From contig JAPSGI010000015.1 in NCBI GenBank assembly GCA_031177685.1, positions 1-64,000 on the forward strand: a stretch of 64,000 nucleotides of DNA. Reading direction: 5' to 3'. Position 1 is the first letter of the stretch; the number at the start of each line of letters is the position of its first letter. This DNA is from Solirubrobacteraceae bacterium. GTDB taxonomy: Bacteria > Actinomycetota > Thermoleophilia > Solirubrobacterales > Solirubrobacteraceae. Position numbers and translations under genes: made by a program. Positions 1-64,000 of this stretch are shown in pieces. Under the pieces are notes generated by a model that was given only the letters and a program-made list of their open reading frames with translations, was not told where the DNA came from and made no database searches.

Positions 1-22
1 CCCGATGTGCGTGGCGAGGCTC

Positions 23-1342
23 ATGCTCCGCCGCGTCCTTCTCGTCGCAAGTTCCCTCGCCGCGCTGACGGCCATGCTGGCCGTCGCGTCGCTCGCCGCG
101 CCCGCCAAGGCGCCGGTCGTGACGTCGATCTCGCCGAAGAAGCTCGCCGTCGGCGACACGCTGACGATCCGCGGGCGCAACTTCGTGCCGGGCAAGTTCA
201 AGAACATCGTCGTGTTCCAGCGCCCCCGCTCACGCGCGGTGTTCGTCGCCGCCGACCGCGCGACGCGCACGCGGATCAAGATCCGCATCACGAACAAGCT
301 CCAGCCCTTCCTCGCCCAGCGCGCCGGCCAACCCGTCCACACCCGCTTCGCGCTGCGCGTCCTCGCGCGCCGGCTCGGCAAGCGGTTCACCTCGAAGCGG
401 CTCTCCCCGCTGGTCGGCCCCCCGACCGGCGCCGTCGCGCCGCCCGGGGCCAGCACGGACTGCGACCACGACAAGATCCCCAACTCGGTCGAGCTCGACG
501 ACGACAACGACCTCCTCACCGACGTCGAGGAGGAGCGGTTCAAGATGAACACCTGCAACCCGGACCACGACGGGGACGGGATGGAGGACGGTTGGGAGTA
601 CTACTCGGCGCTCGACCTCAACTCGCGCGCCGTGCCCTACCCCGGCAAGCGCCCGTTCCCCAATCCGATGGACCGCGGCGACGCCGACTACGACCACGAC
701 GGCGACGGCCTTCACCAGCGGCAGGAGTACGCCGCCTGGGTCCGCTACGGCAACCACCGGCTGCTGACGCCGGAGGAGACCGGCCTGTCGCGGCTGCTCT
801 ACAGCGACGGCGACCAGCAGAGCTACAACGAGAACGCCCTGATCGCGAGCAAGCCGTGGCTGGACCGGGAATCCGACGGGAGGCTGACCGACGACGAGCG
901 CGACGTCGACGGCGACGGCCTGCGCAACCAGTGGGAGACCAACGGCCCCGGGACGATCGCCTGGTGGACAACGTTCTACAAGGACGAGAAGCCCTACATG
1001 CACCCGTATCCCGAGCTGGACTTCCTCGATCCCGACAGCGACGGCGACACCGTCCTGGATGGCGACGACGACCAGGACCACGACGACTGGAGCAACCTCC
1101 AGGAGCTGGTTGGAGATCGGGCCGACGGGTCTCCGCTGTACGGGCTGCGCAGCCACGATCTGATGGTCCATCCGTACAACCCGTGCCTCCCCAACCACTT
1201 CTCGCGCACCTGCTCCCGCTACACCCCCGGCGAGGACAAGGCGTGGCCGCCCTTCGACACGACGTACCTCCCGAACCTTCCCAAGAAGCTTCCCTACGGG
1301 AGCTCGACCGAGATGGGGCTCCACTGGCCGAAGGACTGGTAA
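23..1342 (+). CDS. Secreted IPT/TIG-domain protein with aspartate-rich calcium-type repeats
   Basis: A 439-residue protein, probably exported. The first 30 residues look like a signal peptide: Arg-Arg, then a hydrophobic stretch ending Ala-Lys-Ala. Residues about 31-115 resemble an IPT/TIG beta-sandwich (VTSISPKKLAVGDTLTIRG). From about residue 145 there are repeated Asp-rich loops such as DHDGDG, DVDGDG and DSDGD, the pattern of thrombospondin type 3/calcium-binding repeats. I chose the ATG at 23 because GAGG sits just upstream and it begins the signal peptide; an in-frame ATG at 5 exists, and the frame is open to the window edge, so a longer start cannot be excluded. A strong terminator follows. 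The role is unknown; a calcium-stabilised surface protein is an inference. Confidence 0.75.
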   Translation: MLRRVLLVASSLAALTAMLAVASLAAPAKAPVVTSISPKKLAVGDTLTIRGRNFVPGKFKNIVVFQRPRSRAVFVAADRATRTRIKIRITNKLQPFLAQRAGQPVHTRFALRVLARRLGKRFTSKRLSPLVGPPTGAVAPPGASTDCDHDKIPNSVELDDDNDLLTDVEEERFKMNTCNPDHDGDGMEDGWEYYSALDLNSRAVPYPGKRPFPNPMDRGDADYDHDGDGLHQRQEYAAWVRYGNHRLLTPEETGLSRLLYSDGDQQSYNENALIASKPWLDRESDGRLTDDERDVDGDGLRNQWETNGPGTIAWWTTFYKDEKPYMHPYPELDFLDPDSDGDTVLDGDDDQDHDDWSNLQELVGDRADGSPLYGLRSHDLMVHPYNPCLPNHFSRTCSRYTPGEDKAWPPFDTTYLPNLPKKLPYGSSTEMGLHWPKDW

Positions 1343-1391
1343 CCCGTCCGGCCCGCAGAGCCCCGCCCTTCCTGACACAAGACCACACCCA

Positions 1392-1428
1392 GAGCCGCCC
1401 GCGCCCCCCGCGCGGGCGGCTCTCTTTT
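1392..1428 (+). terminator. Rho-independent terminator
   Basis: A perfect 12-bp GC stem (1392-1403 with 1411-1422, loop of C residues) runs into TCTTTT. It ends the secreted-protein gene and insulates lon. This is the only hairpin in the window with a clear T tract. Confidence 0.9.
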
Positions 1429-1458
1429 CGTGGGCCGGGAGCGCGGAGTTCGTTGCGA

Positions 1459-1480
1459 TAGACTACTTACGACTCGTAAG
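1459..1480 (+). promoter_or_regulatory. Candidate lon promoter -10 with palindromic operator
   Basis: TAGACT at 1459-1464 could be a -10 box. It is followed at 1466-1480 by CTTACGACTCGTAAG, a perfect 7-bp inverted repeat around one central base. The palindrome would cover the transcription start of lon, the usual place for a repressor site. It does not match the HspR (HAIR) or ClgR consensus as I know them, so the regulator is unknown. Confidence 0.55.
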
Positions 1481-1499
1481 CGACTTCAAAGGCGACAGC

Positions 1500-3788
1500 A
1501 TGGCGACCATCCTTCCCCTGATCCCGCTCGACGACGTGGTCGTGTTCCCCACGATGGACGTCACGCTGCCCCTCGACCCCGGTGCGGACGAGCGCGTACT
1601 GCTGGTCCCCCGCCGCGACGACCACTTCGCCGGCGTCGGCACCGTGGCGCAGGTCGTCGAGCGCGTGCGGCTGCCCGGCGGCGGCCGCGCGGTCTCGCTC
1701 TCGGGCCTGCACCGCGCGACGATCGGCGCGGCGCAGTCGGCGACCGACGGCTCGCTGCGGGTCGAGGTGACCGAGCACCCCGACGACGTGCCCGTGGACA
1801 AGCGCACCCGCGAAGCGGAGCGCGAGTACCGCGCCGTGGTCGAGGAGATCCTCGAGCTGCGCGGCGACGACGGGCGCATCGCGGCCTTCCTGCGGTCGAT
1901 CACCGAGCCCGGTCCGCTGGCCGACACCACCGGCTACTCCCCGGACGTGAACTACGAGCAGAAGGTCGAGCTGCTGGAGACGCTCGACGTGACCGAGCGC
2001 CTGGAGCGCGCCCTGCAGCTGCAGCGCGAGCGCCTGGCCGAGCTGCAGATCCGCCGGCGCATCCGCGACGACGTCGAGGAGGGGGCCGAGCGCCAGCAGC
2101 GCGAGTACCTGCTGCGCAAGCAGATGGAGTCGATCCGCAAGGAGCTGGGCGAGGACGAGGCCTCGGTCGTGGAGGAGTACCGCGCCAAGATCGAGGAGGC
2201 CGGCATGCCCGGCGAGGTGCGCGAGCAGGCCGAGCGCGAGCTGGGCCGCCTGGAGCGCATGGGCGAGCAGTCGGGCGAGGCCTCGATGATCCGCGGCTAC
2301 CTGGACTGGCTGATCGCCGTGCCCTGGGCCAAGCGCTCCGACGAGCGCCTCGACCCGGTGCACGCGCGCGAAGTGCTCGACGCCGACCACGCGGGCCTGG
2401 AGGACGTCAAGGACCGCATCACCGAGTACATCGCGGTCAAGAAGTTGCGCGAGGAGCGCGGCATCCAGGAGGACCGCCGCTCCGGTGCGATCCTGACCCT
2501 GATCGGGCCCCCAGGGACCGGCAAGACGTCGATCGGCGAATCGATCGCCCGCGCCACGGGGCGCGAGTTCGTGCGCATGTCGCTGGGCGGCGTGCGCGAC
2601 GAGGCGGAGATCCGCGGCCACCGCCGCACGTACATCGGCGCGCTGCCCGGCCGCCTGGTCCGCGCGCTGCGCGACGCCGGGACGATGAACCCGGTGATCA
2701 TGCTCGACGAGGTCGACAAGGTCGGGGCCGACTGGCGCGGCGACCCCAGCGCCGCGCTGCTGGAGGTGCTGGACCCCGCGCAGAACCACTCGTTCCGCGA
2801 CCACTACCTGGACGTCGAGATCGACCTGTCCAACGTGCTGTTCCTGGCCACCGCGAACGTCGCGGAGACCATCCCCGGCCCGCTGCTGGACCGCATGGAG
2901 GTCATCCGCTTCGACGGCTACACCGTGGCCGAGAAGGTGGCGATCGCCCGGGACTACCTGTGGCCGCGCCAGCGCGAGCGCAACGGCCTGCGCGAGGACG
3001 AGGTGTCGATCGACGACGCCGTCCTGCGCACGATCGTGGACGAGTACACCCGCGAGGCCGGCGTGCGCCAGCTCGAGCGCGAGCTGGGCACGGTGCTGCG
3101 CAAGACCGCCACGCGGATCGCGTCGGGCGAGGCGTCCGCACCGGTCACCGTCGACCTCGACGCCGTCCGCGAGGCGCTGGGCAAGCAGCGCTTCTTCCAG
3201 GAGTCGGCCAGCCGCACGGCGGTCCCCGGAGTGTCCACCGGCCTGGCCGTCACCGGGACCGGCGGCGACGTGCTGTTCGTCGAGGCCAGCGCGATGCCGG
3301 GCCGCGGCGAGCTGGTCCTCACCGGCCAGCTGGGCGACGTGATGAAGGAGTCCGCGCGCATCGCGCTGTCCTACGTGCGCGCCCACGCGGCGGACCTCGG
3401 CATCCCCGACGAGGCGTTCGAGGACCGCGAGTTCCACCTGCACGTGCCCGCGGGCGCGATTCCCAAGGACGGCCCGAGCGCGGGCATCACGATGGCCACA
3501 GCGCTGGCGTCGCTGCTGTCGGGCCGGCCCGTCAAGCACACGGTCGGCATGACAGGCGAGGTCACCCTGCAGGGCCGCGTGCTGCCGATCGGCGGCGTCA
3601 AGCAGAAGGTGCTCGCCGCCCACGCGGCGGGGCTGACCGACGTGGTCCTGCCCGAGCGCAACCGCCCGGACGTCGACGACGTCCCCGAGGACGTGCGCGA
3701 GCAGCTCGCGTTCCACCCCGTGATGACGATCGGCGAGGTGCTCGAGCTGGCGCTGGAGCCGGCGCGTCAGGACCTGGCGGTCGCCTGA
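1500..3788 (+). CDS. lon: ATP-dependent protease La (Lon)
   Basis: Cytoplasmic AAA+ serine protease that unfolds and degrades damaged and regulatory proteins. At 762 residues it is a normal bacterial LonA length. The N-terminal substrate domain covers roughly residues 5-190. The AAA+ module has Walker A GPPGTGKT near residue 336 and Walker B IMLDEVDK near 400. The protease domain carries the Ser-Lys dyad: Ser660 in KDGPSAG and Lys703 in GGVKQK. The ATG follows a weak AAAGGCG. The gene has its own candidate promoter and palindrome. Its last 22 bp overlap the convergent methyltransferase gene. Identification is secure. Confidence 0.97.
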   Translation: MATILPLIPLDDVVVFPTMDVTLPLDPGADERVLLVPRRDDHFAGVGTVAQVVERVRLPGGGRAVSLSGLHRATIGAAQSATDGSLRVEVTEHPDDVPVDKRTREAEREYRAVVEEILELRGDDGRIAAFLRSITEPGPLADTTGYSPDVNYEQKVELLETLDVTERLERALQLQRERLAELQIRRRIRDDVEEGAERQQREYLLRKQMESIRKELGEDEASVVEEYRAKIEEAGMPGEVREQAERELGRLERMGEQSGEASMIRGYLDWLIAVPWAKRSDERLDPVHAREVLDADHAGLEDVKDRITEYIAVKKLREERGIQEDRRSGAILTLIGPPGTGKTSIGESIARATGREFVRMSLGGVRDEAEIRGHRRTYIGALPGRLVRALRDAGTMNPVIMLDEVDKVGADWRGDPSAALLEVLDPAQNHSFRDHYLDVEIDLSNVLFLATANVAETIPGPLLDRMEVIRFDGYTVAEKVAIARDYLWPRQRERNGLREDEVSIDDAVLRTIVDEYTREAGVRQLERELGTVLRKTATRIASGEASAPVTVDLDAVREALGKQRFFQESASRTAVPGVSTGLAVTGTGGDVLFVEASAMPGRGELVLTGQLGDVMKESARIALSYVRAHAADLGIPDEAFEDREFHLHVPAGAIPKDGPSAGITMATALASLLSGRPVKHTVGMTGEVTLQGRVLPIGGVKQKVLAAHAAGLTDVVLPERNRPDVDDVPEDVREQLAFHPVMTIGEVLELALEPARQDLAVA

Positions 3789-4813
3789 TAGAGGGTCTGG
3801 TTCGGGATCGCCCGCACGCGCACGCGCCGCGGCGTCCCGAACCCGACCTCCGCCAGCCAGCCGGCCAGCTCGGCGGGCGAGTAGGTCTCCGCGCCCGAGG
3901 TCAGGTGGAAGAAGAGCCCGAGGTAGGCGGAGCTGTCCGGCCGCTTGCCCGCCGGACGCGTGAACAGGTCCAGTACCGCGACCGAGCCGCCGGGGCGCAG
4001 GATCGCGCGCGCCCGGCGCAGCAGCTCCACGTTCTGGTCGGGGGAGAGGTGGTGGACGATGTTGAAGGCCAGCGCGAGGTCGTAGGGGCCGCCGAGGTCG
4101 CCGGTCAGGACGTCGCCCTCCACGTACGCGACGCGGTCGGCGTAGCCCTCCGCGGCGGCGATCTCGCGAGCGGCGGCCACGCTGCCCGGCAGGTCCACCA
4201 CCGTCGCGCGCAGGTCGGGGTGGCGCTCGCACAGGCGCGCGCCGAACCAGCCGTGTCCGCCCGCCAGGTCGACCACGTCCGTCGCCCCCTGCGCGAGCTT
4301 CAGGCCGCGCGCCACCTCGGGCGCCGACAGCCGCGCCAGCTCGAACTGCCCGCGGATGTAGGTGCGCCAGTAGGGATCGTCGGGCGGGCGGTCGTGCATC
4401 GCCACGCTGCGGCCGTCGCGCACGAGGTCCTCTAGCTGCGACCACCACGCCCAGTACTCGGCGTTGTCGGCGAGGAAGCCGAGCACCGACGTGTCCGAGT
4501 CCGGGTCCAGCCAGCGGCGCGCCCGGCGCTCGAGCTCGTAGCGCCCGCCGCGCTCGTGCACGATCTCGCTGGCCGCGAGGGCGTCCAGCAGCAGCTTGGC
4601 GCCCGGCTCGCGCAGCTCCAGCCGGTCCGCGAGCTGCGCCGCGGTGACCGGGCCGCGCGCCAGCTCGCCGAAGACGCCGACCCGCGCCGCGACCTGCAGC
4701 ACCCGGCCGGCGGGCGGCGCGAACATGGATGTAACGACCGGCCACGGCCCCAGGTTCGCCCGGAAGGCGATGCGCTCGAGGAGGTTCTCGGGCTGGGCGC
4801 CGACGCGCGCCAT
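3767..4813 (-). CDS. O-methyltransferase-like SAM-dependent methyltransferase
   Basis: A 348-residue protein of the two-domain O-methyltransferase type (acetylserotonin/hydroxyneurosporene methyltransferase family). The N-terminal 90 residues form a winged-helix dimerisation region (VAARVGVFGELARGPVTAAQ). The Rossmann SAM site is VVDLAGGHGWFGARL near the middle, followed by an acidic motif VVDLPG and a FNIVHHL segment usual in this family. The start at 4813 (MARVGAQPENLLERIAF) is supported by TAGGAT seven bases upstream, suggesting a leaderless mRNA. It is divergent from murB and convergent with lon. The substrate is unknown. Confidence 0.85.
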   Translation of the reverse strand: MARVGAQPENLLERIAFRANLGPWPVVTSMFAPPAGRVLQVAARVGVFGELARGPVTAAQLADRLELREPGAKLLLDALAASEIVHERGGRYELERRARRWLDPDSDTSVLGFLADNAEYWAWWSQLEDLVRDGRSVAMHDRPPDDPYWRTYIRGQFELARLSAPEVARGLKLAQGATDVVDLAGGHGWFGARLCERHPDLRATVVDLPGSVAAAREIAAAEGYADRVAYVEGDVLTGDLGGPYDLALAFNIVHHLSPDQNVELLRRARAILRPGGSVAVLDLFTRPAGKRPDSSAYLGLFFHLTSGAETYSPAELAGWLAEVGFGTPRRVRVRAIPNQTLYQATARS

Positions 4814-4820
4814 CGAGGCG

Positions 4821-4826
4821 ATCCTA
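4821..4826 (-). promoter_or_regulatory. -10-like box, leaderless methyltransferase mRNA
   Basis: TAGGAT on the minus strand, 7 nt before the ATG at 4813. No convincing -35 is visible. Confidence 0.5.
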
Positions 4827-4846
4827 GCCGCACGGGGCATGGCATC

Positions 4847-4852
4847 TAGGCT
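4847..4852 (+). promoter_or_regulatory. -10-like box, leaderless murB mRNA
   Basis: TAGGCT, 7 nt before the GTG at 4860. It decides the murB start, because the in-frame ATG at 4839 would lie upstream of the expected transcription start. Confidence 0.5.
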
Positions 4853-4859
4853 TCGCCGC

Positions 4860-5900
4860 GTGTACGAGGAGCACGACGTCCCGCTGGCGCCGCTCACCAC
4901 GCTCCAGCTGGGCGGGCGCGCGCGGCGGCTCGTGGCGCCGCGAACCGACGACGAGCTCGTCGAGGCCATTCGCCACGGGCACGACCCGCTGCTCCTGCTG
5001 GCGGGCGGCAGCAACGTCGTGATCGCGGACTCCGGCTTCCCGGGCACGGTCGTCCGTGTGGCCACGTCCGGCGTAGAGATCGGCGAGCGCGACGGCCACG
5101 TGCGGCTCGACGTGGCGGCCGGCGAGGACTGGGACACGCTGGTGGAGCGCACGGTTGGCGAGGGCCTCGTGGGATTCGAGTGCCTGTCCGGCATCCCCGG
5201 CTCGGTGGGCGCGACGCCGATCCAGAACGTCGGGGCCTACGGGCAGGAGGTGGCCGAGACCGTCGTGTCGGTCCGCGCCTACGACCGCACGCAGGACCGC
5301 GTGGTCGACCTGGCGCCCGCGGAGTGCGGGTTCGCCTACCGCGCGAGCCGCTTCAAGCGCGCCGACCGCGGGCGCTTCGCGATCCTGCGCGTCGCCTACG
5401 AGCTGCCGCGCTCGCCGCGGTCGGCGCCGGTGCGCTACGCCGAGCTCGCGGACGCGCTGGGCGTCGAGCTGGGGGAGACGGCCGCGCTCGCCGAGGTGCG
5501 CGAGGCCGTCCTGGCGCTGCGTCGCGGCAAGGGCATGGTCGTGGACCCCGCGGACCCCGACTCGGTCAGCGCCGGCTCCTTCTTCACCAACCCCGTGCTC
5601 GAGGCGGCGGCGTTCGACGAGCTGCGCGAGCGGGCGGGCGCCGATCCCCCGGGCTGGCCCGAGCCCGACGGCCGCGTCAAGACCTCGGCGGCCTGGCTGA
5701 TCCAGCGCGCCGGCTTCGAGCGCGGCCACGGCGACGGGCGCATCGGCCTCTCGCGCAAGCACACGCTGGCCATCGTCAACCGCGGCGGCGGCAGCGCCGC
5801 CGAGCTGGTCGCTCTGGCGCGCGAGCTGCGCGCCGGCGTGCGCGAGCGCTTCGGCGTCACGCTGGAGCCCGAGCCGGTGCTGGTGGGGCTGGAGCTGTAG
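4860..5900 (+). CDS. murB: UDP-N-acetylenolpyruvoylglucosamine reductase (MurB)
   Basis: FAD enzyme that reduces UDP-GlcNAc-enolpyruvate to UDP-MurNAc with NADPH, in the cytoplasm. The 346-residue protein has the flavin-binding segment LLAGGSNVVIAD, then IPGSVGATPIQNVGAYGQEV, the YRASRFK patch, and SAGSFFTNP containing the catalytic Ser. These are features of type I MurB (the E. coli-like form). The GTG start at 4860 is favoured by the -10-like box; ATG 4839 is the alternative. It stands alone, 50 kb from the dcw cluster, where murB often lies between murC and ftsQ. A TTG-started glycosyltransferase follows 9 bp later. Confidence 0.93.
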   Translation: MYEEHDVPLAPLTTLQLGGRARRLVAPRTDDELVEAIRHGHDPLLLLAGGSNVVIADSGFPGTVVRVATSGVEIGERDGHVRLDVAAGEDWDTLVERTVGEGLVGFECLSGIPGSVGATPIQNVGAYGQEVAETVVSVRAYDRTQDRVVDLAPAECGFAYRASRFKRADRGRFAILRVAYELPRSPRSAPVRYAELADALGVELGETAALAEVREAVLALRRGKGMVVDPADPDSVSAGSFFTNPVLEAAAFDELRERAGADPPGWPEPDGRVKTSAAWLIQRAGFERGHGDGRIGLSRKHTLAIVNRGGGSAAELVALARELRAGVRERFGVTLEPEPVLVGLEL

Positions 5901-5909
5901 GCCGGACGG

Positions 5910-6914
5910 TTGGACCTGGCGATCGTCATCGTCGCCTTCGGGGGCGCGCCGGCGCTGGGACGCACGCTCGACGCGCTGGCCGCCCAGTGTGGGCCGGGCG
6001 ACGAGGTCGTAATCGTCGACAACGCTGGCGACGCGCGGGAGGCGACGCGCGCGGGCATCGAGCTCATCGAGCCGGGCGCGAACCTCGGGTTCGCGCGCTC
6101 CGCCAACCTGGGCGCCGCCGCGACCAGCGCGGAGACGATCGTCTTCCTCAACCCGGACGCCGTGCCCGAGCCGGGCTGTCTGGACGCGCTGCGCGCACCG
6201 CCCGACGGCTGGGACGCCTGGATGCCCTTGATCGCGCTGCCGGACGGGGAACGTGTGAACAGCGCGGGCAACGTCGCCCACTTCACCGGCTTCGGCTGGA
6301 CCGGGCGCTACGGCGAACCGGTCGCCGCCGTGGGGACGGAGCCACGCGAGGTGGGCTTCCTGTCGGGCGCGTGCCTGGCGGTCCGCCGGACGGCCTGGGA
6401 GGCGGTCGGCGCGTTCCCCGGAGCGTTCTTCATGTACGTCGAGGATCTCGATCTCTCCCACCGGCTGCGGTTGGCGGGCCGGCGCTTCGGGCTTCTGCCC
6501 GCGGCGCGTGTGCGCCACGACTACGCCTTCGACCGCGGTCCCGAGAAGCTGTGGCGGCTCGAGCGCAACCGGCTGCTGATGGTCGTGCGCTGCTACCCGG
6601 CGGCCGTGCTCGCGCGTGTCGTCCCGGCCCTGATCGCCACCGAGGTGGCGCTGCTGGTCTACGCGACCGCCGACGGGTGGGGCGTGGCCAAGGCGCGCGC
6701 GACCGCCGGCTTCCTGCGCGCGCTGCCGCGCGCGCTGCGCGAGCGGCGCGCGATCCAGGGCGGGGTCCGGATCTCCGCCCGCGAGTTCGCCGGCGCGCTG
6801 GTGGCCGAGCTCGACTCGCCCTTCTTCGGCCGCCCCGGGCGCGCCCGCCTGCTGCGGACCGGCCTGCGCGCCTACTGGGCGCTGGTTCGAGGTACGCTCG
6901 CGCGCGAGACGTGA
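5910..6914 (+). CDS. GT2 glycosyltransferase, rhamnosyltransferase-like
   Basis: A 334-residue GT-A fold transferase. The nucleotide-sugar region starts at the N-terminus (LAIVIVAFGG), with VVIVDNAGD, then NLGFARSANLGA and the metal-site region FLNPDAVPEPG. The segment FMYVEDLDLSHRLRLAGRRF is typical of the WbbL-like rhamnosyltransferase branch. The C-terminal third contains a hydrophobic stretch (LARVVPALIATEVALLVYA). The start is TTG at 5910, 9 bp after murB; no good ribosome site is visible, so coupling to murB is likely. Its end overlaps the next GT2 start as GTGA. The substrate is not predictable. Confidence 0.85.
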   Translation: MDLAIVIVAFGGAPALGRTLDALAAQCGPGDEVVIVDNAGDAREATRAGIELIEPGANLGFARSANLGAAATSAETIVFLNPDAVPEPGCLDALRAPPDGWDAWMPLIALPDGERVNSAGNVAHFTGFGWTGRYGEPVAAVGTEPREVGFLSGACLAVRRTAWEAVGAFPGAFFMYVEDLDLSHRLRLAGRRFGLLPAARVRHDYAFDRGPEKLWRLERNRLLMVVRCYPAAVLARVVPALIATEVALLVYATADGWGVAKARATAGFLRALPRALRERRAIQGGVRISAREFAGALVAELDSPFFGRPGRARLLRTGLRAYWALVRGTLARET

Positions 6915-7669
6915 TCCTCGAGCGCTCCTGCCTGGCGGTCGTACCCGCCTACAACGAGGCCGCGACCGTCGGCGGGGTCGTGCGGGCCCTGCAGGAGCAC
7001 GCGCCAGCCTTCGACGTGGTGGTGGTGGACGACGGCTCGACCGACGAGACCGCCACGCTTGCCGCGGCGAGCGGGGCGAGCGTGCTGCGCCATCCCTTCA
7101 ACCTGGGCATCGGCGGCGCCGTGCAGTCGGGGTTCAAGTTCGCCCTGGAGAACGGCTACGACTACATGGTCCAGGTGGATGCCGACCGTCAGCACGATCC
7201 CGCCGAGATCGGCAAGCTCGTGCGCGCGATGGAGACCGACCCGGCGCTCGACGTGGTGTGCGGGTCGCGCTTCCTGGCGCGGCTGCGCTACTACGGTCCG
7301 ATCAGCCGCCGGGCCGGCATCCACGTATTCGCCTTCCTGCTCTCGCACCTGGTCGGCCAGCGCGTCACCGACCCGACGTCGGGCTTCCGCCTCTACAACC
7401 GCCGCGCGATCGCCCTGTTCGCGCGCGACTACCCGCACGACTACCCGGAGGTCGAGGCCGTGCTCGTGCTCCACCACCACCGGCTGCGCATGCGCGAGGT
7501 CGCCGTGCGGATGTTCCAGCGCGGGGGCGGGCAGTCGTCGATCCGCTCGGGCAAGTCGGTCTACTACACGGTCAAGGTGCTGCTGGCGATCTTCGTCGGC
7601 CTCGGCCGGCGCCGGCCCGTGGTCGAGCCCGGCGACGGCGCACCCGTCAGCGCCACGCACGGGATCTGA
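6911..7669 (+). CDS. GT2 glycosyltransferase, dolichol-phosphate mannosyltransferase-like
   Basis: A 252-residue GT2 protein of the DPM1/polyprenyl-phosphate sugar transferase group. Motifs are VVPAYNEAATVGGVV, VVVVDDGSTDET, the DAD-type metal site in MVQVDADRQHDP, and DPTSGFRLYNR. It lacks clear C-terminal membrane helices; the next gene, a small DUF2304 membrane protein overlapping by one base, probably supplies the membrane partner, as often seen for this pair. The GTG start overlaps the upstream stop. A role in loading a lipid-phosphate sugar donor is inferred. Confidence 0.85.
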   Translation: MILERSCLAVVPAYNEAATVGGVVRALQEHAPAFDVVVVDDGSTDETATLAAASGASVLRHPFNLGIGGAVQSGFKFALENGYDYMVQVDADRQHDPAEIGKLVRAMETDPALDVVCGSRFLARLRYYGPISRRAGIHVFAFLLSHLVGQRVTDPTSGFRLYNRRAIALFARDYPHDYPEVEAVLVLHHHRLRMREVAVRMFQRGGGQSSIRSGKSVYYTVKVLLAIFVGLGRRRPVVEPGDGAPVSATHGI

Positions 7670-8067
7670 TGGAGCCGCGCGTCCAGGTCGTGGCGATCGC
7701 CCTGGCAACCGGCCTGCTGCTCGTGCTGCTGCTGCTCGTGCGCCGGCGCCGCCTGCTCGAGCGCTACGCGATCCTGTGGCTGCTCAGCGCGCTGGCGCTG
7801 CTCGTGCTCGCCAGCTGGACCGGACTGCTGGAGGCGCTGGCCGACGTGGTGGGCATCGCGTACGCGCCCTCGGCCCTGTTCGTGTTCGCGTTCAGCTTCG
7901 TGCTGGTCCTGCTGCTGCACTTCTCGGTCGCCGTCTCGCGGCTGGCCGACCAGAACAAGGTCCTCGCCCAGCGGCTCGCGCTGCTGGAGGAGCGCCAGCG
8001 GCGCAGCGAGGCCGAGTCCCGCGGTGAGGACGACGAGTTCGCCCCCGAGTCCGCGCTGCGCGACTGA
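7669..8067 (+). CDS. DUF2304 small membrane protein
   Basis: A 132-residue protein with an N-terminal helix, two further hydrophobic segments (LWLLSALALLVLASWTGLL; LFVFAFSFVLVLLLHFSVA) and a charged coiled-coil tail (ADQNKVLAQRLALLEERQRR). Size and layout fit DUF2304, which regularly accompanies DPM1-like GT2 enzymes. The start ATG shares a base with the previous stop (TGATG). It ends directly against the convergent gene at 8068 with no spacer. Confidence 0.8.
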   Translation: MEPRVQVVAIALATGLLLVLLLLVRRRRLLERYAILWLLSALALLVLASWTGLLEALADVVGIAYAPSALFVFAFSFVLVLLLHFSVAVSRLADQNKVLAQRLALLEERQRRSEAESRGEDDEFAPESALRD

Positions 8068-8871
8068 TCAGCGGCCCCACAGCAGCCGCTGCGCCGCATA
8101 CTCGGCGCGCGCCGGCAGGGGGCGGGGCCCCCAGAACGCGCGGTGGGCGAGCCGGTCCAGCGGCCCCAGCCGGGACTCGCGCGCCAGCTCGCCGGCGCGC
8201 GCGTAGAGCGGCGCGTGCTTGGCACGCAGCCGGCGGAAGGACTGCCGGTAGCGCCGGCGATCGGCCCGCAGCTTCGAGCGCCCGCCGGGGTGGCGGCGGT
8301 ACTCGAGCACCTCGGCGTCGACCAGCCGCCCGCGCCAGCCGTGCGCCAGCGCGTGCAGCCACAGCTCCCAGTCCTCGTAGTGCTCGAGGGACGGGTCGAA
8401 GCCGCCGGTGTCGGCGAACAGCTCGCGGCGCGCCAGGGCGGAGAGGCCGATCGCGTGCCGGTACAGCAGGCGGTAGGGGTCGTAGGGGCGCATCCGCAGC
8501 ACGTGGCTCGCCGCGCCGAAGCAGCGCATGTGGCCGTAGGCGAAACCCAGCCGCGGGTCGGCGTCCAGCGGCGCACGCAGCGCGGCGAGCGCACCGGGCG
8601 CCAGCCGGTCGTCGGCGTCCAGCACGAGCGCGTACGGCGTGGCGACGCGGGCCAGGCCGGCGTTGCGCGCTTCGCACACGCCGGCATGCTCGAGCCGCAG
8701 CACCTCGACGCCCGGACCGGCGACCGCGTCGAGCGCGGCGTGCGTCTCGGCGCCCGTCGAGCCGTCGTCCACCACGACGACGCGCGCCCCCTGCCCGCGC
8801 GCGCTGGCCACCGCCTCGGGGAGGAAGCGCCCGTACTCGAAGCACGCGATCACGACCGTGACATCGCTCAT
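8068..8871 (-). CDS. GT2 glycosyltransferase
   Basis: A 267-residue GT2 protein: N-terminal VTVVIACFEYGRFLPEAV, VVVVDDGSTGAET, then HAGVCEARNAGLARV and the metal-binding LVLDADDRLAPGAL. The sequence HYEDWELWLHAL corresponds to the acceptor/catalytic ED-type motif. It is the last gene of a minus-strand glycan operon and overlaps the upstream GT2 by 4 bp (ATGA). The sugar and acceptor are unknown. Confidence 0.85.
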   Translation of the reverse strand: MSDVTVVIACFEYGRFLPEAVASARGQGARVVVVDDGSTGAETHAALDAVAGPGVEVLRLEHAGVCEARNAGLARVATPYALVLDADDRLAPGALAALRAPLDADPRLGFAYGHMRCFGAASHVLRMRPYDPYRLLYRHAIGLSALARRELFADTGGFDPSLEHYEDWELWLHALAHGWRGRLVDAEVLEYRRHPGGRSKLRADRRRYRQSFRRLRAKHAPLYARAGELARESRLGPLDRLAHRAFWGPRPLPARAEYAAQRLLWGR

Positions 8872-9665
8872 CGGCGCTGCGTCTCCGCACCGCGCGAGCG
8901 CAGCCGACCGTAAGGCGCCGGCCACGCGGACACGCGCGGCAGGACCGCGCGCTTGAGCGCGTCGAAGCCGAGCATCACCGCGCGGTCGCGGCGCCCGCGC
9001 GCCCAGCGCAGTCGGATCTCCAGCGCCTCGCCCTGCGCCTTCATGGCGTCGCGGGCGGTCTTGGAGTCCGGGTGGTAGCGGAAGCGCACGAGCGGCTCGG
9101 GCACGCGCTCCACGCGGGCGCGGTGCAGCATCCGCAGGTAGAGGTCGTAGTCCGCGGCGTCCTCCCAGCGCTCGTCGAGTGGACCGGCTCGCTCGAGCGC
9201 GGCGCGGCGGAAGAGGATGGCCGGCGTGGGTACGTAGTCGCCGAGGAAGAGGTAGCGGCCGAAGCTCCACGGCCCAGGCACGTACGTCCGCCGGACCCGT
9301 CCGTCCGCGTCGGCGAACCGGATGCCGCCGAACACCGACATCAGCGCGGGGTCGCGGGCGAAGCGGTCCAGCGCACGGTCGACCGCGTCGGGCAGGTAGG
9401 CGTCGTCGGCATTGAGCCAGCCCAGCACGTCGCCCCGTGCCCGGGCCAGTCCCTTGTTGACCGCGTGCGTCTGCCCGCGATCGGGCTCGGAGACATACGT
9501 CAGCGCCGGGTCCGACCGCGCGCGCAGCAGCTCCACGGTCCCGTCGTCCGAGCCGCCGTCGATCACGACGTGCTCGTGCGGCGTTCTCAGCGCGGCGACG
9601 CTGTCGAGCGCGTCGGGCAGGTAGCGACCCGCGTTGCGCGCGGGTGTTACGACCGAGAAGAGCAT
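8868..9665 (-). CDS. GT2 glycosyltransferase
   Basis: A 265-residue GT2 protein starting MLFSVVTPARNAGRYLPDAL, with VVIDGGSDDGTVELL, SEPDRGQTHAVNKGL and the DXD-like LGWLNADDAYLPDAV. This is the WcaA/colanic-acid-type subgroup, and it shares the SEPDxGQTxAxNKG pattern with the GT2 at 12877-13692, so the two are probably paralogues. It lies 18 bp downstream of the Wzt-like ATPase gene and is coupled to the next GT2 by an ATGA overlap. Confidence 0.85.
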   Translation of the reverse strand: MLFSVVTPARNAGRYLPDALDSVAALRTPHEHVVIDGGSDDGTVELLRARSDPALTYVSEPDRGQTHAVNKGLARARGDVLGWLNADDAYLPDAVDRALDRFARDPALMSVFGGIRFADADGRVRRTYVPGPWSFGRYLFLGDYVPTPAILFRRAALERAGPLDERWEDAADYDLYLRMLHRARVERVPEPLVRFRYHPDSKTARDAMKAQGEALEIRLRWARGRRDRAVMLGFDALKRAVLPRVSAWPAPYGRLRSRGAETQRR

Positions 9666-9683
9666 CGTGCCCGCGCCTCCGAC

Positions 9684-10958
9684 CTACGAGCCCGCCGCCG
9701 CGGGCCGGGGCAGAGCGTCGACCTCGTGCAGATTCCAGGACTGGTCGACCAGGACGGTCTGGTGTCCCTGCGGCGGCACGCGCCCGCTGCCGAAGAAGTC
9801 GCCCTCCGCGACGGTCAGCTCGCACGCCCGCTGCACCCAATCGGCCACGTCCGCGGCGGCCGTGCCGAACACGTTGAGCGTGTAGCGCCCGGCCGGCAGG
9901 GGCAGGCGCGGCAGCCGGCAGCGCACCTCGCCGGCCGGCGGCAGCTCGGCGAACGCCGCACCGGCGACGTCGCTCTGGCAGTGCAGGACCAGGGCGCCGA
10001 GCGCGGTGTATGCGCTGACGGCGAACGTGGCGTGACGCACGCGGGTCCCGTCGCGGCTCTCGTACCCCAGGACGACGTCGAGGTCGCGACCGCTGACCGG
10101 CACGTCGACCGGGCGGCCGGCCGACTCCAGGCGCAGCGAGGTGAACCGGAAGCGCCCGTTGCCCTGCCGGTCCGGGCGGTCGCGCAGTCCCGTGGCCGCG
10201 TCCGCGCGCACCGTGCGCACGTACGCGTCCAGCACGGCGTCGGTCGGGCCCTCGGCGAACTTGCGGCCGTGCGACAGCAGCATCGAGCGCGGGCACAGCT
10301 TGCGGACCGCGGCCAGGTTGTGGCTGACGAAGAGGACCGTGCGTCCCTCGCCCGCGGCCTGCTCCATGCGGCCGAGGCACTTCTCCTGGAAGGCGAGGTC
10401 GCCCACGGCGAGCACCTCGTCGACGATCAGGATCTCCGGCTCCAGGTGCGCCGCGATCGCGAACGCGAGTCGCAGGTACATGCCGCTGGAGTAGCGCTTG
10501 ACCGGGGTGTCGACGAACCGGCGCACCTCGGCGAAGTCGACGATCTCGTCGAACTTGCGCTGGACCTCGGTGCGGGTCATGCCGAGGATCGCGCCGTTGA
10601 GGAACACGTTCTCGCGACCGGTCAGCTCGGGATGGAAACCGGTCCCCACCTCCAGCAACGCACCCACGCGACCGCGCAGCTCGACCGCGCCCTCGGTCGG
10701 CGCGGTGACGCGCGCGAGCACCTTCAGCAGCGTGCTCTTGCCCGCCCCGTTGTGGCCGACGACCCCGAACGTCTCGCCGCGCGGCACGTCGAAGGAGACG
10801 TCGCGCAGCGCCCACAACCGCTCGCGGGGCGGCCGTCCCCGGCCGAGCCGGCGCACGCGCTGGGTCAGCGCCTCGCTGAGCAGCCGGTAGCCGGTGTGCT
10901 CCCCGAGCCGGTACTCCTTGCCCAGGCCGGTCGCCCGGACCGCGACTTCGCCGCTCAC
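9684..10958 (-). CDS. Polysaccharide ABC exporter ATPase with Wzt-like C-terminal domain
   Basis: A 424-residue ATP-binding subunit that would energise export of a lipid-linked glycan across the membrane. Walker A GHNGAGKST is at residues 68-76; the signature is YSSGM; Walker B is ILIVDEVLAVGD. After about residue 260 there is a beta-rich extension (FTSLRLESAG to VDQSWNLHEV) like the Wzt C-terminal domain, which in characterised systems binds the glycan's terminal modification. The GTG start overlaps the permease stop (GTGA). A gene for a capping methyltransferase could be one of the nearby methyltransferases; that is inference. Confidence 0.92.
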   Translation of the reverse strand: MSGEVAVRATGLGKEYRLGEHTGYRLLSEALTQRVRRLGRGRPPRERLWALRDVSFDVPRGETFGVVGHNGAGKSTLLKVLARVTAPTEGAVELRGRVGALLEVGTGFHPELTGRENVFLNGAILGMTRTEVQRKFDEIVDFAEVRRFVDTPVKRYSSGMYLRLAFAIAAHLEPEILIVDEVLAVGDLAFQEKCLGRMEQAAGEGRTVLFVSHNLAAVRKLCPRSMLLSHGRKFAEGPTDAVLDAYVRTVRADAATGLRDRPDRQGNGRFRFTSLRLESAGRPVDVPVSGRDLDVVLGYESRDGTRVRHATFAVSAYTALGALVLHCQSDVAGAAFAELPPAGEVRCRLPRLPLPAGRYTLNVFGTAAADVADWVQRACELTVAEGDFFGSGRVPPQGHQTVLVDQSWNLHEVDALPRPAAAGS

Positions 10959-11788
10959 ACCACGTCCGCCAGGTAGCGCTCGGTGCGGCGGAAGTACAGG
11001 AGCCCGGCCAGGAGGATCCCCGCCGCGCAGGCGGTGGAGATCGCCACGGAGAGCGGATCCGGCGCGTCCGTGCTCAGGAACGCCCAGCGCGTGCCGTCGA
11101 TCACCGTGACGAGGGGGTTGGCCGCGTAGACGTACTGCCACGCGCCCGTGATCAGCGAGCCTGGGTAGACGACCGGCGTGGCGAACAGCCACAGCTGGAC
11201 GATCAGCGGGACGGCGATCGCCACGTCGCGGTACTTCACGTTCAGCGTGGCCAGGAACAGCCCCGCGCCGGCCACCGTCAGGAAGGCGAGCGCCAGGAAC
11301 AGCGGCATCAGCGCGAGGCCGGCGCTCGGCGTGGCGCCGTACACGGCCACGAAGATCGCCAGCACGGCGAGCGCGATCACGAGGTCGACGAGAAACGAGA
11401 CGATCTTGGCGAGCGGGACGATCAGGCGAGGGAAGTACACCTTTCCCAGCAGGTTGGCCTCGGCGACGAGGCTTCCGGCGGCCTGCGCGGTCCCCTGGGA
11501 GGTGAACAGCCACGGGACGACCGCGGCCAGCGCGAAGACCGTGTAGGGCACCCCCTCGGACGGGATGTTCGCGAGTCGGCCGAAGAACAGCGCGAACACG
11601 AAGGCGTAGAGCAGCGGCTGCAGGATCGCCCACCCGATCCCGAACAGGCTCTGCTTGTAGCGGACCTGGAGCTCGCGCTTGGCCATGAGGTAGAGGAGCT
11701 CGCGCGAACGCCACAACTCCGCTGCGCCCAGGCCGATCCAGCGGCGCGGCGGCTCGATCCGGACGACCGATGCTGCCGCATGTGACAT
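10955..11788 (-). CDS. Polysaccharide ABC exporter permease (ABC-2 type)
   Basis: A 277-residue inner-membrane permease of the Wzm/TagG type. An N-terminal amphipathic segment (ELLYLMAKRELQVRYKQSLFG) is followed by about six hydrophobic helices, ending with RRTERYLADVV. It pairs with the ATPase gene that overlaps it by 4 bp. TAGCCT lies 7 nt before the ATG, so this is likely the head of the four-gene minus-strand operon (permease, ATPase, two GT2). Confidence 0.92.
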   Translation of the reverse strand: MSHAAASVVRIEPPRRWIGLGAAELWRSRELLYLMAKRELQVRYKQSLFGIGWAILQPLLYAFVFALFFGRLANIPSEGVPYTVFALAAVVPWLFTSQGTAQAAGSLVAEANLLGKVYFPRLIVPLAKIVSFLVDLVIALAVLAIFVAVYGATPSAGLALMPLFLALAFLTVAGAGLFLATLNVKYRDVAIAVPLIVQLWLFATPVVYPGSLITGAWQYVYAANPLVTVIDGTRWAFLSTDAPDPLSVAISTACAAGILLAGLLYFRRTERYLADVV

Positions 11789-11795
11789 CGCGCGA

Positions 11796-11801
11796 AGGCT
11801 A
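11796..11801 (-). promoter_or_regulatory. -10-like box, leaderless permease operon mRNA
   Basis: TAGCCT on the minus strand, 7 nt before the ATG at 11788. Confidence 0.5.
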
Positions 11802-11815
11802 CTGCGGCAGCGCGA

Positions 11816-12880
11816 TCACCGAGACGCCTCCGCGCCGCGCGCCGCCAGGGCCCGGTCCACGACCGCCGTCAGCCTCCGTACGTCCACGCGCAGGTCGTCC
11901 GCGCCCGACGCGTCCCCGACCAGGTACCAGTAGTCGTGGCCCGCGACGTCGCTGAGCGCGTAGTAGCACGCGTTCACGTAACCAGGCGCGAACAGCTCGA
12001 CGACCGCGGCGCCGCGGGCGGCGAACAGGTTGGCCAGGTTCCCGCCGTGGGCCCCGACCACCGCCTCGGCCTGCGCGAAGGCCCGCAGCTGCTCGTCCAG
12101 GGACAGCTCCCCGGGCACGATGGCCTCGAAGCCGCGCTGCGCGAGCGCGGCCGCCACCTCCTCCTCGTTGACCACCCGGCGCCGGGCGGCGTCCGCCCGA
12201 GAGACGTACAGGCGCCGCCGCCGGTCGCCGCCGTGCGGGGCCAGGCGAGCGCGCAGCCACTCGACGACCCAGCGCGGCGGGTTGCCGGTGCGTCCGACGC
12301 GCGAGGGCCAGATCAGCTCGTCGAAGCGCAGGTGGTCGTGCTCGAACTCGACGACCCGCCACGCCGGCACGCCGGCGCGCGCCAGCGACTCGCGCTGCAC
12401 GTCCGTCATCTGCGCTGGCACCACGACGGGCACGCCGGGCAGCTCGTCGAGGGGAAGCAGGGCGAGCCGCGGAAGGGTGTCGAGCAGCCAGTGGAAGTGT
12501 CCGTAGCACCAGGGCGTCGCGATCGTCATGTGCGGCCCGCGCAGCCGGCGAGCCGGCGGCAGCCGCTGCGCCACGGTCGGGCTCGCGTCGACGTGCTCCG
12601 GGGCGAAGTGCGACTCCTCGAAGACGCGGCGATTGCGGGTCAGCAAGAGGGAGTCGACGCCCGCGAGCCGGGCGCCCCGCAGGCGCACGCGAAACGCCTC
12701 GGGATAGCGGTGCGTGCGCTCGCGCGCGAAGGCGGGATGCATCGGACCGTCCAGCGTGCGCGGGGGCGCCCGCTCGATCGACTCCGCCGAACGGACCGTC
12801 TCGTACGTGGCATTGCGCTGGCCCGCGGCCCACGCGGCCGCCGCGGGCACCCGCCCGCGCACGCGGCGCAACGCGATCAC
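11816..12880 (-). CDS. GT61 family glycosyltransferase (DUF563)
   Basis: A 354-residue protein resembling the GT61/capsular polysaccharide transferase family. The C-terminal half has the hallmark region [20 protein letters not shown] followed by [18 protein letters not shown]. Upstream, [19 protein letters not shown] matches the conserved RxDAxxRxxxNE strand. The GTG at 12880 overlaps the stop of the upstream GT2 (GTGA). The N-terminal 40 residues are low complexity and Arg/Ala-rich; a later start at Met about residue 50 is possible. The substrate is unknown. Confidence 0.82.
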
Positions 12881-13692
12881 GCGACGCCTCGCAGCGGCGG
12901 GAGTCCCGCGCGCCGCCACAGCCGGCTCGCCGCGCCGGTCGCCCGGTAGACGCCCGCGCGGTCCAGCCCGGCCGCGACGCGCAGGCGCCGGCGCTCGCCG
13001 GGCGTCAGCCGGTCGCGGAACAGCTCGGGGAAGCGCTCCTGCTCGCGCACGAACGGCACTCGGTCCCACGACTTCGCCTCGTCGTGCAGGACCCGCACGG
13101 CGAGCACGGCGTCGATCCGCGCGGGCAAATGTCCCGCCAGCGCCAGCCGCAGCCCGAACTCGGTGTCGAACACGTAGTGCATGTCGGTGCGGAACAGCCC
13201 GTGACGGTCGAAGCACTCGCGGCGCCAGAACGTGGCCGCCTGCGGAACCCCCCACGGCGCGAGCACCCAGCGATGACGGCCGCCCCAGGGCGCGGCCGGC
13301 CTCCACACCTCCACCTCCCGGCCGGCGGCGTCCTCGAAGCGCGCCGCCCCGGCCACCCACAGCGCGTCGGTCTGCTCCAGGACGGCGACCGCCCGGTCGA
13401 AGGCGCCGGGGAGGTAGCGATCGTCGGAGTTGACGTAGGCGATCACGTCGCCGGTCGCCCGCGCGATGCCCTTGTTGAGGGCCGCCGTCTGTCCCTCGTC
13501 GGGCTCGGACACCCACCAGGCGAGCCGGTCGGCGTAGCGCGCGACGATCTCCGCGGAGCCGTCCGTCGAGCCGCCGTCGACCACGATGTACTCGACATCC
13601 TCGTAGCCCTGGTCGAGCACAGAGCGGATCGTGCGCTCCACGAACGCCGCCTGGTTGAGCGAGGGCGTGACGATCGACAGCCGCGGCGGCAT
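12877..13692 (-). CDS. GT2 glycosyltransferase
   Basis: A 271-residue GT2 protein with [49 protein letters not shown] and the metal site [15 protein letters not shown]. It has the same layout as the GT2 at 8868-9665. It starts 2 bp after the FkbM methyltransferase gene and overlaps the GT61 gene by 4 bp, so the three form one transcription unit. Confidence 0.87.
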
Positions 13693-13694
13693 GG

Positions 13695-14465
13695 CTAGGC
13701 GCGCACGAAGATCCCGTCCGCCTGCAGCAGCCGGCCGCTGCGCGGATCCTCGAACCCGGGCTCCAGTCCCGCGAGCTCGAGGCCCGCTTCCTCGAGCAGG
13801 TCGACGACGTCGCGCCAGAGCGGGGCGCCGTCGTAGAGCGCGACCAGCGACAGCTCGGCCTGCACCGCGGCGACCTGCGCCAGGCGCGCGCCCGCTCCGC
13901 GCAGGGCCTGGCGCTCGAACCCCTGGACGTCCAGCTTGAGCCACACCCGCTCGCCAGGGCGCACGACCTCCTCCCACAGGCCGTCCAGCCGCGCCGTGCG
14001 CACGGGCTCCGTGCCGACGTATGCGGAGTCGGGTGCGCTGGCCAGGTGACGCTCGCGCATGGGCAGCAGTGAGGACGAGCACGAGTTGCCGGCGACGTTT
14101 AGCACCGCTTCGCCGTCGGCGTCCCCTAGCGCCAGGCGGCGCGCCTCCCAGCGCGGATCGGCCGCCGCGGCCGCGGCGAGCGCCGCGTACGCCTCCGAGA
14201 GTGGCTCGAAGGACACGATCCGTCCGGCGTAGCCTGCGGCGCGCGTGCGCCGCGCGTACTGGCCGGCGTTCGCGCCGACGTCGAGGAGCAGCCCCACGTC
14301 GAGGTGCGCGAGCAGGCGCGCGCGCCGGGCGTCCTGCGCCGGCACGGGATCGGCGAGGGCGCGGGCGCGCAGCTCGTAGCCGAGCCGATTGGCGGTTCGG
14401 TGCGCGCGCTCGGCGGCGAACGCGCGCAGGCGCCGCAGGCGCCCGGACGAGGTGGGAGGTCCCAT
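13695..14465 (-). CDS. FkbM-family SAM-dependent methyltransferase
   Basis: A 256-residue methyltransferase. The SAM site is [15 protein letters not shown] followed by [13 protein letters not shown]; the FkbM hallmark [18 protein letters not shown] lies in the C-terminal half. FkbM enzymes O-methylate sugars or polyketides; in this context methylation of a glycan residue is the best guess. It heads the FkbM-GT2-GT61 unit. TAACAT at 14480-14485 on the minus strand, 14 nt upstream of the ATG, could be a -10 box. Confidence 0.88.
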
Positions 14466-14497
14466 CGCTTCCGGCGGCGATGTTAGGCGCCCGCGGG

Positions 14498-14503
14498 TAC
14501 GCT
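14498..14503 (+). promoter_or_regulatory. -10-like box, leaderless methyltransferase mRNA
   Basis: TACGCT, 7 nt before the GTG at 14511. Confidence 0.5.
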
Positions 14504-14510
14504 CGCCCCG

Positions 14511-15296
14511 GTGTCGGCCCGCCACAGGCTCAAGTCCCTCGTCTCGCCGCTGCTGCCCCTCGCGGAGCGCCTCGTCTGGGGCGGGGAGCGACGCGAGCGC
14601 CTGCTCCTCGCGGGCCTCGACCGCCACTACGGCAGCCTCTTGCGCCGCCAGTGGCGCCACGCGCCCGAGCCGCCGCACTTCTTCGACCACCGCATCGACG
14701 GCTTCGCCTTCGCCATCGGGCGCGCGGCGCCGTTCCCGCTGTACCGCGGGTTCTTGGGCGCCGAGCTGGCACGGCCGGGCGACACGCTGCTCGACCTGGG
14801 CTGCGGTGACGGCTTCTTCGCGCGGCGCCTCTACGCGCCACGCTGCGCGCGCGTCGACGCCGTCGACGTCGAGCCCGACGCGATCGCGCACGCTCGGCGG
14901 CGCAACGCCACCGGCAACGTGCGGTACGTGCTGATGGACGCGGTCGCCGACCCCTTCCCGTCGTCGAGATACGATGTCGCCGTCTGGGACAGCGGGCTCG
15001 CACACGTCTCCCGGGAGGATGCTGAAATCGTCCTCGCCAAGGTCCGCGACGCGCTGGCGCCCGGTGGCGCGCTTGCCGGATCCGAGAGCCTCGGCGAGGA
15101 CGCGGGCGACCACCTCCAGACGTTCGCGACCCTCGACGATCTCGCTTCGCTGCTGTGCCGCTTCTTCCCGCACGTCCAGGTGCGAGCGCTCGATTACGAG
15201 CTCGCGGACGGCACGTCCAGACGCGAGGCGTACTGGCGCTGCGCACTGGACCCGGCGCGCCTGCAGGCGGTGGCCTGGCGCGACGTGACCTGCTAG
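14511..15296 (+). CDS. Class I SAM-dependent methyltransferase
   Basis: A 261-residue protein. The SAM-binding motif I is [18 protein letters not shown] near residue 90, followed by the acidic residue region [18 protein letters not shown] and the later strand [14 protein letters not shown]. Nothing in the sequence names the substrate. It stands alone on the plus strand among minus-strand glycan genes, and its stop shares CTAG with the convergent GT4 gene. Confidence 0.83.
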
Positions 15297-16456
15297 CTCC
15301 ACAACCGCCGCACCGGCTCGAACTCGTCGAGGAAGTCGAGCACGCCGCGCACGTACGCCTCCGCCGTGTGCGTCCGGGCGACACGCCGGCCTCGCTCGAC
15401 GAGGTCGCGCCGCAGCTCGGGGTCCTCCAGCCGCCGCACGGCGGCCGCCAGCGCGGCGGCGTCGCCCACCGGGAAGCGCAGCGCGGCCTCGCCGAGCTGG
15501 TGCGCGGCGCCCGGCACGTCGGCGACGATCGCCGGGCAGCCCAGCGCGAACGCCTCGAGCGGGGGCAGGTTCTCGGGCCCGAAGCGGCTTGCATAGGCGA
15601 GTGCGTGCGCGTTGCGGTAGAGCGCGACGACCTCGTCTAAGCCGACGAAGCCCAGGAAGCGCGTGCGCTCGGCGACGCCGAGCTCGCGTGCGCGCCTGCG
15701 CACGCGGTCGAGCTGGCCCTTGTCCGCACCGACGAGCGCGAGCTCGTAGCCGGGCAGCTCCGCGAGCGCCTCCAGCACGGTGGCGTGGTCCTTGTGCGCC
15801 CAGAACTGGGCGGGATAGAGCAGATATGGCGCGCACAGTCCCCAGTGCGGCGGCAGCGGGGGCGGTGGCCCGTCGCCCCCGCTCAGGGCGAAGCTCGGCG
15901 TAGGGTGGTGGAGGGACAGGATCCGCTCCGGTCCCACGCGCCACTGCCGCTCGACCTGCTCGGCGCCGGCGGCGTTGGGCACGATGATCCGGGTGGCCTT
16001 GGGGATGTAGCGCGAGAAATACGCGTGGCGGCGCTCCCACTCGCCGCGCGGCCCGAGCTCGGGGAACCAGGGCTGGCGCAGGTGCTCGACGTCGAGCATG
16101 GTCACGAGGAACGGCACGTCGCAGTCCTCGGCGTAGTTAGACGCGAACCACACGAGGTCGATCCCCTCCGCGGCGATGGAGCGCTCGAACCACGTGCGCA
16201 ACGGGGCGCGCGGAGCGTCGACGCGGTCGTGCACGTCGCGCAGGAGGTAGATCGCCCGGCGGCGGTAGCGCTCCCCCAGGGTGTGCGGGATCCGGCGCAT
16301 CCCGGGCAGCTCGCGCGCGCCGGCCGCCGCGTAGAGGACGAACTCGTGGCGCGAGCCGGCCTGCGCCGCCCGCAGCGCCTCGAGCACGGTGGCGCCGAAC
16401 GTGTAGGCACCGCCCTCGGTCGCATCCGAGGCGTAGAAGACCGCGGCGACCTTCAC
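15293..16456 (-). CDS. GT4-like glycosyltransferase
   Basis: A 387-residue GT-B fold transferase. The N-terminal half (VAAVFYASDATEGGAYTFG) would bind the acceptor. The C-terminal half carries the GT4 donor region: LLYPAQFWAHKDHATVLEAL, ELALVGADKGQ, then the E-x7-E-like region FGPENLPPLEAFALGCPAIV. It is coupled to the aminotransferase upstream by a GTGA overlap and ends on a CTAG shared with the convergent methyltransferase. Donor and acceptor are unknown. Confidence 0.87.
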   Translation of the reverse strand: MKVAAVFYASDATEGGAYTFGATVLEALRAAQAGSRHEFVLYAAAGARELPGMRRIPHTLGERYRRRAIYLLRDVHDRVDAPRAPLRTWFERSIAAEGIDLVWFASNYAEDCDVPFLVTMLDVEHLRQPWFPELGPRGEWERRHAYFSRYIPKATRIIVPNAAGAEQVERQWRVGPERILSLHHPTPSFALSGGDGPPPPLPPHWGLCAPYLLYPAQFWAHKDHATVLEALAELPGYELALVGADKGQLDRVRRRARELGVAERTRFLGFVGLDEVVALYRNAHALAYASRFGPENLPPLEAFALGCPAIVADVPGAAHQLGEAALRFPVGDAAALAAAVRRLEDPELRRDLVERGRRVARTHTAEAYVRGVLDFLDEFEPVRRLWS

Positions 16457-17571
16457 GGGGCGACGCGGCAGGAGACGTCGTGCAGCTGGGCGACCACGTA
16501 CTCGATCTGCTCGCCGGTCAGCATCGGCGAGGAGGGCAGGTAGAGCCCGCGCTCCCACAGCCGCGCCGCCACCGGGCACGGCCGCGGCCGGAACGCCTCG
16601 CGCGCGCGCAGCGCCGGCTGGTGGCTCATCGGACAGAAGTGCGTGCGCGTCTCGACGCCGCGCTCGCGCAGGACCGCCATCAGCTCGTCCCGGGCGAGGG
16701 GGTGGTCCTCCTCCAGCGCGATCCAGTACATCCAGCGCACGCTGCGCGCCCACGCGCGCTCGACGGGCCGCCGGACGCCGGGCACCTCGGCCAGCCGCCG
16801 GTCGTAGGTCTCCGCCACGCGGCGCTTGTGCCGCAGGACCTCCTCGATCCGGCGCAGCTGCGCGCGTCCCAGCGCGGCCTGGTACCCGGTCATCCGGAAG
16901 TTGAACCCGGCCTCGTCGTGCACGAAGCGCGGCTCGCCGAAGGCGAGGTTGCGCAGGTGGCGCAGGCGCTCCGCGAGCTGAGCGTCGTCCGTCACGACCA
17001 TGCCGCCCTCGCCCGTCGTGATCACCTTGTTGGCGTAGAACGAGAAGCACGCCATGTGACCGAACGAGCCCGTCATGCGGCCCCGCACGGTGGCGCCGTG
17101 CGACTGCGCGCAGTCCTCGATCACGACGAGGTCGTGGCGCGCCGCGATCTCCATCAGGCGGTCCATGTCGACGGGATGGCCGAACAGGTGGACGGGGACG
17201 ATCGCGCGCGTGCGCGTGCCGATCAGGCCCTCGACGTGGTCGAGGTCGAGGTTCCCGGTGTCCGGCTCGGCGTCCACTGGCACGACCGTCGCGCCCTGGT
17301 GGTGCGCGCCCAGCGCGGTCGCGATGTTCGTCGACTCAGGGACGAGCACCTCGTCGCCGGGACCGATGCGGGCCGCCGCGACCGCGAGCTGCAGCGCGGT
17401 GGTCCCGCTGGTGCACGCGACGCCGTGCGCGACGCCGACGTAGGCGGCTAGCTCGCGCTCGAAGGCGGGGATCTCCTCGCCGAATGACCCGGATATCTCC
17501 CCGCGCCGCACCGCCGCCGCGACCGCCTCGGCGTCCTCCTCGCGCACCCACGGCTCGAAGACCGGAATCAC
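16453..17571 (-). CDS. DegT/DnrJ/EryC1 sugar aminotransferase
   Basis: A 372-residue PLP-dependent aminotransferase that would convert a nucleotide-linked keto sugar to an amino sugar. Family markers are SGTTALQLAVAA near residue 60, VIEDCAQSHGATVRG, and the PLP lysine in CFSFYANKVITTGEGGM. The GTG at 17571 overlaps the cupin stop, so cupin, aminotransferase and GT4 form one operon: likely sugar modification followed by transfer. The product sugar cannot be named without the partner dehydratase or isomerase. Confidence 0.92.
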   Translation of the reverse strand: MIPVFEPWVREEDAEAVAAAVRRGEISGSFGEEIPAFERELAAYVGVAHGVACTSGTTALQLAVAAARIGPGDEVLVPESTNIATALGAHHQGATVVPVDAEPDTGNLDLDHVEGLIGTRTRAIVPVHLFGHPVDMDRLMEIAARHDLVVIEDCAQSHGATVRGRMTGSFGHMACFSFYANKVITTGEGGMVVTDDAQLAERLRHLRNLAFGEPRFVHDEAGFNFRMTGYQAALGRAQLRRIEEVLRHKRRVAETYDRRLAEVPGVRRPVERAWARSVRWMYWIALEEDHPLARDELMAVLRERGVETRTHFCPMSHQPALRAREAFRPRPCPVAARLWERGLYLPSSPMLTGEQIEYVVAQLHDVSCRVAP

Positions 17572-17978
17572 GAGCGTGCCACCACCACCTTGTCCTCCTC
17601 GTCGCCGAAGAACGGCCCCTGCTTCACCGAGAGGGCCTGGAAGTCCTCGACGACCGCGATCGCGTGGATCCCGTGGACGAGCACGATGGCGTCGCCGGGA
17701 CCCAGGCGGAGCGTCCGGAAGGGACGCCGCTCGTCCGTGTAGAGGCGTACGTCCACCACGCCGCGCTGGACCACGAACATCTGCTGAAGGTCCTCGATCT
17801 CGCGTCGCGCCGCGCGGTGGTGGTGCGGCTCCTCCTCGTAGCCCGCCGCGTGCGCCAGCAGCCCGAACTGGAACGATGACTCGGGCTCCGAGAAGAACGT
17901 CGTGCGCTCCACGCGCGTGCCGGCCCAGATGACCTCCGCGTAGAGCGTGCCGCCGTGCTCGATGCGCTCCAGGGCCAT
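17568..17978 (-). CDS. Cupin-fold protein, possibly a sugar isomerase
   Basis: A 136-residue single-domain cupin. The metal-like motif GYEEEPHHHRAAR and a downstream strand HGIHAIAVVED are visible. It is clearly related to the divergent cupin at 18029-18430: both contain ERTTF near residue 25, a (V/M)FVV(Q/R).G...DV.LY strand and end with VKQGP. As first gene of an aminotransferase operon it may be a WxcM/FdtA-like 3,4-ketoisomerase; this is inference. Confidence 0.72.
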   Translation of the reverse strand: MALERIEHGGTLYAEVIWAGTRVERTTFFSEPESSFQFGLLAHAAGYEEEPHHHRAARREIEDLQQMFVVQRGVVDVRLYTDERRPFRTLRLGPGDAIVLVHGIHAIAVVEDFQALSVKQGPFFGDEEDKVVVARS

Positions 17979-17987
17979 GCGAGGCGC

Positions 17988-17993
17988 AGCGTA
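17988..17993 (-). promoter_or_regulatory. -10-like box, cupin operon
   Basis: TACGCT on the minus strand, 9 nt before the ATG at 17978. Confidence 0.45.
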
Positions 17994-18011
17994 ACGCGAC
18001 CCGGCGGCGCG

Positions 18012-18017
18012 TATGCT
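18012..18017 (+). promoter_or_regulatory. -10-like box, divergent cupin
   Basis: TATGCT, 11 nt before the ATG at 18029. It lies only 18 bp from the opposing -10 box, so the two cupin promoters are back to back. Confidence 0.45.
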
Positions 18018-18028
18018 GGCGCGCGAGC

Positions 18029-18430
18029 ATGCTCGAGGTCGACACCGTCGAGAGCGCGGGACGGGTCCTCGCCTACGTGGTGCGAGCGCACGACGGTCCC
18101 GAGCGCACGACGTTCGTGACCCCCGACGAGTGCCTGCAGCAGGTCGGGTTCGTCGTGCATCCGCGCGGCGCCGAGATCGAGCGCCACCGTCATCTGCCCG
18201 CCGAGCGCACGATCGTGGGCACGCCGGAGGTCCTCGTGGTGCGCAGCGGGCGCTGCGAGATGGACGTCTACGACGAGGCGGGCGAGCTCGTGGCGACGCG
18301 CGAGCTGGCGACCGGAGACGTGATGATCATGACCGGCGGCGGCCACGGCTTCCGCATGCTCGAGGACACGGTCCTGCTGGAGGTCAAGCAGGGCCCGTAC
18401 CTGGGGCCGGGCGAGAAGGTCGCCTTCTAG
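18029..18430 (+). CDS. Cupin-fold protein, paralogue of the neighbouring cupin
   Basis: A 133-residue cupin with IERHRHLPAERTI in place of the HxH motif, LVVRSGRCEMDVYDE as the central strand, and GGGHGFRMLEDTVLLEVKQG near the end. It is homologous to the divergent gene 50 bp away, so this is an inverted tandem pair. Function may be a nucleotide-sugar isomerase or a non-enzymatic sugar-binding cupin. A methyltransferase gene follows 4 bp later. Confidence 0.72.
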   Translation: MLEVDTVESAGRVLAYVVRAHDGPERTTFVTPDECLQQVGFVVHPRGAEIERHRHLPAERTIVGTPEVLVVRSGRCEMDVYDEAGELVATRELATGDVMIMTGGGHGFRMLEDTVLLEVKQGPYLGPGEKVAF

Positions 18431-18434
18431 CCGG

Positions 18435-19211
18435 GTGGCCGGCGCCGCGGGGGAACCGTTCGGGGCCGCGTACGCCGGCATCTACGACTCCGTCTACGCG
18501 GAGAAGGACTACGAGGGCGAGTGCGACCTGGTCGAGGCGGCGTTCGAGCGCTTCGGCCGCGCTCCCGTACGCTCGGTGCTGGACCTGGGCTGCGGCACGG
18601 GCGGGCACGCGCTGCCGCTCGCGCGCCGGGGCTACGAGGTCGTGGGCTTCGACGTGGCGCAGCCCATGCTCGCTGCGGCACGCGAGAAGGCGGCCCGGGC
18701 AGGGCTGTCCGTGGACCTGCGGCTAGGCGACCTGCGCGAGGTGCGGCTCGGCCGCCGCTTCGACGCGGTGCTGCTGATGTTCGCCGTCCTCGGCTACCAG
18801 CACGCCAACGCCGACGTCGCGTCCGCGCTGGCCACCGTGCGCGCGCACCTGGAGCCGGGCGGCCTAGTCGTGCTCGACTGCTGGTACGGCCCGGGGGTCC
18901 TGACCGACCCGCCCCGGACCGGGACGCTGTCCGTCGCGACGCCCCGCGGCGCGGTGGAGCGGCGTGTGAGCGCCGAGCTGGACACGCGCCGTCACCTGTG
19001 CGCCGTGCGCTACGACCTCGCGGGTCCACTCCCCGACGGCCGCCGCGAGGCGAGCGAGGTCCACACGGTGCGCTTCTTCTTCCCGCTCGAGCTCGAGCTG
19101 TTCCTCGAGCAGGCCGGCCTGGAGCTCGTCTCGCTGACGCCGGAGGGCATGCTGGACGGAGAGCCGTCGCGCGACACCTGGAAGGTGAACGTCGTGGCGC
19201 GGGCGGGCTAG
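18435..19211 (+). CDS. Class I SAM-dependent methyltransferase
   Basis: A 258-residue methyltransferase. Motif I is SVLDLGCGTGGHALPLARRGYEV, followed by GFDVAQPMLAAAREKA and the strand FDAVLLMFAVLGYQ. The layout fits N- or O-methyltransferases of nucleotide sugars such as those acting on amino sugars. The GTG start lies 4 bp after the cupin stop, so the two are probably co-transcribed. It ends on CTAG shared with the convergent glycosyltransferase. Confidence 0.83.
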   Translation: MAGAAGEPFGAAYAGIYDSVYAEKDYEGECDLVEAAFERFGRAPVRSVLDLGCGTGGHALPLARRGYEVVGFDVAQPMLAAAREKAARAGLSVDLRLGDLREVRLGRRFDAVLLMFAVLGYQHANADVASALATVRAHLEPGGLVVLDCWYGPGVLTDPPRTGTLSVATPRGAVERRVSAELDTRRHLCAVRYDLAGPLPDGRREASEVHTVRFFFPLELELFLEQAGLELVSLTPEGMLDGEPSRDTWKVNVVARAG

Positions 19212-20308
19212 CGGCGCAGCCGCGGGGCGAGGATGGCGACCAGCTCGGCCATGCGACGCTCGTAGGTGTGCTCAGACAGCGTGCGGCGCTGACCCGCCGC
19301 GGCGGCGGCGCGGCGCGCCGGCTCGTCGGCGAGGTAGCGGTCGAGCGCTGCCTCCAGCTCGTCCGCGTCCCGGTACGGGATCGCTTCGGCGCCCGGCTCG
19401 AACAGCCGGCCGAGGTCGCCGGCGCCGTCCGTCACGAGCAGCGCTCCCATCCCGGTCGCCTCGAAGAGCCGCATGTTGTTCGCGTGGCCCTCGGCGACGT
19501 CGATGTGGCGGTTGATCGCCACCCGCGCGCGGGCGAGGACGCGGTACATGTCCAGTCCCCAGGCCTCGCCGTGGAAGTGGGCGAGGATCGGCGAGTCCGC
19601 GGGAAGCCGGTCCGCTCCGTAGCCCCACACGTCCACTCGCCGGCGGGCGCAGACCCGCGCGAGCAGCGCGGTGCCGCCGCCGTGCACGGCCGGGTCGACT
19701 CCGCCCACGAACACGACGTCGAGGTCGCGCGCGGAGCCCGCGTCCGGGTCGGCTCCCGCGGCGCGCAGCCGATCGAGGACGCGCGCGTCGATCGCGAGGC
19801 GGAAGTGCTCGGAGTCGATGCCACGGGCCCGCAGCCGCGCCACGAAGTGGGGAAACGAGCTGAGGACGAGGTCGAAGCCCGCGACGAGGCGGCGCGAGGG
19901 CAGCGGCGACGCGATCTGGCCCACGACCAGGCGCCGCTGGCGCCGCAGCCGGTCGAGGTCGCGTCGCGCGAGGAAGGCGAGATTGTGGCAGTAGACGACG
20001 TCCGGGTCGAAGTCCGCGATCTGAGCCCGTGCGATCGCGCGCAGGCGCGCGGCCGGGCGGCGCCGCCGCACGGGGAGGCCGCGCTCCGCCGCCCAGCGCT
20101 CCTGCAGCGGGGCGCAGTTGGCCACCACGTCGATCGCCTCGTGCCCCAGCGCGTGCAGGTGGTGGGAAAAGGCGTCGCTCGTGCCGAAGCAGGCGCCGAG
20201 CACGGCGTCGAGCTGCTCGGCGTAGGGAAGCTCGGGCAACTCGGGACGTCGACCGTAGAGCTCGCGCTGAAAGGCCGGGTAGTAGGTGTCGAGGATGGCG
20301 ACGCGCAC
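19208..20308 (-). CDS. CgeB-like glycosyltransferase (GT-B fold)
   Basis: A 366-residue protein. The N-terminal region (MRVAILDTYYPAFQRELYG) and PDVVYCHNLAFL suggest a GT-B fold; the C-terminal half has INRHIDVAEGHANNMRLFEATGMGALLVTD, the pattern of the Glyco_trans_1_2/CgeB group. GTG start at 20308 with TAGCCT 9 nt upstream. The target is unknown; nearby genes point to surface glycan synthesis. Confidence 0.8.
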   Translation of the reverse strand: MRVAILDTYYPAFQRELYGRRPELPELPYAEQLDAVLGACFGTSDAFSHHLHALGHEAIDVVANCAPLQERWAAERGLPVRRRRPAARLRAIARAQIADFDPDVVYCHNLAFLARRDLDRLRRQRRLVVGQIASPLPSRRLVAGFDLVLSSFPHFVARLRARGIDSEHFRLAIDARVLDRLRAAGADPDAGSARDLDVVFVGGVDPAVHGGGTALLARVCARRRVDVWGYGADRLPADSPILAHFHGEAWGLDMYRVLARARVAINRHIDVAEGHANNMRLFEATGMGALLVTDGAGDLGRLFEPGAEAIPYRDADELEAALDRYLADEPARRAAAAAGQRRTLSEHTYERRMAELVAILAPRLRR

Positions 20309-20317
20309 GGGCGGGTG

Positions 20318-20323
20318 AGGCTA
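20318..20323 (-). promoter_or_regulatory. -10-like box, CgeB-like gene
   Basis: TAGCCT on the minus strand, 9 nt before the GTG at 20308. Confidence 0.45.
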
Positions 20324-20402
20324 GTGCGCCCACGATCTGTCCATTCCTGTTGCGACGCGGTTACCATCGCCGCGACGGGCAAGGACAACCAAAGGGGTGC
20401 GT

Positions 20403-21266
20403 ATGTGGCTTGACAGGGAACGGGCCGCGCTCGCGATCGCCATGGCCAGCACGGCCCTGCTCGCGCTCAGCGGCGCAGCCGGCGCGCAGGTGCGCGACAA
20501 CAGCGTCCGCAGCGGGGACATCCGCGACGGGAACGTGAGGGCGCAGGACCTGGCGCGGAACTCCGTGGGCAGCTCGGAGATCAAGACCGGCGCAGTGGGC
20601 GCCGCGGAGATCCGCAGGAACGCGGTCCGGGCGGCGGAGATCGCCACGAACGCGGTGCGCAGCGCCGAGCTGGCGGCCAACTCGGTCGGCACGAGCGAGG
20701 TGGACGACGACTCGCTGACCGGCAACGACATCCTCGAGTCGAGTCTTGGGCAGATCCCCCGGGCCGGCCAGGCCGACTTCGCGACGCGGGCCGGCGACGC
20801 GAGCACGGTCGGAGGCATCCCGGCGTCCAGCATCGTCACGACGAACCAGGTCGTCCCCTTCCGGGTGGCGCTCTCGTTCGGCCAGAAGGTGGAGTTCATC
20901 AGCGCGGGCCCCGTCGGGCTGGAGGCCGACTGCCGCGCGAACATCTCCGGCAACCAGGACGAGCTGCGCCTGCTGGCGCGGAGCACGACCACGGGCGCGT
21001 TCATGCAGGGCGACACGCCGCACGGTGGGCCCGGCGTGGGCTCTGACTTTTTGACGCCCGGGACGCCCGAGGACAACCGGACGATCGGCGGCATCGTCAG
21101 CACCGCGGGAGGGGCCGATCAGCCCGCCGCCGAGGACGACGTCGACGGCGGCTTCGTGGCCGGGCCCAACGGCGAGTACATCGGGATCGACGGCCACACG
21201 ATGTACGCGCTCGACGTGGGCGGCAGCGACTGCCTGCTCGTGGGCGTCGCGATCGTCTCTCGGTAG
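20403..21266 (+). CDS. Secreted repeat protein of unknown function
   Basis: A 287-residue exported protein: signal peptide with ALAIAMASTALLALSGAAGA, then about ten short repeats between residues 30 and 115 such as DNSVRSGDIRDGNV, NSVGSSEIKTGAV and NAVRAAEIATNAV. The period is roughly ten residues with alternating Val/Ile, which suggests a repetitive beta structure or fibrous stalk. The C-terminal 150 residues are not repetitive and contain two Cys. AAAGGGG at about 20391-20397 is a good ribosome site and fixes the ATG at 20403. A surface or matrix protein is inferred. Confidence 0.75.
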   Translation: MWLDRERAALAIAMASTALLALSGAAGAQVRDNSVRSGDIRDGNVRAQDLARNSVGSSEIKTGAVGAAEIRRNAVRAAEIATNAVRSAELAANSVGTSEVDDDSLTGNDILESSLGQIPRAGQADFATRAGDASTVGGIPASSIVTTNQVVPFRVALSFGQKVEFISAGPVGLEADCRANISGNQDELRLLARSTTTGAFMQGDTPHGGPGVGSDFLTPGTPEDNRTIGGIVSTAGGADQPAAEDDVDGGFVAGPNGEYIGIDGHTMYALDVGGSDCLLVGVAIVSR

Positions 21267-21274
21267 GCATGCGA

Positions 21275-21307
21275 CCGGCGGGCGTCCCGTGCCGGGGCGC
21301 CCGCCGG
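21275..21307 (+). terminator. Strong hairpin, probable terminator without T tract
   Basis: A 10-bp outer stem (21275-21284 with 21298-21307) encloses an inner CCCG/CGGG stem. It lies 8 bp after the repeat-protein stop and 5 bp before the -10 box of the next gene, so it may insulate the two units. Confidence 0.55.
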
Positions 21308-21312
21308 GCCGC

Positions 21313-21318
21313 TACCTT
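21313..21318 (+). promoter_or_regulatory. -10-like box, leaderless epimerase mRNA
   Basis: TACCTT, 7 nt before the ATG at 21326. Confidence 0.45.
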
Positions 21319-21325
21319 GACGCGC

Positions 21326-22288
21326 ATGCCCCGCGGCGCTGCCGATCCGGACTTCTGGCGCAACCGCCCGGTCGTCGTGACCGGCGGCGCCGGCTTCGTG
21401 GGGCGCCCGACGGTGGCGCTGCTGGAGGAGCTGGGCGCCGATGTGCGCGTGGTGCGCTCGGCCGAGTTCGACCTGCGCGAGCCGCGGGCCTGCGAGGCGG
21501 CGCTGGAGGGCGCCGACGTGGTCGTCCACCTCGCCGCCCGCGTCGGCGGCATCGGCTACAACCGGCGCAATCCGGGGCTGCTCGCGCACGACAACCTGCT
21601 GATGGGGTGCAACGTGTTCGAGGCGGCCCGCCGCCGCGGCGTGCGCAAGCTCGTGGTGGCGGGCACGGTGTGCGCGTATCCCAAGTTCACGCCCGTGCCG
21701 TTCCGCGAGGAGGACCTGTGGAGCGGCTACCCGGAGGAGACCAACGCGCCGTACGGGCTGGCCAAGAAGATGGCGCTCGTCCTCTCCGACGCCTACCGCC
21801 GCCAGTACGGCCTCGACTCGTGCGTGCCGCTGATGGTTAACCTGTACGGCCCCGGCGACGACTTCGACCTGCAGGACTCGCACGTGATCCCCGCGCTGGT
21901 CCACAAGTACGTGCTGGCGGCGGAGCGCGGGCACGCCCGGGTGGAGCTCTGGGGGACCGGACGCGCGTCGCGCGAGTTCCTGTACGTCGATGACGCCGCG
22001 CGCGCGCTCGTCCTGGCCGCCGAGCGCCTGCACACCTCCCAGCCGGTCAACGTCGGCAGCGGCCGCGAGACGAAGATCGCCGACCTTGCCGCGACCATCG
22101 CGCAGCTGACCGGCTTCGCGGGGGAGACCGTGTGGGACCCGTCCAAGCCGGACGGGCAGCCCGTGCGCTGCCTCGACGTGAGCCGGGCGCGCGAGTTGAT
22201 GGGCTTCGAGGCGCACGTCGACATGGCGGATGGCCTGCGCCGCACGGTCGAGAGCTTCCGCTCCGCCCGGCTGGCCGCGCGCGCCTGA
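21326..22288 (+). CDS. GDP-L-fucose synthase-like NAD(P)-dependent epimerase/reductase
   Basis: A 320-residue short-chain dehydrogenase of the extended type. The nucleotide-binding motif is VVVTGGAGFVGRPT, HLAARVGGIGYNRRNP and AGTVCAYPK match the Fcl family, and the catalytic Tyr-Lys pair is in APYGLAKKMAL. VNVGSGRETKI is the usual sugar-binding region. The likely reaction is epimerisation-reduction of a GDP-4-keto-6-deoxyhexose; no gmd gene is in the window. The next gene is convergent, ending 7 bp beyond this stop. Confidence 0.85.
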   Translation: MPRGAADPDFWRNRPVVVTGGAGFVGRPTVALLEELGADVRVVRSAEFDLREPRACEAALEGADVVVHLAARVGGIGYNRRNPGLLAHDNLLMGCNVFEAARRRGVRKLVVAGTVCAYPKFTPVPFREEDLWSGYPEETNAPYGLAKKMALVLSDAYRRQYGLDSCVPLMVNLYGPGDDFDLQDSHVIPALVHKYVLAAERGHARVELWGTGRASREFLYVDDAARALVLAAERLHTSQPVNVGSGRETKIADLAATIAQLTGFAGETVWDPSKPDGQPVRCLDVSRARELMGFEAHVDMADGLRRTVESFRSARLAARA

Positions 22289-22295
22289 CCGGCCG

Positions 22296-24368
22296 CTACG
22301 CGTAGTAGTGGCCGACGACCAGCAGCATCGCGAACAGCGAGTGCGCCAGGGCGAGCACGACCAGGAAGGCGCCGAGCGCCGGTCCCCGCCGCCCGCCGGT
22401 CGTGGCCGCGACGGCGACCACGGCGCCGTAGAGGGCCAGCAGGGGCAGCAGGTAGCGGGCCTGCTCGAAGGCGGCGTGGTGGAGGGCCTGATGGCGGTAG
22501 GCCGCGAGCTCGATCAGCACGAGGTAGCCGACGGCCATCGCGGCGTAGACCAGGACCTCGGGCCAGCGCCCTCGAATTGCGGCGCGCGCGCGCAACGCGC
22601 CGGCGCTGGCCAGCGCGACGATCGCGACGTAAACGCCGAGCCCCAGCTGGCTGACCCGGAGCGGGAAGCCGAAGTGCCACCACCCGAAGCGCCCGACGAA
22701 TCCCTGGACGTACGTGTCCCACAGCGGGAAGGCGCCGCCGAGGGCGCGGAACTCCTGCATGCCGGGGAGCGCGGGGAGGAAGGCCTGCCAGACGTAGGAC
22801 AGATGTCCCGCGAGCGAGGTCCGTGCCGTCACCGAGGAATCCGTGAGGTTGCCGGTGGTCGTGCCGCCCGGCCGGTCGAACACCGCCTGGTTGGCCACCA
22901 GCCACACGGCGACCGGGACGGCGAAGGCCAGCGCGCCCCCCGCTGCGATGGCGAGCGCGCGGCGGCGGCGCTCGGCGGGCAGGCGGCCGATCGCCACGAG
23001 GCCCGCCACGGCCACGCCGGGAAGGAGCCCGGCGAAGCTCGTCTTGGTCAGCATGCCGGCGGCAGCGGTGAGAGCCGTCGCGACGGCCAGGGGCGCGGTG
23101 ACCCCACGCCGCAGCGCCCGTGCGACCAGGTAGAAGAGCAGGGCCGCCAGCGCGAACGTCAGGTTGTCGTTGTTGACCCCGCCGGACATGAATCCGAAGA
23201 CCGGCTGGAAGGTGGCGGCGAGCGCGCCGACCGGCGCGCCCCACGCGTGGCCGGGCAGCAGCTCGCGCACGAAGAGGAAGACGCACGCCACCGCGAGCGC
23301 GGCGAGGACGCACGAGAGCAGCCGCATGAGCAGCAGGCGGTCGAAGAAGCCGGCGGAGCGCGCGGCGGCGTAGGGGGCGAGCTGCAGGACGTAGTAGAGC
23401 GGCGGGTGGTTGGCCGCCGTGAGGCCGTTCGCCGGAGGTCGCCGGTCGAGCTGGCCGGCGGCGTCGTGGAAGGCGCGCAGGTCTTCGCGAAACCAGGTGG
23501 GGCGACCCTCGACCGTGAAGGGGATCGCGGCCGCGGCCGCGTTGAGCTCATTGGACCCCGGTGCCCCGGGGGCCGACTCGCGCGGCAGCTCGCCGCGCTC
23601 GGCGACGTACTGGACGTAGCCGAAGTGCGCGCCCTCGTCGGGCACCTGCAGCGGCGGCGTCACCAGCGCCCAGATGGCGCCGTTGGCGAAGGCGACGGCC
23701 GCGCAGGCCACGCAGGCGGCGCGCCAGGGCCAGCGGCGCGCGACCAGCGCGATCGCCGTCGCCCACAGGAGCGCCAGCCCGGCAGCCAGCGCCCACAGCG
23801 TCCACGCGCCGAAGAAGCGGGGCTTGGCGGCGGCGAACCGCTCGGCGATCCGTCCCGCCAGCCCGGCCCACGAGGGGCGGCCGGGGAGCAGCCAGTCCGT
23901 TCGGATGTCGTCGCGCTCGGCGCTGGCTGCGCCGACCGGCGTCCGGTTGCCCGCGAACCGCAACGGGCGGCGCCCGAGGTTGCGCACGCACACGCGCGCA
24001 CTCGGCCACTTCGCGGTCTCGCGCCGCAGCGGGATCACGAGCGCCGAATCGTCGGGATAGCCGCCCGCCACCCGCCCTCCGGTGACGATCCGCCCCGCGT
24101 GCGCGACGGAGACGGCGACCGGCCCGCCCGGCCGCCCGAAGGTGCCCGCGTAGATCCGGACGGAAGCCGCCCCCTCCGGGACGGTCTGCAGGGCACACCG
24201 CGCCGCGCCCGGCGCGATGGGCACCGCGGCCCCGCTGATCTCCACGAGGCTGTTCGTGGCGGCCAGGCGCTCGCCGCGCTGCGCCAGCACCGCCGCCAGG
24301 GCGACCCCGGTCAGCAGCAGGCCGAGCGCGACGGCCACCGCGACGGTCCGGTCGCGCCTGTTGGGCAT
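22296..24368 (-). CDS. DUF2142 multi-pass membrane protein, GT-C-like
   Basis: A 690-residue membrane protein. An N-terminal helix is followed by an outside domain (about residues 30-190), then about eleven hydrophobic helices. The segment TPPLQVPDEGAHFGYVQYVAERGELP carries the PDExxH signature of DUF2142, and LTAANHPPLYYVLQLAPY is also typical. These features resemble GT-C lipid-linked sugar transferases, so it may transfer sugars on the outer face of the membrane; that is inference. TTGACG at 24397-24402 and CATGCT at 24375-24380 (minus strand, 16-bp spacer) form a plausible promoter 6 nt before the ATG. Confidence 0.8.
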   Translation of the reverse strand: MPNRRDRTVAVAVALGLLLTGVALAAVLAQRGERLAATNSLVEISGAAVPIAPGAARCALQTVPEGAASVRIYAGTFGRPGGPVAVSVAHAGRIVTGGRVAGGYPDDSALVIPLRRETAKWPSARVCVRNLGRRPLRFAGNRTPVGAASAERDDIRTDWLLPGRPSWAGLAGRIAERFAAAKPRFFGAWTLWALAAGLALLWATAIALVARRWPWRAACVACAAVAFANGAIWALVTPPLQVPDEGAHFGYVQYVAERGELPRESAPGAPGSNELNAAAAAIPFTVEGRPTWFREDLRAFHDAAGQLDRRPPANGLTAANHPPLYYVLQLAPYAAARSAGFFDRLLLMRLLSCVLAALAVACVFLFVRELLPGHAWGAPVGALAATFQPVFGFMSGGVNNDNLTFALAALLFYLVARALRRGVTAPLAVATALTAAAGMLTKTSFAGLLPGVAVAGLVAIGRLPAERRRRALAIAAGGALAFAVPVAVWLVANQAVFDRPGGTTTGNLTDSSVTARTSLAGHLSYVWQAFLPALPGMQEFRALGGAFPLWDTYVQGFVGRFGWWHFGFPLRVSQLGLGVYVAIVALASAGALRARAAIRGRWPEVLVYAAMAVGYLVLIELAAYRHQALHHAAFEQARYLLPLLALYGAVVAVAATTGGRRGPALGAFLVVLALAHSLFAMLLVVGHYYA

Positions 24369-24374
24369 CGCGGC

Positions 24375-24402
24375 AGCATGCCGGACGGCGCCCGATCGTC
24401 AA
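24375..24402 (-). promoter_or_regulatory. Promoter of the DUF2142 gene
   Basis: Minus-strand TTGACG, 16-bp spacer, CATGCT, then 6 nt to the ATG at 24368. The -35 fits the sigma-A consensus well; the -10 has C instead of T at position 1. Confidence 0.5.
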
Positions 24403-24415
24403 GATGCCGCCCGGC

Positions 24416-25219
24416 ATGAGCCAGACGGCGATCCTGTTCCCCGGCCAGGGGAGTCACGCGGAGGGCATGGAGGCCCCCTACCGGGGGAGTCCACTGCTGG
24501 AGCGCGGCCTGGAGCGCTTGGGCTACGACCCGTTCGCCCAGCTGGAGGAGGGGACGCGCCACCAGCAGCCGGCGCTGTTCCTCTGCTGCGCGGCCGCGTG
24601 GGACGAGGCGCGCCCGGACGCGGTCGCGGCGGCCGGGCACTCGCTGGGCGAGTACGCCGCGCTGTTCGCCGCGGGCGTCCTGGACTTCGACGACGCGCTG
24701 CACCTGGTGGACGTCCGCGCGCGCGCCATGGCCGCGGCGGGGGAGGAGCGGCCCGGCGGCATGGTGGCGATCCTCGGCGGCGAGCGCTCCGACGTCGACG
24801 TCCTGGGCGCGCGGCTGGGCCTGGTCGTCGCCAACGACAACGCGCCCGGGCAGGTGGTCCTCAGCGGGGCGCGCGAGGCGGTCGAGCGCGCCGAGGACGC
24901 CGCGCGCGAGATCCGCGCGCGGGCGATCGTGCTGCCGGTGTCGGGCGCCTTCCACTCGCCGCTGATGGAGCCCGCCGCCGCGGCGCTGCGCGACGCCCTG
25001 GCCGGCGTGGAGGTGCACGAGCCGCGCGTGCCCGTGTGGTCGAACGGCACGGCGGCGCCGTTCGGCGACGTGCGCGAGGAGCTGGCGGCCAACCTGCTGC
25101 GTCCCGTGCGCTGGCGCGAGACCATCCTCGCGCTGGCTGGCGACGGCGTCGACGACTTCCGGGAGCTGGGACCGGGCCGCGTGCTGACCGGGATGGTCAA
25201 GCGAACGGTGAGAGGATGA
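24416..25219 (+). CDS. fabD: Malonyl-CoA:ACP transacylase (FabD)
   Basis: Moves malonyl groups from CoA to acyl carrier protein for fatty acid elongation, in the cytoplasm. The 267-residue protein has ILFPGQGSHAEGM, the nucleophile Ser76 in GHSLGEYAALF, and the catalytic His180 in SGAFHSPLM. I used the ATG at 24416; an in-frame ATG at 24404 adds four residues and neither has a clear ribosome site. It is the first gene of fabD-fabG-acpP-fabF and overlaps fabG by 4 bp. Confidence 0.94.
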   Translation: MSQTAILFPGQGSHAEGMEAPYRGSPLLERGLERLGYDPFAQLEEGTRHQQPALFLCCAAAWDEARPDAVAAAGHSLGEYAALFAAGVLDFDDALHLVDVRARAMAAAGEERPGGMVAILGGERSDVDVLGARLGLVVANDNAPGQVVLSGAREAVERAEDAAREIRARAIVLPVSGAFHSPLMEPAAAALRDALAGVEVHEPRVPVWSNGTAAPFGDVREELAANLLRPVRWRETILALAGDGVDDFRELGPGRVLTGMVKRTVRG

Positions 25220-25899
25220 GCGCCATGCCCAGAGAGGGATGCGCGGTGGTGACGGGGGGGACGCGCGGGATCGGCGCCGCCGTCGCCGCGCGCCTGCGCG
25301 CCGACGGCTGGCCGGTGGCGACGCTGGCGCGCTCGGGCGGCGACGTGCAGGCCGACGTGGCCGATCCCGCGGCCGTGTCGGCGGCCTTCGACGCGGTCGA
25401 GGAGCGCCACGGGCCCGTGCTCGTGCTGGTCAACAACGCGGGCCAGCGCCGCGACGGCCTGGCCATCCGGATGCCGGCCGCGGACTGGCAGGCCGTCCTG
25501 GACGTCAACCTCGGGGGCGCCTTCCACTGCACGCAGCGCGCGCTGTCCGGGATGCTCAAGGCCCGCTGGGGGCGGATCGTCAACGTGTCCTCGGTCGTGG
25601 CCGTCCACGCCAACCCCGGGCAGGCCAACTACGCGGCGTCCAAGGCGGGGCTGCTGGCCCTCACGCGCACGATCGCGCGCGAGATGGGCCGCAAGGGGAT
25701 TACGTGCAACGCTGTAACCCCGGGGATCGTGGAGACGGACATGACCCGGGACGTGGTGGACGACCTCGTGGGGCTGGTCCCGGCCGGTCGGGCGGGCACT
25801 CCGGAGGACGTCGCCGCGGCGGTCGGCTTCCTCTGCAGCGAGGAGGCGGCCTACGTCAACGGGGCTACGCTCGCCGTGGACGGTGCGCTGGCCGCATGA
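25216..25899 (+). CDS. fabG: 3-oxoacyl-ACP reductase (FabG)
   Basis: NADPH-dependent reduction of beta-ketoacyl-ACP. The 227-residue SDR has the cofactor loop VVTGGTRGIGAAVA, NNAG at about residue 74, Ser126 in VNVSSVV, and Tyr139/Lys143 in NYAASKAG. The ATG overlaps the fabD stop (ATGA), with GAGAGG partly upstream; ATG 25225 is an alternative. Position between fabD and acpP supports a role in fatty acid synthesis over other SDR functions. Confidence 0.93.
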   Translation: MSAMPREGCAVVTGGTRGIGAAVAARLRADGWPVATLARSGGDVQADVADPAAVSAAFDAVEERHGPVLVLVNNAGQRRDGLAIRMPAADWQAVLDVNLGGAFHCTQRALSGMLKARWGRIVNVSSVVAVHANPGQANYAASKAGLLALTRTIAREMGRKGITCNAVTPGIVETDMTRDVVDDLVGLVPAGRAGTPEDVAAAVGFLCSEEAAYVNGATLAVDGALAA

Positions 25900-25916
25900 C
25901 CGAAAGTGAGGATTCC

Positions 25917-26165
25917 ATGGACGAAGGACAGGTGCTGGAGCTGGTCCGGGACAAGCTCGACGAGATCAAAGTCGAGAATGCCCGGGAGGCCACGATGGAC
26001 ACCACCTGGCAGGAGCTGGAGGTCGACTCGCTCGACCTGGTGGAGCTGGTCCAGTCGCTGGAGGACGAGTACGACGTCCGCATCGAGGACGAGCGCCTGA
26101 AGGGCGTCAAGACCGTGGGCGATGCCGTACGGCTGGTGATCGCGGAGTCCGGCGCAACCGCATGA
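25917..26165 (+). CDS. acpP: Acyl carrier protein
   Basis: Small acidic carrier of 82 residues. The 4'-phosphopantetheine attachment site is Ser38 in LEVDSLDLVELV. The start at 25917 is chosen because AGTGAGGA lies about 5 bases upstream; the ATG at 25896 that overlaps the fabG stop would add seven residues. It is translationally coupled to fabF by an ATGA overlap. Confidence 0.93.
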   Translation: MDEGQVLELVRDKLDEIKVENAREATMDTTWQELEVDSLDLVELVQSLEDEYDVRIEDERLKGVKTVGDAVRLVIAESGATA

Positions 26166-27340
26166 GCGACGGCGTCGTCGTCACCGGCCGGGGAGTCGTG
26201 TCCTCGATCGGCGAGGGCGCGGACGCCTTCGTGGACGCGCTCATGGAGCGCCGCTCGGGGATCGTGGACGGCGCCGGCCGCGCGGAGGCGTTCGACCCCG
26301 AGGCGACGATGACGCCCAAGGAGGCGCGGCGGACCGACCGCTTCTCGCACTTCGCCCTGGCCGCCGCCGAGCAGGCAATGGCCGAGGCGGGCCTGCCCGA
26401 CGGCGTGGAGCCCGAGCGCCTGGCCGTGCTGATGGGGACGGGCGTCGGCGGGCTGGAGACGCTGGAGCGCGAGGTGCGCAACTACGTCGAGCGCGGCGAG
26501 CGCGGCGTGTCGCCGCTGTTCGTCCCGATGATGATGCCCAACGCCGCCGCCGCCCACATCGCGATGCGCCACGGCGCGCACGGGCCCGGGTTCTCGGTCG
26601 CTTCGGCGTGCGCCACCGGCGGGCACGCCATCGGCGAGGCGGCGCGGATGATCGCGCGCGGGGAGGCCGACGTGGTGATCGCGGGCGGGACCGAGGCGCC
26701 GATGACCGACATCTGCCTGGCTGCCTTCCGGCGCATGGGCGCCCTGTCCAAAGCCGGGATCTCGCGCCCGTTCGACGCGCAGCGCGACGGCTTCGTGATG
26801 GGCGAGGGCGCTGGCGTCCTGATTCTGGAGGCCGAGCGCCACGCCCGCGCGCGCGGGGCGGACGTCCGCGCACGGGTCGTCGGCTACGGCTCCTCCAACG
26901 ACGCCTTCCACATCACCGCGCCCGACGAGGACGGCCGCGGGGCGACGCAGGCGATGCGCGCCGCGCTGGCCGACGCGGGCGCCGCGCCCGGCGACGTCGG
27001 CTACCTCAACGCGCACGGGACCTCGACGCCGTTCAACGACCGCATCGAGGCGCTGGCGGCGCACAACGTCTTCGGCGCGCACCCGCCGCCGATCTCCTCG
27101 ACGAAGTCCGCGATCGGCCACCTGCTCGGCGCGGCGGGCGCGGTGGAGGCGGTGGCGACGGTGGGCGCCCTGGAGCGCGGGCTGCTCCCGCCCACGCTCA
27201 ACTACGAGCAGCCCGACCCCGAGTGCGACGTGGACTGCGTCCCCGACGGGCCGCGTGAGTCCCCGGGGCTCGAGCTGGCGCTGTCGAACTCGTTCGGCTT
27301 CGGCGGGCAGAACGCCTGCCTGGCGCTCGCGCGCGCCTAG
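26162..27340 (+). CDS. fabF: 3-oxoacyl-ACP synthase II (FabF)
   Basis: Condenses malonyl-ACP with acyl-ACP. The 392-residue thiolase-fold enzyme has the Cys-His-His triad: Cys150 in SVASACATGG, His285 in LNAHGTSTP and His320 in KSAIGHLLGAAG. MGEGAGVLILE and NSFGFGGQNA are further family marks. It ends the fab operon and its stop shares CTAG with the convergent fabI. Length is slightly short for the family (about 410). Confidence 0.95.
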   Translation: MSDGVVVTGRGVVSSIGEGADAFVDALMERRSGIVDGAGRAEAFDPEATMTPKEARRTDRFSHFALAAAEQAMAEAGLPDGVEPERLAVLMGTGVGGLETLEREVRNYVERGERGVSPLFVPMMMPNAAAAHIAMRHGAHGPGFSVASACATGGHAIGEAARMIARGEADVVIAGGTEAPMTDICLAAFRRMGALSKAGISRPFDAQRDGFVMGEGAGVLILEAERHARARGADVRARVVGYGSSNDAFHITAPDEDGRGATQAMRAALADAGAAPGDVGYLNAHGTSTPFNDRIEALAAHNVFGAHPPPISSTKSAIGHLLGAAGAVEAVATVGALERGLLPPTLNYEQPDPECDVDCVPDGPRESPGLELALSNSFGFGGQNACLALARA

Positions 27341-28128
27341 GGCGCGAGCGGCGCGCCGAGGGCGTGGTAGCCGCCGTCCACGTGCAGGATCTCGCCGGTG
27401 ATCGCGCGGGCGCGGTCGGAGAGCAGCCACACGCAGGCGTCGGCCACGGGGGTCGCGTCGCGCGGGTCCCAGCGCAGCGGGGCCTGGCTCGACCACGCCT
27501 CGGCCAGCAGGTCGAAGCCGGGGATGCTGCCGGCGGCCATCGTGCGGATCGGGCCGGCGGAGACGAGGTTGGAGCGGATGCCGCGCGGTCCCAGGTCGCG
27601 GGCCAGGTAGCGGTTGACCGACTCCAGCGCCGCCTTGGCCACGCCCATCCAGTCGTAGGCCGGCCAGGCGACGGTGGCGTCGAAGTCCAGGCCGACGAGG
27701 GCCGCGCCGCCCTCCGCGCGCTCCAGCAGCGGCAGCAGGCCGCCGGCCAGCGCCTTGAGCGAGTACGCGCTGGTGCGGAAGGCCAGCTCGGCCGACTCGG
27801 GCGGGGTGTCGAGGAAGCGCCCGCCCAGGGCGTCCTCGGGCGCGAAGGCGATGGCGTGCACGATCCCGTCCACGGCGCCCCAGCGGTCCTGTAGGTCGGC
27901 GGCCAGCGCCTCCACGTCCGCCGGCCGGTTGACGTCGAGCTCCAGCACGGGCGGCGGCTCCTCGCCCGGCAGCCGCCGGGCCGTGCGCTCGGTGATGCGC
28001 CGCGCGCGTCCGAAGCCGGTGAGGACGATCTCGGCCCCCTCGGCGAGCGCGCGCTGCGCGATCGCGAAGCCGATCGAGCGGTCTGTCAGCACGCCCGTGA
28101 CGACGAGTCGCTTGCCTTCGAGGAGCAT
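27337..28128 (-). CDS. fabI: Enoyl-ACP reductase (FabI)
   Basis: NADH-dependent reduction of enoyl-ACP, the last step of each elongation cycle. The 263-residue SDR-like protein begins MLLEGKRLVVTGVLTDRSIGFAIA, with VHAIAFAPEDAL and the catalytic Tyr and Lys in YDWMGVAKAALES, spaced Y-x6-K as in FabI/InhA. LHVDGGYHALG closes the cofactor site. TAGGCT lies 7 nt before the ATG, so it is transcribed separately from the fab operon it faces. Confidence 0.93.
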   Translation of the reverse strand: MLLEGKRLVVTGVLTDRSIGFAIAQRALAEGAEIVLTGFGRARRITERTARRLPGEEPPPVLELDVNRPADVEALAADLQDRWGAVDGIVHAIAFAPEDALGGRFLDTPPESAELAFRTSAYSLKALAGGLLPLLERAEGGAALVGLDFDATVAWPAYDWMGVAKAALESVNRYLARDLGPRGIRSNLVSAGPIRTMAAGSIPGFDLLAEAWSSQAPLRWDPRDATPVADACVWLLSDRARAITGEILHVDGGYHALGAPLAP

Positions 28129-28135
28129 CGGCCGC

Positions 28136-28141
28136 AGCCTA
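28136..28141 (-). promoter_or_regulatory. -10-like box, leaderless fabI mRNA
   Basis: TAGGCT on the minus strand, 7 nt before the ATG at 28128; the same hexamer and spacing as at murB. Confidence 0.5.
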
Positions 28142-28215
28142 TGGGACGCACCGCTCGGCAGGGACGGCGCAAGTTGCGGAGAATGCTCCGAAATCTCTAA
28201 CGGGAGGTGTTCCCC

Positions 28216-28779
28216 TTGACGAACGGATCCCCCGCCGCTGCGCCGCAGTCCGGCGGCTCCAAGCGCATCCTGCTGATCGTCCTGAGCCTGCTCTTGCTGG
28301 CCGGCGTCGCCGTCGGCTTCTACTTCATCGGCAAGGAAGCCGCGGACGCCGACGCCGCCGAGCAGCGCGGCGAGCGCGAGGGCCGCGCGGCCGAGGCGGC
28401 GACGTACGCTCCCGGGACCCCGAAGTACCAGGCGATCTATGACCGTGGCCAGGCCGCGGGTCGCCGCGCCGGCGAGCGCGCCGGGCGTCGCGAAGGCGAG
28501 CGCATCGGCGCCGAGCGCGGTCGCAAGGTCGGTTTCCAGCGCGGCGAGCGCGTCGGCGACCTGGAGGGCGAGCGCGAGGGAATCCAGTCCGGTGCCGCCG
28601 CGGCGCTGGGCGGGCTGTCCGGCTGGGACGTGGGCGCGTGGTACATCGTCCGCCTGACCACCGGGGCCAACGGCGTGCCGTACGCCATCAGCTCGCGCAA
28701 GGAGATGTCGCCCGACGAGCGCTACGCGATCTGCGCCGACAACCCGGCGGACATCTGCACGGAGCCGACGGGAGGCTGA
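28216..28779 (+). CDS. Membrane-anchored Gly/Arg/Glu repeat protein
   Basis: A 187-residue protein with one N-terminal helix (ILLIVLSLLLLAGVAVGFYFIG), then a highly charged repeat of about residues 75-125 in which Gly recurs every 4 residues (RRAGERAGRREGERIGAERG). The C-terminal 60 residues are polar, with a Cys pair in YAICADNPADIC. The TTG at 28216 is preferred over GTG 28207 because the ribosome site GGGAGG (28202-28207) sits 8 nt before the TTG and overlaps the GTG. Function is unknown. Confidence 0.7.
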   Translation: MTNGSPAAAPQSGGSKRILLIVLSLLLLAGVAVGFYFIGKEAADADAAEQRGEREGRAAEAATYAPGTPKYQAIYDRGQAAGRRAGERAGRREGERIGAERGRKVGFQRGERVGDLEGEREGIQSGAAAALGGLSGWDVGAWYIVRLTTGANGVPYAISSRKEMSPDERYAICADNPADICTEPTGG

Positions 28780-28789
28780 GACTCGGCGG

Positions 28790-28825
28790 GGGCGGCGGCC
28801 GTCGGGAAACCCACGGTCGCCGCCC
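28790..28825 (+). terminator. Long hairpin, probable terminator without T tract
   Basis: Outer stem GGGCGGCG/CGCCGCCC (28790-28797, 28818-28825), then CCGT/ACGG and GGG/CCC around an AAA loop with only single-base bulges. It lies 10 bp after the repeat-protein stop and just before the next -10 box. Confidence 0.6.
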
Positions 28826-28832
28826 GCCGCTC

Positions 28833-28838
28833 TAGAGT
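28833..28838 (+). promoter_or_regulatory. -10-like box, leaderless nuclease-like mRNA
   Basis: TAGAGT, 8 nt before the ATG at 28847. Confidence 0.45.
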
Positions 28839-28846
28839 CGCCGAGC

Positions 28847-29848
28847 ATGGCGGTCGTCGCCCAGCCCAAGCCGCCGGCGGCGGTCCTCGAGGAGCCGCCG
28901 GACGAGGTCAAGCAGCGCGTGCGCGAGCTCGGCGCGGCGCTGGACGAGGCGATTCCCAAGCGGGCGCTGGACCAGAACCTGCTGATCGCGACGTGGAACA
29001 TCCGCCACTTCGGGGGGCTGACCGAGAAGTGGGAGACGGAGGAGGGGGACAGCCCCAAGCGCAACCTCGCGGACGTGCGGGCGATCGCGGAGATCCTCGG
29101 GCGCTTCGACGTGGTTGCGGTGCAGGAGGCGCGCGAGGACCTCAAGGCCCTGCGCCACGTGCTCAAGGTGCTGGGCCCCGAATGGGGCCTGATCCTCACC
29201 GACGTCAATCCGCCGCCGGCGGGCAACGGCGAGCGCCTGGCGTTCGTGTTCGACACGCGCCGCGTGAAGCCGTCGGGGCTCGCCGCGGAGCTCGTCGTCC
29301 CGCCCGCGGAGCGCCGGCGGCGCGGGATCCGCAAGCGGGCCCTGGACAAGCAGTTCGTGCGCACGCCCTACGCGGTGAGCTTCCAGTCCGGCGGTCAGAC
29401 GTTCATCCTCGTGACGCTGCACGTGATCTACGGCAAGAAGGCCGAGGAGCGCACCCCCGAGCTGGCCGGCATCGCGCAGTGGCTGGCGAACTGGGCCAAG
29501 CGCGTGTCCGACGAGTACCACCAGAACCTGATCGCGCTGGGCGACTTCAACATCGACCGCGAGGACGACCCCAACTACCAGGCCTTCACCTCGACCGGGC
29601 TGACTCCTCCGCCCGAGCTGCGCGAGTTCTCTCGGACGATCACCGACCGGCCCGGCGAGGAGCACTTCTACGACCAGATCGCGTGGTTCGTCGAGGAGGG
29701 CGAGGCCAAGCTGACGATGGACTACACCGGCCACGCCGGGCGCTTCGAGTGGACGAAGCACCTGCTGCACGACGTCGACCCCGACGAGAAGTCGTTTCGC
29801 ATCTCCGACCACTACCCGCTGTGGGCGGAGTTCTCGGTGCGCGAGTAG
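28847..29848 (+). CDS. Endonuclease/exonuclease/phosphatase family protein
   Basis: A 333-residue protein with the EEP fold signatures in order: LLIATWNIRHF near residue 45, VVAVQEAREDL, the central LVTLHVIYG strand, LIALGDFNIDRED and the terminal catalytic SDHYPLWAEF. No signal peptide is seen, so it should act inside the cell. Substrates of this superfamily range from DNA to phospholipids and cannot be assigned here. The following tad-type genes are 36 bp downstream and unrelated in function. Confidence 0.87.
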   Translation: MAVVAQPKPPAAVLEEPPDEVKQRVRELGAALDEAIPKRALDQNLLIATWNIRHFGGLTEKWETEEGDSPKRNLADVRAIAEILGRFDVVAVQEAREDLKALRHVLKVLGPEWGLILTDVNPPPAGNGERLAFVFDTRRVKPSGLAAELVVPPAERRRRGIRKRALDKQFVRTPYAVSFQSGGQTFILVTLHVIYGKKAEERTPELAGIAQWLANWAKRVSDEYHQNLIALGDFNIDREDDPNYQAFTSTGLTPPPELREFSRTITDRPGEEHFYDQIAWFVEEGEAKLTMDYTGHAGRFEWTKHLLHDVDPDEKSFRISDHYPLWAEFSVRE

Positions 29849-29884
29849 GGGGCGAGGTTCGACGCGCCCGGCCCTCTTCGGGGC

Positions 29885-31072
29885 ATGGGCGACGCGGAGG
29901 CGCTGGAGGAGCTGGCGGGCTCGCTGCGCGAGCGGCTGCTGCGCGAGGCGGACGCGGTGGACGGGCGCGCCGACCTGCACGAGCGCATCGGCGAGCTGGT
30001 CGAGCGCGAGTGCGGGCTGCTGGACCCCGACGCCCGTGCGCAGCTGGTCGCGACGGTCGCCGAGCGCTCCTTCGGGCTCGGGCCGCTGGAGCCGCTGCTC
30101 CGCGACCCCGAGGTCGACGAGGTGATGGTCAACGGGCCGGGCGCCGTGTGGGTGGAGCGCGGTGGGCGGCTGGAACGTGCGGCCGCGGGGTTCGGGTCGG
30201 TGGAGGAGCTGCGGCACGCGATCGAGCGGATCCTGGCCCCGCTGGGCCGGCGGGTCGACGAGGCGTGCCCGCTGGTCGACGCGCGGCTGCCCGACGGGTC
30301 GCGGGTCAACGTGGTGATCGCGCCGCTGGCGCTGGACGGCCCGGTCCTGACCATCCGGCGCTTTCGCCGGCGCGGGCTGTCCGCGGACGAACTGGTCGCG
30401 GCGGGAACGCTGGTCCCGGCGCTGCGCGACTTCCTGGCGCGGTGCGTGCGCGCGAGGCTGAACCTGTTGGTCAGCGGGGGCACCGGGTCGGGGAAGACCA
30501 CGACGCTGAACGCGCTGTCGGAGTTCATCCCGGCGGGGGAGCGGATCGTCACGGTGGAGGACGCCGCGGAGCTGCGGCTGCGCCAGCCCCACGTGGTGCG
30601 CCTGGAGGCACGGCCGGCGAACCTGGAGGGGCGCGGCGAGGTGACGATCCGCGGGCTGGTGCGCAACGCGCTGCGCATGCGCCCGGACCGGATCGTGGTC
30701 GGCGAGGTCCGGGGGGCCGAGGCGCTCGACATGCTCTCTGCGATGACCACCGGCCACGACGGGTCGCTGTCGACCGTCCACGCCGGCTCGCCCGAGGAGG
30801 CCGTGCGCCGGATCGAGACGCTCGCGCTGATGTCGGGGGTGGGCCTCCCGCACGCCGCGATCCGCGAGCAGGTCGCCGACGCGATCGACCTCGTGGTCCA
30901 CCAGGCCCGCCGCCGCGACGGGACCCGGCGCGTCACGGCGGTCGCCGAGGTCGTCCGGGCGGCCGGCGGGGTGGGCGTGCGCGAGCTCTACTCGTTCGGC
31001 GACGACCGCCCGCGGTGGCGAGCGGCGTTGACGGAGCGGCTGTCGCGGCGGCTGGGGGAGGCCTCCGAGTGA
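29885..31072 (+). CDS. cpaF: CpaF/TadA-type secretion ATPase
   Basis: A 395-residue hexameric-type ATPase for a Tad/Flp pilus or related type II secretion machine. PLLRDPEVDEVMVNGP is the CpaF N-terminal mark; Walker A is LVSGGTGSGKTT; then VTVEDAAELRL, Walker B RIVVGEVRGAEALDML and the His box TTGHDGSLSTVHAGSP. It leads a short set with tadB-like and tadC-like genes. No pilin, prepilin peptidase or secretin gene is nearby. Confidence 0.93.
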   Translation: MGDAEALEELAGSLRERLLREADAVDGRADLHERIGELVERECGLLDPDARAQLVATVAERSFGLGPLEPLLRDPEVDEVMVNGPGAVWVERGGRLERAAAGFGSVEELRHAIERILAPLGRRVDEACPLVDARLPDGSRVNVVIAPLALDGPVLTIRRFRRRGLSADELVAAGTLVPALRDFLARCVRARLNLLVSGGTGSGKTTTLNALSEFIPAGERIVTVEDAAELRLRQPHVVRLEARPANLEGRGEVTIRGLVRNALRMRPDRIVVGEVRGAEALDMLSAMTTGHDGSLSTVHAGSPEEAVRRIETLALMSGVGLPHAAIREQVADAIDLVVHQARRRDGTRRVTAVAEVVRAAGGVGVRELYSFGDDRPRWRAALTERLSRRLGEASE

Positions 31073-31294
31073 CGGCGGCGTGTGCGACCGCCCCACCTGG
31101 CCCGCTCGGCCTCTTTCGCGCCATCTCGCGGCGCCGCCACGCCGTCACTTCGCCGCCGTCTCGCGGCCGGCGTTCGGCCGGGGGCCGGTCGGGGTGGTGG
31201 TGGCGGTGTTCGGCCGGGTCGTCAGCATGGTGAGGGCGGCCTTCGGCGGGCGGCCGGTCGCGGTGCGTTTTTCGGTGATCCGTCCCGTCTTCGC
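31073..31294. other. Non-coding gap between cpaF and tadB
   Basis: A 222-bp GC-rich stretch with repeated cggccg-type words. Short open frames pass through it but start on poor sites and resemble nothing, so I see no gene here. A run of five T at 31268-31272 is not preceded by a clear hairpin. Confidence 0.5.
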
Positions 31295-32149
31295 GTGAGT
31301 GTCGCGGCGCTGATGGCGGGGGTGGCGGCGGGGGTTGGCGTTTTTGCCGTCTGGGACCTGATCGCGGCGGTGGAGGGGGCGGTGCTCTCGCGTGGGCTCG
31401 CGCGGGCGGTCGCGCCGCTGCGGCGCGCCGGGGGAGAGGGGCGGGAACCGACGGCTCCCGAGCGGCGCCGGCTCGCCGTGCTCGCCGCCGCGGCGCTCCT
31501 GGGCGCCGGATGGTTGGTCGCGGGCCCGCTCGCCGGCGCGGTCCTGGCCGCCGGTGGGCCGTGGGCGGTGGTCGCCTTGGTGCGGGCGCGGCGGCGCCGC
31601 TGGCGTGAGGCGCTCGCCGCCGGCGCTCCGGTCGCGGCGCGGGCTCTGGCCGACGCGCTCGCGGGTCGGCACTCGCTGCGCGGGGCCCTATCCGCGGTGG
31701 CGGCCGACGGCGGCGTTGCGACTCCGGCCGGCGGCGAGCTGCGCGCCGTCGCCCGGGCGCTGGCGCTGGGAGAGCCGACCGAGGAGGCGCTCACGCGGCT
31801 GCGCGAGCGCGCGGGCCCCGGCCCGTGGGAGACGCTGGTCGCGGCGATGCTCCTGCAGCGCGAGGCGGGCGGCGACCTCGCGGGTCTGCTGCGCGGTACC
31901 GCGGACGCGCTCGAGGAAGCCGCGCGCCTGGAGCGCGACGCGCGCACCGCGACCGCCCAGGCGCGATTCACCGGCCTGCTGGTCTGCGCGCTCCCGTGCG
32001 CCGCCGCGGTCCTGGCGGAGCTGGCCCGCCCCGGCTACCTCGCAGGGCTCGCGCAGTCGCCACTGACGATCTGGCTCGCCGGCTGTGCCGTCGCGTTCCA
32101 GCTCACGGCCCTCCTCCTGATAACCCGCCTCGCCCGCATCCGCGAATGA
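31295..32149 (+). CDS. tadB: TadB-like type II/Tad secretion membrane protein
   Basis: A 284-residue inner-membrane platform protein. Hydrophobic helices lie at the N-terminus (LMAGVAAGVGVFAVWDLI), around residues 60-95 and in two C-terminal segments (LLVCALPCAAAVLAELA; LTIWLAGCAVAFQLTALLL). Between them the T2SSF helical domain reads PVAARALADALAGRHSLRGAL to REAGGDLAGLL. I placed the start at GTG 31295; ATG 31313 is possible, and the frame stays open upstream. Position after cpaF supports the call. Confidence 0.8.
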   Translation: MSVAALMAGVAAGVGVFAVWDLIAAVEGAVLSRGLARAVAPLRRAGGEGREPTAPERRRLAVLAAAALLGAGWLVAGPLAGAVLAAGGPWAVVALVRARRRRWREALAAGAPVAARALADALAGRHSLRGALSAVAADGGVATPAGGELRAVARALALGEPTEEALTRLRERAGPGPWETLVAAMLLQREAGGDLAGLLRGTADALEEAARLERDARTATAQARFTGLLVCALPCAAAVLAELARPGYLAGLAQSPLTIWLAGCAVAFQLTALLLITRLARIRE

Positions 32150-32164
32150 CCGCCCCACGAAATC

Positions 32165-32203
32165 GCGTGCAGTTAAGCCGCTATAGGCGGCTCAACGGCA
32201 CGC
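32165..32203. repeat. 39-nt imperfect palindrome
   Basis: Arms GCGTGC/GCACGC, GTT/AAC and AGCCGC/GCGGCT pair around a TATAG centre, interrupted by two single mismatches per arm. It lies between tadB and tadC. Its length and central CTATAG resemble the palindrome at 44918-44956, but the arms differ. It could be a transcription attenuator within the tad operon. Confidence 0.6.
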
Positions 32204-32276
32204 AAGTTGCGGGAGGCCGCGGCCGCGCCGGCGGGGCGAGCGGCGGGCGGGCGGGCCGTGCGGAAGGAGGCGCGCG

Positions 32277-33098
32277 GTGAGTCTGGCGGTGGCGCTGGCC
32301 GCCCTGGCCGGAGCCGCGGCGGCATGCGGGCTCGTGGACGTCGCGACGGCGCCCCGCCGGCGGCGGGCGGGGCCGGAGCGGCTGGTCCGGGTGCTCGTGG
32401 CGTTCGGGCGGCGCGTCGGGGCGCCCGTGCCCGCCGGGGACCTCAACGCGCGGCTGGATGCGGCCGGCCGGCCGCTCGGACTCGCGGCGGGAGACGTGAC
32501 CGCGCTGAAGGGCGCCGGCGCGGTCGTCGCGCTGATCGCGGGCGCGCCGCTGGCCGGCGCGCTCCCGGGACGGCTCCCGTTGCTGGCCGCGGCGCTGCTG
32601 CCGCTCGCCGGCCTCTTCGCACCCGACCTGCTGCTCGCGCGCCGCACGCGGGCGCGCCGGCGCGCGATGGAGGCGCAGCTGCCCGATCTCCTCGACCTGC
32701 TGCGGGTCTCGATCGAGGCCGGGCTGACCACCGGGCGCGCCCTGGGCGAGGTGGGAAGGCGGCACAGCGGCCTGCTCGCGCGCGAGTGGCGGGCCGCGTC
32801 GGCCCAGCTGGCGCTCGGCGTCCCGCGCGACGAGGCGCTGGAGCGCCTCGCCCGCCGCTGCCCCACGCCGGCGATGGCGGCGCTGGCCGCGGCACTGCGC
32901 CGCGCCGAGCGTCACGGTGCCCCGCTCGCCGGCACGCTCGCCGCCCAGGCCGCCGAGGCACGCGCCACCCGCGCCCGCCGCATCCGCGAGCGCGCCGCCA
33001 AGGCCGCGCCGAAGATCCAGCTCGTCGTGGCGCTCCTCCTCGTCCCGAGCGTGCTGCTCCTGGTCGCCGGCGCCCTCGTGGCTGCGTTCGTGCAATGA
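32277..33098 (+). CDS. tadC: TadC-like type II/Tad secretion membrane protein
   Basis: A 273-residue partner of the TadB-like protein. The T2SSF domain is AMEAQLPDLLDLLRVSIEAGL through RRAERHGAPLAGTLAAQA, with hydrophobic helices at the N-terminus, middle and C-terminus (LVVALLLVPSVLLLVAGAL). The GTG start is fixed by a very strong ribosome site, GGAAGGAGG, ending 6 nt upstream. It closes the cpaF-tadB-tadC set. Confidence 0.85.
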   Translation: MSLAVALAALAGAAAACGLVDVATAPRRRRAGPERLVRVLVAFGRRVGAPVPAGDLNARLDAAGRPLGLAAGDVTALKGAGAVVALIAGAPLAGALPGRLPLLAAALLPLAGLFAPDLLLARRTRARRRAMEAQLPDLLDLLRVSIEAGLTTGRALGEVGRRHSGLLAREWRAASAQLALGVPRDEALERLARRCPTPAMAALAAALRRAERHGAPLAGTLAAQAAEARATRARRIRERAAKAAPKIQLVVALLLVPSVLLLVAGALVAAFVQ

Positions 33099-33103
33099 GG
33101 ACA

Positions 33104-33190
33104 CGGCCGCTTTGACGCCGCCGGTTCGACGGGCGCGGCCGTTCGGCAGTCCCGGCCGTTCGACAGTCACGCCCGGCTTGACGGTCACGA
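33104..33190. repeat. Degenerate tandem repeats of about 17 bp
   Basis: Five imperfect units resembling CGGCCGTTCGACAGTCA begin near 33104, 33121, 33136, 33153 and 33173. They fill the gap after tadC. No function can be read from them. Confidence 0.45.
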
Positions 33191-33242
33191 CCGGGTGGCC
33201 ACCGGCGCCACCCCAGTCGCCGCCTTTCAAGCAACGACGGGC

Positions 33243-33270
33243 CGCCGGGGCTCAGAACAGAACCCCGGCG
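33243..33270. terminator. Possible hairpin between convergent genes
   Basis: CGCCGGGG (33243-33250) pairs with CCCCGGCG (33263-33270) across a 12-nt loop, between tadC and the DUF3352 gene. No T tract on either strand, so termination is uncertain. Confidence 0.4.
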
Positions 33271-33283
33271 ACCCGCCCCGGCC

Positions 33284-34861
33284 CTACTTCAGGTTCAGCA
33301 CGATTCGCGCGAGCTGCTTGTCGCCCTGCACGCGCGACCCCGCCGCCAGCGTGGTGAACGCGCCGAGGTACTGGCGGATCTGCGCCGCGGCCTCGGGGCT
33401 CGCGGCGGCCACCAGCTCCGCGATCGGCGCGAACGCCACGTACAGCGCGGGCTGCCCGCCGCCCAGCGACGACGTCGCCTGCTGGAACTGCGGCGAGTCG
33501 CCGAGCGTCTTGTTCGGCGACAGGGCCCGGCGGGTCGCCGCGTCCGTGTAGGCGATCACGAGCCGGTCCCCGCGCAGGACGGCGTTGATCGTCCCCGGCA
33601 GTCGCGGGATCTCGATCTTCAGCCCCCGCGCGCCCGCCACGTTGGCGTCCGAGACGGTGACCCCCTCACCCGCCTGCCGCGCGATCAGCGGCTGGAGCCG
33701 GTCGAGCACGCGGCGCGCGGCCGCGGGCTCCGGCGTCTGGATCACGACGCCGCCGCCCACCGTCAGGATGCTGGAGCCCTCCGCGAACACCGCCATCTCG
33801 CCCAGCGCGGGGATGATGTCGCGGTTGAGGTCCAGGCCGGTCACGGCGCGGACCTGCTGCTCCGCGGTCTGGACGATGCCGGCGCCCACGCCGCTGCCGA
33901 TCTGGTCGAGCGTCTGCTTGAGCAGCTGGCCGAGGTTGGGCAGCCCCAGCGCCAGCCAGGCGTCGCCCGGGAGCTCGGGCACGAGCTCGCTCGGCCGGGC
34001 CTTGCGCGCCTGGGCCGTGAGGCCGGAGATCGCCTCCAGCGTCACGTTGTCGGGCTTTGCGTCGAGGGTCATCGTGACCGGCTGGTTGGCGTTGCCGAGC
34101 AGCTGCTGCAGGTTCTGCGGGCCGATCGGCACCCGTCCCTGCGCGCCGAGCGAGGTGATCAGCGCCCGCGTGTCCACGAAGGCGAAGCCGAGCTTGTCGT
34201 CGCCGTCCTTCGCCGCATCGGAGAACTGCTTGTTGTCGGTCAGGCCCTCGCCCTTGGAGGCGTCGACCGCCGCCTTGAAGGCCCGCTCGGTCCCGATCAC
34301 GACGTAGTCGTCCACCACGCCGGCCGCCGACTGGTCGTCGGCGTCGAAGCGGTACTCGACGCCGTCGTACTCGCGCTTGGGCGCCTTGGGCGTCTCCTGG
34401 TCGCCGAGCTCGTTCACCGCGTCCTTCGCCTTGTCGGTGTCCTTGACCGCCACGATCGCCGCGACCTGCGACTCGTCGCCGGTCGTGTCGAGCGTCGTCA
34501 CGGCCAGGCCGGCCCGGCGCCCCAGCCACGGCTCGATGTCGTCCTCGTAGGTCATCTTCGAGCCGGAGTCGCGGATGGACCGGTTGATCAGGTCCTCGAT
34601 CCGCTTGCCGGGATCGTTCACGCCGAGGACCTTCTTGGCGATCGCGTCGACCGCTTCCTTCTGATCGCCCTCGGGCCGCACCTGGGCGGTGAGCCAGATC
34701 AGCGTGTTCTTCGGAGCGATCTTGGCGGGATCCGCGTCCTCGTCGCCGCCACCGCCTCCGCCGCACCCGGCGGCGACCAGGGCCGCGAGCGCGAGCAGAA
34801 CTGCGACCAGCGCCGGAACGGCGCGCCGGGAAAGAGATGAGAGGGGGGATACGCGCGGCAC
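33284..34861 (-). CDS. DUF3352-like lipoprotein
   Basis: A 525-residue protein. The N-terminus is a lipoprotein signal: basic residues, ALVAVLLALAALVAAGC with the lipobox Cys at residue 33, then a Gly run and acidic linker. The rest (PKNTLIWLTAQVRPEGDQK onward, with DDYVVIGTERAFKAAVDA and WLALGLPNLGQLLKQTL) matches DUF3352, a family of unknown function common in actinobacteria. GTG 34861 follows AAGGAGG by 6 nt on the minus strand, which fixes the start. It is divergent from mraZ, so it may be linked to envelope growth by position only. Confidence 0.83.
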   Translation of the reverse strand: MPRVSPLSSLSRRAVPALVAVLLALAALVAAGCGGGGGGDEDADPAKIAPKNTLIWLTAQVRPEGDQKEAVDAIAKKVLGVNDPGKRIEDLINRSIRDSGSKMTYEDDIEPWLGRRAGLAVTTLDTTGDESQVAAIVAVKDTDKAKDAVNELGDQETPKAPKREYDGVEYRFDADDQSAAGVVDDYVVIGTERAFKAAVDASKGEGLTDNKQFSDAAKDGDDKLGFAFVDTRALITSLGAQGRVPIGPQNLQQLLGNANQPVTMTLDAKPDNVTLEAISGLTAQARKARPSELVPELPGDAWLALGLPNLGQLLKQTLDQIGSGVGAGIVQTAEQQVRAVTGLDLNRDIIPALGEMAVFAEGSSILTVGGGVVIQTPEPAAARRVLDRLQPLIARQAGEGVTVSDANVAGARGLKIEIPRLPGTINAVLRGDRLVIAYTDAATRRALSPNKTLGDSPQFQQATSSLGGGQPALYVAFAPIAELVAAASPEAAAQIRQYLGAFTTLAAGSRVQGDKQLARIVLNLK

Positions 34862-34990
34862 GAAGGGCCTCCTTGGCGGGAGCGGGGAACGGCGCAGGAT
34901 GCTAGCGGCGCGCCGGCCGGCAAGACCCCGCCTACCGAACGCGGGGTGGGCCGGCGCTAAAGCTCCGTGGGAGAAAAGTCGAAGAAAGGG

Positions 34991-35019
34991 TTGCAGAGTG
35001 GGGCAAAGTGGGATACCTT
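34991..35019 (+). promoter_or_regulatory. mraZ/dcw promoter with MraZ boxes
   Basis: TTGCAG (34991-34996), 17-bp spacer, TACCTT (35014-35019). Two GTGGG boxes at 34998-35002 and 35008-35012, exactly 10 bp apart, fill the spacer. GTGGG repeats at this period are the known MraZ target, so autorepression is likely. Further GTGGG words lie at 34946 and 34967. Confidence 0.75.
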
Positions 35020-35037
35020 CGCCTCGCACAGCGACTT

Positions 35038-35080
35038 GGACCGGGGTGGCGGGGCTCCTCCCACTCCGCCACCTCGGTCC
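35038..35080 (+). promoter_or_regulatory. Leader hairpin upstream of mraZ
   Basis: A 15-bp stem (35038-35052 with 35066-35080) with one G-U wobble and a 13-nt loop, in the transcribed leader about 28 nt before the mraZ start. There is no T tract. It might protect the mRNA, modulate mraZ translation or act as a pause site. Confidence 0.6.
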
Positions 35081-35108
35081 TCGAAGCCCCCCAGCCACCA
35101 AGGATCCA

Positions 35109-35543
35109 GTGGCCTTCCGCGGCACCTTCGACTTCACGCTCGACGCCAAGAACCGGCTGACCGTCCCGTCGCGCTTTCGGGCCGCCCTCGCCGACGGCGT
35201 CGTCCTCGCCAAGGGGATCGAGCGCAACGTGGCGCTGTGGACCCCCGACGCCTACGACGCCCAGATCCGGGCCGCCCTGGCCGGCCGCAATCCCGCCTCG
35301 CCCCAGGCCCGTGAGCTGCGCCGCTTCTTCTCCGCCAACGCCCACGACACCGAGCTGGACTCCGCCGGCCGCGTCGCCATCCCGGCCTTCCTGATCGAGC
35401 ATGCCGCCCTGGACCGCGAGGTCGTCGTGACGGGCGCCGGCGACTGCCTGGAGGTCTGGGACCGCGACGCCTGGCGCGACTACAACGAGGGCCTGACCGG
35501 CCGAATCACCGACATCACCGCGAGCCTTGACACTTCTCCTTGA
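35109..35543 (+). CDS. mraZ: Transcriptional regulator MraZ
   Basis: DNA-binding repressor of the division and cell wall cluster, 144 residues, with two SpoVT/AbrB-like MraZ repeats: FRGTFDFTLDAKNRLTVPSRFR at the start and AHDTELDSAGRVAIPAFLIEHA from about residue 78. The GTG at 35109 is preceded by AAGGA at 35100-35104. It is the first dcw gene and 1 bp separates its stop from the rsmH ATG. MraZ boxes lie in its promoter. Confidence 0.95.
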   Translation: MAFRGTFDFTLDAKNRLTVPSRFRAALADGVVLAKGIERNVALWTPDAYDAQIRAALAGRNPASPQARELRRFFSANAHDTELDSAGRVAIPAFLIEHAALDREVVVTGAGDCLEVWDRDAWRDYNEGLTGRITDITASLDTSP

Positions 35544-35544
35544 C

Positions 35545-36492
35545 ATGACGGCGATCCACGTCCCGGTGCTGGCGGGCGAACTGATCGATGCGCTCGCGCC
35601 GCGGCCCGGCCAGGTCGCCGTCGACGCGACCGTCGGGGGCGGGGGACACGCGCGCCTGATCGCCGACCGCCTGGGGCCCGGCGGCACGCTGATCGGCATC
35701 GACCGCGACCCGATCGCCGAGGAGCGCTTCGCGGAGCTGGCGGCCGAGGTGTCGTGCGAGACCCGCTTCATCCGCGCCACGTTCGCCGAGGGGCTGGAGC
35801 AGCTGCGCGACGAGGGGCTGCGCGCCGACATGATCACGCTGGACCTCGGCATGTCCTCGCTGCAGGTCGACACGCGCGAGCGCGGCTTCTCCTACTCCTA
35901 CGACGCGCCGCTGGACATGCGCATGGACCCGCGCCAGCCGCTGACCGCGGCCGAGGTCGTCAACCATTGGGACGAGCGCCGGCTGGCGCGCGTGCTGCGC
36001 GAGTACGGCGAGGAGCGCTACGCGGCCCGCATCGCCCGCGCGATCGCCCGCCGCCGTCGCGAGGCGCCCCTCGAGACGACCCACGAGCTGGTGGACGCCG
36101 TCAAGGCGGCGATCCCCGTCCCGGCGCAGTTCGCGGGCGGACATCCGGCCAAGCGCACCTTCCAGGCGATCCGCATCGCGGTCAACGACGAGCTCGAGCA
36201 GCTCGACCGGGCACTGCCGCTGGCCTGGGCGGTGCTGCGCGAGGGCGGGCGCATGGGCGTCATCTCCTTCCACTCGCTCGAGGACCGCCGCGTCAAGCGC
36301 TTCCTGGCCGACCGCGCGCGCGGGTGCGTGTGCCCGCCGGACCTGCCGGTGTGCGTGTGCGGCCGCGAGCCCGAGGCCGAGCTGGTCACGCGCAAGTCCG
36401 TCGTGCCGACCGCCGGCGAGGTCGCGCACAACCCGCGCTCGAAGTCCGCGCGCCTGCGCGCCGCGCGCAAGGTCCGGGAGGTCGCGGCGTGA
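35545..36492 (+). CDS. rsmH: 16S rRNA (cytosine(1402)-N(4))-methyltransferase RsmH
   Basis: Methylates the 16S rRNA P-site cytosine with SAM. The 315-residue protein has HVPVLAGELIDAL, the SAM motif VAVDATVGGGGHARLI, DLGMSSLQVD, ERGFSYSYDAPLDMRMD and the C-terminal FHSLEDRRVKRF, all RsmH marks. The ATG at 35545 is chosen; TTG 35527 inside mraZ is an alternative. The stop overlaps the ftsL start (GTGA). Confidence 0.96.
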   Translation: MTAIHVPVLAGELIDALAPRPGQVAVDATVGGGGHARLIADRLGPGGTLIGIDRDPIAEERFAELAAEVSCETRFIRATFAEGLEQLRDEGLRADMITLDLGMSSLQVDTRERGFSYSYDAPLDMRMDPRQPLTAAEVVNHWDERRLARVLREYGEERYAARIARAIARRRREAPLETTHELVDAVKAAIPVPAQFAGGHPAKRTFQAIRIAVNDELEQLDRALPLAWAVLREGGRMGVISFHSLEDRRVKRFLADRARGCVCPPDLPVCVCGREPEAELVTRKSVVPTAGEVAHNPRSKSARLRAARKVREVAA

Positions 36493-37346
36493 CCCGCCGC
36501 GCGGCCACCGCGGCGGGGCGGCGCAAGGCGCCGAAGCGCGCGGCGACCAAGCCTCGTGGCGGTCTCGCCAAGCCTCCGGGCTCCTCGTCGCGCGCCAGCG
36601 GGCGGGTGTCCGCCAGGCACGCGACCCGGACGGTCCGCCGCTCGGCGGCTCCCCGGGGCGCCCGGCGCGTGTCCGGGCCCACCGGCGGGCGCGCCGCCGC
36701 GGCGCTGGCCGTCGCGCTGCCGCGGCCGCAGGTCGCGCCGCTCGGCCCCCGACTCGTCGCCTTCGCGTCCACGCTGCCCGACCGCTCGATCGTCGAGCGC
36801 ATGGTCCGCGGCCGCGTGTGGATCGGCGTGCTGGGCTTCCTGCTCATCGGGCTGGTGACCATGCAGGTCTCGCTGCTGCGGCTCAACGCCGGAATCGGCT
36901 CGGCGGTCGAGCGCTCCTCGGCTTTGGAGCGCGCCAACGGCGAGCTGCGCGCCCAGGTCTCCCAGCTGGAGTCCGGCGAGCGCATCCAGAGCAACGCCGC
37001 CGCGCTGGGCATGGTGATGCCGCCCGCCGGCCAGATCAGCTACCTGCGTCCCCGCGACGACGTGGCCGGCGCGGTCGCCGCCCTGCGCCAGGGCGCGTTC
37101 AACGATCCCGCCAAGGCGATCCCGCTGCCCGGCACGAGCGAGCCGCCCGATCCGCTCGCCGCCGCCCTCGCGCAGGGCGAGGAATCGACAGTCGCGACCG
37201 GCGAGGAGAGCACGACCGGCGAGGAGGTCGCACACGAGCACGCAGCTACCGGCGAGGAAGCCGGCCACGAGCACGCGGCCACGGGCGAGGAGACCGCTTC
37301 CGCCGCCGCCGAGTCCGCGATGGGCGGAACGTCCGCGGGCGAATAG
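36489..37346 (+). CDS. ftsL: FtsL-like septum protein with long N- and C-terminal extensions
   Basis: A 285-residue bitopic protein in the ftsL position between rsmH and ftsI. The first 110 residues are very basic and low complexity. One transmembrane helix (VWIGVLGFLLIGLVTMQVSLL) is followed by a leucine-zipper-like segment (ERSSALERANGELRAQVSQL) and RIQSNAAALGMVMP, the usual FtsL order. The C-terminal 60 residues are acidic and contain two 11-residue repeats of HEHAATGEE. Typical FtsL is about 100-120 residues, so both extensions are unusual. GTG start overlaps rsmH. Confidence 0.82.
   Translation: MTRRAATAAGRRKAPKRAATKPRGGLAKPPGSSSRASGRVSARHATRTVRRSAAPRGARRVSGPTGGRAAAALAVALPRPQVAPLGPRLVAFASTLPDRSIVERMVRGRVWIGVLGFLLIGLVTMQVSLLRLNAGIGSAVERSSALERANGELRAQVSQLESGERIQSNAAALGMVMPPAGQISYLRPRDDVAGAVAALRQGAFNDPAKAIPLPGTSEPPDPLAAALAQGEESTVATGEESTTGEEVAHEHAATGEEAGHEHAATGEETASAAAESAMGGTSAGE
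37233..37298 (+). repeat. 33-nt tandem repeat inside ftsL
   Basis: Two 33-nt units encode HEHAATGEEAG and HEHAATGEETA. The DNA differs at a few positions, mostly third bases, so the copies are not brand new. Confidence 0.8.
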
Positions 37347-37384
37347 ATCATGAGGCAGGGATGCCGCCTACCGGGAGTCACGGG

Positions 37385-39076
37385 ATGGGGCTGATCGAGC
37401 GGCGGATCTCGCTCCTCATGGTGGTGTTCTTCGCGCTCCTGGCGCTGGCGGGGGTGCGGTCGCTGTGGCTGGGGACCGTCAAAGCCTCCAAGCTCAAGCA
37501 GGCGGCGGTCTCCCAGCAGGTCGCGACCGTCGAGGTCCCCGCGCGGCGCGGCACGATCACCGACCGCCACGGCGTCGAGCTCGCCGTCTCCGAGCCCGCC
37601 GACGACATCGCCGCCAACCCGATGTTGATCGACGATCCGGCGGGCGTGGCGAACCGGATCGCCCCGATCGTGGGCGTCCCCGCCGGCCAGCTGCTCGAGA
37701 AGCTCGCCGATCGCGACTCCGGCTTCGTCTACCTCCAGCGCCTGGTCCCCGCGTCGAAGTCGCGCCACGTGGAGAAGCTGGACATCGAGGGCATCGACCT
37801 GATCCCCAGCAGCCGCCGGATCTACCCGCAGAAGTTCCTCGCCTCCCAGCTGCTGGGCACGGTGGGGATCGACGGCGACGGCCTCGGCGGGCTGGAGTAC
37901 GCGCACGACAAGCTGCTGCGCGGCCGCTCGGGCGAGCGACGCATCGTCCGCGACGCGCTCGGGGAGGCGATCTCGCTGCGCGACGAGCGCGAGATGCGCG
38001 CCGGGCGCAACGTGACGCTCACGCTGGACGCGGCGATCCAGGACCGCGCCGAGAAGGTGCTCGGGGAGGTGGGTCAGGCCTTCTCGCCCAAGGGCGCCAC
38101 GGCGATCGTGATGGACCCGCGCTCCGGCGAGCTGCTGGCCGTCGCCAACTGGCCGCGCGTGGACGCCAATGAGATCGGCAAGGCGCCCGACTACGCGCGC
38201 ACCGATCGCGCCGTCCAGTTCGCCTACGAGCCGGGCTCGACGTTCAAGGCCTTCACGGTCGCGGGCGCGCTGCAGGAGCGCCTGGTCACGCCGCGCACCC
38301 CCTTCAACCTGCCCCCGGTGCTCCAGGTCGCCGACCGCGTGATCGAGGAGGCGCACCCGCGCGGCGCGGTGACCCTGGACACCTCCGGGATCCTCGCCCA
38401 GTCCTCCAACGTCGGGACGGTGATGATCGGCCAGCGCCTGGGGGCGCAGCGCTTCGACCGCTGGGTGCGGCGCTTCGGCTTCGGGCGCACCACGGGCGTC
38501 GACCTCCCCGGCGAGGCGAGCGGGATCGTTCCCACGCCGGACGAGTACTCGGGCTCCTCGATCGGCAACCTGCCGATCGGCCAGGGGCTCGCCGTCACGC
38601 CGCTGCAGATGGCCACCGCGTACGGGGCGATCGCCAACGGCGGCATCCTGCGCCCGGCCCGCATCGTCAAGGCGCTGGACGGCAAGCCCGCGCGCCGCCG
38701 GCGCGGCCGGCGCATCGTCTCCGCCCCCGTCGCGGCCAGCGTGCGCCAGATGCTCGAGGGCGTGCTGGCGGCCGGCGGGACGGCGGAGGAGGTCTCGATC
38801 CCCGGCTACCGGCTGGCGGGCAAGACGGGCACGGCCCAGAAGCCCGACCCCGTGAACGGCGGCTACAGCGACGACAAGTACGTCGCGTCCTTCGTCGGGT
38901 TCGCCCCGGCTCGCGCGCCGCAGGTGCTCGTCGTCGTGATGGTGGACGAGCCGGTCGGCGTGCACCTGGGCGGGGCGGTGGCCGCGCCCGCGGTGCAGCG
39001 GATCATGGAGTTCGCGCTGCCCTACCTGCGCATCCCGCCCGACGACGCGGCGGAGGCCTCGCAGGGCATGGGATGA
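37385..39076 (+). CDS. ftsI: Septal peptidoglycan transpeptidase (class B PBP, FtsI)
   Basis: Membrane-anchored transpeptidase of the divisome, 563 residues. An N-terminal helix (LLMVVFFALLALAGVRSLWL) precedes the PBP dimer domain (RRGTITDRHGVELAVSEPADD). The catalytic motifs are Ser285-x-x-Lys288 in GSTFKAF, SSN near residue 340 and KTGT at 480-483. No PASTA repeat is present. I used ATG 37385 with GGGAG upstream; ATG 37361, with GAGG 5 nt upstream, adds eight residues. It overlaps the following GT2 gene by 4 bp. Confidence 0.94.
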   Translation: MGLIERRISLLMVVFFALLALAGVRSLWLGTVKASKLKQAAVSQQVATVEVPARRGTITDRHGVELAVSEPADDIAANPMLIDDPAGVANRIAPIVGVPAGQLLEKLADRDSGFVYLQRLVPASKSRHVEKLDIEGIDLIPSSRRIYPQKFLASQLLGTVGIDGDGLGGLEYAHDKLLRGRSGERRIVRDALGEAISLRDEREMRAGRNVTLTLDAAIQDRAEKVLGEVGQAFSPKGATAIVMDPRSGELLAVANWPRVDANEIGKAPDYARTDRAVQFAYEPGSTFKAFTVAGALQERLVTPRTPFNLPPVLQVADRVIEEAHPRGAVTLDTSGILAQSSNVGTVMIGQRLGAQRFDRWVRRFGFGRTTGVDLPGEASGIVPTPDEYSGSSIGNLPIGQGLAVTPLQMATAYGAIANGGILRPARIVKALDGKPARRRRGRRIVSAPVAASVRQMLEGVLAAGGTAEEVSIPGYRLAGKTGTAQKPDPVNGGYSDDKYVASFVGFAPARAPQVLVVVMVDEPVGVHLGGAVAAPAVQRIMEFALPYLRIPPDDAAEASQGMG

Positions 39077-40080
39077 AGCTGATCGTCCAGATCCCCTGCC
39101 TGGACGAGGCGCGGACCCTTCCGGCAACCCTGGCGGCACTGCCCCGCGAGGTCCCGGGGTTCGACGCCGTGGAGTGGCTGGTGGTGGACGACGGCTCCAC
39201 CGACGGCACCGCCGAGGTGGCGCGCCGCCACGGCGTCGACCACCTCGTCCGCCTGACGAGCAACCGGGGCCTCGCCAACGCGTTCCAGGCGGGACTCGAC
39301 GCGTGCCTGAAGCTCGGCGCCGACGTGATCGTCAACACGGACGGCGACAACCAGTACGCGGGCGCCGACGTGGAGGCGCTCGTCGCGCCGATCCTCGCCG
39401 GCCGGGCCGACATGGTGGTGGGCGACCGCGACCCCCAGTCGGACCCGGACGCCTCGCCCGCCAAGCGCCGGCTCCTGCGCGTCGGGGGGATCGTCGTGCG
39501 CACGGCGTCGGGAACCGGCGTGGCCGACCCCACGTCCGGCTTTCGCGCCTACAACCGCGAGGCGGCGCTGCAGCTGCAGGTGGTCACGGACTACACGTAC
39601 ACGCTGGAGTCGCTGATCCAGGCCGGCAAGCAGCTCGTGGCGCTCGAGCAGGTCCCGGTGCGCACGAACCCCGGCACGCGGCCCTCGCGCCTGTACCCCT
39701 CGACCTGGAGCTACGTACGCCGCAACGCGCTCGCCATCTTCCGCGTCTACGCCCAGTACGAGCCGCTGCGCGTGTTCTGGGGCGCCGCGCTGGTCCTGGC
39801 GCTGTGCGCGGCGGCGATCTGGGGGCGCTTCCTGTACTTCCTGGTCGTGGAGGGCACCGGGCGCGGGCACGTCCAGTCGCTGCTGCTCGGCGCGGCCCTG
39901 TTCAACGCGGCCACGATCCTGGGCGCGCTCGGGGTGCTCGGCGACCTCCTGCACGCCCAGCGCGTGCTCGGGCAGCGCACGCTGGAGCGCGTGCGCCGCG
40001 TCGAGCTGGCCGTGGGCGTCGCGCCCTCGCACTACGAAGGACTGCACGACGGCCACGAGACCCGCCTGGCGCGCTCGTAG
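39073..40080 (+). CDS. GT2 glycosyltransferase inserted in the dcw cluster
   Basis: A 335-residue GT2 protein resembling polyprenyl-phosphate sugar transferases: MKLIVQIPCLDEARTLPATL, WLVVDDGSTDGTAEVA, the metal site VIVNTDGDNQYAGADV, and VADPTSGFRAYNREAA. Two C-terminal membrane helices follow (FWGAALVLALCAAAIWG; LLGAALFNAATILGALGVL). It is translationally coupled to ftsI by an ATGA overlap and sits before murE, a place normally free of other genes. A role in loading a lipid carrier with sugar during wall synthesis is inferred. Confidence 0.87.
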   Translation: MKLIVQIPCLDEARTLPATLAALPREVPGFDAVEWLVVDDGSTDGTAEVARRHGVDHLVRLTSNRGLANAFQAGLDACLKLGADVIVNTDGDNQYAGADVEALVAPILAGRADMVVGDRDPQSDPDASPAKRRLLRVGGIVVRTASGTGVADPTSGFRAYNREAALQLQVVTDYTYTLESLIQAGKQLVALEQVPVRTNPGTRPSRLYPSTWSYVRRNALAIFRVYAQYEPLRVFWGAALVLALCAAAIWGRFLYFLVVEGTGRGHVQSLLLGAALFNAATILGALGVLGDLLHAQRVLGQRTLERVRRVELAVGVAPSHYEGLHDGHETRLARS

Positions 40081-40083
40081 ACT
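40078..40083 (+). promoter_or_regulatory. -10-like box, murE
   Basis: TAGACT, overlapping the stop codon of the GT2 gene and 9 nt before the murE ATG at 40093. It suggests an internal dcw promoter. Confidence 0.4.
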
Positions 40084-40092
40084 TCGGAGCCG

Positions 40093-41541
40093 ATGGAGCT
40101 GCGCGAGGTCATGGGCCAGGGCCCGCCCGGCGTGGAGGTCACCGCCCTCGCGTACGACAGCCGGGACGTGGGCCCGGGCACGCTGTTCTTCTGTGTGACC
40201 GGCTTCTCGCGGGACGGGCACGAGTACGCGCCCGAGGCGGTCAGGCGCGGCGCGGTGGCGCTCGTGGTGGACCGCCCGCTGGGGCTCGGCGTGCCCGAGG
40301 TCGAGGTGGACGACGTGCGCGCGGCGATGGCGCCCGCGGCCGCGCGCTTCGCCGGCGACCCCACGGCGCGGCTGGCCGTCGTAGGGATCACCGGGACCAA
40401 CGGCAAGACGACGACCGCCTGGCTGGTGCGCCACCTGCTCGAGGCGGCCGGCACGCAGACAGGACTGCTCGGCACCGTGGTGTCGGCGATCGGCGGCCGC
40501 GAGGAGCCGGTCGTGCGCACCACGCCCGAGGCGATCGACCTCCAGGCGACGTTCGCGCGCATGGAGGCGGCCGGCGACCGGGCCGCCGCCATGGAGGTCT
40601 CCTCGCACGCGCTGGAGCTGCACCGCGCCGACGCGATCCACTGGGACGTCGCCGTCTTCACCAACCTGACGCAGGACCACCTCGACTTCCACGGCACGAT
40701 GGAGGAGTACTTCGCGGCCAAGCGCAAGCTGTTCGAGGCGGGCCCGGCGGCGTCGGTGGTAAACGCCGACGACCCCTACGGCCGGCGCCTCGCGGAGGAC
40801 TTCCCCGGCGCGATCGCCTACGGCATCGACGCCGCGGCGGACTGGCGCGCGCGCGGCGTGGAGACCGCGCTGACCGGCTCGCGCTTCCGCGTCGAGTCTC
40901 CCGCGGGCGAGCTGGACGTCCGCACGCCGCTGCCGGGCCGCTTCAACGTGCTCAACGCGCTCGCGGCGCTGGCGGCGGTGTCCGCGCTGGGCGTCGACGC
41001 GCACGCCGCGGCGCGCGCGCTCGCTGGGTTCGGCGCGGTGCCCGGCCGCTTCCAGCCGGTCGACGAGGGCCAGGAGTTCGCCGTCCTCGTCGACTACGCG
41101 CACACGCCCGACTCGCTCGAGAACGTCCTGACGGCGGCGCGCGAGCTGACGAGCGGGCGGGTGGTCGTGGTGTTCGGCGCGGGCGGGGACCGCGACCGCG
41201 GCAAGCGCCCGCTGATGGGCTCCATCGCCGCTCGCCTCGCCGACCTGGCGATCGTGACGACCGACAACCCGCGCTCCGAGGATCCCGCGGCGATCGTCGC
41301 GGAGATCCTGCGCGGCACCGGCCCGAGCGCCGAGGCGATCCTCGACCGCCGCGCCGCCATCCAGCGCGCCGTGGAGGCGGCCGAGCCGGGGGACGTCGTC
41401 GTGGTGGCCGGCAAGGGCCACGAGCAGGGCCAGGAGTTCGAAGGCGGGCGCAAGGAGCCCTTCGACGACGTGACCGTGGCGCGCGAGGCGCTGCGCCGCC
41501 GGACGCGCACCGGCCCGCTGGCGGAGCCCCGCCGCCCGTGA
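40093..41541 (+). CDS. murE: UDP-MurNAc-tripeptide synthetase (MurE), probably meso-DAP type
   Basis: Adds the third stem-peptide residue. The 482-residue ATP-grasp-like Mur ligase has DSRDVGPGTLFFC at the N-terminus, Walker-type GITGTNGKTTTAW near residue 100, the central SSHALELHRAD and LTQDHLDFHGTM, and the C-terminal TDNPRSEDP. DNPR is the known discriminator for meso-diaminopimelate, so DAP peptidoglycan is expected. It overlaps murF by 4 bp. Confidence 0.95.
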   Translation: MELREVMGQGPPGVEVTALAYDSRDVGPGTLFFCVTGFSRDGHEYAPEAVRRGAVALVVDRPLGLGVPEVEVDDVRAAMAPAAARFAGDPTARLAVVGITGTNGKTTTAWLVRHLLEAAGTQTGLLGTVVSAIGGREEPVVRTTPEAIDLQATFARMEAAGDRAAAMEVSSHALELHRADAIHWDVAVFTNLTQDHLDFHGTMEEYFAAKRKLFEAGPAASVVNADDPYGRRLAEDFPGAIAYGIDAAADWRARGVETALTGSRFRVESPAGELDVRTPLPGRFNVLNALAALAAVSALGVDAHAAARALAGFGAVPGRFQPVDEGQEFAVLVDYAHTPDSLENVLTAARELTSGRVVVVFGAGGDRDRGKRPLMGSIAARLADLAIVTTDNPRSEDPAAIVAEILRGTGPSAEAILDRRAAIQRAVEAAEPGDVVVVAGKGHEQGQEFEGGRKEPFDDVTVAREALRRRTRTGPLAEPRRP

Positions 41542-42878
41542 GGGAGTGGACGCCGGAGCAGATCGCCGCCGAGGCCGGCGCGCGCCTCGTGCAGCCGCCG
41601 CCTCGCGGCGCCGCCGGCCCGGCGCGCGCGGTCGTGGACTCGCGCCAGGCGGGTTCCGGCGACCTCTTCGTCGGCCTGCGCGGCCAGCACGCCGACGGCG
41701 GCGAGTTCGCGCCCGCCGCGCTGGCCGCCGGCGCCTGGGGGGTGCTGATCGGCGACTGGCTAAAGGCGCCGGACGGCGACGGCGCCGTGCTCGCCGCCCC
41801 CGACCCCCTGGCCGCGCTGCAGCGGCTGGCCCGCGCCTGGCGGCGCGAGCTGGGCGCCCGCACCGTCGGCGTCACCGGCTCCACGGGCAAGACGTCCACC
41901 AAGGACATCCTCGCCGCGCTGCTGGCGCCGCACGTCGCCACGGTGGCCAGCCCGGCGAACCTCAACACGGAGATCGGCCTGCCCCTGGCGATCCTGGGCG
42001 CGCCGCCGGGCACGGAGGCGCTCGTGCTGGAGATGGCGATGCGCGGGCGCGATCAGATCGCCGAGCTCACCGCGATCGCCGAGCCCGACGCCGGCGTGAT
42101 CGTGAACGTCGGGCCGGTGCACCTGCAGCTCATGGGGTCGCTGGAGGCCATCGCGGCCGCCAAGGCCGAGCTGATCCGCGACATGCCGCCGGGCGGCACC
42201 GCGGTCATCCCCGCCGGCGAGCGGCTGCTGGAGGCCCACCTGCGCGACGACCTGGACATCGTGACGTTCGGCGCGGGAGGGGACGTGCGCCTGGTCGAGG
42301 TGCGCGACGGCGGGCGCGTGGCCATCGACGCGCGCGGCGAGCGCATCGAGCTGGAGCTCTCCTACACGCAGGCGCACAACCGCCTGAACACGCTCGCCGC
42401 CGTGGCGGCGGCGCTGGCGATCGGCGTGCGGCCCGCGGGGCGCGTCGAGGTGCCGTTCTCGGCCATGCGCGGCGAGCGGATCGACCTGCCCAACGGGGTG
42501 GCCGTCGTGGACGACTGCTACAACGCCAATCCCATGTCGATGCGCGCGGCCCTCGACGAGCTGGCCGTGACCGGCACGGGTCGCCGCGTCGCGGTGCTGG
42601 GCGACATGCTCGAGCTGGGCGAGCGCGAGCTGGACTTCCACCGCGAGGTGGGCGCCCACGCCGCGCAGCGAGGCGTCGACCTGCTGGTCACCGTGGGGCC
42701 GCTGGCGGCCGCGATGCTCGACGCCTACGACGGCGAGGGCCACGCCGTGGCGGACGCCGGCGAGGCCGCGGCGCTGCTGCCCGAGCTGGTGGAGCCCGGG
42801 GACACCGTGCTGGTCAAGGCCTCGCGCGGCGTGGGCCTGGAGGTCGTGGCGGCGGCGCTCGGCGAGGCGGCCGGCTGA
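41538..42878 (+). CDS. murF: UDP-MurNAc-tripeptide D-Ala-D-Ala ligase (MurF)
   Basis: Adds D-Ala-D-Ala to the UDP-MurNAc-tripeptide. The 446-residue protein has DSRQAGSGDLFVGLRG, the ATP loop GVTGSTGKTSTKD near residue 112, NLNTEIGLPLAIL, and the C-terminal DDCYNANPMSMRAAL characteristic of MurF. The GTG start overlaps the murE stop; its own stop shares one base with the mraY ATG (TGATG). Confidence 0.95.
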   Translation: MREWTPEQIAAEAGARLVQPPPRGAAGPARAVVDSRQAGSGDLFVGLRGQHADGGEFAPAALAAGAWGVLIGDWLKAPDGDGAVLAAPDPLAALQRLARAWRRELGARTVGVTGSTGKTSTKDILAALLAPHVATVASPANLNTEIGLPLAILGAPPGTEALVLEMAMRGRDQIAELTAIAEPDAGVIVNVGPVHLQLMGSLEAIAAAKAELIRDMPPGGTAVIPAGERLLEAHLRDDLDIVTFGAGGDVRLVEVRDGGRVAIDARGERIELELSYTQAHNRLNTLAAVAAALAIGVRPAGRVEVPFSAMRGERIDLPNGVAVVDDCYNANPMSMRAALDELAVTGTGRRVAVLGDMLELGERELDFHREVGAHAAQRGVDLLVTVGPLAAAMLDAYDGEGHAVADAGEAAALLPELVEPGDTVLVKASRGVGLEVVAAALGEAAG

Positions 42879-43846
42879 TGGGCAAGATCCTGATCGCGGG
42901 GACCGCGTCCCTGCTGATCTGCATCTTCCTGTCGCCGAAGTTCATCTCGTTCCTGCGCGAGCGCGAGTTCGGCCAGAACATCCGCCCCGAGGGCCCTGAG
43001 GGACACCACGAGAAGGCGGGCACGCCGACGATGGGCGGCATCATCATCCTCGTCGCGATCGCCGCGCCGTTCCTCATCCTGTCCTCGCACACGGCGCAGG
43101 CGCTCGGCGTGTTCGGGGTCGCGGTGGCGTGCGGGCTCCTCGGGTTCTTCGACGACTACACGAAGATCGTGCGGCGCCGCTCGCTGGGCCTGCGCGCGCG
43201 GACCAAGCTGATCGTCACCGTGGCGATCTCGCTGGGCCTGTGGTGGGTCGCCACCGAGCAGGCCGACCTGTCCAACGCGCTGCGCCTGCGTGTCGTCGAC
43301 TACAACGTCGACCTGGGGATCTTCTACCCGGTGCTGATCTACCTCGTGGTCGCGGGCACGACGTCGGCGGTCAACCTGACCGACGGGCTGGACGGGCTGG
43401 CCGCCGGCTGCGCGGCCATCGTCCTGCTCGCCTTCATCGGCATCACGTTCATCACCACGGGCCAGCGCGACCTGGCGCTGCTGTCGGCGTGCCTGGTCGG
43501 CGGGTGCATCGGCTTTCTGTGGTTCAACTCGTTCCCCGCGCAGATCTTCATGGGGGACACCGGGTCGCTGGCCCTGGGCGGCGCGATCGCGGCCCTGGCG
43601 GTGATGACCAAGACCGAGATCCTGCTGATCATCCTGGGCGGGATCTTCGTGATCGAGGCGCTGTCGGTGGCCATCCAGGTGTTCTCCTTCCAGGCCTTCC
43701 GCAAGCGGGTGTTCCTGATGGCGCCGATCCACCACCACTTCGAGCTGCAGGCGTGGTCGGAGACCAAGATCATCCTGCGCTTCTGGATCGTGGCCGCCGC
43801 GTGCAGCGCGATCGGCTTCACGATCTACCAGAACTCCATATCGTGA
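42878..43846 (+). CDS. mraY: Phospho-MurNAc-pentapeptide translocase (MraY)
   Basis: Integral membrane enzyme that makes lipid I on undecaprenyl phosphate. The 322-residue protein has about ten helices and the active-site loops KAGTPTMGG, GFFDDYTKIVRRRSLGL, NLTDGLDGLAAG, FMGDTGSLALGG and PIHHHFE. All catalytic Asp residues are present. It ends the first dcw block; murD, usually next, is 7 kb away. Confidence 0.96.
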   Translation: MGKILIAGTASLLICIFLSPKFISFLREREFGQNIRPEGPEGHHEKAGTPTMGGIIILVAIAAPFLILSSHTAQALGVFGVAVACGLLGFFDDYTKIVRRRSLGLRARTKLIVTVAISLGLWWVATEQADLSNALRLRVVDYNVDLGIFYPVLIYLVVAGTTSAVNLTDGLDGLAAGCAAIVLLAFIGITFITTGQRDLALLSACLVGGCIGFLWFNSFPAQIFMGDTGSLALGGAIAALAVMTKTEILLIILGGIFVIEALSVAIQVFSFQAFRKRVFLMAPIHHHFELQAWSETKIILRFWIVAAACSAIGFTIYQNSIS

Positions 43847-44133
43847 GCGACGTGTCGACACAGCACCCCACGCCGCTGCCGCCGCCGCCGGGCTGGTACG
43901 CCGATCCGGGCGGCTCGGGAGGGCAGCGCTGGTGGGACGGTGCACGCTGGACGGAGCACGTCCACCCGGCGGCCGGCGCGACGCCGGCGCCGGCCGTGCC
44001 GGCGCCCGCCGCGCCCGTGGCCGCGAACCCGGTGAAGCCGCGCTACCGGCAGAAGTGGTGGCACCTGCCGCTCGTCATCGGTCTGGCGGTCACCTGGACG
44101 ATCGTCTGGATCGCGCTGCAGTTCCTGACCTAG
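43843..44133 (+). CDS. Small DUF2510 membrane protein
   Basis: A 96-residue protein. The N-terminal half is a DUF2510 module: PPGWYADPGGSGGQRWWDGARWTEH. A proline/alanine linker leads to one C-terminal helix (LPLVIGLAVTWTIVWIALQF). GTG 43843 overlaps the mraY stop, so it is co-transcribed with the dcw genes. Its stop shares CTAG with the convergent tetR gene. DUF2510 is thought to act in envelope context; no role is known. Confidence 0.82.
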   Translation: MSDVSTQHPTPLPPPPGWYADPGGSGGQRWWDGARWTEHVHPAAGATPAPAVPAPAAPVAANPVKPRYRQKWWHLPLVIGLAVTWTIVWIALQFLT

Positions 44134-44723
44134 ACGGCCAGACCGGCGGCGGCGGCCAGCGTTCCCACCAGCAGCTCGCGCAGCCGCTCGCGCGGCGGCT
44201 CTCGCCCCGCCTGCAGCCACTGCAGGCAGGCGCCGTCCATGAACCACAGCCAGCCGTGCACGGCGCAGCGCAGGGCGGGCGAGGGCTCGTCGCCGCCGAG
44301 CCCGGCGACGATGCGCTCGGCCGTCTCGTCGCGCACGCGTTGCACGAGCGAGGCGACGTCCGCCAGCGCGCCGGCGCTGTGCAGCAGTCGCGCGTAGCTC
44401 TCGGAGTGCGCCTCGATCCAGCCGAGGTACGCGTCCACGGCGGCGGTGAGTTGCTCGAGCGCCGGCAGGTCGGGGTCGGTGACCGTGAGCGCGCGCAGCT
44501 CTTGCGCCGCCGCCTCCAGCGTGGCGGCGAAGAACGCGCGCTTGCCGGGGAAGTAGTGGTAGAGCAGGCCCTTGGAGATCCCGGCCGCCGCCGCGACCTC
44601 GCTCATCGAGACGTCCTCGTAGCCGCGCTCGGTGAACAGCCGCGCGCCGGTCTCCAGCAGCTGCTGCCGGCGCGCCTCGACTTCCAGCCGGCGAAAGGCG
44701 CGGCGGGTCCGCAGGGACGCCAT
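44130..44723 (-). CDS. TetR-family transcriptional regulator
   Basis: A 197-residue repressor-type protein. The helix-turn-helix is TGARLFTERGYEDVSMSEVAAAAGISKGLLYHYFPGKRAFF near residues 24-64, a classical TetR DNA-binding domain; the rest is the ligand-binding helical bundle. TACACT lies 6 nt before the ATG. It is divergent from the broken DUF2339 gene with a 74-bp gap that contains an imperfect palindrome, so it may regulate itself and that gene. The ligand is unknown. Confidence 0.88.
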   Translation of the reverse strand: MASLRTRRAFRRLEVEARRQQLLETGARLFTERGYEDVSMSEVAAAAGISKGLLYHYFPGKRAFFAATLEAAAQELRALTVTDPDLPALEQLTAAVDAYLGWIEAHSESYARLLHSAGALADVASLVQRVRDETAERIVAGLGGDEPSPALRCAVHGWLWFMDGACLQWLQAGREPPRERLRELLVGTLAAAAGLAV

Positions 44724-44729
44724 GGCGCG

Positions 44730-44735
44730 AGTGTA
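44730..44735 (-). promoter_or_regulatory. -10-like box, leaderless tetR mRNA
   Basis: TACACT on the minus strand, 6 nt before the ATG at 44723. Confidence 0.45.
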
Positions 44736-44740
44736 ACGCC

Positions 44741-44761
44741 TTGTTGACCTTCGGTTAGTAA
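44741..44761. promoter_or_regulatory. Candidate TetR operator
   Basis: TTGTTGACC and GGTTAGTAA flank a 3-nt centre, with six of nine positions symmetrical. It lies just upstream of the tetR -10 box and is much more AT-rich than its surroundings. Confidence 0.4.
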
Positions 44762-44917
44762 GCGCCACGATCCGGTCACGCCGTTCGAGGAGGGACCATG
44801 GAGGAGTCGCGAAGCGGCGAGGCGCAGGCGCTCGCCGACCGCATGGACACGCTGGACGCCCGGCTGGCGAGCGTCGAGCGCCGCGTCAGGGAGCTCAGCC
44901 CGGACTCCCCAAGCGCG

Positions 44918-44956
44918 CTGTGGACTTTCCCGCCTATAGCGCGGATAAGTCCACAG
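44918..44956. repeat. 39-nt palindromic element, copy A
   Basis: Perfect 10-bp arms CTGTGGACTT and AAGTCCACAG flank a centre with CTATAG. The 22 nt at 44923-44944 are identical to 55718-55739. It coincides with the first frame change in the DUF2339 gene. An insertion of length 2 modulo 3, such as 41 bp, would explain the shift. Confidence 0.8.
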
Positions 44957-45710
44957 AGCTCGAGCCACAGCCGCCGGCACCCTTGCTTCCGGTCGCCCCG
45001 GCGCCCCTGCAGACCTGGCGCGTCGAGCTGGAGAACCTCCTCGGCGGCCGGCTGCTCGGGCTCGCCGGCGGCGTCGCCGTGCTGCTGGGCATCGCGTTCT
45101 TCGTGGCCGTGGCGATCGGCCGGGGCTGGATCGACGAGCCGGCGCGCGTGCTGCTCGCGCTCGTCGCCTCGCTGGCCCTCACGGCAGGGGGCGCGCTGCT
45201 GTACGAGCGCCGCGGGCACACGCAGGCGGCACTCGCCATGGCCGGCGCCGGCATCGCGGGGCTCTTCCTCACGCTCAGCGCCGCGACGCAGCTCTACGAA
45301 CTGGTCCCCGCGCCGCTGGCGCTGGCCGGCGCACTCGCCGCGGGGGCGGTGGCCACGGTCCTGTCGGTGCGCTGGGACGCGCGCACGCTCGGCGGCCTGG
45401 GCATCCTGGGCGCGCTGCTGGCGCCCGTGCTCACCGGCGCCGGCTCGGGAGACGTGACGGCGCTGTTCCTGGCGATCGCGCTGGCCGCGGCGGTCGGCGT
45501 GCTGGTGTGGCGCCGCTGGGAGTGGCTGGCGGTCGCCTCCTTCTGCGTGGTGGCGCCGCAGCTCGTCGCGTGGGCCTACGCGGATCCGTCCACGGCCGGG
45601 CTGCTGATCGTGCCGGCGGTGTTCTGGGCCCTGTTCGCCGCCGCCGCCCTCGGCTACGAGCTGCGGGTGCGCGCGGATCGCCCGCGCCCCGCGTCCGTCG
45701 GGCTGATCCT

Positions 45711-45736
45711 CGCCGCCGGCGCGCGCCGCCGGCGTC
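45711..45736 (+). repeat. 13-bp tandem duplication causing a frameshift
   Basis: Two adjacent 13-bp units share their first 11 bases (CGCCGCCGGCG). Deleting one unit restores the DUF2339 reading frame. Confidence 0.75.
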
Positions 45737-47298
45737 GCCTGGGGCGGCCTGGACTACGCCGGCCACCGCGCGCTCGCGGACGCCTTCCTGGCGGCGCTCG
45801 CGCTGGCGCACCTCGGCCTCGGCCTCGCCGCCGTGCGCTGCGGCCGCGTCGCGCGCGCGTTCGGGCTGGTGCTGATCGCCGGCGCGGTCGCGCTCGGCGA
45901 CATCGCCTTCGGACTCGTCTTCTCCGGGCCGGTGCAGGCGGCCGGCTGGGCGCTGAGCGCCGTCCTGATCGCCGGGCTGCGCCGGTTCGCGGGGGAGGAT
46001 CGCGACCTGCTGCGCCTCGGCCTCGGCGCGCAGCTGGCGCTCGCGGCGGTCCACGCCGTGGCGATCGACGCCACGCCGGGCGCGCTGGTCGCGGGCGGCG
46101 GGAACCTGCCGACCGCGGTGGCCGCGCTCGCGACGCTGGCCCTCGCCGCCTTCGCGTGCGCGCGCCTGAACCAGGACCGCGCGGCGGTCCGCATCGCGCT
46201 GGACGCCGTGGCGCTGACGGCCGTCGCGTACCTGACCGCCTTCGCGCTCGACGGCGCGGCGCTCGTGACGGCGTGGGCAATGCAGGCCGTCGCGCTGGGG
46301 CAGGTCGCCCGCCGCCAGCGCGACGAGGTGGCGGCCTACGGGTCGCTGGGGTTCCTCGCCCTCGCGACGGGGTACCTGCTCGCGTTCGACGTTTCGCCCG
46401 GCGCCGCGTTCGACGCGCCGGCGGCGCCGGGAGACGCGTTGCTCGCCGTCGTCGCGGTCGCCGCCGCGGCGTTCGCGCGCGCCCGCCAGCTGCCGGGCTC
46501 CGTCACGGCCCTCGCCGCCGATGCCCTCGCCGCGCTGATGGTCGCGTACGGCACCGCGGTCGCGCTCGCCGGCCCCGAGCTCGCGATCGCCTGGGCCGCG
46601 CAGGCCGCCGCCCTCGTCTCCCTCGCCGCCCGCCTGCGGGGAGCGCCGGCGCCGAGCGCGGTCGCCCGGGGCGACGACTCGGTACCCGAGCCACACGCCG
46701 TCGCCTTCCTCGCGGCGCTCGGCTTCGCCGCCCTCGCTGCCCTCCACGTGCTCGCGTTCGAGGCGCCACCCGGCGCGCTGGTCGAGGGCGTCGACGGGCT
46801 GACGGGTGCGGCCGGGGCGCTGCTGGCGATCGCGGCCACGGGGCTCGCCACGGCGCGGCTGGGGCCCGAGGCGCGCTGGCGCACCGCCGGCGCCGTGGCG
46901 GGGGCGGGCGCGCTGGTCTACCTCGGTTCGGTGGCCATCGTGACGGCGTTCCAGCCCGACGCCCTCTCCTTCCATCCGGGCCTCGCCGGACTGGAGGTGC
47001 GCCAGGAGGGCCAGGTGCTGCTCAGCGCCTTCTGGGGTCTCGTGGGACTGGCGGCGCTGATCGCGGGTCTGGTGCTGCAGCGCGCGCCGGCGCGGATCGC
47101 CGGGCTAGGGCTGCTCGTCCTGGCCCTCGCCAAGGTGTTCGCGTTCGACCTGGCGTCGCTGGACTCCATCTACCGCGTCCTGTCCCTGGTGGGCATCGGC
47201 CTCGTCCTGCTGGCCGGCGCCTTTGCCTGGCAGCGGCTGCGTCCGGGCCCGCCTCCCGCGGCGGTCACATAAACCGAACCGAACACCGCGCGACCGGC

Positions 47299-47304
47299 TA
47301 GTGT
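47299..47304 (+). promoter_or_regulatory. -10-like box, LamG-protein gene
   Basis: TAGTGT, 6 nt before the ATG at 47311; the GGAGG in between touches the ATG and is too close to serve as a ribosome site. Confidence 0.4.
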
Positions 47305-47310
47305 CGGAGG

Positions 47311-50300
47311 ATGGAGCGGGCGTGGAGGGGCGTCGCCGTGCTGGCGCTGGTCGTCGCGGCCTCCGTGGGCGTGCCCGGAGCGCATGCCGACCACGCCGGT
47401 CCGCTCGCCGGGCAGTGGCACCTCGAGGAGCGCTACTCGGTCGGGGACGGCGGCAGCGGCGGCACACCGGACAGCTCCGGCCACGGCAACGACGTCGTCG
47501 GGTACGGCGCCGGGACGCCGAACGTCGCGGGCCGCTTCGGCAACGCGTTCGACTTCTCGGGCACCAGCGTGGGGTGGAACTCCGGCGAAGCCGCCCCGGC
47601 CCTGGAGTCGCAGACCGTCACGCTGCTCGCCTGGGTCAAGGCGACGAATCCCGGCCCGTCGCGCTACATCGCGAGCAAGGGCTCCGGAGGCTGCGCGCCG
47701 GCCTCGTACGGGATGTATACCGGCCCCTTCGGCAGCGGCCTGTACTTCTACGCCTACGACGGGACGAACGGCTGGCACTCCCCCGACGCCGGGTCGGCCC
47801 CGTGGGACGGCAACTGGCACATGGTCGCCGGCACCTTCGACGGCTCCCGGGTGCGGCTGTACGTGGATGGCGTCCAGGTGGGCGACGGAACGGCCGCGTC
47901 CGGTCCCATCAAGTACGACCTGGCCAAGCGCGCCTTCACCGTGGGCGGCTACGAGGACGCCGCCTCGTGCTCGGTCCCGACGAACTTCCCGGGCGCGATC
48001 GACGAGCCCCGCGTCTACAACCGCGCCTTGAGCGCAACCGAGATCGCCCGCCTGGCCGCGCACCCGGGGCCGGACCCGCCGGTGCTCGTGCCCGACGGTG
48101 CGGGCGGTGGCGCCGGGGGCGGCCCCGGCAGCGGCGGCGACAGCGTGAGCCAGCCGCCGCGCGTGACGGCGCTGGCTGCGGCCCGGCCGGTTCGCCTTGG
48201 CCGGGCGTCGGTCCTCACCGCCCAGGTGCAGGGCCCGGCGCACCGGCTCGAGTGGAACCTGCGCGGGGACTCCCGGCCGGAGGTCGTGAGCTCGGCCGGC
48301 CAGACCGGGCTGCGGCTGCGCCTGCGTCCCGGCCCCAACAGGGTCGAGGTCCGCGCCGTCGGTCCCGCCGGCGCCGGGCCGCCGCTGGCGCAGACCCTCA
48401 CCGGTCCGCGCGCGCTCACGCGGGGTCTCGCCGGACGCGTGCAGAAGAAGCTCGTGCAGGCGCCCCCGGTGTTCGCCGCCGGCCCGTCGGACGTGCTCTC
48501 GGGGATCAGGACCAACTTCGCCGCAAACGTCTGCGTCTCCATTCCGACCACGATGCGCGCGGGAGCCCTGGAGGTGAGGGGCTGCCTCGTGCCGATCGAG
48601 TCGCTGGACGACATCCCGGCGCCCGAGCGCGGGATCGTGGAGCGCCTGGCCCGCCAGCTCGGCATCTCCACCGCGGCCGCCCCGCTCGAGCGCGCGATCG
48701 ACCTCACCGACGCCTACCGGGCGATCGGCTCGGTCACGGTCAACGGCGTGAAGCTGACGCCCGAGGACGGCGCCTCGATCGTCCTCTACCCGCAGGCCAA
48801 CGCGATCGCCAGCTCCGACGCCCGGCTGCGCATCGGCGACCTGCGGCTGGGCGGACGGCGCGACTTCGTGCTCGACACCGCCCAGCGGGCCGGGCAGATC
48901 GCCCTCGGCTCGTTCCCCCGCCTCCCTGGCGGGCTCACCAAGCTCGGTGGGTTCCCACTGGTGGGCAACGTCGACGTCAAGCTGCGCGCGGAGCCCGGAG
49001 CTCCGGCCGAGGCGCTGATCGACGCGCGGCTGAAGCTGCCGGAGTTCCTGCAGCGCGGCGGTGTGAGCTTCGAGAGCGTTGTCCGGCTGCGCGCCACCAA
49101 CGCCGAGGGGCTCGTCGTGGACAACATGACGGTGGGCCCGCTGGACGCGGAGCTGGGCGGCCTGTCGCTGCAGAGGGTGCGACTCGACTACACGCGCGCG
49201 GGGCAGGAGTGGCGTGGCCAGGGCAAGGCGTGTCTGGTGAGCGGGGCGTGCCTGGACATGATCCCGCCCAACGGCGGCGTGGTCATCCGCAACGGGGCGC
49301 TGAACTTCGCGGGCGCGACGCTCGGCTTCCCGCCCCCGGGCGTGCCGCTGTTCCCGGGCCTCGCGCTGGAGCGCATCGGGTTCGGCTTCGGGCTCGACCC
49401 CACGCGGTTCGTGGGCAACGCGCGCGTCACCGCGCTGAAGATCTACGCGATCGACGGACGCCTGCTGATGGCGTTCCCCAGCGACCGCGTGCCCTACGTG
49501 TTCAACCGCGACGAGGTGGGGGGCAGCTTCCCGACCCACTTCTACGGTCGCGTCCACACGCGGCCCACGGTCGCGATCAGCGCCGACGCGTTCCTCAAGG
49601 CGCCGGTCGTGGGCGACGTCAAGCTGGGCAACGGCTACTTCCTCTACGAGTATCCCGGCTACGTCGCGTTCGGCGGCAGCGCCGACCAGGGGATCGCGGG
49701 CGTGATCAGCGTCCACGGCTCGATCGCCGGCGAGTTCAACGCATCCAACGGGCGCTACAACCTCGGCGGGCGCGTGCGCGGCTGCCTGGTGGACGTCATC
49801 TGCCGCGGCGCGACCGGCGTGCTGTCCAGCCGCGGCGTGGGCGTGTGCCTGGAGGTCGGGCCGGTGAACGTCGGCGGCGGCGTCGTCTACAGCCCGTTCG
49901 CGGTCAAGATCTGGCCGCTGGACGGCTGCCGCTGGTCGCGCTTCGCCGAGTTCAACGTGCGCGGCGCGCGCGCGGGCGGCCCGCAGGAGATCCGGATCGG
50001 CCCCGGCGACCGCAGCCGGGCGATCGAGCTGAAGGGCGCCGAGGCGCCGCGGGTCCGCGTCACGGGACCCGGCGGGCAGGCGCTGGAGACGCCGGCCGGG
50101 TCGGGGCTCGTGACGCGGGGCGCACTGCGGATCGTGCGCTCGGAGAGGGCGCGGATCACCGCCGTGGGGCTGCAGGACCCGCGGCCCGGCACCTACCGGA
50201 TCGAGCCGCTCGCCGGCGCCGCGGCGCCCCGCACGATCGCGCAGGCCGTCGACCCGCGACCGGCGCGGGCACGGGCCCGGGTGCGCGGTCGCGGCGCCCG

Positions 50301-50856
50301 GCGCACGCTGGCCTACCGGGTGGACCGCCGCGCGAACCAGCGGGTGACGTTCGTGGAGGTCACGGCCGGCGGGACCGAGCGCACGATCGGCGCCGTGGAC
50401 GGTGGCGGGCGCGGGCGGCTGGCCTTCGCCCCCGCGCCGGGGCGCGGGACGAGCCGCGTCGAGGCTCGCTTCGAGCTGGACCGCCTGCCGGCCGAGCGCG
50501 TGGTGGTGGCGCGGTTCCGGCCCGCGCCGCCGCGCCTGGGCCGTCCGGCGCGGGTGCGGGTCCGCCGCGCGAAGAGCAGCCTGCGGGTGACGTGGCGGCG
50601 CGTGCCCGGAGCCACGCGCTACCACGTGGTGGCGACCCCGCGGGGCGGCGCGCAGCGGATCGCCGTCACCCGCGCGCCGCGCGCCACGCTGCGCGGCGTC
50701 GCCCCGTCCAGCCCGGGCGTCGTGAGCGTCCGCGCGCTCGACGCGCTGCGGCGCGGGCGCCCGGCCCGCGCGCGCTTCCGCGCCGCCGTCCGGCGCGCCA
50801 ACCGCCTCGCGCCGCTGCCGCGCTGCCGCAGGCGCGCGCGCCTGCGCTGCCGCTAG
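47311..50856 (+). CDS. Large secreted LamG/concanavalin-like domain protein
   Basis: An 1181-residue protein with a signal peptide (VAVLALVVAASVGVPGAHA). Residues about 30-250 are a LamG-type lectin domain: QWHLEE, DSSGHGNDVV, WVKATNPGPSRYIASKG, DGNWHMVAGTFDGSRVRLYVDG and IDEPRVYNRALSATEIA. A Gly/Pro linker follows. Residues about 390-890 are unlike any family I recognise and contain several Cys pairs (GKACLVSGACLDM; GCLVDVICRG). The C-terminal 250 residues are Arg-rich with a fibronectin III-like piece (SLRVTWRRVPGATRYHVVA). It sits inside the dcw cluster. An extracellular carbohydrate-binding role is inferred. Confidence 0.8.
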   Translation: MERAWRGVAVLALVVAASVGVPGAHADHAGPLAGQWHLEERYSVGDGGSGGTPDSSGHGNDVVGYGAGTPNVAGRFGNAFDFSGTSVGWNSGEAAPALESQTVTLLAWVKATNPGPSRYIASKGSGGCAPASYGMYTGPFGSGLYFYAYDGTNGWHSPDAGSAPWDGNWHMVAGTFDGSRVRLYVDGVQVGDGTAASGPIKYDLAKRAFTVGGYEDAASCSVPTNFPGAIDEPRVYNRALSATEIARLAAHPGPDPPVLVPDGAGGGAGGGPGSGGDSVSQPPRVTALAAARPVRLGRASVLTAQVQGPAHRLEWNLRGDSRPEVVSSAGQTGLRLRLRPGPNRVEVRAVGPAGAGPPLAQTLTGPRALTRGLAGRVQKKLVQAPPVFAAGPSDVLSGIRTNFAANVCVSIPTTMRAGALEVRGCLVPIESLDDIPAPERGIVERLARQLGISTAAAPLERAIDLTDAYRAIGSVTVNGVKLTPEDGASIVLYPQANAIASSDARLRIGDLRLGGRRDFVLDTAQRAGQIALGSFPRLPGGLTKLGGFPLVGNVDVKLRAEPGAPAEALIDARLKLPEFLQRGGVSFESVVRLRATNAEGLVVDNMTVGPLDAELGGLSLQRVRLDYTRAGQEWRGQGKACLVSGACLDMIPPNGGVVIRNGALNFAGATLGFPPPGVPLFPGLALERIGFGFGLDPTRFVGNARVTALKIYAIDGRLLMAFPSDRVPYVFNRDEVGGSFPTHFYGRVHTRPTVAISADAFLKAPVVGDVKLGNGYFLYEYPGYVAFGGSADQGIAGVISVHGSIAGEFNASNGRYNLGGRVRGCLVDVICRGATGVLSSRGVGVCLEVGPVNVGGGVVYSPFAVKIWPLDGCRWSRFAEFNVRGARAGGPQEIRIGPGDRSRAIELKGAEAPRVRVTGPGGQALETPAGSGLVTRGALRIVRSERARITAVGLQDPRPGTYRIEPLAGAAAPRTIAQAVDPRPARARARVRGRGARRTLAYRVDRRANQRVTFVEVTAGGTERTIGAVDGGGRGRLAFAPAPGRGTSRVEARFELDRLPAERVVVARFRPAPPRLGRPARVRVRRAKSSLRVTWRRVPGATRYHVVATPRGGAQRIAVTRAPRATLRGVAPSSPGVVSVRALDALRRGRPARARFRAAVRRANRLAPLPRCRRRARLRCR

Positions 50857-50890
50857 CCGCTCCGTCCCGTCGCCCTGGCACGCTCACGGC

Positions 50891-52219
50891 GTGAAGCCGC
50901 GTCCCGACCTGCCCGGCGGTCCCTACCTCGTCGTCGGCCTGGCCCGCTCCGGGGAGGCCGCCGCGCGCGCGCTGTGGGCGCGCGGCGAGGAGGTGATCGG
51001 CGTCGACGCGGGCGCGCCGGCGCAGGCGGGCAGGCTCCGCGACGCGGGCGTCGAAGTGCATTTGAACACGCCGGGCGGCGACCTGGTGACCCGTGCCCGG
51101 ACGCTCGTCAAGAGCCCCGGGGTTCCGGCGGACGCGCCGGTCGTCACGGCGGCCCGCGCGCGCGGGCTGGCGGTGATCGGGGAGCTCGAGCTGGCGTGGC
51201 GGCTGATCCCCAACGAATTCGTGGCGGTGACCGGGACCAACGGAAAGACGACGACGACGGAGCTGCTCGGGCACATCCACCGCGAGGCGGGGCTGCCCGT
51301 GGCCGTCGCCGGCAACGTCGGGACGCCCGCCTCGTCGCTGGCCGCCGGCCTGGACCCGGCGGCCACGGTGGTGTGCGAGGCCTCGTCCTTCCAGCTCGAG
51401 GACACCGAGGCGTTCAGCCCCGAGGCCGCCGTGCTCCTGAACGTGTCCGAGGACCACCTGGACCGCCACGGCACGTTCGACGCCTACCTCGCGGCCAAGC
51501 TCCAGGCCTTCGCGCGGCAGGGCAACGACGACCTCGCGGTGCTGCCGGACGACCTGCCGCTGGAGGACGCGGGCGGCTGCGCCCGGCGCGTGTGCTTCGG
51601 CGAGACCGCCGCCGCCGAGCTGGCCCACCGCGCCGGCCAGCTGTGGTGGGCCGACGAGCCGCTGCTGCCGGCCTCGGAGATCCGCATCCGCGGTCCGCAC
51701 AACCGGCGCAACGCGATGGCGGCCGCCGCCGTGGCGCTCGCGCGCGGCGTGGACCCGGACGCGGTGCGCGCCGGACTGCGCAGCTTCCCCGGCGTCCCGC
51801 ATCGGCTGGAGGAGGTGGCCGAGGACCACGGGGTGCTGTTCGTCAACGACTCCAAGGCGACCAACGTGGCGTCCACGCTCGTGGCGCTGCGCTCCTTCGA
51901 GGAGGGCGCCATTCACCTGATCCTCGGCGGTCGCGCCGAGGGCAGCGGGTTCGACGAGCTGCGCGAGCCCGTGGCGCAGCGCTGCGCCGCCGTCTACCTG
52001 ATCGGCGAGGCGGCCGAGGCGATCGGCGCGGCGCTGTCCGGCGTCGACGTGCCGCTGCGCCGCTGCGGGGACCTGGACGCCGCGGTCGCCGCCGCGCGCG
52101 CCGCCGCGCGCCCCGGCGACGTCGTGCTGCTGTCGCCCGCCTGCACGTCGTTCGACCAGTTCGCCGACTTCGAGGCGCGCGGCGAGCGCTTCGGCGCGCT
52201 GGCCCGGGGGGAGGCGTAG
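50891..52219 (+). CDS. murD: UDP-MurNAc-L-alanine:D-glutamate ligase (MurD)
   Basis: Adds D-Glu to UDP-MurNAc-L-Ala. The 442-residue Mur ligase has an N-terminal Rossmann stretch (YLVVGLARSGEAAARAL), the ATP loop VTGTNGKTTTTELLGH near residue 115, VCEASSFQLEDTEAF, LNVSEDHLDRHGTF, and FVNDSKATNVASTL in the C-terminal domain, all MurD marks. GTG start at 50891; CACGCT six bases upstream is a one-mismatch -10. It restarts the dcw cluster after the accessory block, and ftsW begins on the next base after its stop. Confidence 0.95.
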   Translation: MKPRPDLPGGPYLVVGLARSGEAAARALWARGEEVIGVDAGAPAQAGRLRDAGVEVHLNTPGGDLVTRARTLVKSPGVPADAPVVTAARARGLAVIGELELAWRLIPNEFVAVTGTNGKTTTTELLGHIHREAGLPVAVAGNVGTPASSLAAGLDPAATVVCEASSFQLEDTEAFSPEAAVLLNVSEDHLDRHGTFDAYLAAKLQAFARQGNDDLAVLPDDLPLEDAGGCARRVCFGETAAAELAHRAGQLWWADEPLLPASEIRIRGPHNRRNAMAAAAVALARGVDPDAVRAGLRSFPGVPHRLEEVAEDHGVLFVNDSKATNVASTLVALRSFEEGAIHLILGGRAEGSGFDELREPVAQRCAAVYLIGEAAEAIGAALSGVDVPLRRCGDLDAAVAAARAAARPGDVVLLSPACTSFDQFADFEARGERFGALARGEA

Positions 52220-53452
52220 GTGCCGCGCTCCGGGCGCGCCGCACGGAAGCCGCCGCCGCTCGAGCACGGCATCCTGCTGACCGCGACCCTGTGCCTGCTG
52301 GCCGGCGGGGCGGTGATGGTCTACAGCGCGTCCTCGGCGCGCGACCTGCTGGCCGGCGGGGGCGACGGCACGTCGTACCTCGTCCGCTACGCGATCTACG
52401 GCTCGCTCGGGCTGCTGGCCATGCGCTTCCTCTCGCGCCACGGGCTGGAGGCGGCGCGCCGGGCGACGCCGGTGATCCTGCTGGTGGCCTTCGGGGGGCT
52501 GATCGCCGTGATGCTGCCGGGGATCGGCGTGGAGGTGAACGGGGCGCGGCGCTGGATCGGCGCCGGGCCGATCCAGTTCCAGCCGTCGGAGCTGATGAAG
52601 CTGGCGCTCGTGCTGTACGCGGTCCAGCTGCTGGCCGCCCAGCCGCGGCGCGTGCGCAGCCTGAAGGGCATCCTCAATCCGCTGCTGGTCATCGCCGCCG
52701 CCGCGTGCGCGCTGGTCGCCGTGCAGCCCGACCTCGGCACCGCGCTGGTGATCGCGTTCACGATGGGCGCGCTGCTGGTCGCCGCCGGGGTGCCGCTGCG
52801 CTACCTGGCGCTCATCGCGGGCGTGGCGGCGTTCGTGGTCGTCGTGTTCGCGCTGATGGAGCCCTACCGCCGGGCCCGGCTGACCGCGTTCCTGAACCCG
52901 TGGGCGGACGCCAGCGGGACCGGTTTCCAATCCGTCCAGGGACAGATCGCGCTGGGCTCGGGCGGGCTGCTGGGCCAGGGGCTCGGCCAGTCCGTGCAGA
53001 AGGTCTTCTACCTGCCCGAGGCGCACACCGACTTCGTGCTGGCCGTGGTGGGCGAGGAGCTCGGCGTCGCGGGGATCCTCGGCCTGCTGTTCCTGTACGG
53101 GATGATCGCCTTCGCGGGACTGCGCGTGGCGCGGGCGGCCCGCACGGCGTACGAGCAGCTCCTGGCGGCCGGGATCACGTCGCTGATCCTGTGCCAGGCG
53201 GCGCTGAACACGTTCACCGTCCTGGGCCTCGCGCCGCTGACCGGGGTGCCGCTGCCCTTCATCTCGTACGGTTCGAGCAACCTCCTCGTGCTGCTGGCCG
53301 GGATGGGGCTGCTGCTCAACGTGGCCGCCGGAGGCCAGGCCAAGCTGCGCGCGGTACCCACCAAGGATGCCGACTCGAGTCGTGATCGCCGCCGGCGGGA
53401 CAGCCGGCCACGTCGTGCCCGCGCTGGCGGTCGCCGACGCGCTGCGGGCTGA
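52220..53452 (+). CDS. ftsW: Septal SEDS glycosyltransferase FtsW
   Basis: Polymerises lipid II at the septum with FtsI. The 410-residue SEDS protein has about ten helices, VNGARRWIGAGPIQFQPSELMKLAL, the catalytic-type Asp in VQPDLGTALVIAF, FYLPEAHTDFVLAVVGEELG and PLPFISYGSSNLLVLLAGMG. GTG start directly abuts the murD stop. The last 28 residues (Arg-rich) come from an 86-bp out-of-frame overlap with murG, which is unusually long. Confidence 0.95.
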   Translation: MPRSGRAARKPPPLEHGILLTATLCLLAGGAVMVYSASSARDLLAGGGDGTSYLVRYAIYGSLGLLAMRFLSRHGLEAARRATPVILLVAFGGLIAVMLPGIGVEVNGARRWIGAGPIQFQPSELMKLALVLYAVQLLAAQPRRVRSLKGILNPLLVIAAAACALVAVQPDLGTALVIAFTMGALLVAAGVPLRYLALIAGVAAFVVVVFALMEPYRRARLTAFLNPWADASGTGFQSVQGQIALGSGGLLGQGLGQSVQKVFYLPEAHTDFVLAVVGEELGVAGILGLLFLYGMIAFAGLRVARAARTAYEQLLAAGITSLILCQAALNTFTVLGLAPLTGVPLPFISYGSSNLLVLLAGMGLLLNVAAGGQAKLRAVPTKDADSSRDRRRRDSRPRRARAGGRRRAAG

Positions 53453-54425
53453 CGGCGCCGACGTCGTCTTCGTCGGCGGCGAGCGCGCCGAGGCGGAGGC
53501 CGTCCCCGCCGCGGGCTACGAGCTGCACCGGCTGCGCGTGGAGGGCCTGAGCCGGCGCAACCCGCTCAAGGCGGCGCGCGCCGTGTGGCGTGCCGCGGCG
53601 GCGACGCGCCGGGCGCGGCGGCTGCTGCGCGAGCTGGAGGCCGACGTCGTGCTGGGCGGCGGGGGATACGTGGCCGTGCCGGTGGGCCTGGCGGCGCGGC
53701 GCGAGCGCGTCCCGCTGGTGCTGACCGAGGCCGACTCGCACCTGGGCCTGGCCAACCGGCTGCTGGCGCCGTTCGCGCGCCGCGTGTGCCTGGCCTTCCC
53801 GATCGAGGGCCGTAAGGGGGAGAAGTTCCGCGTCACCGGGCGGCCGATCCCGCCGCCGGCCACCGACCGCGCCGCGGCGCGCCGGCGCTTCGACATCCCC
53901 CGCGACGAGGCGATGGTGCTGGTGTTCGGCGGGTCGCTGGGCGCGCGCTCGATCAACCAGGCGGCGATCGCGGCGTTCGCCGAGCCGCACTTCTTCGTGC
54001 TGCACGCCGCGGGGGTCCGCGACTTCGAGTCGCTGACCGCACCGGGGGAGCACTACGACCTGCGTCCCTACATCGAGGACTTCGGGGAGGCGCTGCTGGC
54101 CAGCGACCTCGTCGTGGCGCGGGCGGGCGGCTCGATCTTCGAGATCGCGGCCCACGGGCGGCCCGCGGTTCTGATCCCGTATCCCGACGCGACGGCCGAC
54201 CACCAGACGACCAACGCGCAGTGGATGGAGAGCGCGGGGGCGGCCGTCGTACTGGCCGACGACGAGCTGATGCCGATGCGCCTGCGCGAGACGGTGTACG
54301 CGCTGCTCGACGACCCCGAGCGCCTGGCGCAGATGCGCGCGGCGTCGCAGTCCCTGGCCCGCCCGGCCGCGGCCCGGGCGGTCGCCGCGCAGGTGCTCGC
54401 GGCGGCCGACGGGAGCGACGCGTGA
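53367..54425 (+). CDS. murG: Lipid II synthase (MurG, GT28)
   Basis: Transfers GlcNAc to lipid I on the cytoplasmic face. The 352-residue GT-B protein has VVIAAGGTAGHVVPALAVAD at the N-terminus, LGGGGYVAVPVGLAA, LVFGGSLGARSINQA, the donor site ARAGGSIFEIAAHGRPAVLIPYP and TADHQTTNAQWM. The ATG is fixed by the acceptor-loop motif 10 residues in. It overlaps ftsW by 86 bp and murC by 4 bp. Confidence 0.95.
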   Translation: MPTRVVIAAGGTAGHVVPALAVADALRADGADVVFVGGERAEAEAVPAAGYELHRLRVEGLSRRNPLKAARAVWRAAAATRRARRLLRELEADVVLGGGGYVAVPVGLAARRERVPLVLTEADSHLGLANRLLAPFARRVCLAFPIEGRKGEKFRVTGRPIPPPATDRAAARRRFDIPRDEAMVLVFGGSLGARSINQAAIAAFAEPHFFVLHAAGVRDFESLTAPGEHYDLRPYIEDFGEALLASDLVVARAGGSIFEIAAHGRPAVLIPYPDATADHQTTNAQWMESAGAAVVLADDELMPMRLRETVYALLDDPERLAQMRAASQSLARPAAARAVAAQVLAAADGSDA

Positions 54426-55762
54426 CAACCCAGCGCCCCTGGGAGGGGCGGCGCCTGCACTTCCTGGGAATCGGCGGGGCGGGGATGAGCGGGCTGGCGG
54501 TGGTCTCGGCGGCTCTCGGGGCATCCGTGACGGGGTCGGATGCGGCGGAGACGCCGTATCTGTCGCGCGTCCGGGCTGTCGGCATCTCGCCGGTCATGGG
54601 CCATGACGCGGGCAATCTGCCGGGCGGAAAAGACGGCTTTCAGGAGGGGGACTCCTTGGAGGTCGTCGTCTCGACCGCCATCTCCGCGGACAACCCCGAG
54701 CGGGCTGCTGCGCGCGAGCGCGGGCTGCGTGAGCTGCATCGGGCGGAGCTGCTGGCGCAGGTGTGCTCTTTGCGGCGGTGCATCGCGGTGTCCGGGACGC
54801 ATGGCAAGTCGACGACCGCGGCGATGCTGGTGCGGATCCTGCGCGCGGCCGGCCTGGAGCCGTCGTACCTGGTCGGCGCCGAGCTGACGGAGACGGGCAC
54901 CAACGCGGAGTGGGGGACCGGCGAGTGGCTCGTCGTGGAGGCCGACGAGTCCGACCGCTCGCTGCTGCACCTGCACCCGGAGATCGCCGTCGTCACGAAC
55001 CTCGAGCTCGACCATCACTCGACCTACGCCTCCCGGCTGGACCTCGAGGAGACGATGCGGCAGTTCCTCTCGCAGGCCGAGCGGGTGGTCGACTGGGAGG
55101 AGCCCGACGTGGGCCTCGACGCGGACGGGTCGCGGTTCGCGTGGGCGGGCGTCGAGGTGCACCTGCCGGTGCCCGGGCGCCACAACGCGCTCAACGCGGC
55201 GGCGGCGCTGGAGACGGCGCGGCTCGCCGGCGTGGAGCCGGCGGTCGCGGCGGCGGCGCTGGCCGACTTTCGCCCGGCCGGCCGTCGGTTCGAGCGCGTG
55301 GGGGAGACGGAGTCCGGCGCCGCGGTCTACGACGACTACGCGCACCACCCGACCGAGGTCGCCGCCACGCTGGCGGCGGCACGGACGCTGAATCCGCGCC
55401 GCGTCGTCGCCGCCTTCCAGCCGCACCTGTACTCCCGCACCGCCGCCCTGTGGCGCGAGTTCGGCGCCGCGCTGGCCGCCGCCGACGTGTGCGTCGTCCT
55501 CGACGTCTACCGCGCGCGGGAGGACACGGCCGACTGGCCCGGCATCGGCGGCCGGCTGATCGCCGCCGCGGCGGCCGACGCCGCCGGCGGCAGGACGGTC
55601 GCGTGGCTGCCGCGCCTCGACGACGCCGAGGCGTTCCTGCGCGCGCAGCTGCGCGCCGGCGACCTCCTGCTGACCCTCGGCGCGGGGAACGTCGACGACC
55701 TCGCCCGCCGCATTGTTGACTTTCCCGCCTATAGCGCGGGTAACTCCACTGGGCAACGCTGA
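54422..55762 (+). CDS. murC: UDP-MurNAc:L-alanine ligase (MurC)
   Basis: Adds the first stem-peptide residue. The 446-residue protein has HFLGIGGAGMSGLAVV, the ATP loop VSGTHGKSTTAAML near residue 122, LVVEADESDRSLL, NLELDHHSTY and YDDYAHHPTEVAATL. Between GHDAGNL and VVVSTAIS there is a short extra loop. The normal C-terminus appears to end near GAGNVDDLARRI; the last 14 residues (from VDFPAYSAGNST) are encoded by the palindromic element, which also leads to the stop. GTG start overlaps murG. Confidence 0.94.
   Translation: MTTQRPWEGRRLHFLGIGGAGMSGLAVVSAALGASVTGSDAAETPYLSRVRAVGISPVMGHDAGNLPGGKDGFQEGDSLEVVVSTAISADNPERAAARERGLRELHRAELLAQVCSLRRCIAVSGTHGKSTTAAMLVRILRAAGLEPSYLVGAELTETGTNAEWGTGEWLVVEADESDRSLLHLHPEIAVVTNLELDHHSTYASRLDLEETMRQFLSQAERVVDWEEPDVGLDADGSRFAWAGVEVHLPVPGRHNALNAAAALETARLAGVEPAVAAAALADFRPAGRRFERVGETESGAAVYDDYAHHPTEVAATLAAARTLNPRRVVAAFQPHLYSRTAALWREFGAALAAADVCVVLDVYRAREDTADWPGIGGRLIAAAAADAAGGRTVAWLPRLDDAEAFLRAQLRAGDLLLTLGAGNVDDLARRIVDFPAYSAGNSTGQR
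55713..55751. repeat. 39-nt palindromic element, copy B
   Basis: Aligned over 39 nt with copy A at 44918-44956; the 22 nt at 55718-55739 are identical. The arms are more diverged here, but CCCGC and GCGGG still pair around the CTATAG centre. It encodes the end of MurC and spans the murC/ftsQ junction. Confidence 0.8.
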
Positions 55763-55812
55763 AACAAGCACGCGGCAGGGACCCGCCGCGGCAAGTCGAA
55801 CTGTCCACCAGA

Positions 55813-56646
55813 GTGTCCCGGTCGCCGGCCATCGCCCTGCGTGCTCCGCTGCGCGCGCTGACGCGGCGGCGGCGACGTTCCCGGCGGCTGACCCTCTCCG
55901 CGCACGGTCGCCGGCGAGCCGCGGCGGCGCTTCTCCTGGCCGCGCTGGCCGCCGGTGGGTGGATGTGGCTGCGCGACTCCTCGCTCGTCCGCGTCGAGCG
56001 CGTCGCGGTTCACGGCCTCAGCGGCGGCGCCGAGTCCGCCGCGGTGCGCGACGCGCTCACGCGCGCGGCCCGGGACATGACGACGCTGCACGTCCGCCAC
56101 GAGCGCCTGCGCGCCGCCGTCTCGCCGTATCCGATCGTCAAGGACGTGAAGGTCACCACCGACTTCCCGCACGGAATGCGCATCGAGGTCGTCGAGCACG
56201 ACCCGGTGGCCGCCGTGGAGCTCGACGGCCGGCGCGTGCCCGTGGCCGCCGATGGCACGCTGCTGCGCGGCCGCCCGGCGGCCAACGACCTGGTCGCGCT
56301 GTCCGTGCCCAGCGCCAACGGCGGCGGGCGGCTCACCAGCCGCCGCGGCCGGGCCGCGGTCGCCGTCATGGGCGCGGCGCCCAGGCAGCTGCGCCCGTTC
56401 GTGACCGGCGTGCAGTTCGGCCCGGAGGGGATGCGCCTGAACCTCCACAACGGTCCGGTCGTCCAGCTCGGCGACGCGACCCGCGCCCGCGCCAAGTGGC
56501 TCGCGATCGCGCGCGTGCTGGGCGATCCGCGCGCGGCCGGCGCCTCCTACCTCGACGTGCGCGTCCCCGAGCGCCCCGTCGCGGGCCGCTTCGACGACCC
56601 GACCATGCCCGTGAGCAACCCTCAAGCAGTGGTCGAGAATCCGTGA
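55813..56646 (+). CDS. ftsQ: Division protein FtsQ
   Basis: Bitopic divisome protein, 277 residues. A basic cytoplasmic tail of about 35 residues, one helix (AAAALLLAALAAGGWMWL), then a POTRA domain (VRVERVAVHGLSGGAESAAV) and the FtsQ beta domain (IVKDVKVTTDFPHGMRIEVVEHDPVAAVE). GTG start; no clear ribosome site. The sequence supports FtsQ/DivIB moderately well and its place before ftsZ makes it firm. Confidence 0.9.
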   Translation: MSRSPAIALRAPLRALTRRRRRSRRLTLSAHGRRRAAAALLLAALAAGGWMWLRDSSLVRVERVAVHGLSGGAESAAVRDALTRAARDMTTLHVRHERLRAAVSPYPIVKDVKVTTDFPHGMRIEVVEHDPVAAVELDGRRVPVAADGTLLRGRPAANDLVALSVPSANGGGRLTSRRGRAAVAVMGAAPRQLRPFVTGVQFGPEGMRLNLHNGPVVQLGDATRARAKWLAIARVLGDPRAAGASYLDVRVPERPVAGRFDDPTMPVSNPQAVVENP

Positions 56647-56720
56647 ACTCTCGACCAGCGCTCGAGACAAGCGCACCCGCGCGGCGTCCACTTCGCCGAT
56701 CTGCAACGCTCCTTGCGCCG

Positions 56721-56749
56721 TTGACGTAGGCCTGGGTTCACCGTAACGT
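56721..56749 (+). promoter_or_regulatory. ftsZ promoter
   Basis: TTGACG (56721-56726), 17-bp spacer, TAACGT (56744-56749), a near-consensus housekeeping promoter. It gives a leader of about 60 nt. ACCCT/AGGGT (56789-56804) can fold over part of the AGAGGG ribosome site. Confidence 0.7.
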
Positions 56750-56814
56750 GCGGAATTCGCAGGACCTCGCTAATGGCCCAAACGCTAAACCCTAGCTAGA
56801 GGGTCGGACAGCTC

Positions 56815-57900
56815 ATGGAGAGCGGTAGCTACCTCGCAGTCATCAAGGTCGTCGGAGTCGGCGGCGGAGGCACCAACGCCGTCAACCGCATGGTGGACGC
56901 CGGCCTGCGCGGAGTCGAGTTCATCGCGGCCAACACGGACGCCCAGGCGTTGCAGATGTGCGACGCCGACATCAAGCTCAACATCGGCCACGAGCTGACG
57001 AAGGGCCTGGGCGCCGGCGCGAACCCCGACGTGGGCCTGGGTGCGGCGAGCGAGTCGCGCGACGAGATCAAGGAGGCGCTCAAGGGCGCGGACATGGTCT
57101 TCGTCACGGCGGGCGAGGGCGGCGGCACCGGGACCGGCGCGGCTCCCGTGATCGCCGACATCGCCAAGAACGAGATCGGCGCGCTCACCGTCGGCGTCGT
57201 CACCCGGCCGTTCGAGTTCGAGGGGCATAAGCGCTCCGAGCAGGCGCAGGAGGGGATCGAGCGCCTGCGCGAGGAGGTCGACACGCTCATCGTCATCCCC
57301 AACGAGAAGCTGCTGAGCATCGTGGAGCGCCGCACGAGCATCCTCGACGCGTTCCGCGAGGCCGACAACGTCCTGCGCCAGGGCGTGCAGGGGATCACCG
57401 ACCTGATCACGATCCCCGGCCTGATCAACCTGGACTTCGCCGACGTGCGCACGGTCATGACCGACGCCGGCACCGCGCTGATCGGGATCGGCGCCGCGAG
57501 TGGCGAGAACCGCGCGGTCGAGGCGGCCAAGCAGGCGATCTCCAGCCCGCTGCTGGAGGAGTCGGTCGAGGGCGCTTCGGGCATCCTGCTCAACGTGACC
57601 GGCGGCCGCGATCTCGGCCTGTTCGAGGTCAACGAGGCGGCGGAGATCATCTCCAGCGCCGCCGACGCCAACGCCAACATCATCTTCGGCGCCGTGATCG
57701 ACGAGGGGATGCAGGACGAGGTCCGCGTCACCGTCATCGCCACGGGCTTCCACCACCTGACCGGCCGCGGCGCCCGCGCCACGCGCCAGGTCCGCGGCCG
57801 GGCGCCCGACCGCAGCCCGCGCGTCGACGATCGCCAGCGCAGCTCGCTGGAGATCTCCGACGACGACATCGACATCCCGTCGTTCCTGCGCGACTCATAG
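56815..57900 (+). CDS. ftsZ: Cell division GTPase FtsZ
   Basis: Tubulin-like GTPase that forms the Z ring. The 361-residue protein has [28 protein letters not shown], the tubulin signature [15 protein letters not shown] near residue 102, [14 protein letters not shown] and the C-terminal conserved peptide [11 protein letters not shown] for FtsA/SepF-type partners. It has its own promoter and an AGAGGG ribosome site. No sepF or divIVA gene follows; gcvT starts 17 bp after the stop. Confidence 0.98.
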
Positions 57901-57905
57901 CTGGC

Positions 57906-57911
57906 TAGTCT
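57906..57911 (+). promoter_or_regulatory. -10-like box, leaderless gcvT mRNA
   Basis: TAGTCT, 6 nt before the GTG at 57918, in the short ftsZ-gcvT gap. Confidence 0.45.
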
Positions 57912-57917
57912 GCGGGC

Positions 57918-58994
57918 GTGCCCGCCGCCGAGACGCTGAAGCGCACGCCGCTGCACGAGCGCCACGTCGCCGCGGGCGCGCGGCTCGTGCCCTTCGCGGG
58001 CTGGGAGATGCCCGTGCAGTACGAGGGGATCCGCGCCGAGCACATGGCCGTGCGGTCGTCGGCGGGCGTGTTCGACGTCTCGCACATGGGGCAGATCGAG
58101 ACGCGCGGGCCGCAGGCGCACGACCTGCTCCAGCGCCTGGTCTCCAACGACGTGCGCCGCATCCCAGAGGGCGGCGCCCAGTACGGGCTGCTGTGCCGCG
58201 AGGACGGCGGGATCCTCGACGACGTCTTCACCTACCGGCTGGCGGAGGCGCACTTCCTCACGGTGACCAACGCGTCGAACCACGAGAAGGACCTCGCGTG
58301 GTTCCAGCGGCACGCGGCCGACTTCGACGCCGACGTGCTCGACCGCCTCGAGGACTGGGCGATGCTGGCCGTGCAGGGCCCGCAGGCGCGCCGCATCGTC
58401 GGCGAGCTGGCCGACGGCCGCCTGCCGCGCCGCATGCACGTCTGCCAGCGCACCGTCGCCGACGTGCCGATGCTGGTGGCCGGCACGGGCTACACCGGCG
58501 AGGACGGCGTCGAGCTGCTGCTCGCGCCCGACGGCGCACCCGCGGTGTGGGACGCGCTGACCGCGGCCGGGGCGCAGGCCTCCGGGCTGGGCGCTCGCGA
58601 CACCCTGCGCCTGGAGGTCTGCTTCCACCTGTACGGCAACGACATGGACGAGACCCGCAACCCGATCGAGGCCGGCCTGGGCTGGGTGTGCAAGGAGGAC
58701 ACCGGCTTCATCGGCGCCGAGGCGGTGCGCTCCGCGCGCGCCGACGGCCCCGCCGAGAAGCTCGTCGCCTTCGCGCTCACCGGCGAGGGCATCCCGCGCC
58801 CCGGCAACGCCGTGGTCGGCGGCGGCGTCGTCACGAGCGGGACGCTCTCGCCGTGCCTGGGCGCCGGCATCGGGATGGCGTACGTGCCCGCCGAGCGCGC
58901 CCGGCCCGGCGAGTCCATCGAGATCGACGTGCGCGGGCGCATCCGTCCCGCCGAAGTCCGCGAGAAGCCCCTCTACAAGAAGGAGACCCCGTAG
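57918..58994 (+). CDS. gcvT: Glycine cleavage system T protein (aminomethyltransferase)
   Basis: Transfers the methylene group from the H-protein-bound intermediate to tetrahydrofolate, releasing ammonia. The 358-residue protein has LVPFAGWEMPVQYEGIRAEH, GVFDVSHMGQIETRG, the folate-site Asp region EDGGILDDVFTYRL, GYTGEDGVELLL and ARDTLRLEVCFHLYGNDM. GTG start; it overlaps gcvH by one base (TAGTG). It is the first gene of gcvT-H-PA-PB. Confidence 0.95.
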   Translation: MPAAETLKRTPLHERHVAAGARLVPFAGWEMPVQYEGIRAEHMAVRSSAGVFDVSHMGQIETRGPQAHDLLQRLVSNDVRRIPEGGAQYGLLCREDGGILDDVFTYRLAEAHFLTVTNASNHEKDLAWFQRHAADFDADVLDRLEDWAMLAVQGPQARRIVGELADGRLPRRMHVCQRTVADVPMLVAGTGYTGEDGVELLLAPDGAPAVWDALTAAGAQASGLGARDTLRLEVCFHLYGNDMDETRNPIEAGLGWVCKEDTGFIGAEAVRSARADGPAEKLVAFALTGEGIPRPGNAVVGGGVVTSGTLSPCLGAGIGMAYVPAERARPGESIEIDVRGRIRPAEVREKPLYKKETP

Positions 58995-59380
58995 TGGCCG
59001 ACGAGTCCTATCCCGACGACCTCCTCTACCACCCCGAGCACGACTGGGCCCGGGTCGAAGGCGACACCGCCACGTTCGGGATCACCTGGTACGCGCAGGA
59101 CCAGCTCGGCGAGGTCGTGTTCTTCGAGCCGCCGGCCGTGGGAACGGAGATCGGCAAGGACGACGCCTACACCGAGGTCGAGTCGGTCAAGGCGGTCTCC
59201 GACGTCGTGGCGCCGCTGTCCGGCGAGGTGATCGAGGTCAACGACGAGCTCAAGGACAGCCCGGAGGCGATCAACGACGACCCCTACGGCGCGGGCTGGA
59301 TGGTGAAGGTCCGGCTCTCCGACGACTCCGAGACCGACGGGCTCCTGGACGCCGCCGCATACCGGGCCACGCTGGGCTGA
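58994..59380 (+). CDS. gcvH: Glycine cleavage system H protein
   Basis: Lipoyl carrier protein that shuttles the aminomethyl group between P, T and L proteins. The 128-residue protein has LYHPEHDWARVEGDTATFGIT and the lipoyl lysine Lys66 in EVESVKAVSDVVAP, then DPYGAGWMVKV. GTG start overlaps the gcvT stop. Confidence 0.96.
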   Translation: MADESYPDDLLYHPEHDWARVEGDTATFGITWYAQDQLGEVVFFEPPAVGTEIGKDDAYTEVESVKAVSDVVAPLSGEVIEVNDELKDSPEAINDDPYGAGWMVKVRLSDDSETDGLLDAAAYRATLG

Positions 59381-59384
59381 CCTC

Positions 59385-59390
59385 TAAGCT
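59385..59390 (+). promoter_or_regulatory. -10-like box, gcvPA
   Basis: TAAGCT, 7 nt before the GTG at 59398. It favours GTG 59398 over the adjacent in-frame GTG 59395 and suggests an internal promoter. Confidence 0.45.
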
Positions 59391-59397
59391 CAGGGTG

Positions 59398-60834
59398 GTG
59401 AGTCGCTACACCTCCGTCACCGGCGCCGACCGCGCCGCCATGCTCGAGGCGATCGGCGTCGACTCGATCGAGGCCCTGTTCGCCGACATCCCCGACGCGG
59501 TCCGCCTGCAGCGGGCACTCGACCTGCCGTCCGGCGCGTCCGAGCAGGAGGTCTACGCCGAGCTGCGCCGCCTGGCGGCGCGCAACGTCTCCACCGACGA
59601 CGAGATCTCGTTCCTGGGCGCCGGGATGTACGACCACTACGTCCCCGCGCTGATCGACTCGATCGTGCAGCGCAGCGAGTTCCTGACGCCGTACACGCCC
59701 TACCAGCCCGAGATCTCGCAGGGCGGGCTGCAGGTGATGTTCGAGTACCAGACGGCGATGAGCGAGCTGACCGGCCTGCCGGTCTCCAACGCCTCCGTCT
59801 ACGAGGGCCCCAGCGCGGTGGCGGCGGCGGGCTACCTGGCCAAGCTGCACAACGGCCGGCGGCGCTTCGTGGTGTCCGAGGGCGTGCACCCGCACTCGCG
59901 CGAGACGCTGGCCACCACCGCGGCCGGCTGGGACGTGGAGATCGTGGAGGTTCCGCTGCGTGACGGCGCGACCGACGCGGCCGCGCTGGCCGAGGCGATC
60001 GACGACCACACGAGCGCGGTCTTCCTCCAGCAGCCCAACTTCCTCGGCGCGGTGGAGGATCTCGAGGCGCTGTCGGGTCGGGCGCGCGAGGCCGGCGCCG
60101 TGGTGGTGGCGGCGTGCGATCCGATCGCGCTGGGGATCCTGCGCCCGCCGGGCGAGTGCGGCGTGGACCTGGCCGTGGGGGAGGGCCAGCCGCTGGGCAA
60201 CCGCCTGGACTTCGGTGGCCCGTCCTTCGGATTCTTCTGCGCGCGCGAGGAGTTCCTGCGCAAGATGCCGGGGCGGATCGCCGGCGAGACGCGCGACGTG
60301 GACGGCCAGCGCGGGTTCGTGCTGACGCTGCAGACGCGCGAGCAGCACATCCGCCGCGAGCGAGCCACGTCGAACATCTGCACGGCGCAGGCCCTGAACG
60401 CGCTGGCGGGCGTGGTCTATCTGAGCTGGCTGGGCCGCCGCGGGCTGCTCGAGCTCGGCGAGCTGCTGGTCCGCCGCACCGCGTACGCGCGCGAGACGCT
60501 CGTGGCGCTGCCGGGCGTGTCGCTGCGCCACGAGCAGCCGGTGGTGCGCGAGTTCGCGCTCACCCTGGACGCGCCGGTGGACGCGGTCGTCGAGCGCTGC
60601 GCCGCCGAGGGCGTCAACCCCGGTCTCCCGCTGGACGGCGACGGCCTCCTCGTCGCGCTGACCGAGCAGCGCTCGCGCGCCGACGTCGACCGGCTGGCCG
60701 ACGTGCTGGGCCGCGCGGTGGCCGCGGAGCGGGCTGGAGTCGAGGAAGAGGGCGGCGAAGCCGCCCGGTCACGGCCGGCCGGAGGCCGGACGATCGTCTC
60801 AGGAGCGCGGGCCGGAGGCCCGCAAGGGCTATGA
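59398..60834 (+). CDS. gcvPA: Glycine dehydrogenase (decarboxylating) subunit 1
   Basis: N-terminal half of split P protein, which decarboxylates glycine with PLP together with GcvPB. The 478-residue protein has FLGAGMYDHYVPALIDSI, TPYTPYQPEISQGGLQVMFEYQ, SNASVYEGPSAVAAA and RRERATSNICTAQAL. The last 30 residues (Gly/Arg/Glu-rich) are not typical for the family (about 450 residues) and are encoded by three hairpins. Its stop overlaps the gcvPB ATG. Confidence 0.94.
   Translation: MSRYTSVTGADRAAMLEAIGVDSIEALFADIPDAVRLQRALDLPSGASEQEVYAELRRLAARNVSTDDEISFLGAGMYDHYVPALIDSIVQRSEFLTPYTPYQPEISQGGLQVMFEYQTAMSELTGLPVSNASVYEGPSAVAAAGYLAKLHNGRRRFVVSEGVHPHSRETLATTAAGWDVEIVEVPLRDGATDAAALAEAIDDHTSAVFLQQPNFLGAVEDLEALSGRAREAGAVVVAACDPIALGILRPPGECGVDLAVGEGQPLGNRLDFGGPSFGFFCAREEFLRKMPGRIAGETRDVDGQRGFVLTLQTREQHIRRERATSNICTAQALNALAGVVYLSWLGRRGLLELGELLVRRTAYARETLVALPGVSLRHEQPVVREFALTLDAPVDAVVERCAAEGVNPGLPLDGDGLLVALTEQRSRADVDRLADVLGRAVAAERAGVEEEGGEAARSRPAGGRTIVSGARAGGPQGL
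60750..60823 (+). repeat. Three small GC hairpins at the gcvPA/gcvPB junction
   Basis: GGGCGGC/GCCGCCC (60750-60766, GAA loop), CCGGCC/GGCCGG (60775-60789, GGA loop) and GCGGGCC/GGCCCGC (60807-60823, GGA loop). All stems are perfect and all loops have three bases. They lie 7 nt before the gcvPB start. Confidence 0.8.
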
Positions 60835-62309
60835 CCCAGACGATCTTCGAGATCTCCCAGGAGGGCCGGCGCGCCTTCGTCCCGCCCGCCACGGACGTGC
60901 CCGAGCGCCCGCTGGACGAGCTGATCCCCGCGCGGCTGCTGCGCTCCGAGCCCGCGCGCCTGCCCGAGGTGGCCGAGCCCGAGATCGTGCGCCACTACAA
61001 CCGCCTGTCCAAGCGCAACTTCGACCTGGACACCGGCTTCTACCCGCTCGGCTCCTGCACGATGAAGCACAACCCCAAGCTGCACGAGCGCGTCGCCGCG
61101 CTGCCCGGCAACGCGCGGCTGCACCCGGCGCAGAACCCGCGCCGCGCCCAGGGCGCGCTGGAGCTGATGTGGCGCCTGCAGGGGGCGCTGGCGGAGATCG
61201 CCGGCCTGCCGCACGTCTCGCTGCAGCCCAGCGCCGGCTCGCACGGCGAGCTGGCGGGCGTCCTGCTGACCCGCGCCTACCACGAGGACCGCGGGGAGAC
61301 GCGCCACAAGGTGCTGACGCCCGACACCGCCCACGGCACCAACCCCGCCACGGTCACGATGGCGGGCTACGAGCTGGTCAAGCTCGCCTCCAACGCGGAC
61401 GGCGGCATCGACCTCGACGACCTGCGTGCCAAGGCCGACGAGGACGTCGCCTGCCTGATGCTCACCAATCCCAACACGCTGGGCCTGTTCGATCCCGACA
61501 TCGAGGAGATCGCGCGGATCGTGCACGGGGTCGGGGCGACGCTGTACTACGACGGCGCCAACCTCAACGCCATCGTGGGCGTGTGCCGGCCCGGCGACAT
61601 GGGCTTCGACATCGTCCATTTCAACCTGCACAAGACGTTCACGCAGCCCCACGGCGGCGGCGGGCCGGGCGCGGGGCCGATCGCCGTCTCCGAGCGCATC
61701 GAGCCCTACCTGCCGCGGCCGCAGGTGGTGCGCCGCACGCCCGACAACGGCGGCGAGCCGACCTTCGACCTCGAATACGACCGCCCCAAGTCGATCGGGC
61801 GCCTGCGCGGGTTCCAGGGCAACTACGGCGTGTTCGTGCGTTCCTACGCCTACATCCGCTCGCTGGGCGCGGAGGGGTTGAAGGAGATGAGCGAGATCGC
61901 CGTGCTCAACGCCAACTACCTGCTGGCGCGGCTGCGCGAGCGCGGGGTGGCGGAGTACCTCCCGGTCGCCTACGACCGCCTGTGCATGCACGAGTTCGTG
62001 CTGTCGGGGGCGCCGATGAAGCGCGACCTGAAGGTCAAGACGCTGGACCTGGCCAAGCGGCTGCTCGACCACGGCGTGCACCCGCCGACGGTCTACTTCC
62101 CCCTGCTGGTCGACGAGGCGCTGCTGATCGAGCCCACCGAGACCGAGACGAAGGAGACGCTCGACGCCTTCGCCGACACGATCGCGGAGATCCTGCGCGA
62201 GGCGCGCGAGGACCCGACGATCGCCCAGACCGCGCCGCACACCACGCCGGTGCGCCGCCTCGACGAGGCGGCCGCCGCGAAGCGGCCCGTCATCCGCCAG
62301 CCGCTCTAG
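60831..62309 (+). CDS. gcvPB: Glycine dehydrogenase (decarboxylating) subunit 2
   Basis: C-terminal, PLP-binding half of split P protein, 492 residues. Marks are LSKRNFDLDTGFYPLGSCTMKHNP, HGTNPATVTMAGYELVK, YDGANLNAIVG and the PLP lysine Lys268 in FNLHKTFTQPHGGGGPGAG. The ATG overlaps the gcvPA stop and AAGGGCT lies immediately upstream. It ends on CTAG shared with the convergent gene. No gcvL is in the window. Confidence 0.95.
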   Translation: MTQTIFEISQEGRRAFVPPATDVPERPLDELIPARLLRSEPARLPEVAEPEIVRHYNRLSKRNFDLDTGFYPLGSCTMKHNPKLHERVAALPGNARLHPAQNPRRAQGALELMWRLQGALAEIAGLPHVSLQPSAGSHGELAGVLLTRAYHEDRGETRHKVLTPDTAHGTNPATVTMAGYELVKLASNADGGIDLDDLRAKADEDVACLMLTNPNTLGLFDPDIEEIARIVHGVGATLYYDGANLNAIVGVCRPGDMGFDIVHFNLHKTFTQPHGGGGPGAGPIAVSERIEPYLPRPQVVRRTPDNGGEPTFDLEYDRPKSIGRLRGFQGNYGVFVRSYAYIRSLGAEGLKEMSEIAVLNANYLLARLRERGVAEYLPVAYDRLCMHEFVLSGAPMKRDLKVKTLDLAKRLLDHGVHPPTVYFPLLVDEALLIEPTETETKETLDAFADTIAEILREAREDPTIAQTAPHTTPVRRLDEAAAAKRPVIRQPL

Positions 62310-63274
62310 CGGGCGCGCGCGGTGCGCACGCGGAACGTCAGGCTGCGCGCCGCGGTGCGGCCGTCCGCCGTCGCGCGCAGGGTCACGACGAAGCGGCCGG
62401 GGCTCAGGCGGCGCGTGGCGACCGCCACGCGGCCGGCTCCGGGCCGCCCGTGGGCGAAGCGCTTGCGGCCCAGGACTCGCGCGCGCCCGGCGCGGCGGAT
62501 CGTGACGTCCACCCGGGCGGGACGGTCGACCCGGTAGCGCAGGATCGCGGCACGGCCGCGGGTCAGCGTCCGTGGCCGCAGCGCGACGCCGCTCAGCCGG
62601 GGCGCGCCGGGTCGCGGCGGCGGGCAGCCGGTGATCGCGACCGCCGTGGAAGAGGTGGCCCGCGTCCCGTCGCGGCTGGTGAACTCGGCGACGAAGCGGT
62701 GCGCGCCGCAGGTGGTCGGCGCGGTCAGGACGGATCTCGGCGGCCCGTCGAGCGCCAGCTCGAAGCGCGTCGCGGTGAAGTCGGCGGGCAGGTCGTCGAG
62801 GACCGTGTCCGTACCGCCGTCGGGGCGGAACTCCGTCCGGGCCACGATCGGCTTGGGCTCCTGACCCAGCATCCGCAGTGTCGGGTTGTTCAGGAAGATG
62901 TAGATCGTCGCCGCGTCCCCGAGGTGCACGCCCCCGGTCAGCGTCTGTCCGAGCGCGTGGGCGGTGGCCGTGCCGAGCCGGCTGGACTCCGGACACGCCC
63001 GCGCGTCGCGCTGCGCCGGCGTGCACGCGGTGACCCGCTGCAGCGGGGCCAGGTCGAACCCGAAGCCGACGGGGGACTTCAGCCGGGCGGAGCGCGTCGG
63101 CTCCTCGTCGGCCGCCTGGGTGACGATCGACGTGAAGGCGACGGTGCGGCCGGGCCGGTCGGTCGGGGCGACGGAGACCGCGAGCTTCGGCGCGTAGGCC
63201 GCGTGCGCGGGCGCGGCGGCGGCGAGGGTCCCCGCGCAGGCGAGGACGAGGGCGAGCGAGCGGCGAGCAGCCAT
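62306..63274 (-). CDS. Secreted protein of unknown function
   Basis: A 322-residue exported protein with a signal peptide (ALVLACAGTLAAAAPAHA). A first domain to about residue 210 includes two Cys near residues 85-95 and GTATAHALGQTLTGGVHLGD; a second, Arg/Thr-rich domain (ILRYRVDRPARVDVTIRRAGRA) looks like a beta-sandwich repeat common in actinobacterial surface proteins. It is related to the next gene. TATCCT lies 10 nt before the ATG. Confidence 0.72.
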   Translation of the reverse strand: MAARRSLALVLACAGTLAAAAPAHAAYAPKLAVSVAPTDRPGRTVAFTSIVTQAADEEPTRSARLKSPVGFGFDLAPLQRVTACTPAQRDARACPESSRLGTATAHALGQTLTGGVHLGDAATIYIFLNNPTLRMLGQEPKPIVARTEFRPDGGTDTVLDDLPADFTATRFELALDGPPRSVLTAPTTCGAHRFVAEFTSRDGTRATSSTAVAITGCPPPRPGAPRLSGVALRPRTLTRGRAAILRYRVDRPARVDVTIRRAGRARVLGRKRFAHGRPGAGRVAVATRRLSPGRFVVTLRATADGRTAARSLTFRVRTARAR

Positions 63275-63284
63275 GCGAGTGCCC

Positions 63285-63290
63285 AGGATA
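63285..63290 (-). promoter_or_regulatory. -10-like box, secreted protein gene
   Basis: TATCCT on the minus strand, 10 nt before the ATG at 63274. Confidence 0.4.
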
Positions 63291-63307
63291 GAGGGCCGCT
63301 TGGCCCC

Positions 63308-64000
63308 TTACCGCCGCCCGGCGATGCGGAGCAGGAGCGTTCGCGCCGTCGCACCGTCCGCGTCCGACGCCCGGACGGTCACCAGCCAGCGGCCGGGCGC
63401 CAGGCCGCGGCCGATCGCGCGGACCGCGTTGCGGCCGGGGCGGCCGGCCAGGCGGCGCAGCGTGCGCACGCGACGCGTCCCGGCGCGGCGGGCCGTGATC
63501 CGCACCGCGGCGGGCTCCGCGAGGGTGAAGAAAACCGTGCGGCCGGCGATGCGCGCGCCCGCGAGCGTCGGGGGCGCGCCCGTGCAGCCGCCGATGGCGA
63601 TCGGGATGCGCCGCTCGGCGCGCTCGCCGCCGTGGCCGGTGAGCGTCGCCACCGCCTCGTAGGCGCCGCAGCGCTCCGGCGCGGCCAGCAGCGCGTCGAG
63701 CGTCACGCGCAGGCGGCTCGAGGTGGGCCCGGGGATCTCGTCGAGGCGCAGCTCGCGTCCGCCGGGCACCGCGACCACCGCGCCGGTGAAGCGCTGGTCG
63801 AGCACGAGCGGCAGCAGCGGGTTGGTTAGGGAAGTCGAGAAGCGGTCCCCTTCCGTCAGGAAGACGCCGCCGGAGAACGTGCCGAAGGCCGTGGAGGAGG
63901 ACGCCGCACCGATGCGGCTGCCCGCCGGGCGGTCGCCGGGTTCCGCGCCGAATCCCGGCAGCGTCATCCGCACGGAGCGAGTCGCCTCCTCGGTCGCCAC
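63308..64000 (-). CDS. Secreted-type protein, paralogue of the neighbour (partial)
   Basis: At least 230 residues; the N-terminus lies beyond the window. It shares the order of the neighbour: EEATRSVRMTLPGFG matches EEPTRSARLKSPVGFG, then FGTFSGGVFL, ERCGAYEAVATLTGHGG and a C-terminal Arg/Val-rich beta domain (AVRITARRAGTRRVRTL). The two genes are probably a tandem duplication. Function is unknown. Confidence 0.7.
   Translation of the reverse strand: MATEEATRSVRMTLPGFGAEPGDRPAGSRIGAASSSTAFGTFSGGVFLTEGDRFSTSLTNPLLPLVLDQRFTGAVVAVPGGRELRLDEIPGPTSSRLRVTLDALLAAPERCGAYEAVATLTGHGGERAERRIPIAIGGCTGAPPTLAGARIAGRTVFFTLAEPAAVRITARRAGTRRVRTLRRLAGRPGRNAVRAIGRGLAPGRWLVTVRASDADGATARTLLLRIAGRR

What the first reader, a model, noticed from the sequence alone, without database searches (positions are those of the whole stretch)
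35038..35080. Long hairpin in the mraZ leader
A 15-bp stem with one G-U pair lies between the mraZ promoter and its start codon and will be in the mRNA. It has no T tract, so it is not a standard terminator. It might set dcw mRNA stability or mraZ translation. I know of no described leader structure of this type for dcw operons.
Basis: partly seen in the sequence, partly recalled or inferred. Interest (0 to 1): 0.5.

Follow-up and report, generated by a model that had tools for sequence, protein, structure and literature searches.

The report
Conserved RNA hairpin before mraZ
The messenger RNA of a bacterial cell-division gene cluster appears to begin with a strong hairpin whose exposed loop, CCUCCC, is the same in every relative read across one bacterial order, which points to an undescribed regulatory RNA element.

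Summary
The hairpin (35038-35080) folds as 17 pairs with a 9-nt loop (-36.7 kcal/mol; 0 of 200 shuffles as good). It is found in the mraZ leaders of the window's order (Solirubrobacterales): 133 of 133 readable leaders (95 of the window's family, 38 of three others) carry CCUCCC, wholly unpaired in 132 of 133 predicted folds. The stem covaries: 16 of 20 pairs change on both sides, reached by 0 of 500 shuffles. It lies just behind a promoter that holds MraZ-box-like repeats, is single-copy in the genomes searched, and the model found it in no other order. Rfam has no match above threshold.

I read it as a cis-acting RNA whose loop is bound in trans by a factor dedicated to this operon, the stem also shielding the 5' end. 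The partner is unknown; RsmH is a guess. Function and transcript start are not shown.

The parts
34991..34996 (+). -35 element TTGCAG of the mraZ promoter (17-nt spacer to the -10)
   Evidence: sequence; a loose TTG...TA pattern around TGG found in 121 of 133 order leaders. The simple sigma-70 scan did not report it.
34998..35002 (+). MraZ-box-like repeat 1 (GTGGG) inside the promoter spacer
   Evidence: paired boxes with a 10-base period in 133 of 133 leaders by a loose pattern; box 1 is GTGGG in 125 of 133. That this is what MraZ binds is recalled knowledge.
35008..35012 (+). MraZ-box-like repeat 2 (GTGGG)
   Evidence: GTGGG in 97 of 133
35014..35019 (+). -10 element TACCTT; predicted transcription start about 35026
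   Evidence: sequence; TACTAT/TAGTAT in some relatives; gap from -10 to stem base median 11, mode 9 in 121 leaders
35038..35054 (+). 5' arm of the hairpin stem (17 pairs)
35055..35063 (+). apical loop cUCCUCCCa; CCUCCC (35057-35062) is invariant
   Evidence: 133 of 133 readable order leaders
35064..35080 (+). 3' arm of the hairpin stem
35100..35104 (+). weak Shine-Dalgarno-like AAGGA before mraZ
   Evidence: sequence; AAGGA in 24 of 133 stretches between stem and first codons, shuffle mean 6.1
35109..35543 (+). mraZ, 144 aa, GTG start
   Evidence: PF02381 match in this genome at this place
35545..36492 (+). rsmH (mraW), 315 aa, one base after the mraZ stop
   Evidence: named from its sequence and its place behind mraZ (recalled family knowledge, no family scan run)

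Best explanation
A cis-regulatory RNA element at the 5' end of the dcw mRNA of Solirubrobacterales. Transcription from a promoter that holds MraZ boxes starts just upstream of the stem, so the first structure made is a hairpin of 17 or more pairs that shows a single-stranded (U/A)CCUCCC loop. Shown: the stem covaries, the loop hexamer is invariant, it is free in predicted folds, the element is single-copy and lies before mraZ. Inferred: it is in the transcript; the loop is read by a trans-acting partner dedicated to this operon, which adjusts stability or translation of the mraZ-rsmH mRNA after MraZ has set transcription; the stem also hinders 5'-end-dependent decay. The most economical partner is a product of the operon itself (autogenous control), RsmH being the obvious RNA-binding candidate; this last step is a guess.
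For: Covariation: 16 of 20 pairs with changes on both sides, score 0.290 against 0.148 +/- 0.007 shuffled, 0/500; sliding the partner by 1-3 columns drops it to 0.034-0.103 (81 distinct sequences). An unguided consensus fold gives 14 pairs, 11 with changes on both sides. CCUCCC in 133 of 133, wholly unpaired in 132 of 133 predicted folds of leader plus first codons. One place per genome: 90 of 90 matching genomes at E<=0.001 (the second matches of five genomes are the other strand of the same place; strict filters), 21 of 21 relatives at E<=1 with laxer filters apart from weak matches at G022:C76 (0.06) and G000:C22 (0.76). All 38 matches outside the family are followed by mraZ. The 6 order genomes outside the family that are listed without a match have no mraZ (5) or a fragment (1), so hairpin and mraZ go together. 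Promoter pattern directly upstream in 121 of 133.
Against: No transcript, binding or expression data, and no partner identified. The loop octamer itself is common: 120 places in this genome, against 46 for the pattern read backwards. Loop invariance could serve folding or an RNase site. The similarity of the loop to the RsmH target in 16S rRNA (recalled sequence) is no better than shuffled loops give (fractions 0.16, 0.32, 0.04 and, for the mraW RNA loop, 0.13). Distance from loop to start varies widely (36-133 nt), so a tight translational switch is not implied. The counts are of sequences, not of independent events.
Confidence: 0.45

Rival explanations
1. A constitutive 5'-end stabiliser: the stem at the very 5' end blocks 5'-end-dependent RNases, and the loop is kept for folding speed or stability only.
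For: Strong fold in the leaders (median -36.1, range -51.6 to -30.3 kcal/mol over 133); modal gap of 9 nt from -10 to stem base would leave only about 3 unpaired 5' bases.
Against: A stabiliser needs no invariant loop hexamer; many stem pairs vary while CCUCCC does not in 133 of 133. In the window itself about 12 bases would precede the stem.
Confidence: 0.25
2. Transcription-elongation signal: the nascent hairpin binds RNA polymerase or an elongation factor and sets processivity through the long dcw operon (put- or LoaP-like, recalled).
For: Hairpin near the predicted 5' end with a conserved loop ahead of a long operon; single copy; no terminator tail.
Against: I looked for no downstream terminator it would have to overcome, and no factor is known here.
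Confidence: 0.12
3. Target of a trans-acting small RNA carrying GGGAGG, pairing with the loop.
For: Loop invariant and predicted free.
Against: No such RNA is known; none was searched for genome-wide. In cis the complement is not provided: GGGAGG in 0 of 133 and GGAGG in 1 of 133 downstream segments (mononucleotide-shuffle means 1.3 and 6.8).
Confidence: 0.1
4. A DNA feature: an inverted third MraZ box or cruciform in which the loop (reverse complement GTGGGAGG) is bound by MraZ.
For: In 120 of 133 leaders the loop read on the other strand contains GTGGG, the promoter box. If the innermost C-A apposition (89 of 123) is counted as part of the stem, the sense-strand G-U excess nearly vanishes (155 to 135; from the table).
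Against: 13 of 133 loops have lost the GTGGG complement (10 GCGGG, 2 TTGGG, 1 ATGGG) while a GTGGG box stays in the promoter; one of the 13, L081, also has ATGGG among its promoter boxes, so 12 are clear. The invariant core is CCUCCC, not CCCAC. Over the 17 outer pairs G-U cells exceed A-C cells 150 to 46.
Confidence: 0.07

Closest known systems
mraW RNA motif (Rfam RF01746; Weinberg et al. 2010, PMC2864571)
   Same: Hairpin element of actinobacterial mraZ-rsmH operons with a C-rich loop; in the 12 loci where rsmH was recognised a CUUCCCC loop lies 38-70 nt behind the mraZ stop. Shared loop pattern C-Y-U-C-C-C.
   Different: It sits between mraZ and rsmH, not before mraZ; its predicted stem has internal loops; no cross-match either way: RF01746 not at this place at E<=10, R1 not on those 12 loci at E<=1. 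In the window rsmH follows mraZ after one base, so there is no room for it there.
UpsM 5' leader of the R. sphaeroides dcw cluster (PMC5089854)
   Same: Structured leader ahead of mraZ.
   Different: UpsM comes from a 268-nt leader with a Rho-independent terminator that releases an sRNA (abstract and section 8 read). Here the predicted leader is about 83 nt and no terminator is called.
MraW-dependent stem-loops in B. subtilis mRNAs such as cmpA (preprint, PMC13317604, passages read)
   Same: Links a stem-loop near a start codon to the rRNA methyltransferase MraW.
   Different: Those stem-loops occlude the first codons; this hairpin lies upstream of the start codon and shows a conserved loop.

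Membership tests
mraW RNA (RF01746) | covariance-model score at or above the family's gathering score (50 bits) | tested here: not met
   no match in the window, none at E<=10 in 34900-35200, none in 18 order loci, no match in the 7 order genomes listed (control: rings in Corynebacterium glutamicum)
mraW RNA (RF01746) | terminal loop CUUCCCC | tested here: not met
   order loops are (U/A)CCUCCC in 133 of 133; CUUCCCC in the 12 mraW RNA loci (searched for as C[CT]TCCCC)
mraW RNA (RF01746) | placed between mraZ and mraW | tested here: not met
   hairpin precedes mraZ; rsmH starts one base after the mraZ stop in the window
UpsM-type dcw leader | long leader with a Rho-independent terminator | tested here: not met
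   0 terminator-like sites in 34000-36000; predicted leader about 83 nt (inferred from promoter)
intrinsic terminator | T tract after the stem | tested here: not met
   sequence after 35080 is TCGAAGCC
MraZ operator | TGGG-type box kept in all members | tested here: not met
   13 of 133 loops lack the GTGGG complement, 12 of them clearly
structured cis-regulatory leader RNA | covarying stem, conserved exposed loop, fixed place before one operon | tested here: met
structured cis-regulatory leader RNA | changes expression of the operon | not testable with these tools
   needs reporter and mRNA half-life experiments
structured cis-regulatory leader RNA | present in the transcript (TSS upstream) | tested here: inconclusive
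   promoter pattern in 121 of 133 leaders, its -10 ending 8-28 nt before the stem in 119 of those 121; no transcript data

The most novel reading that the evidence does not exclude
The loop imitates the 16S rRNA site of RsmH (around C1402, recalled sequence CACCGCCCGU), so RsmH binds its own mRNA leader and limits its operon. The mraW RNA of other actinobacteria (loop CUUCCCC, function unknown) would be the same device at another place, tying ribosome maturation to cell division in two lineages.
Probability: 0.1. Interest if true: 0.85.

Novelty: new variant of a known kind. Interest (0 to 1): 0.52.

Why it matters
If right, it adds a second, post-transcriptional layer at the head of a widely conserved cell-division operon, with a defined hexamer that can be mutated and used as bait. 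It also gives the orphan mraW RNA motif, whose function is stated as unknown (PMC5640933, passage read), a possible counterpart and so a comparative handle.

Tried and rejected
MraZ box in the loop: unlikely, 13 of 133 loops lose it (12 clearly) while the promoter keeps a box. Pseudoknot with a Shine-Dalgarno in cis: unlikely, the complement is under-represented downstream. Terminator: no T tract. Member of RF01746: no match in either direction. Known Rfam family: 13 sub-threshold matches at E<=10 in 34900-35200, the best mir-4776 at E 0.16, taken as chance. A regulon: no second convincing copy in 21 relatives at E<=1. rRNA mimicry: 6 of 10 letters match, but shuffled loops do as well in 16% of cases, so it is kept only as a guess. 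Rfam accession first misrecalled (RF01760, an unrelated family). The scan of genome contigs with MraZ gave only 3 loci.

Rows dropped: 2 leaders with N in or near the hairpin (L030, L060) before all counts of 133; 10 of 133 that did not fit one ungapped register before the counts; 7 repeated hairpins before alignment A1 (88 to 81). Of 123 family genomes with mraZ I read 97 leaders (90, 7 more); 26 were not read. Start codons were placed by alignment: 115 of 133 fall on ATG, GTG or TTG, 18 on other triplets, so distances to the start are approximate. The strand comparison 150 to 46 leaves out the innermost apposition, C-A in 89 of 123; with it the figures are 155 to 135 (table).

Full report
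What is there. The hairpin at 35038-35080 is real. Its fold energy is far outside dinucleotide shuffles (z -6.87, 0 of 200); the longer stretch 35020-35135 gives z -3.33, 1 of 200. A scan for comparable stems finds two in the window and two in twelve shuffled windows together. The repeat finder with its 9-base seed did not list it.

Setting. Upstream lie TTGCAG (34991), two GTGGG boxes ten bases apart (34998, 35008) and TACCTT (35014), a 17-nt spacer. The simple scan for sigma-70 promoters reported none, but relatives show better versions such as TTGACA-16-TACTAT, and a loose promoter pattern is found in 121 of 133 leaders. The predicted start is about 35026, some 12 bases before the stem; in the commonest spacing in relatives only about 3 bases would precede it. 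mraZ starts at 35109 and rsmH one base after its stop.

Relatives. A protein search in 146 genomes of the family gave mraZ in 123. I read 90 of those leaders at first and 7 more later, plus 38 leaders from three other families of the order, which are all the matches outside the family of the model built here. Two leaders have N in or near the hairpin. The other 133 all contain CCUCCC, and the windows around it fold strongly (median -36.1 kcal/mol); in predicted folds of leader plus first codons the hexamer is wholly unpaired in 132 of 133. The 38, and the 7 later ones of the family, were fetched at model matches, so they do not by themselves show that every member has the hairpin; the 90 were fetched through the protein alone, and the 88 readable ones all have it. 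As a check on absence, the 6 order genomes outside the family listed without a model match have no mraZ, or in one case a fragment. In the family 7 are listed without a match: G123, G142 and G143 do have the hairpin; in G145 the mraZ match starts at the contig's second base, so its leader is not in the assembly; G016, G051 and G073 have no mraZ. In ten order genomes searched for rsmH, six gave nothing and four only weak partial matches (E 5.8e-5 to 3e-4, 33-45% identity), which suggests that the whole locus is missing from those assemblies; that call held no genome known to have rsmH as a control.

Covariation. On 81 distinct sequences, 16 of 20 pairs change on both sides; all five measures exceed 500 of 500 shuffles and all slid versions. 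The unguided consensus fold has 14 pairs, 11 with changes on both sides. These counts are of sequences, not of independent events. Over 123 leaders in one register, several pairs show three Watson-Crick types, for example A-T 54, C-G 40, T-A 18 at one pair. Over the 17 outer pairs, G-U cells on the sense strand exceed A-C cells 150 to 46, as an RNA read from this strand would give; but the innermost apposition, which I count to the loop, is C-A in 89 of 123 and would make it 155 to 135, so this is weak support. Two divergent members (L088, L089) have largely different stems with the same CCUCCC.

Range. In 299 genomes of the class, 90 match the model, 52 in the window's family and 38 in the rest of the order; in 296 of the phylum, 7, all in the order. 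Both used strict filters, which lost at least three true members. I read 28 mraZ leaders from three families of other orders of the class (f6, f7, f9; none of f5, f8 or f10): the last box pair ends 35 bases or less before the conserved N-terminal motif of MraZ in 27 of 28 and 71 bases in one (L161), which leaves no room for such a hairpin in the 27. Two of the 28 (L156, L171) do contain CCTCCC, but upstream of the promoter-like stretch. The model finds one match at E 0.79 in these loci and the mraW RNA loci together. The order is named from a MAG record, L201, whose contig length equals that of G072:C52, placed in the window's family.

One copy. Five of the 90 genomes have a second match, in each case the other strand of the same place. 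With laxer filters 21 relatives show only this place, apart from the other strand and two weak matches (G022:C76, E 0.06; G000:C22, E 0.76). The octamer TCCTCCCA by itself is common, 120 places in this genome. A factor with a single target fits self-regulation of the operon better than a global regulator; this is an inference.

What the loop is not. It reads GTGGG on the other strand, like an MraZ box, but 13 of 133 loops do not (10 GCGGG, 2 TTGGG, 1 ATGGG), while a GTGGG box stays in the promoter; in L081 the variant ATGGG also occurs as a promoter box. It resembles the anti-Shine-Dalgarno core, but its complement is not provided in cis: GGAGG occurs in 1 of 133 downstream segments, fewer than the 6.8 of mononucleotide shuffles, while AAGGA is over-represented (24 against 6.1); I did not compare other genes' leaders.

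Comparison with what is known. The mraW RNA (RF01746) matched 15 of 246 phylum genomes, 11 over the cut-off, and none of the 7 order genomes listed. In the 12 of 15 loci where rsmH was recognised, CUUCCCC lies 38-70 nt after the mraZ stop. The resemblance C-Y-U-C-C-C is notable but both loops are C-rich, and the models do not cross-match. RNA-seq in C. glutamicum (PMC3890552) and C. diphtheriae (PMC5784534), passages read, puts the start of mraW inside or downstream of that motif, so its role as RNA is itself unsettled. UpsM (PMC5089854, abstract and one section read) is a different kind of leader. I found no print record of this element in an open-access library: 'mraZ leader dcw', 'mraZ Solirubrobacter', 'mraW RNA' and 'mraW motif', MraW with C1402 and autoregulation, and mraZ with hairpin and untranslated region.

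Mechanism. Shown: covarying stem, invariant loop, place, single copy. Inferred: presence in the transcript, a trans partner, an effect on stability or translation. Guess: RsmH as partner. The rRNA resemblance gives no statistical support. I recall, from a paper I could not open, that RsmH prefers assembled 30S subunits to naked rRNA, which would speak against the guess.

Noticed in passing
window 21275-21307: A second stem of 15 pairs with a 3-base loop, upstream of an ATG at 21326 and behind a TAG near 21265, without a T tract.
   Followed up: no
L030 and L060, mraZ leaders: N's fall inside the hairpin, as if assemblies break or are patched at it.
   Followed up: no
L184-L195 (mraW RNA loci): The orphan mraW RNA motif shows CUUCCCC at the tip region of its hairpin in the 12 loci with a recognised rsmH, close to the CCUCCC loop found here.
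   Followed up: partly
133 order leaders, stem end to first codons: GGAGG is nearly absent (1 of 133), and only 49 of 133 have a short Shine-Dalgarno-like tetramer near the start.
   Followed up: partly
G022:C76:738-790: Weak model match on both strands (E 0.06 and 0.12), the best candidate for a second copy in a relative.
   Followed up: no
L154-L183: Some leaders in other orders of the class carry three or four MraZ-box-like repeats with a 10-base period right before the start.
   Followed up: no
L156 and L171, upstream of the mraZ promoter: CCTCCCAC occurs upstream of the promoter-like stretch in two leaders of another order.
   Followed up: no

Follow-up and report, generated by a model that had tools for sequence, protein, structure and literature searches.

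The MurC protein of this Solirubrobacteraceae bacterium ends in a short C-terminal tail, most of which is encoded by a palindromic sequence. The tail is best read as the by-product of one solo copy of a REP-like palindromic element, and is itself probably neutral. We consider it probable, though well short of certain, that this copy belongs to a system in which an AbiEi-DUF559 gene lies between two palindromes. A broader proposal, to which we give somewhat less than even weight, is that AbiEi-DUF559 proteins are the mobilising nucleases of previously unrecognised palindrome-ended mobile elements across the Actinomycetota. Each protein would co-evolve with its own palindrome, and solo copies of that palindrome, ~36 bp long, would be dispersed as well, in places within core genes such as murC.

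The C-terminus of MurC and its gene junction

The window is the whole stretch of DNA analysed, 64,000 nucleotides in length, and contains the following features.

54422..55762, + strand: murC, 446 aa (translation, Pfam domains); residues 432-446 are the extra tail and the stop codon TGA is at 55760-55762
55715..55749, no strand: palindrome copy B of family 1, core GTTGACTTTCCCGCCTATAGCGCGGGTAACTCCAC; pattern match 55718-55746 with 0 mismatches, 45-nt covariance-model match 55710-55754 (45.6 bits)
55813..56646, + strand: ftsQ (FtsQ-type POTRA, domain match), now the 3' neighbour of murC
4860..5900, + strand: murB (gene call), apart from the murC junction; holds the genome's only MurB_C match (5493-5885)
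44915..44959, no strand: palindrome copy A of family 1, close to the 5' end of a membrane-protein gene that is in different reading frames on the two sides of the copy
32162..32206, no strand: second-family palindrome, 12 nt 3' of the stop of the gene at 31295-32149; 30/35 match to a nuclease-gene palindrome on contig C1

MurC is composed of Mur_ligase, Mur_ligase_M and Mur_ligase_C domains, the last of which spans residues 288-422 according to Pfam, and most matches in relatives stop at residues 429-440, near residue 433. The catalytic part is therefore complete ahead of the tail, as an earlier, sequence-only reading of this DNA had proposed. The tail, VDFPAYSAGNSTGQR, starts at residue 432 (GTT, 55715), exactly where the 35-nt palindrome core begins, and the core read in the murC frame gives residues 432-443 (VDFPAYSAGNST). 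Twelve tail residues thus come from the core, the last codon being finished by the flank, whilst the terminal GQR is encoded by flanking DNA. The sequence-only reading had correctly placed a palindrome at the end of murC; it had also drawn both the last residues and the stop codon from this copy, which holds for the residues, but the TGA lies just beyond the palindrome, and the tail following RRI numbers 15 residues rather than 14.

That reading took a shared tail in the MurC proteins of distant relatives whose DNA has no such palindrome as evidence against a C-terminus acquired from the repeat. None of the 27 other MurC proteins whose C-terminus could be read has a VDFPAYS-like tail, so that it occurs at one of 28 loci when the protein described here is included. 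The GAG motif and the stop are separated by a median length of 15 in relatives, compared with 26 here; the few relatives with long MurC tails have ones unrelated in sequence. The absence of the tail from these 27 relatives, coupled with the dispersed and patchy occurrence of the repeat, supports the claim that the repeat supplied the C-terminus. At one locus in another genome (L051, G040), murC and murB are apparently fused in a single reading frame.

In the only congener examined, MurC ends LARRLVA* and the start of murB overlaps the murC stop (ATGA); the palindrome described here occupies the place where murB begins in that genome. As the only MurB_C match of the present genome falls within the gene at 4860-5900, the place of murB differs from that in the congener. 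The suggestion that many genomes have murB at the murC/ftsQ junction is borne out for part of the relatives, including this congener: a murB-like start lies within 450 nt of murC in at least eight of 28 loci, a lower bound since the motif used misses variants. In the present lineage, murB is found elsewhere and the murC frame continues through the palindrome at what is now its junction. A similar situation is seen at 32162-32206, where the congener's versions of the two flanking genes have a 4-nt overlap. At two junctions, then, a palindrome is present here, whereas the congener lacks it and has genes that overlap by 4 nt. The two genomes share only ~71-80% identity and the congener genome is 72% complete, making it too distant and incomplete to provide a strict empty site; at the murC junction, the next gene also differs between them.

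A dispersed palindrome family with a shared grammar

A degenerate pattern identified at least 39 copies of the family in the 3.15 Mb genome, against none for a reversed-pattern control, and at least two palindrome families are present in this genome. Gene calls from a simple gene caller trained on the window place 14 of the 39 copies between convergent genes, 18 between tandem genes, two between divergent genes and five inside called genes. Since junctions in the window are mostly tandem (40/57), convergent junctions are over-represented among the copies. The closest gene 3' end lies a median of 5 nt from a copy, and several genes end inside one. Variation between copies within this genome is limited to certain columns, and the two arms vary independently, which fits a protein that reads the duplex better than it fits a hairpin. 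A simple RNA hairpin or terminator was rejected as the whole explanation, given this independent variation, the copies in coding sequence and the lack of any Rfam match within the window.

MurC is one of several genes with palindrome-encoded sequence. One copy lies in frame inside the HHH_6 domain of an error-prone DNA polymerase (L084, 1498-1532), so labelled from its best NCBIfam model, PRK05672, which scores under its cut-off for this partial gene. When the polymerase is aligned with E. coli Pol III alpha, the gaps at the copy total 12 residues, the length of the copy-encoded peptide CGVDRDIGGKLN. Another copy in the same genome is in frame inside an SMC hinge domain (L099, 1498-1532), a segment for which a PDB search returned nothing significant, and a third closes a putative glycosidase with VDLAAYIAVNST, which resembles the MurC tail. 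Within the window, the membrane-protein gene at 44798-47272 has its start (ATG, 44798) in one frame and its membrane part in another, with copy A at the frame change; a further frame change occurs near 45.7-45.8 kb, and the gene may be degraded or may contain assembly errors.

A covariance model built from 30 copies from several genomes matched 36 of 121 genomes, with 51 matches in the genome described here, although one copy can match on both strands; it had no match in the 72% complete congener. The copies share a grammar, [outer stem] GASTT NN [inner stem] loop with YAT [inner stem'] NN AASTC [outer stem'], in which the stems vary between genomes yet remain paired, with changes on both sides in 13 of 19 pairs. 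The stem covariation score is 0.452, whilst shuffles reach 0.135 and slid partners no more than 0.104; the sequences were gathered with a palindromic pattern, of which the outer eight pairs were not part. In view of its dispersal, its patchy distribution and its in-frame copies elsewhere, the palindrome was reasonably described as mobile-looking, and it is from these properties that we infer mobility.

A first, tighter pattern found no match in a scan of genome contigs, whilst a looser one matched nine contigs; one Actinomycetota MAG accounts for four of these and a single MAG labelled Acidobacteria for two. Similar palindromes were seen at loci L131-L138 in MAGs labelled Actinomycetota, Acidobacteria and Acidimicrobiia, several of them palindromic beyond the searched pattern.

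Palindromes at the ends of AbiEi-DUF559 genes

Locus L156 has a gene for an AbiEi_4 plus DUF559 protein between two palindromes, and palindromes likewise bracket an AbiEi-DUF559 gene on contig C29 of the present genome (L244). DUF559 loci were subsequently drawn from family searches and chosen regardless of palindromes. Around 68 such genes, the windows at the gene ends (21,080 bp) contain 15 grammar palindromes and the remaining 214,554 bp contain none; under random placement the chance of this is ~0.0895 to the power 15, near 2e-16, if relatedness is ignored. When any strong palindrome is counted without assuming the grammar, 25 lie in the gene-end windows and eight elsewhere; phylum-wide, among 93 genes including those of other families, the corresponding numbers are 32 and 10. 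None of 30 MurC control loci has a palindrome. With the scans used, around half or more of the nuclease genes have no clear palindrome.

Many of these genes have palindromes of their own sequence at set positions, centred ~24-51 nt upstream of the conserved protein start in the order to which this genome belongs and ~5-40 nt beyond the stop. An ATG is often present in the loop of the 5' palindrome (e.g. L219, L223 and L227), and the start codon may therefore sit in a hairpin loop. The two ends of a gene also resemble one another: at least 23 of 30 nt are shared in 27 of 92 genes, two of which (L280 and L299) may be window artefacts, compared with one in 1000 mismatched-gene pairs. Outside the order, the palindromes at the two ends of one gene (L320) are perfect and identical but for a single loop base, and in another (L327) the two ends differ at several stem positions with compensating changes. 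The palindromes of nuclease genes also best match the dispersed copies of their own genome in seven of seven genomes, each compared with the six others, the best matches reaching 30-34 of 35 positions. DUF559 nucleases occur in 86 of the 121 relatives, dispersed copies are many where nuclease genes are few, and one genome (G086) has a palindrome match yet no DUF559 match. The architecture of palindrome, AbiEi-DUF559 gene and palindrome recurs in other actinobacterial families. As far as sequence can indicate, these observations suggest that the dispersed palindromes are tied to AbiEi-DUF559 nuclease genes.

The N-terminal half of the nuclease protein matches AbiEi models, which describe a winged helix, and is joined to a nuclease domain of the DUF559/MTES_1575 (Vsr-like) type. 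An alignment of 22 proteins reveals a conserved glutamate, a D in a VDF-like motif, E-x-DG, an H and a D. A PDB search with the nuclease returned no significant match. The conserved residues are consistent with the Vsr-like/EDxHD nuclease class (named in PMC6083498), an assignment of our own that relies on weak sequence similarity.

Proposed mechanism, known systems and competing explanations

AbiEi antitoxins bind inverted repeats that precede the genes encoding them (PMC7319586). This property, together with the N-terminal AbiEi match and the EDxHD-like residues, makes it natural to model the winged helix as the part that recognises the palindrome and the nuclease as the part that cuts. The winged helix would read the palindrome and the nuclease would nick or cut it, perhaps as a hairpin or cruciform. 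Repair would then place copies of the palindrome, either alone or together with the gene, at new sites, as is proposed for RAYT transposases and REPs, and copies would persist in short 3' spacers or in frame. Mobilisation of the palindromes by the AbiEi-DUF559 nuclease is thus what we infer from this arrangement. Literature searches that covered a minority of subscription papers turned up nothing connecting DUF559 with such palindromes.

The closest known counterparts are the REP elements (GTAG/CGTC) with their RAYT transposases (Di Nocera et al. 2013, PMC3733652). In common with these, the palindromes described here are dispersed, fall in the 20-40 bp range and adjoin gene 3' ends (39 copies, median 5 nt); they supply C-termini or in-frame peptides, with DnaE2 also among the REP hosts (PMC3733652); and a single linked gene, with the same palindromes on either side, encodes a DNA-cutting enzyme. 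Unlike in REP/RAYT systems, the linked protein is an AbiEi winged helix joined to a DUF559 nuclease and the stems are gene-specific. On inspection, the aligned copies contain no unpaired GTAG/CGTC tag and pairing reaches their edges, and the genome, 96.6% complete, contains no match to the Y1 tyrosine transposase (PF01797). Lacking both the tag and the RAYT, the system is classed as REP/RAYT-like rather than as a member. Rickettsia palindromic elements (RPE, as described in PMC3733652) are likewise found in frame in essential genes, but the palindromes described here are shorter, linked to nuclease genes and from another phylum, a separation made by description only. With EDxHD (Vsr-like) homing endonucleases the resemblance lies, as far as weak sequence similarity allows, in the E, D, ExD, H and D columns conserved in the alignment, and in a nuclease gene beside its presumed site; the gene here is not in an intron or intein, its protein has a winged-helix domain, and the site is a palindrome at both ends with many solo copies. 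Finally, AbiEi of the AbiE type IV toxin-antitoxin system resembles the N-terminal half of these proteins and binds inverted repeats (PMC7319586), but here a C-terminal nuclease domain replaces the usual AbiEi C-terminal domain.

Three other explanations merit consideration. The palindromes could be operators and terminators rather than mobile ends: the AbiEi winged helix would autoregulate through the 5' palindrome, the 3' one would end transcription and the dispersed copies would be regulatory or terminator sites of the host. The binding of AbiEi proteins to inverted repeats upstream of their own genes (PMC7319586), the placement of copies at gene 3' ends and convergent junctions, and the independent variation of the arms, as in a duplex binding site, would all agree with such a role. 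It is nevertheless unlikely, as copies also lie in frame within coding sequences, the 3' and 5' palindromes of a gene are almost identical in sequence, the distribution is patchy, with none found in the 72% complete congener, and the overlapping genes at two congener junctions leave no room for a site.

A quite improbable scenario is that an unrelated transposase, which may since have been lost, spread the palindromes in the manner of MITEs, and that the nuclease genes simply acquired them or make use of them, for instance by homing into palindromes that serve as target sites. Nucleases of the EDxHD/Vsr-like class (named in PMC6083498) are familiar as homing endonucleases, homing into a palindrome would leave the gene between two copies of its target, and copies greatly outnumber nuclease genes. 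However, the palindrome sequence is specific to the gene, the dispersed copies follow that gene genome by genome, and the palindrome overlaps the gene start at a fixed position. The third explanation, in which a RAYT (Y1 tyrosine) transposase moved a REP family of the classical kind, would account for the size of the copies, their placement at 3' ends and the intragenic copies in DNA-repair genes, all of which fit published REPs (PMC3733652). It is largely refuted and very improbable, because the genome, 96.6% complete, has no Y1_Tnp match, the copies look palindromic to their ends with no tag evident by inspection, and the palindromes cluster at the ends of nuclease genes. The reading in which the MurC tail comes from a solo copy of a palindrome-flanked AbiEi-DUF559 system is preferred.

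MurC, the error-prone DNA polymerase and SMC are clear cases of repeats providing coding sequence to core proteins. DUF559 is common in these relatives, while its Pfam family is still listed as of 'unknown function', and the matched palindromes would give it a role. If the proposal is correct, the system would be a REP/RAYT counterpart based on a different nuclease and would offer many natural protein-palindrome pairs for studying the evolution of DNA recognition.
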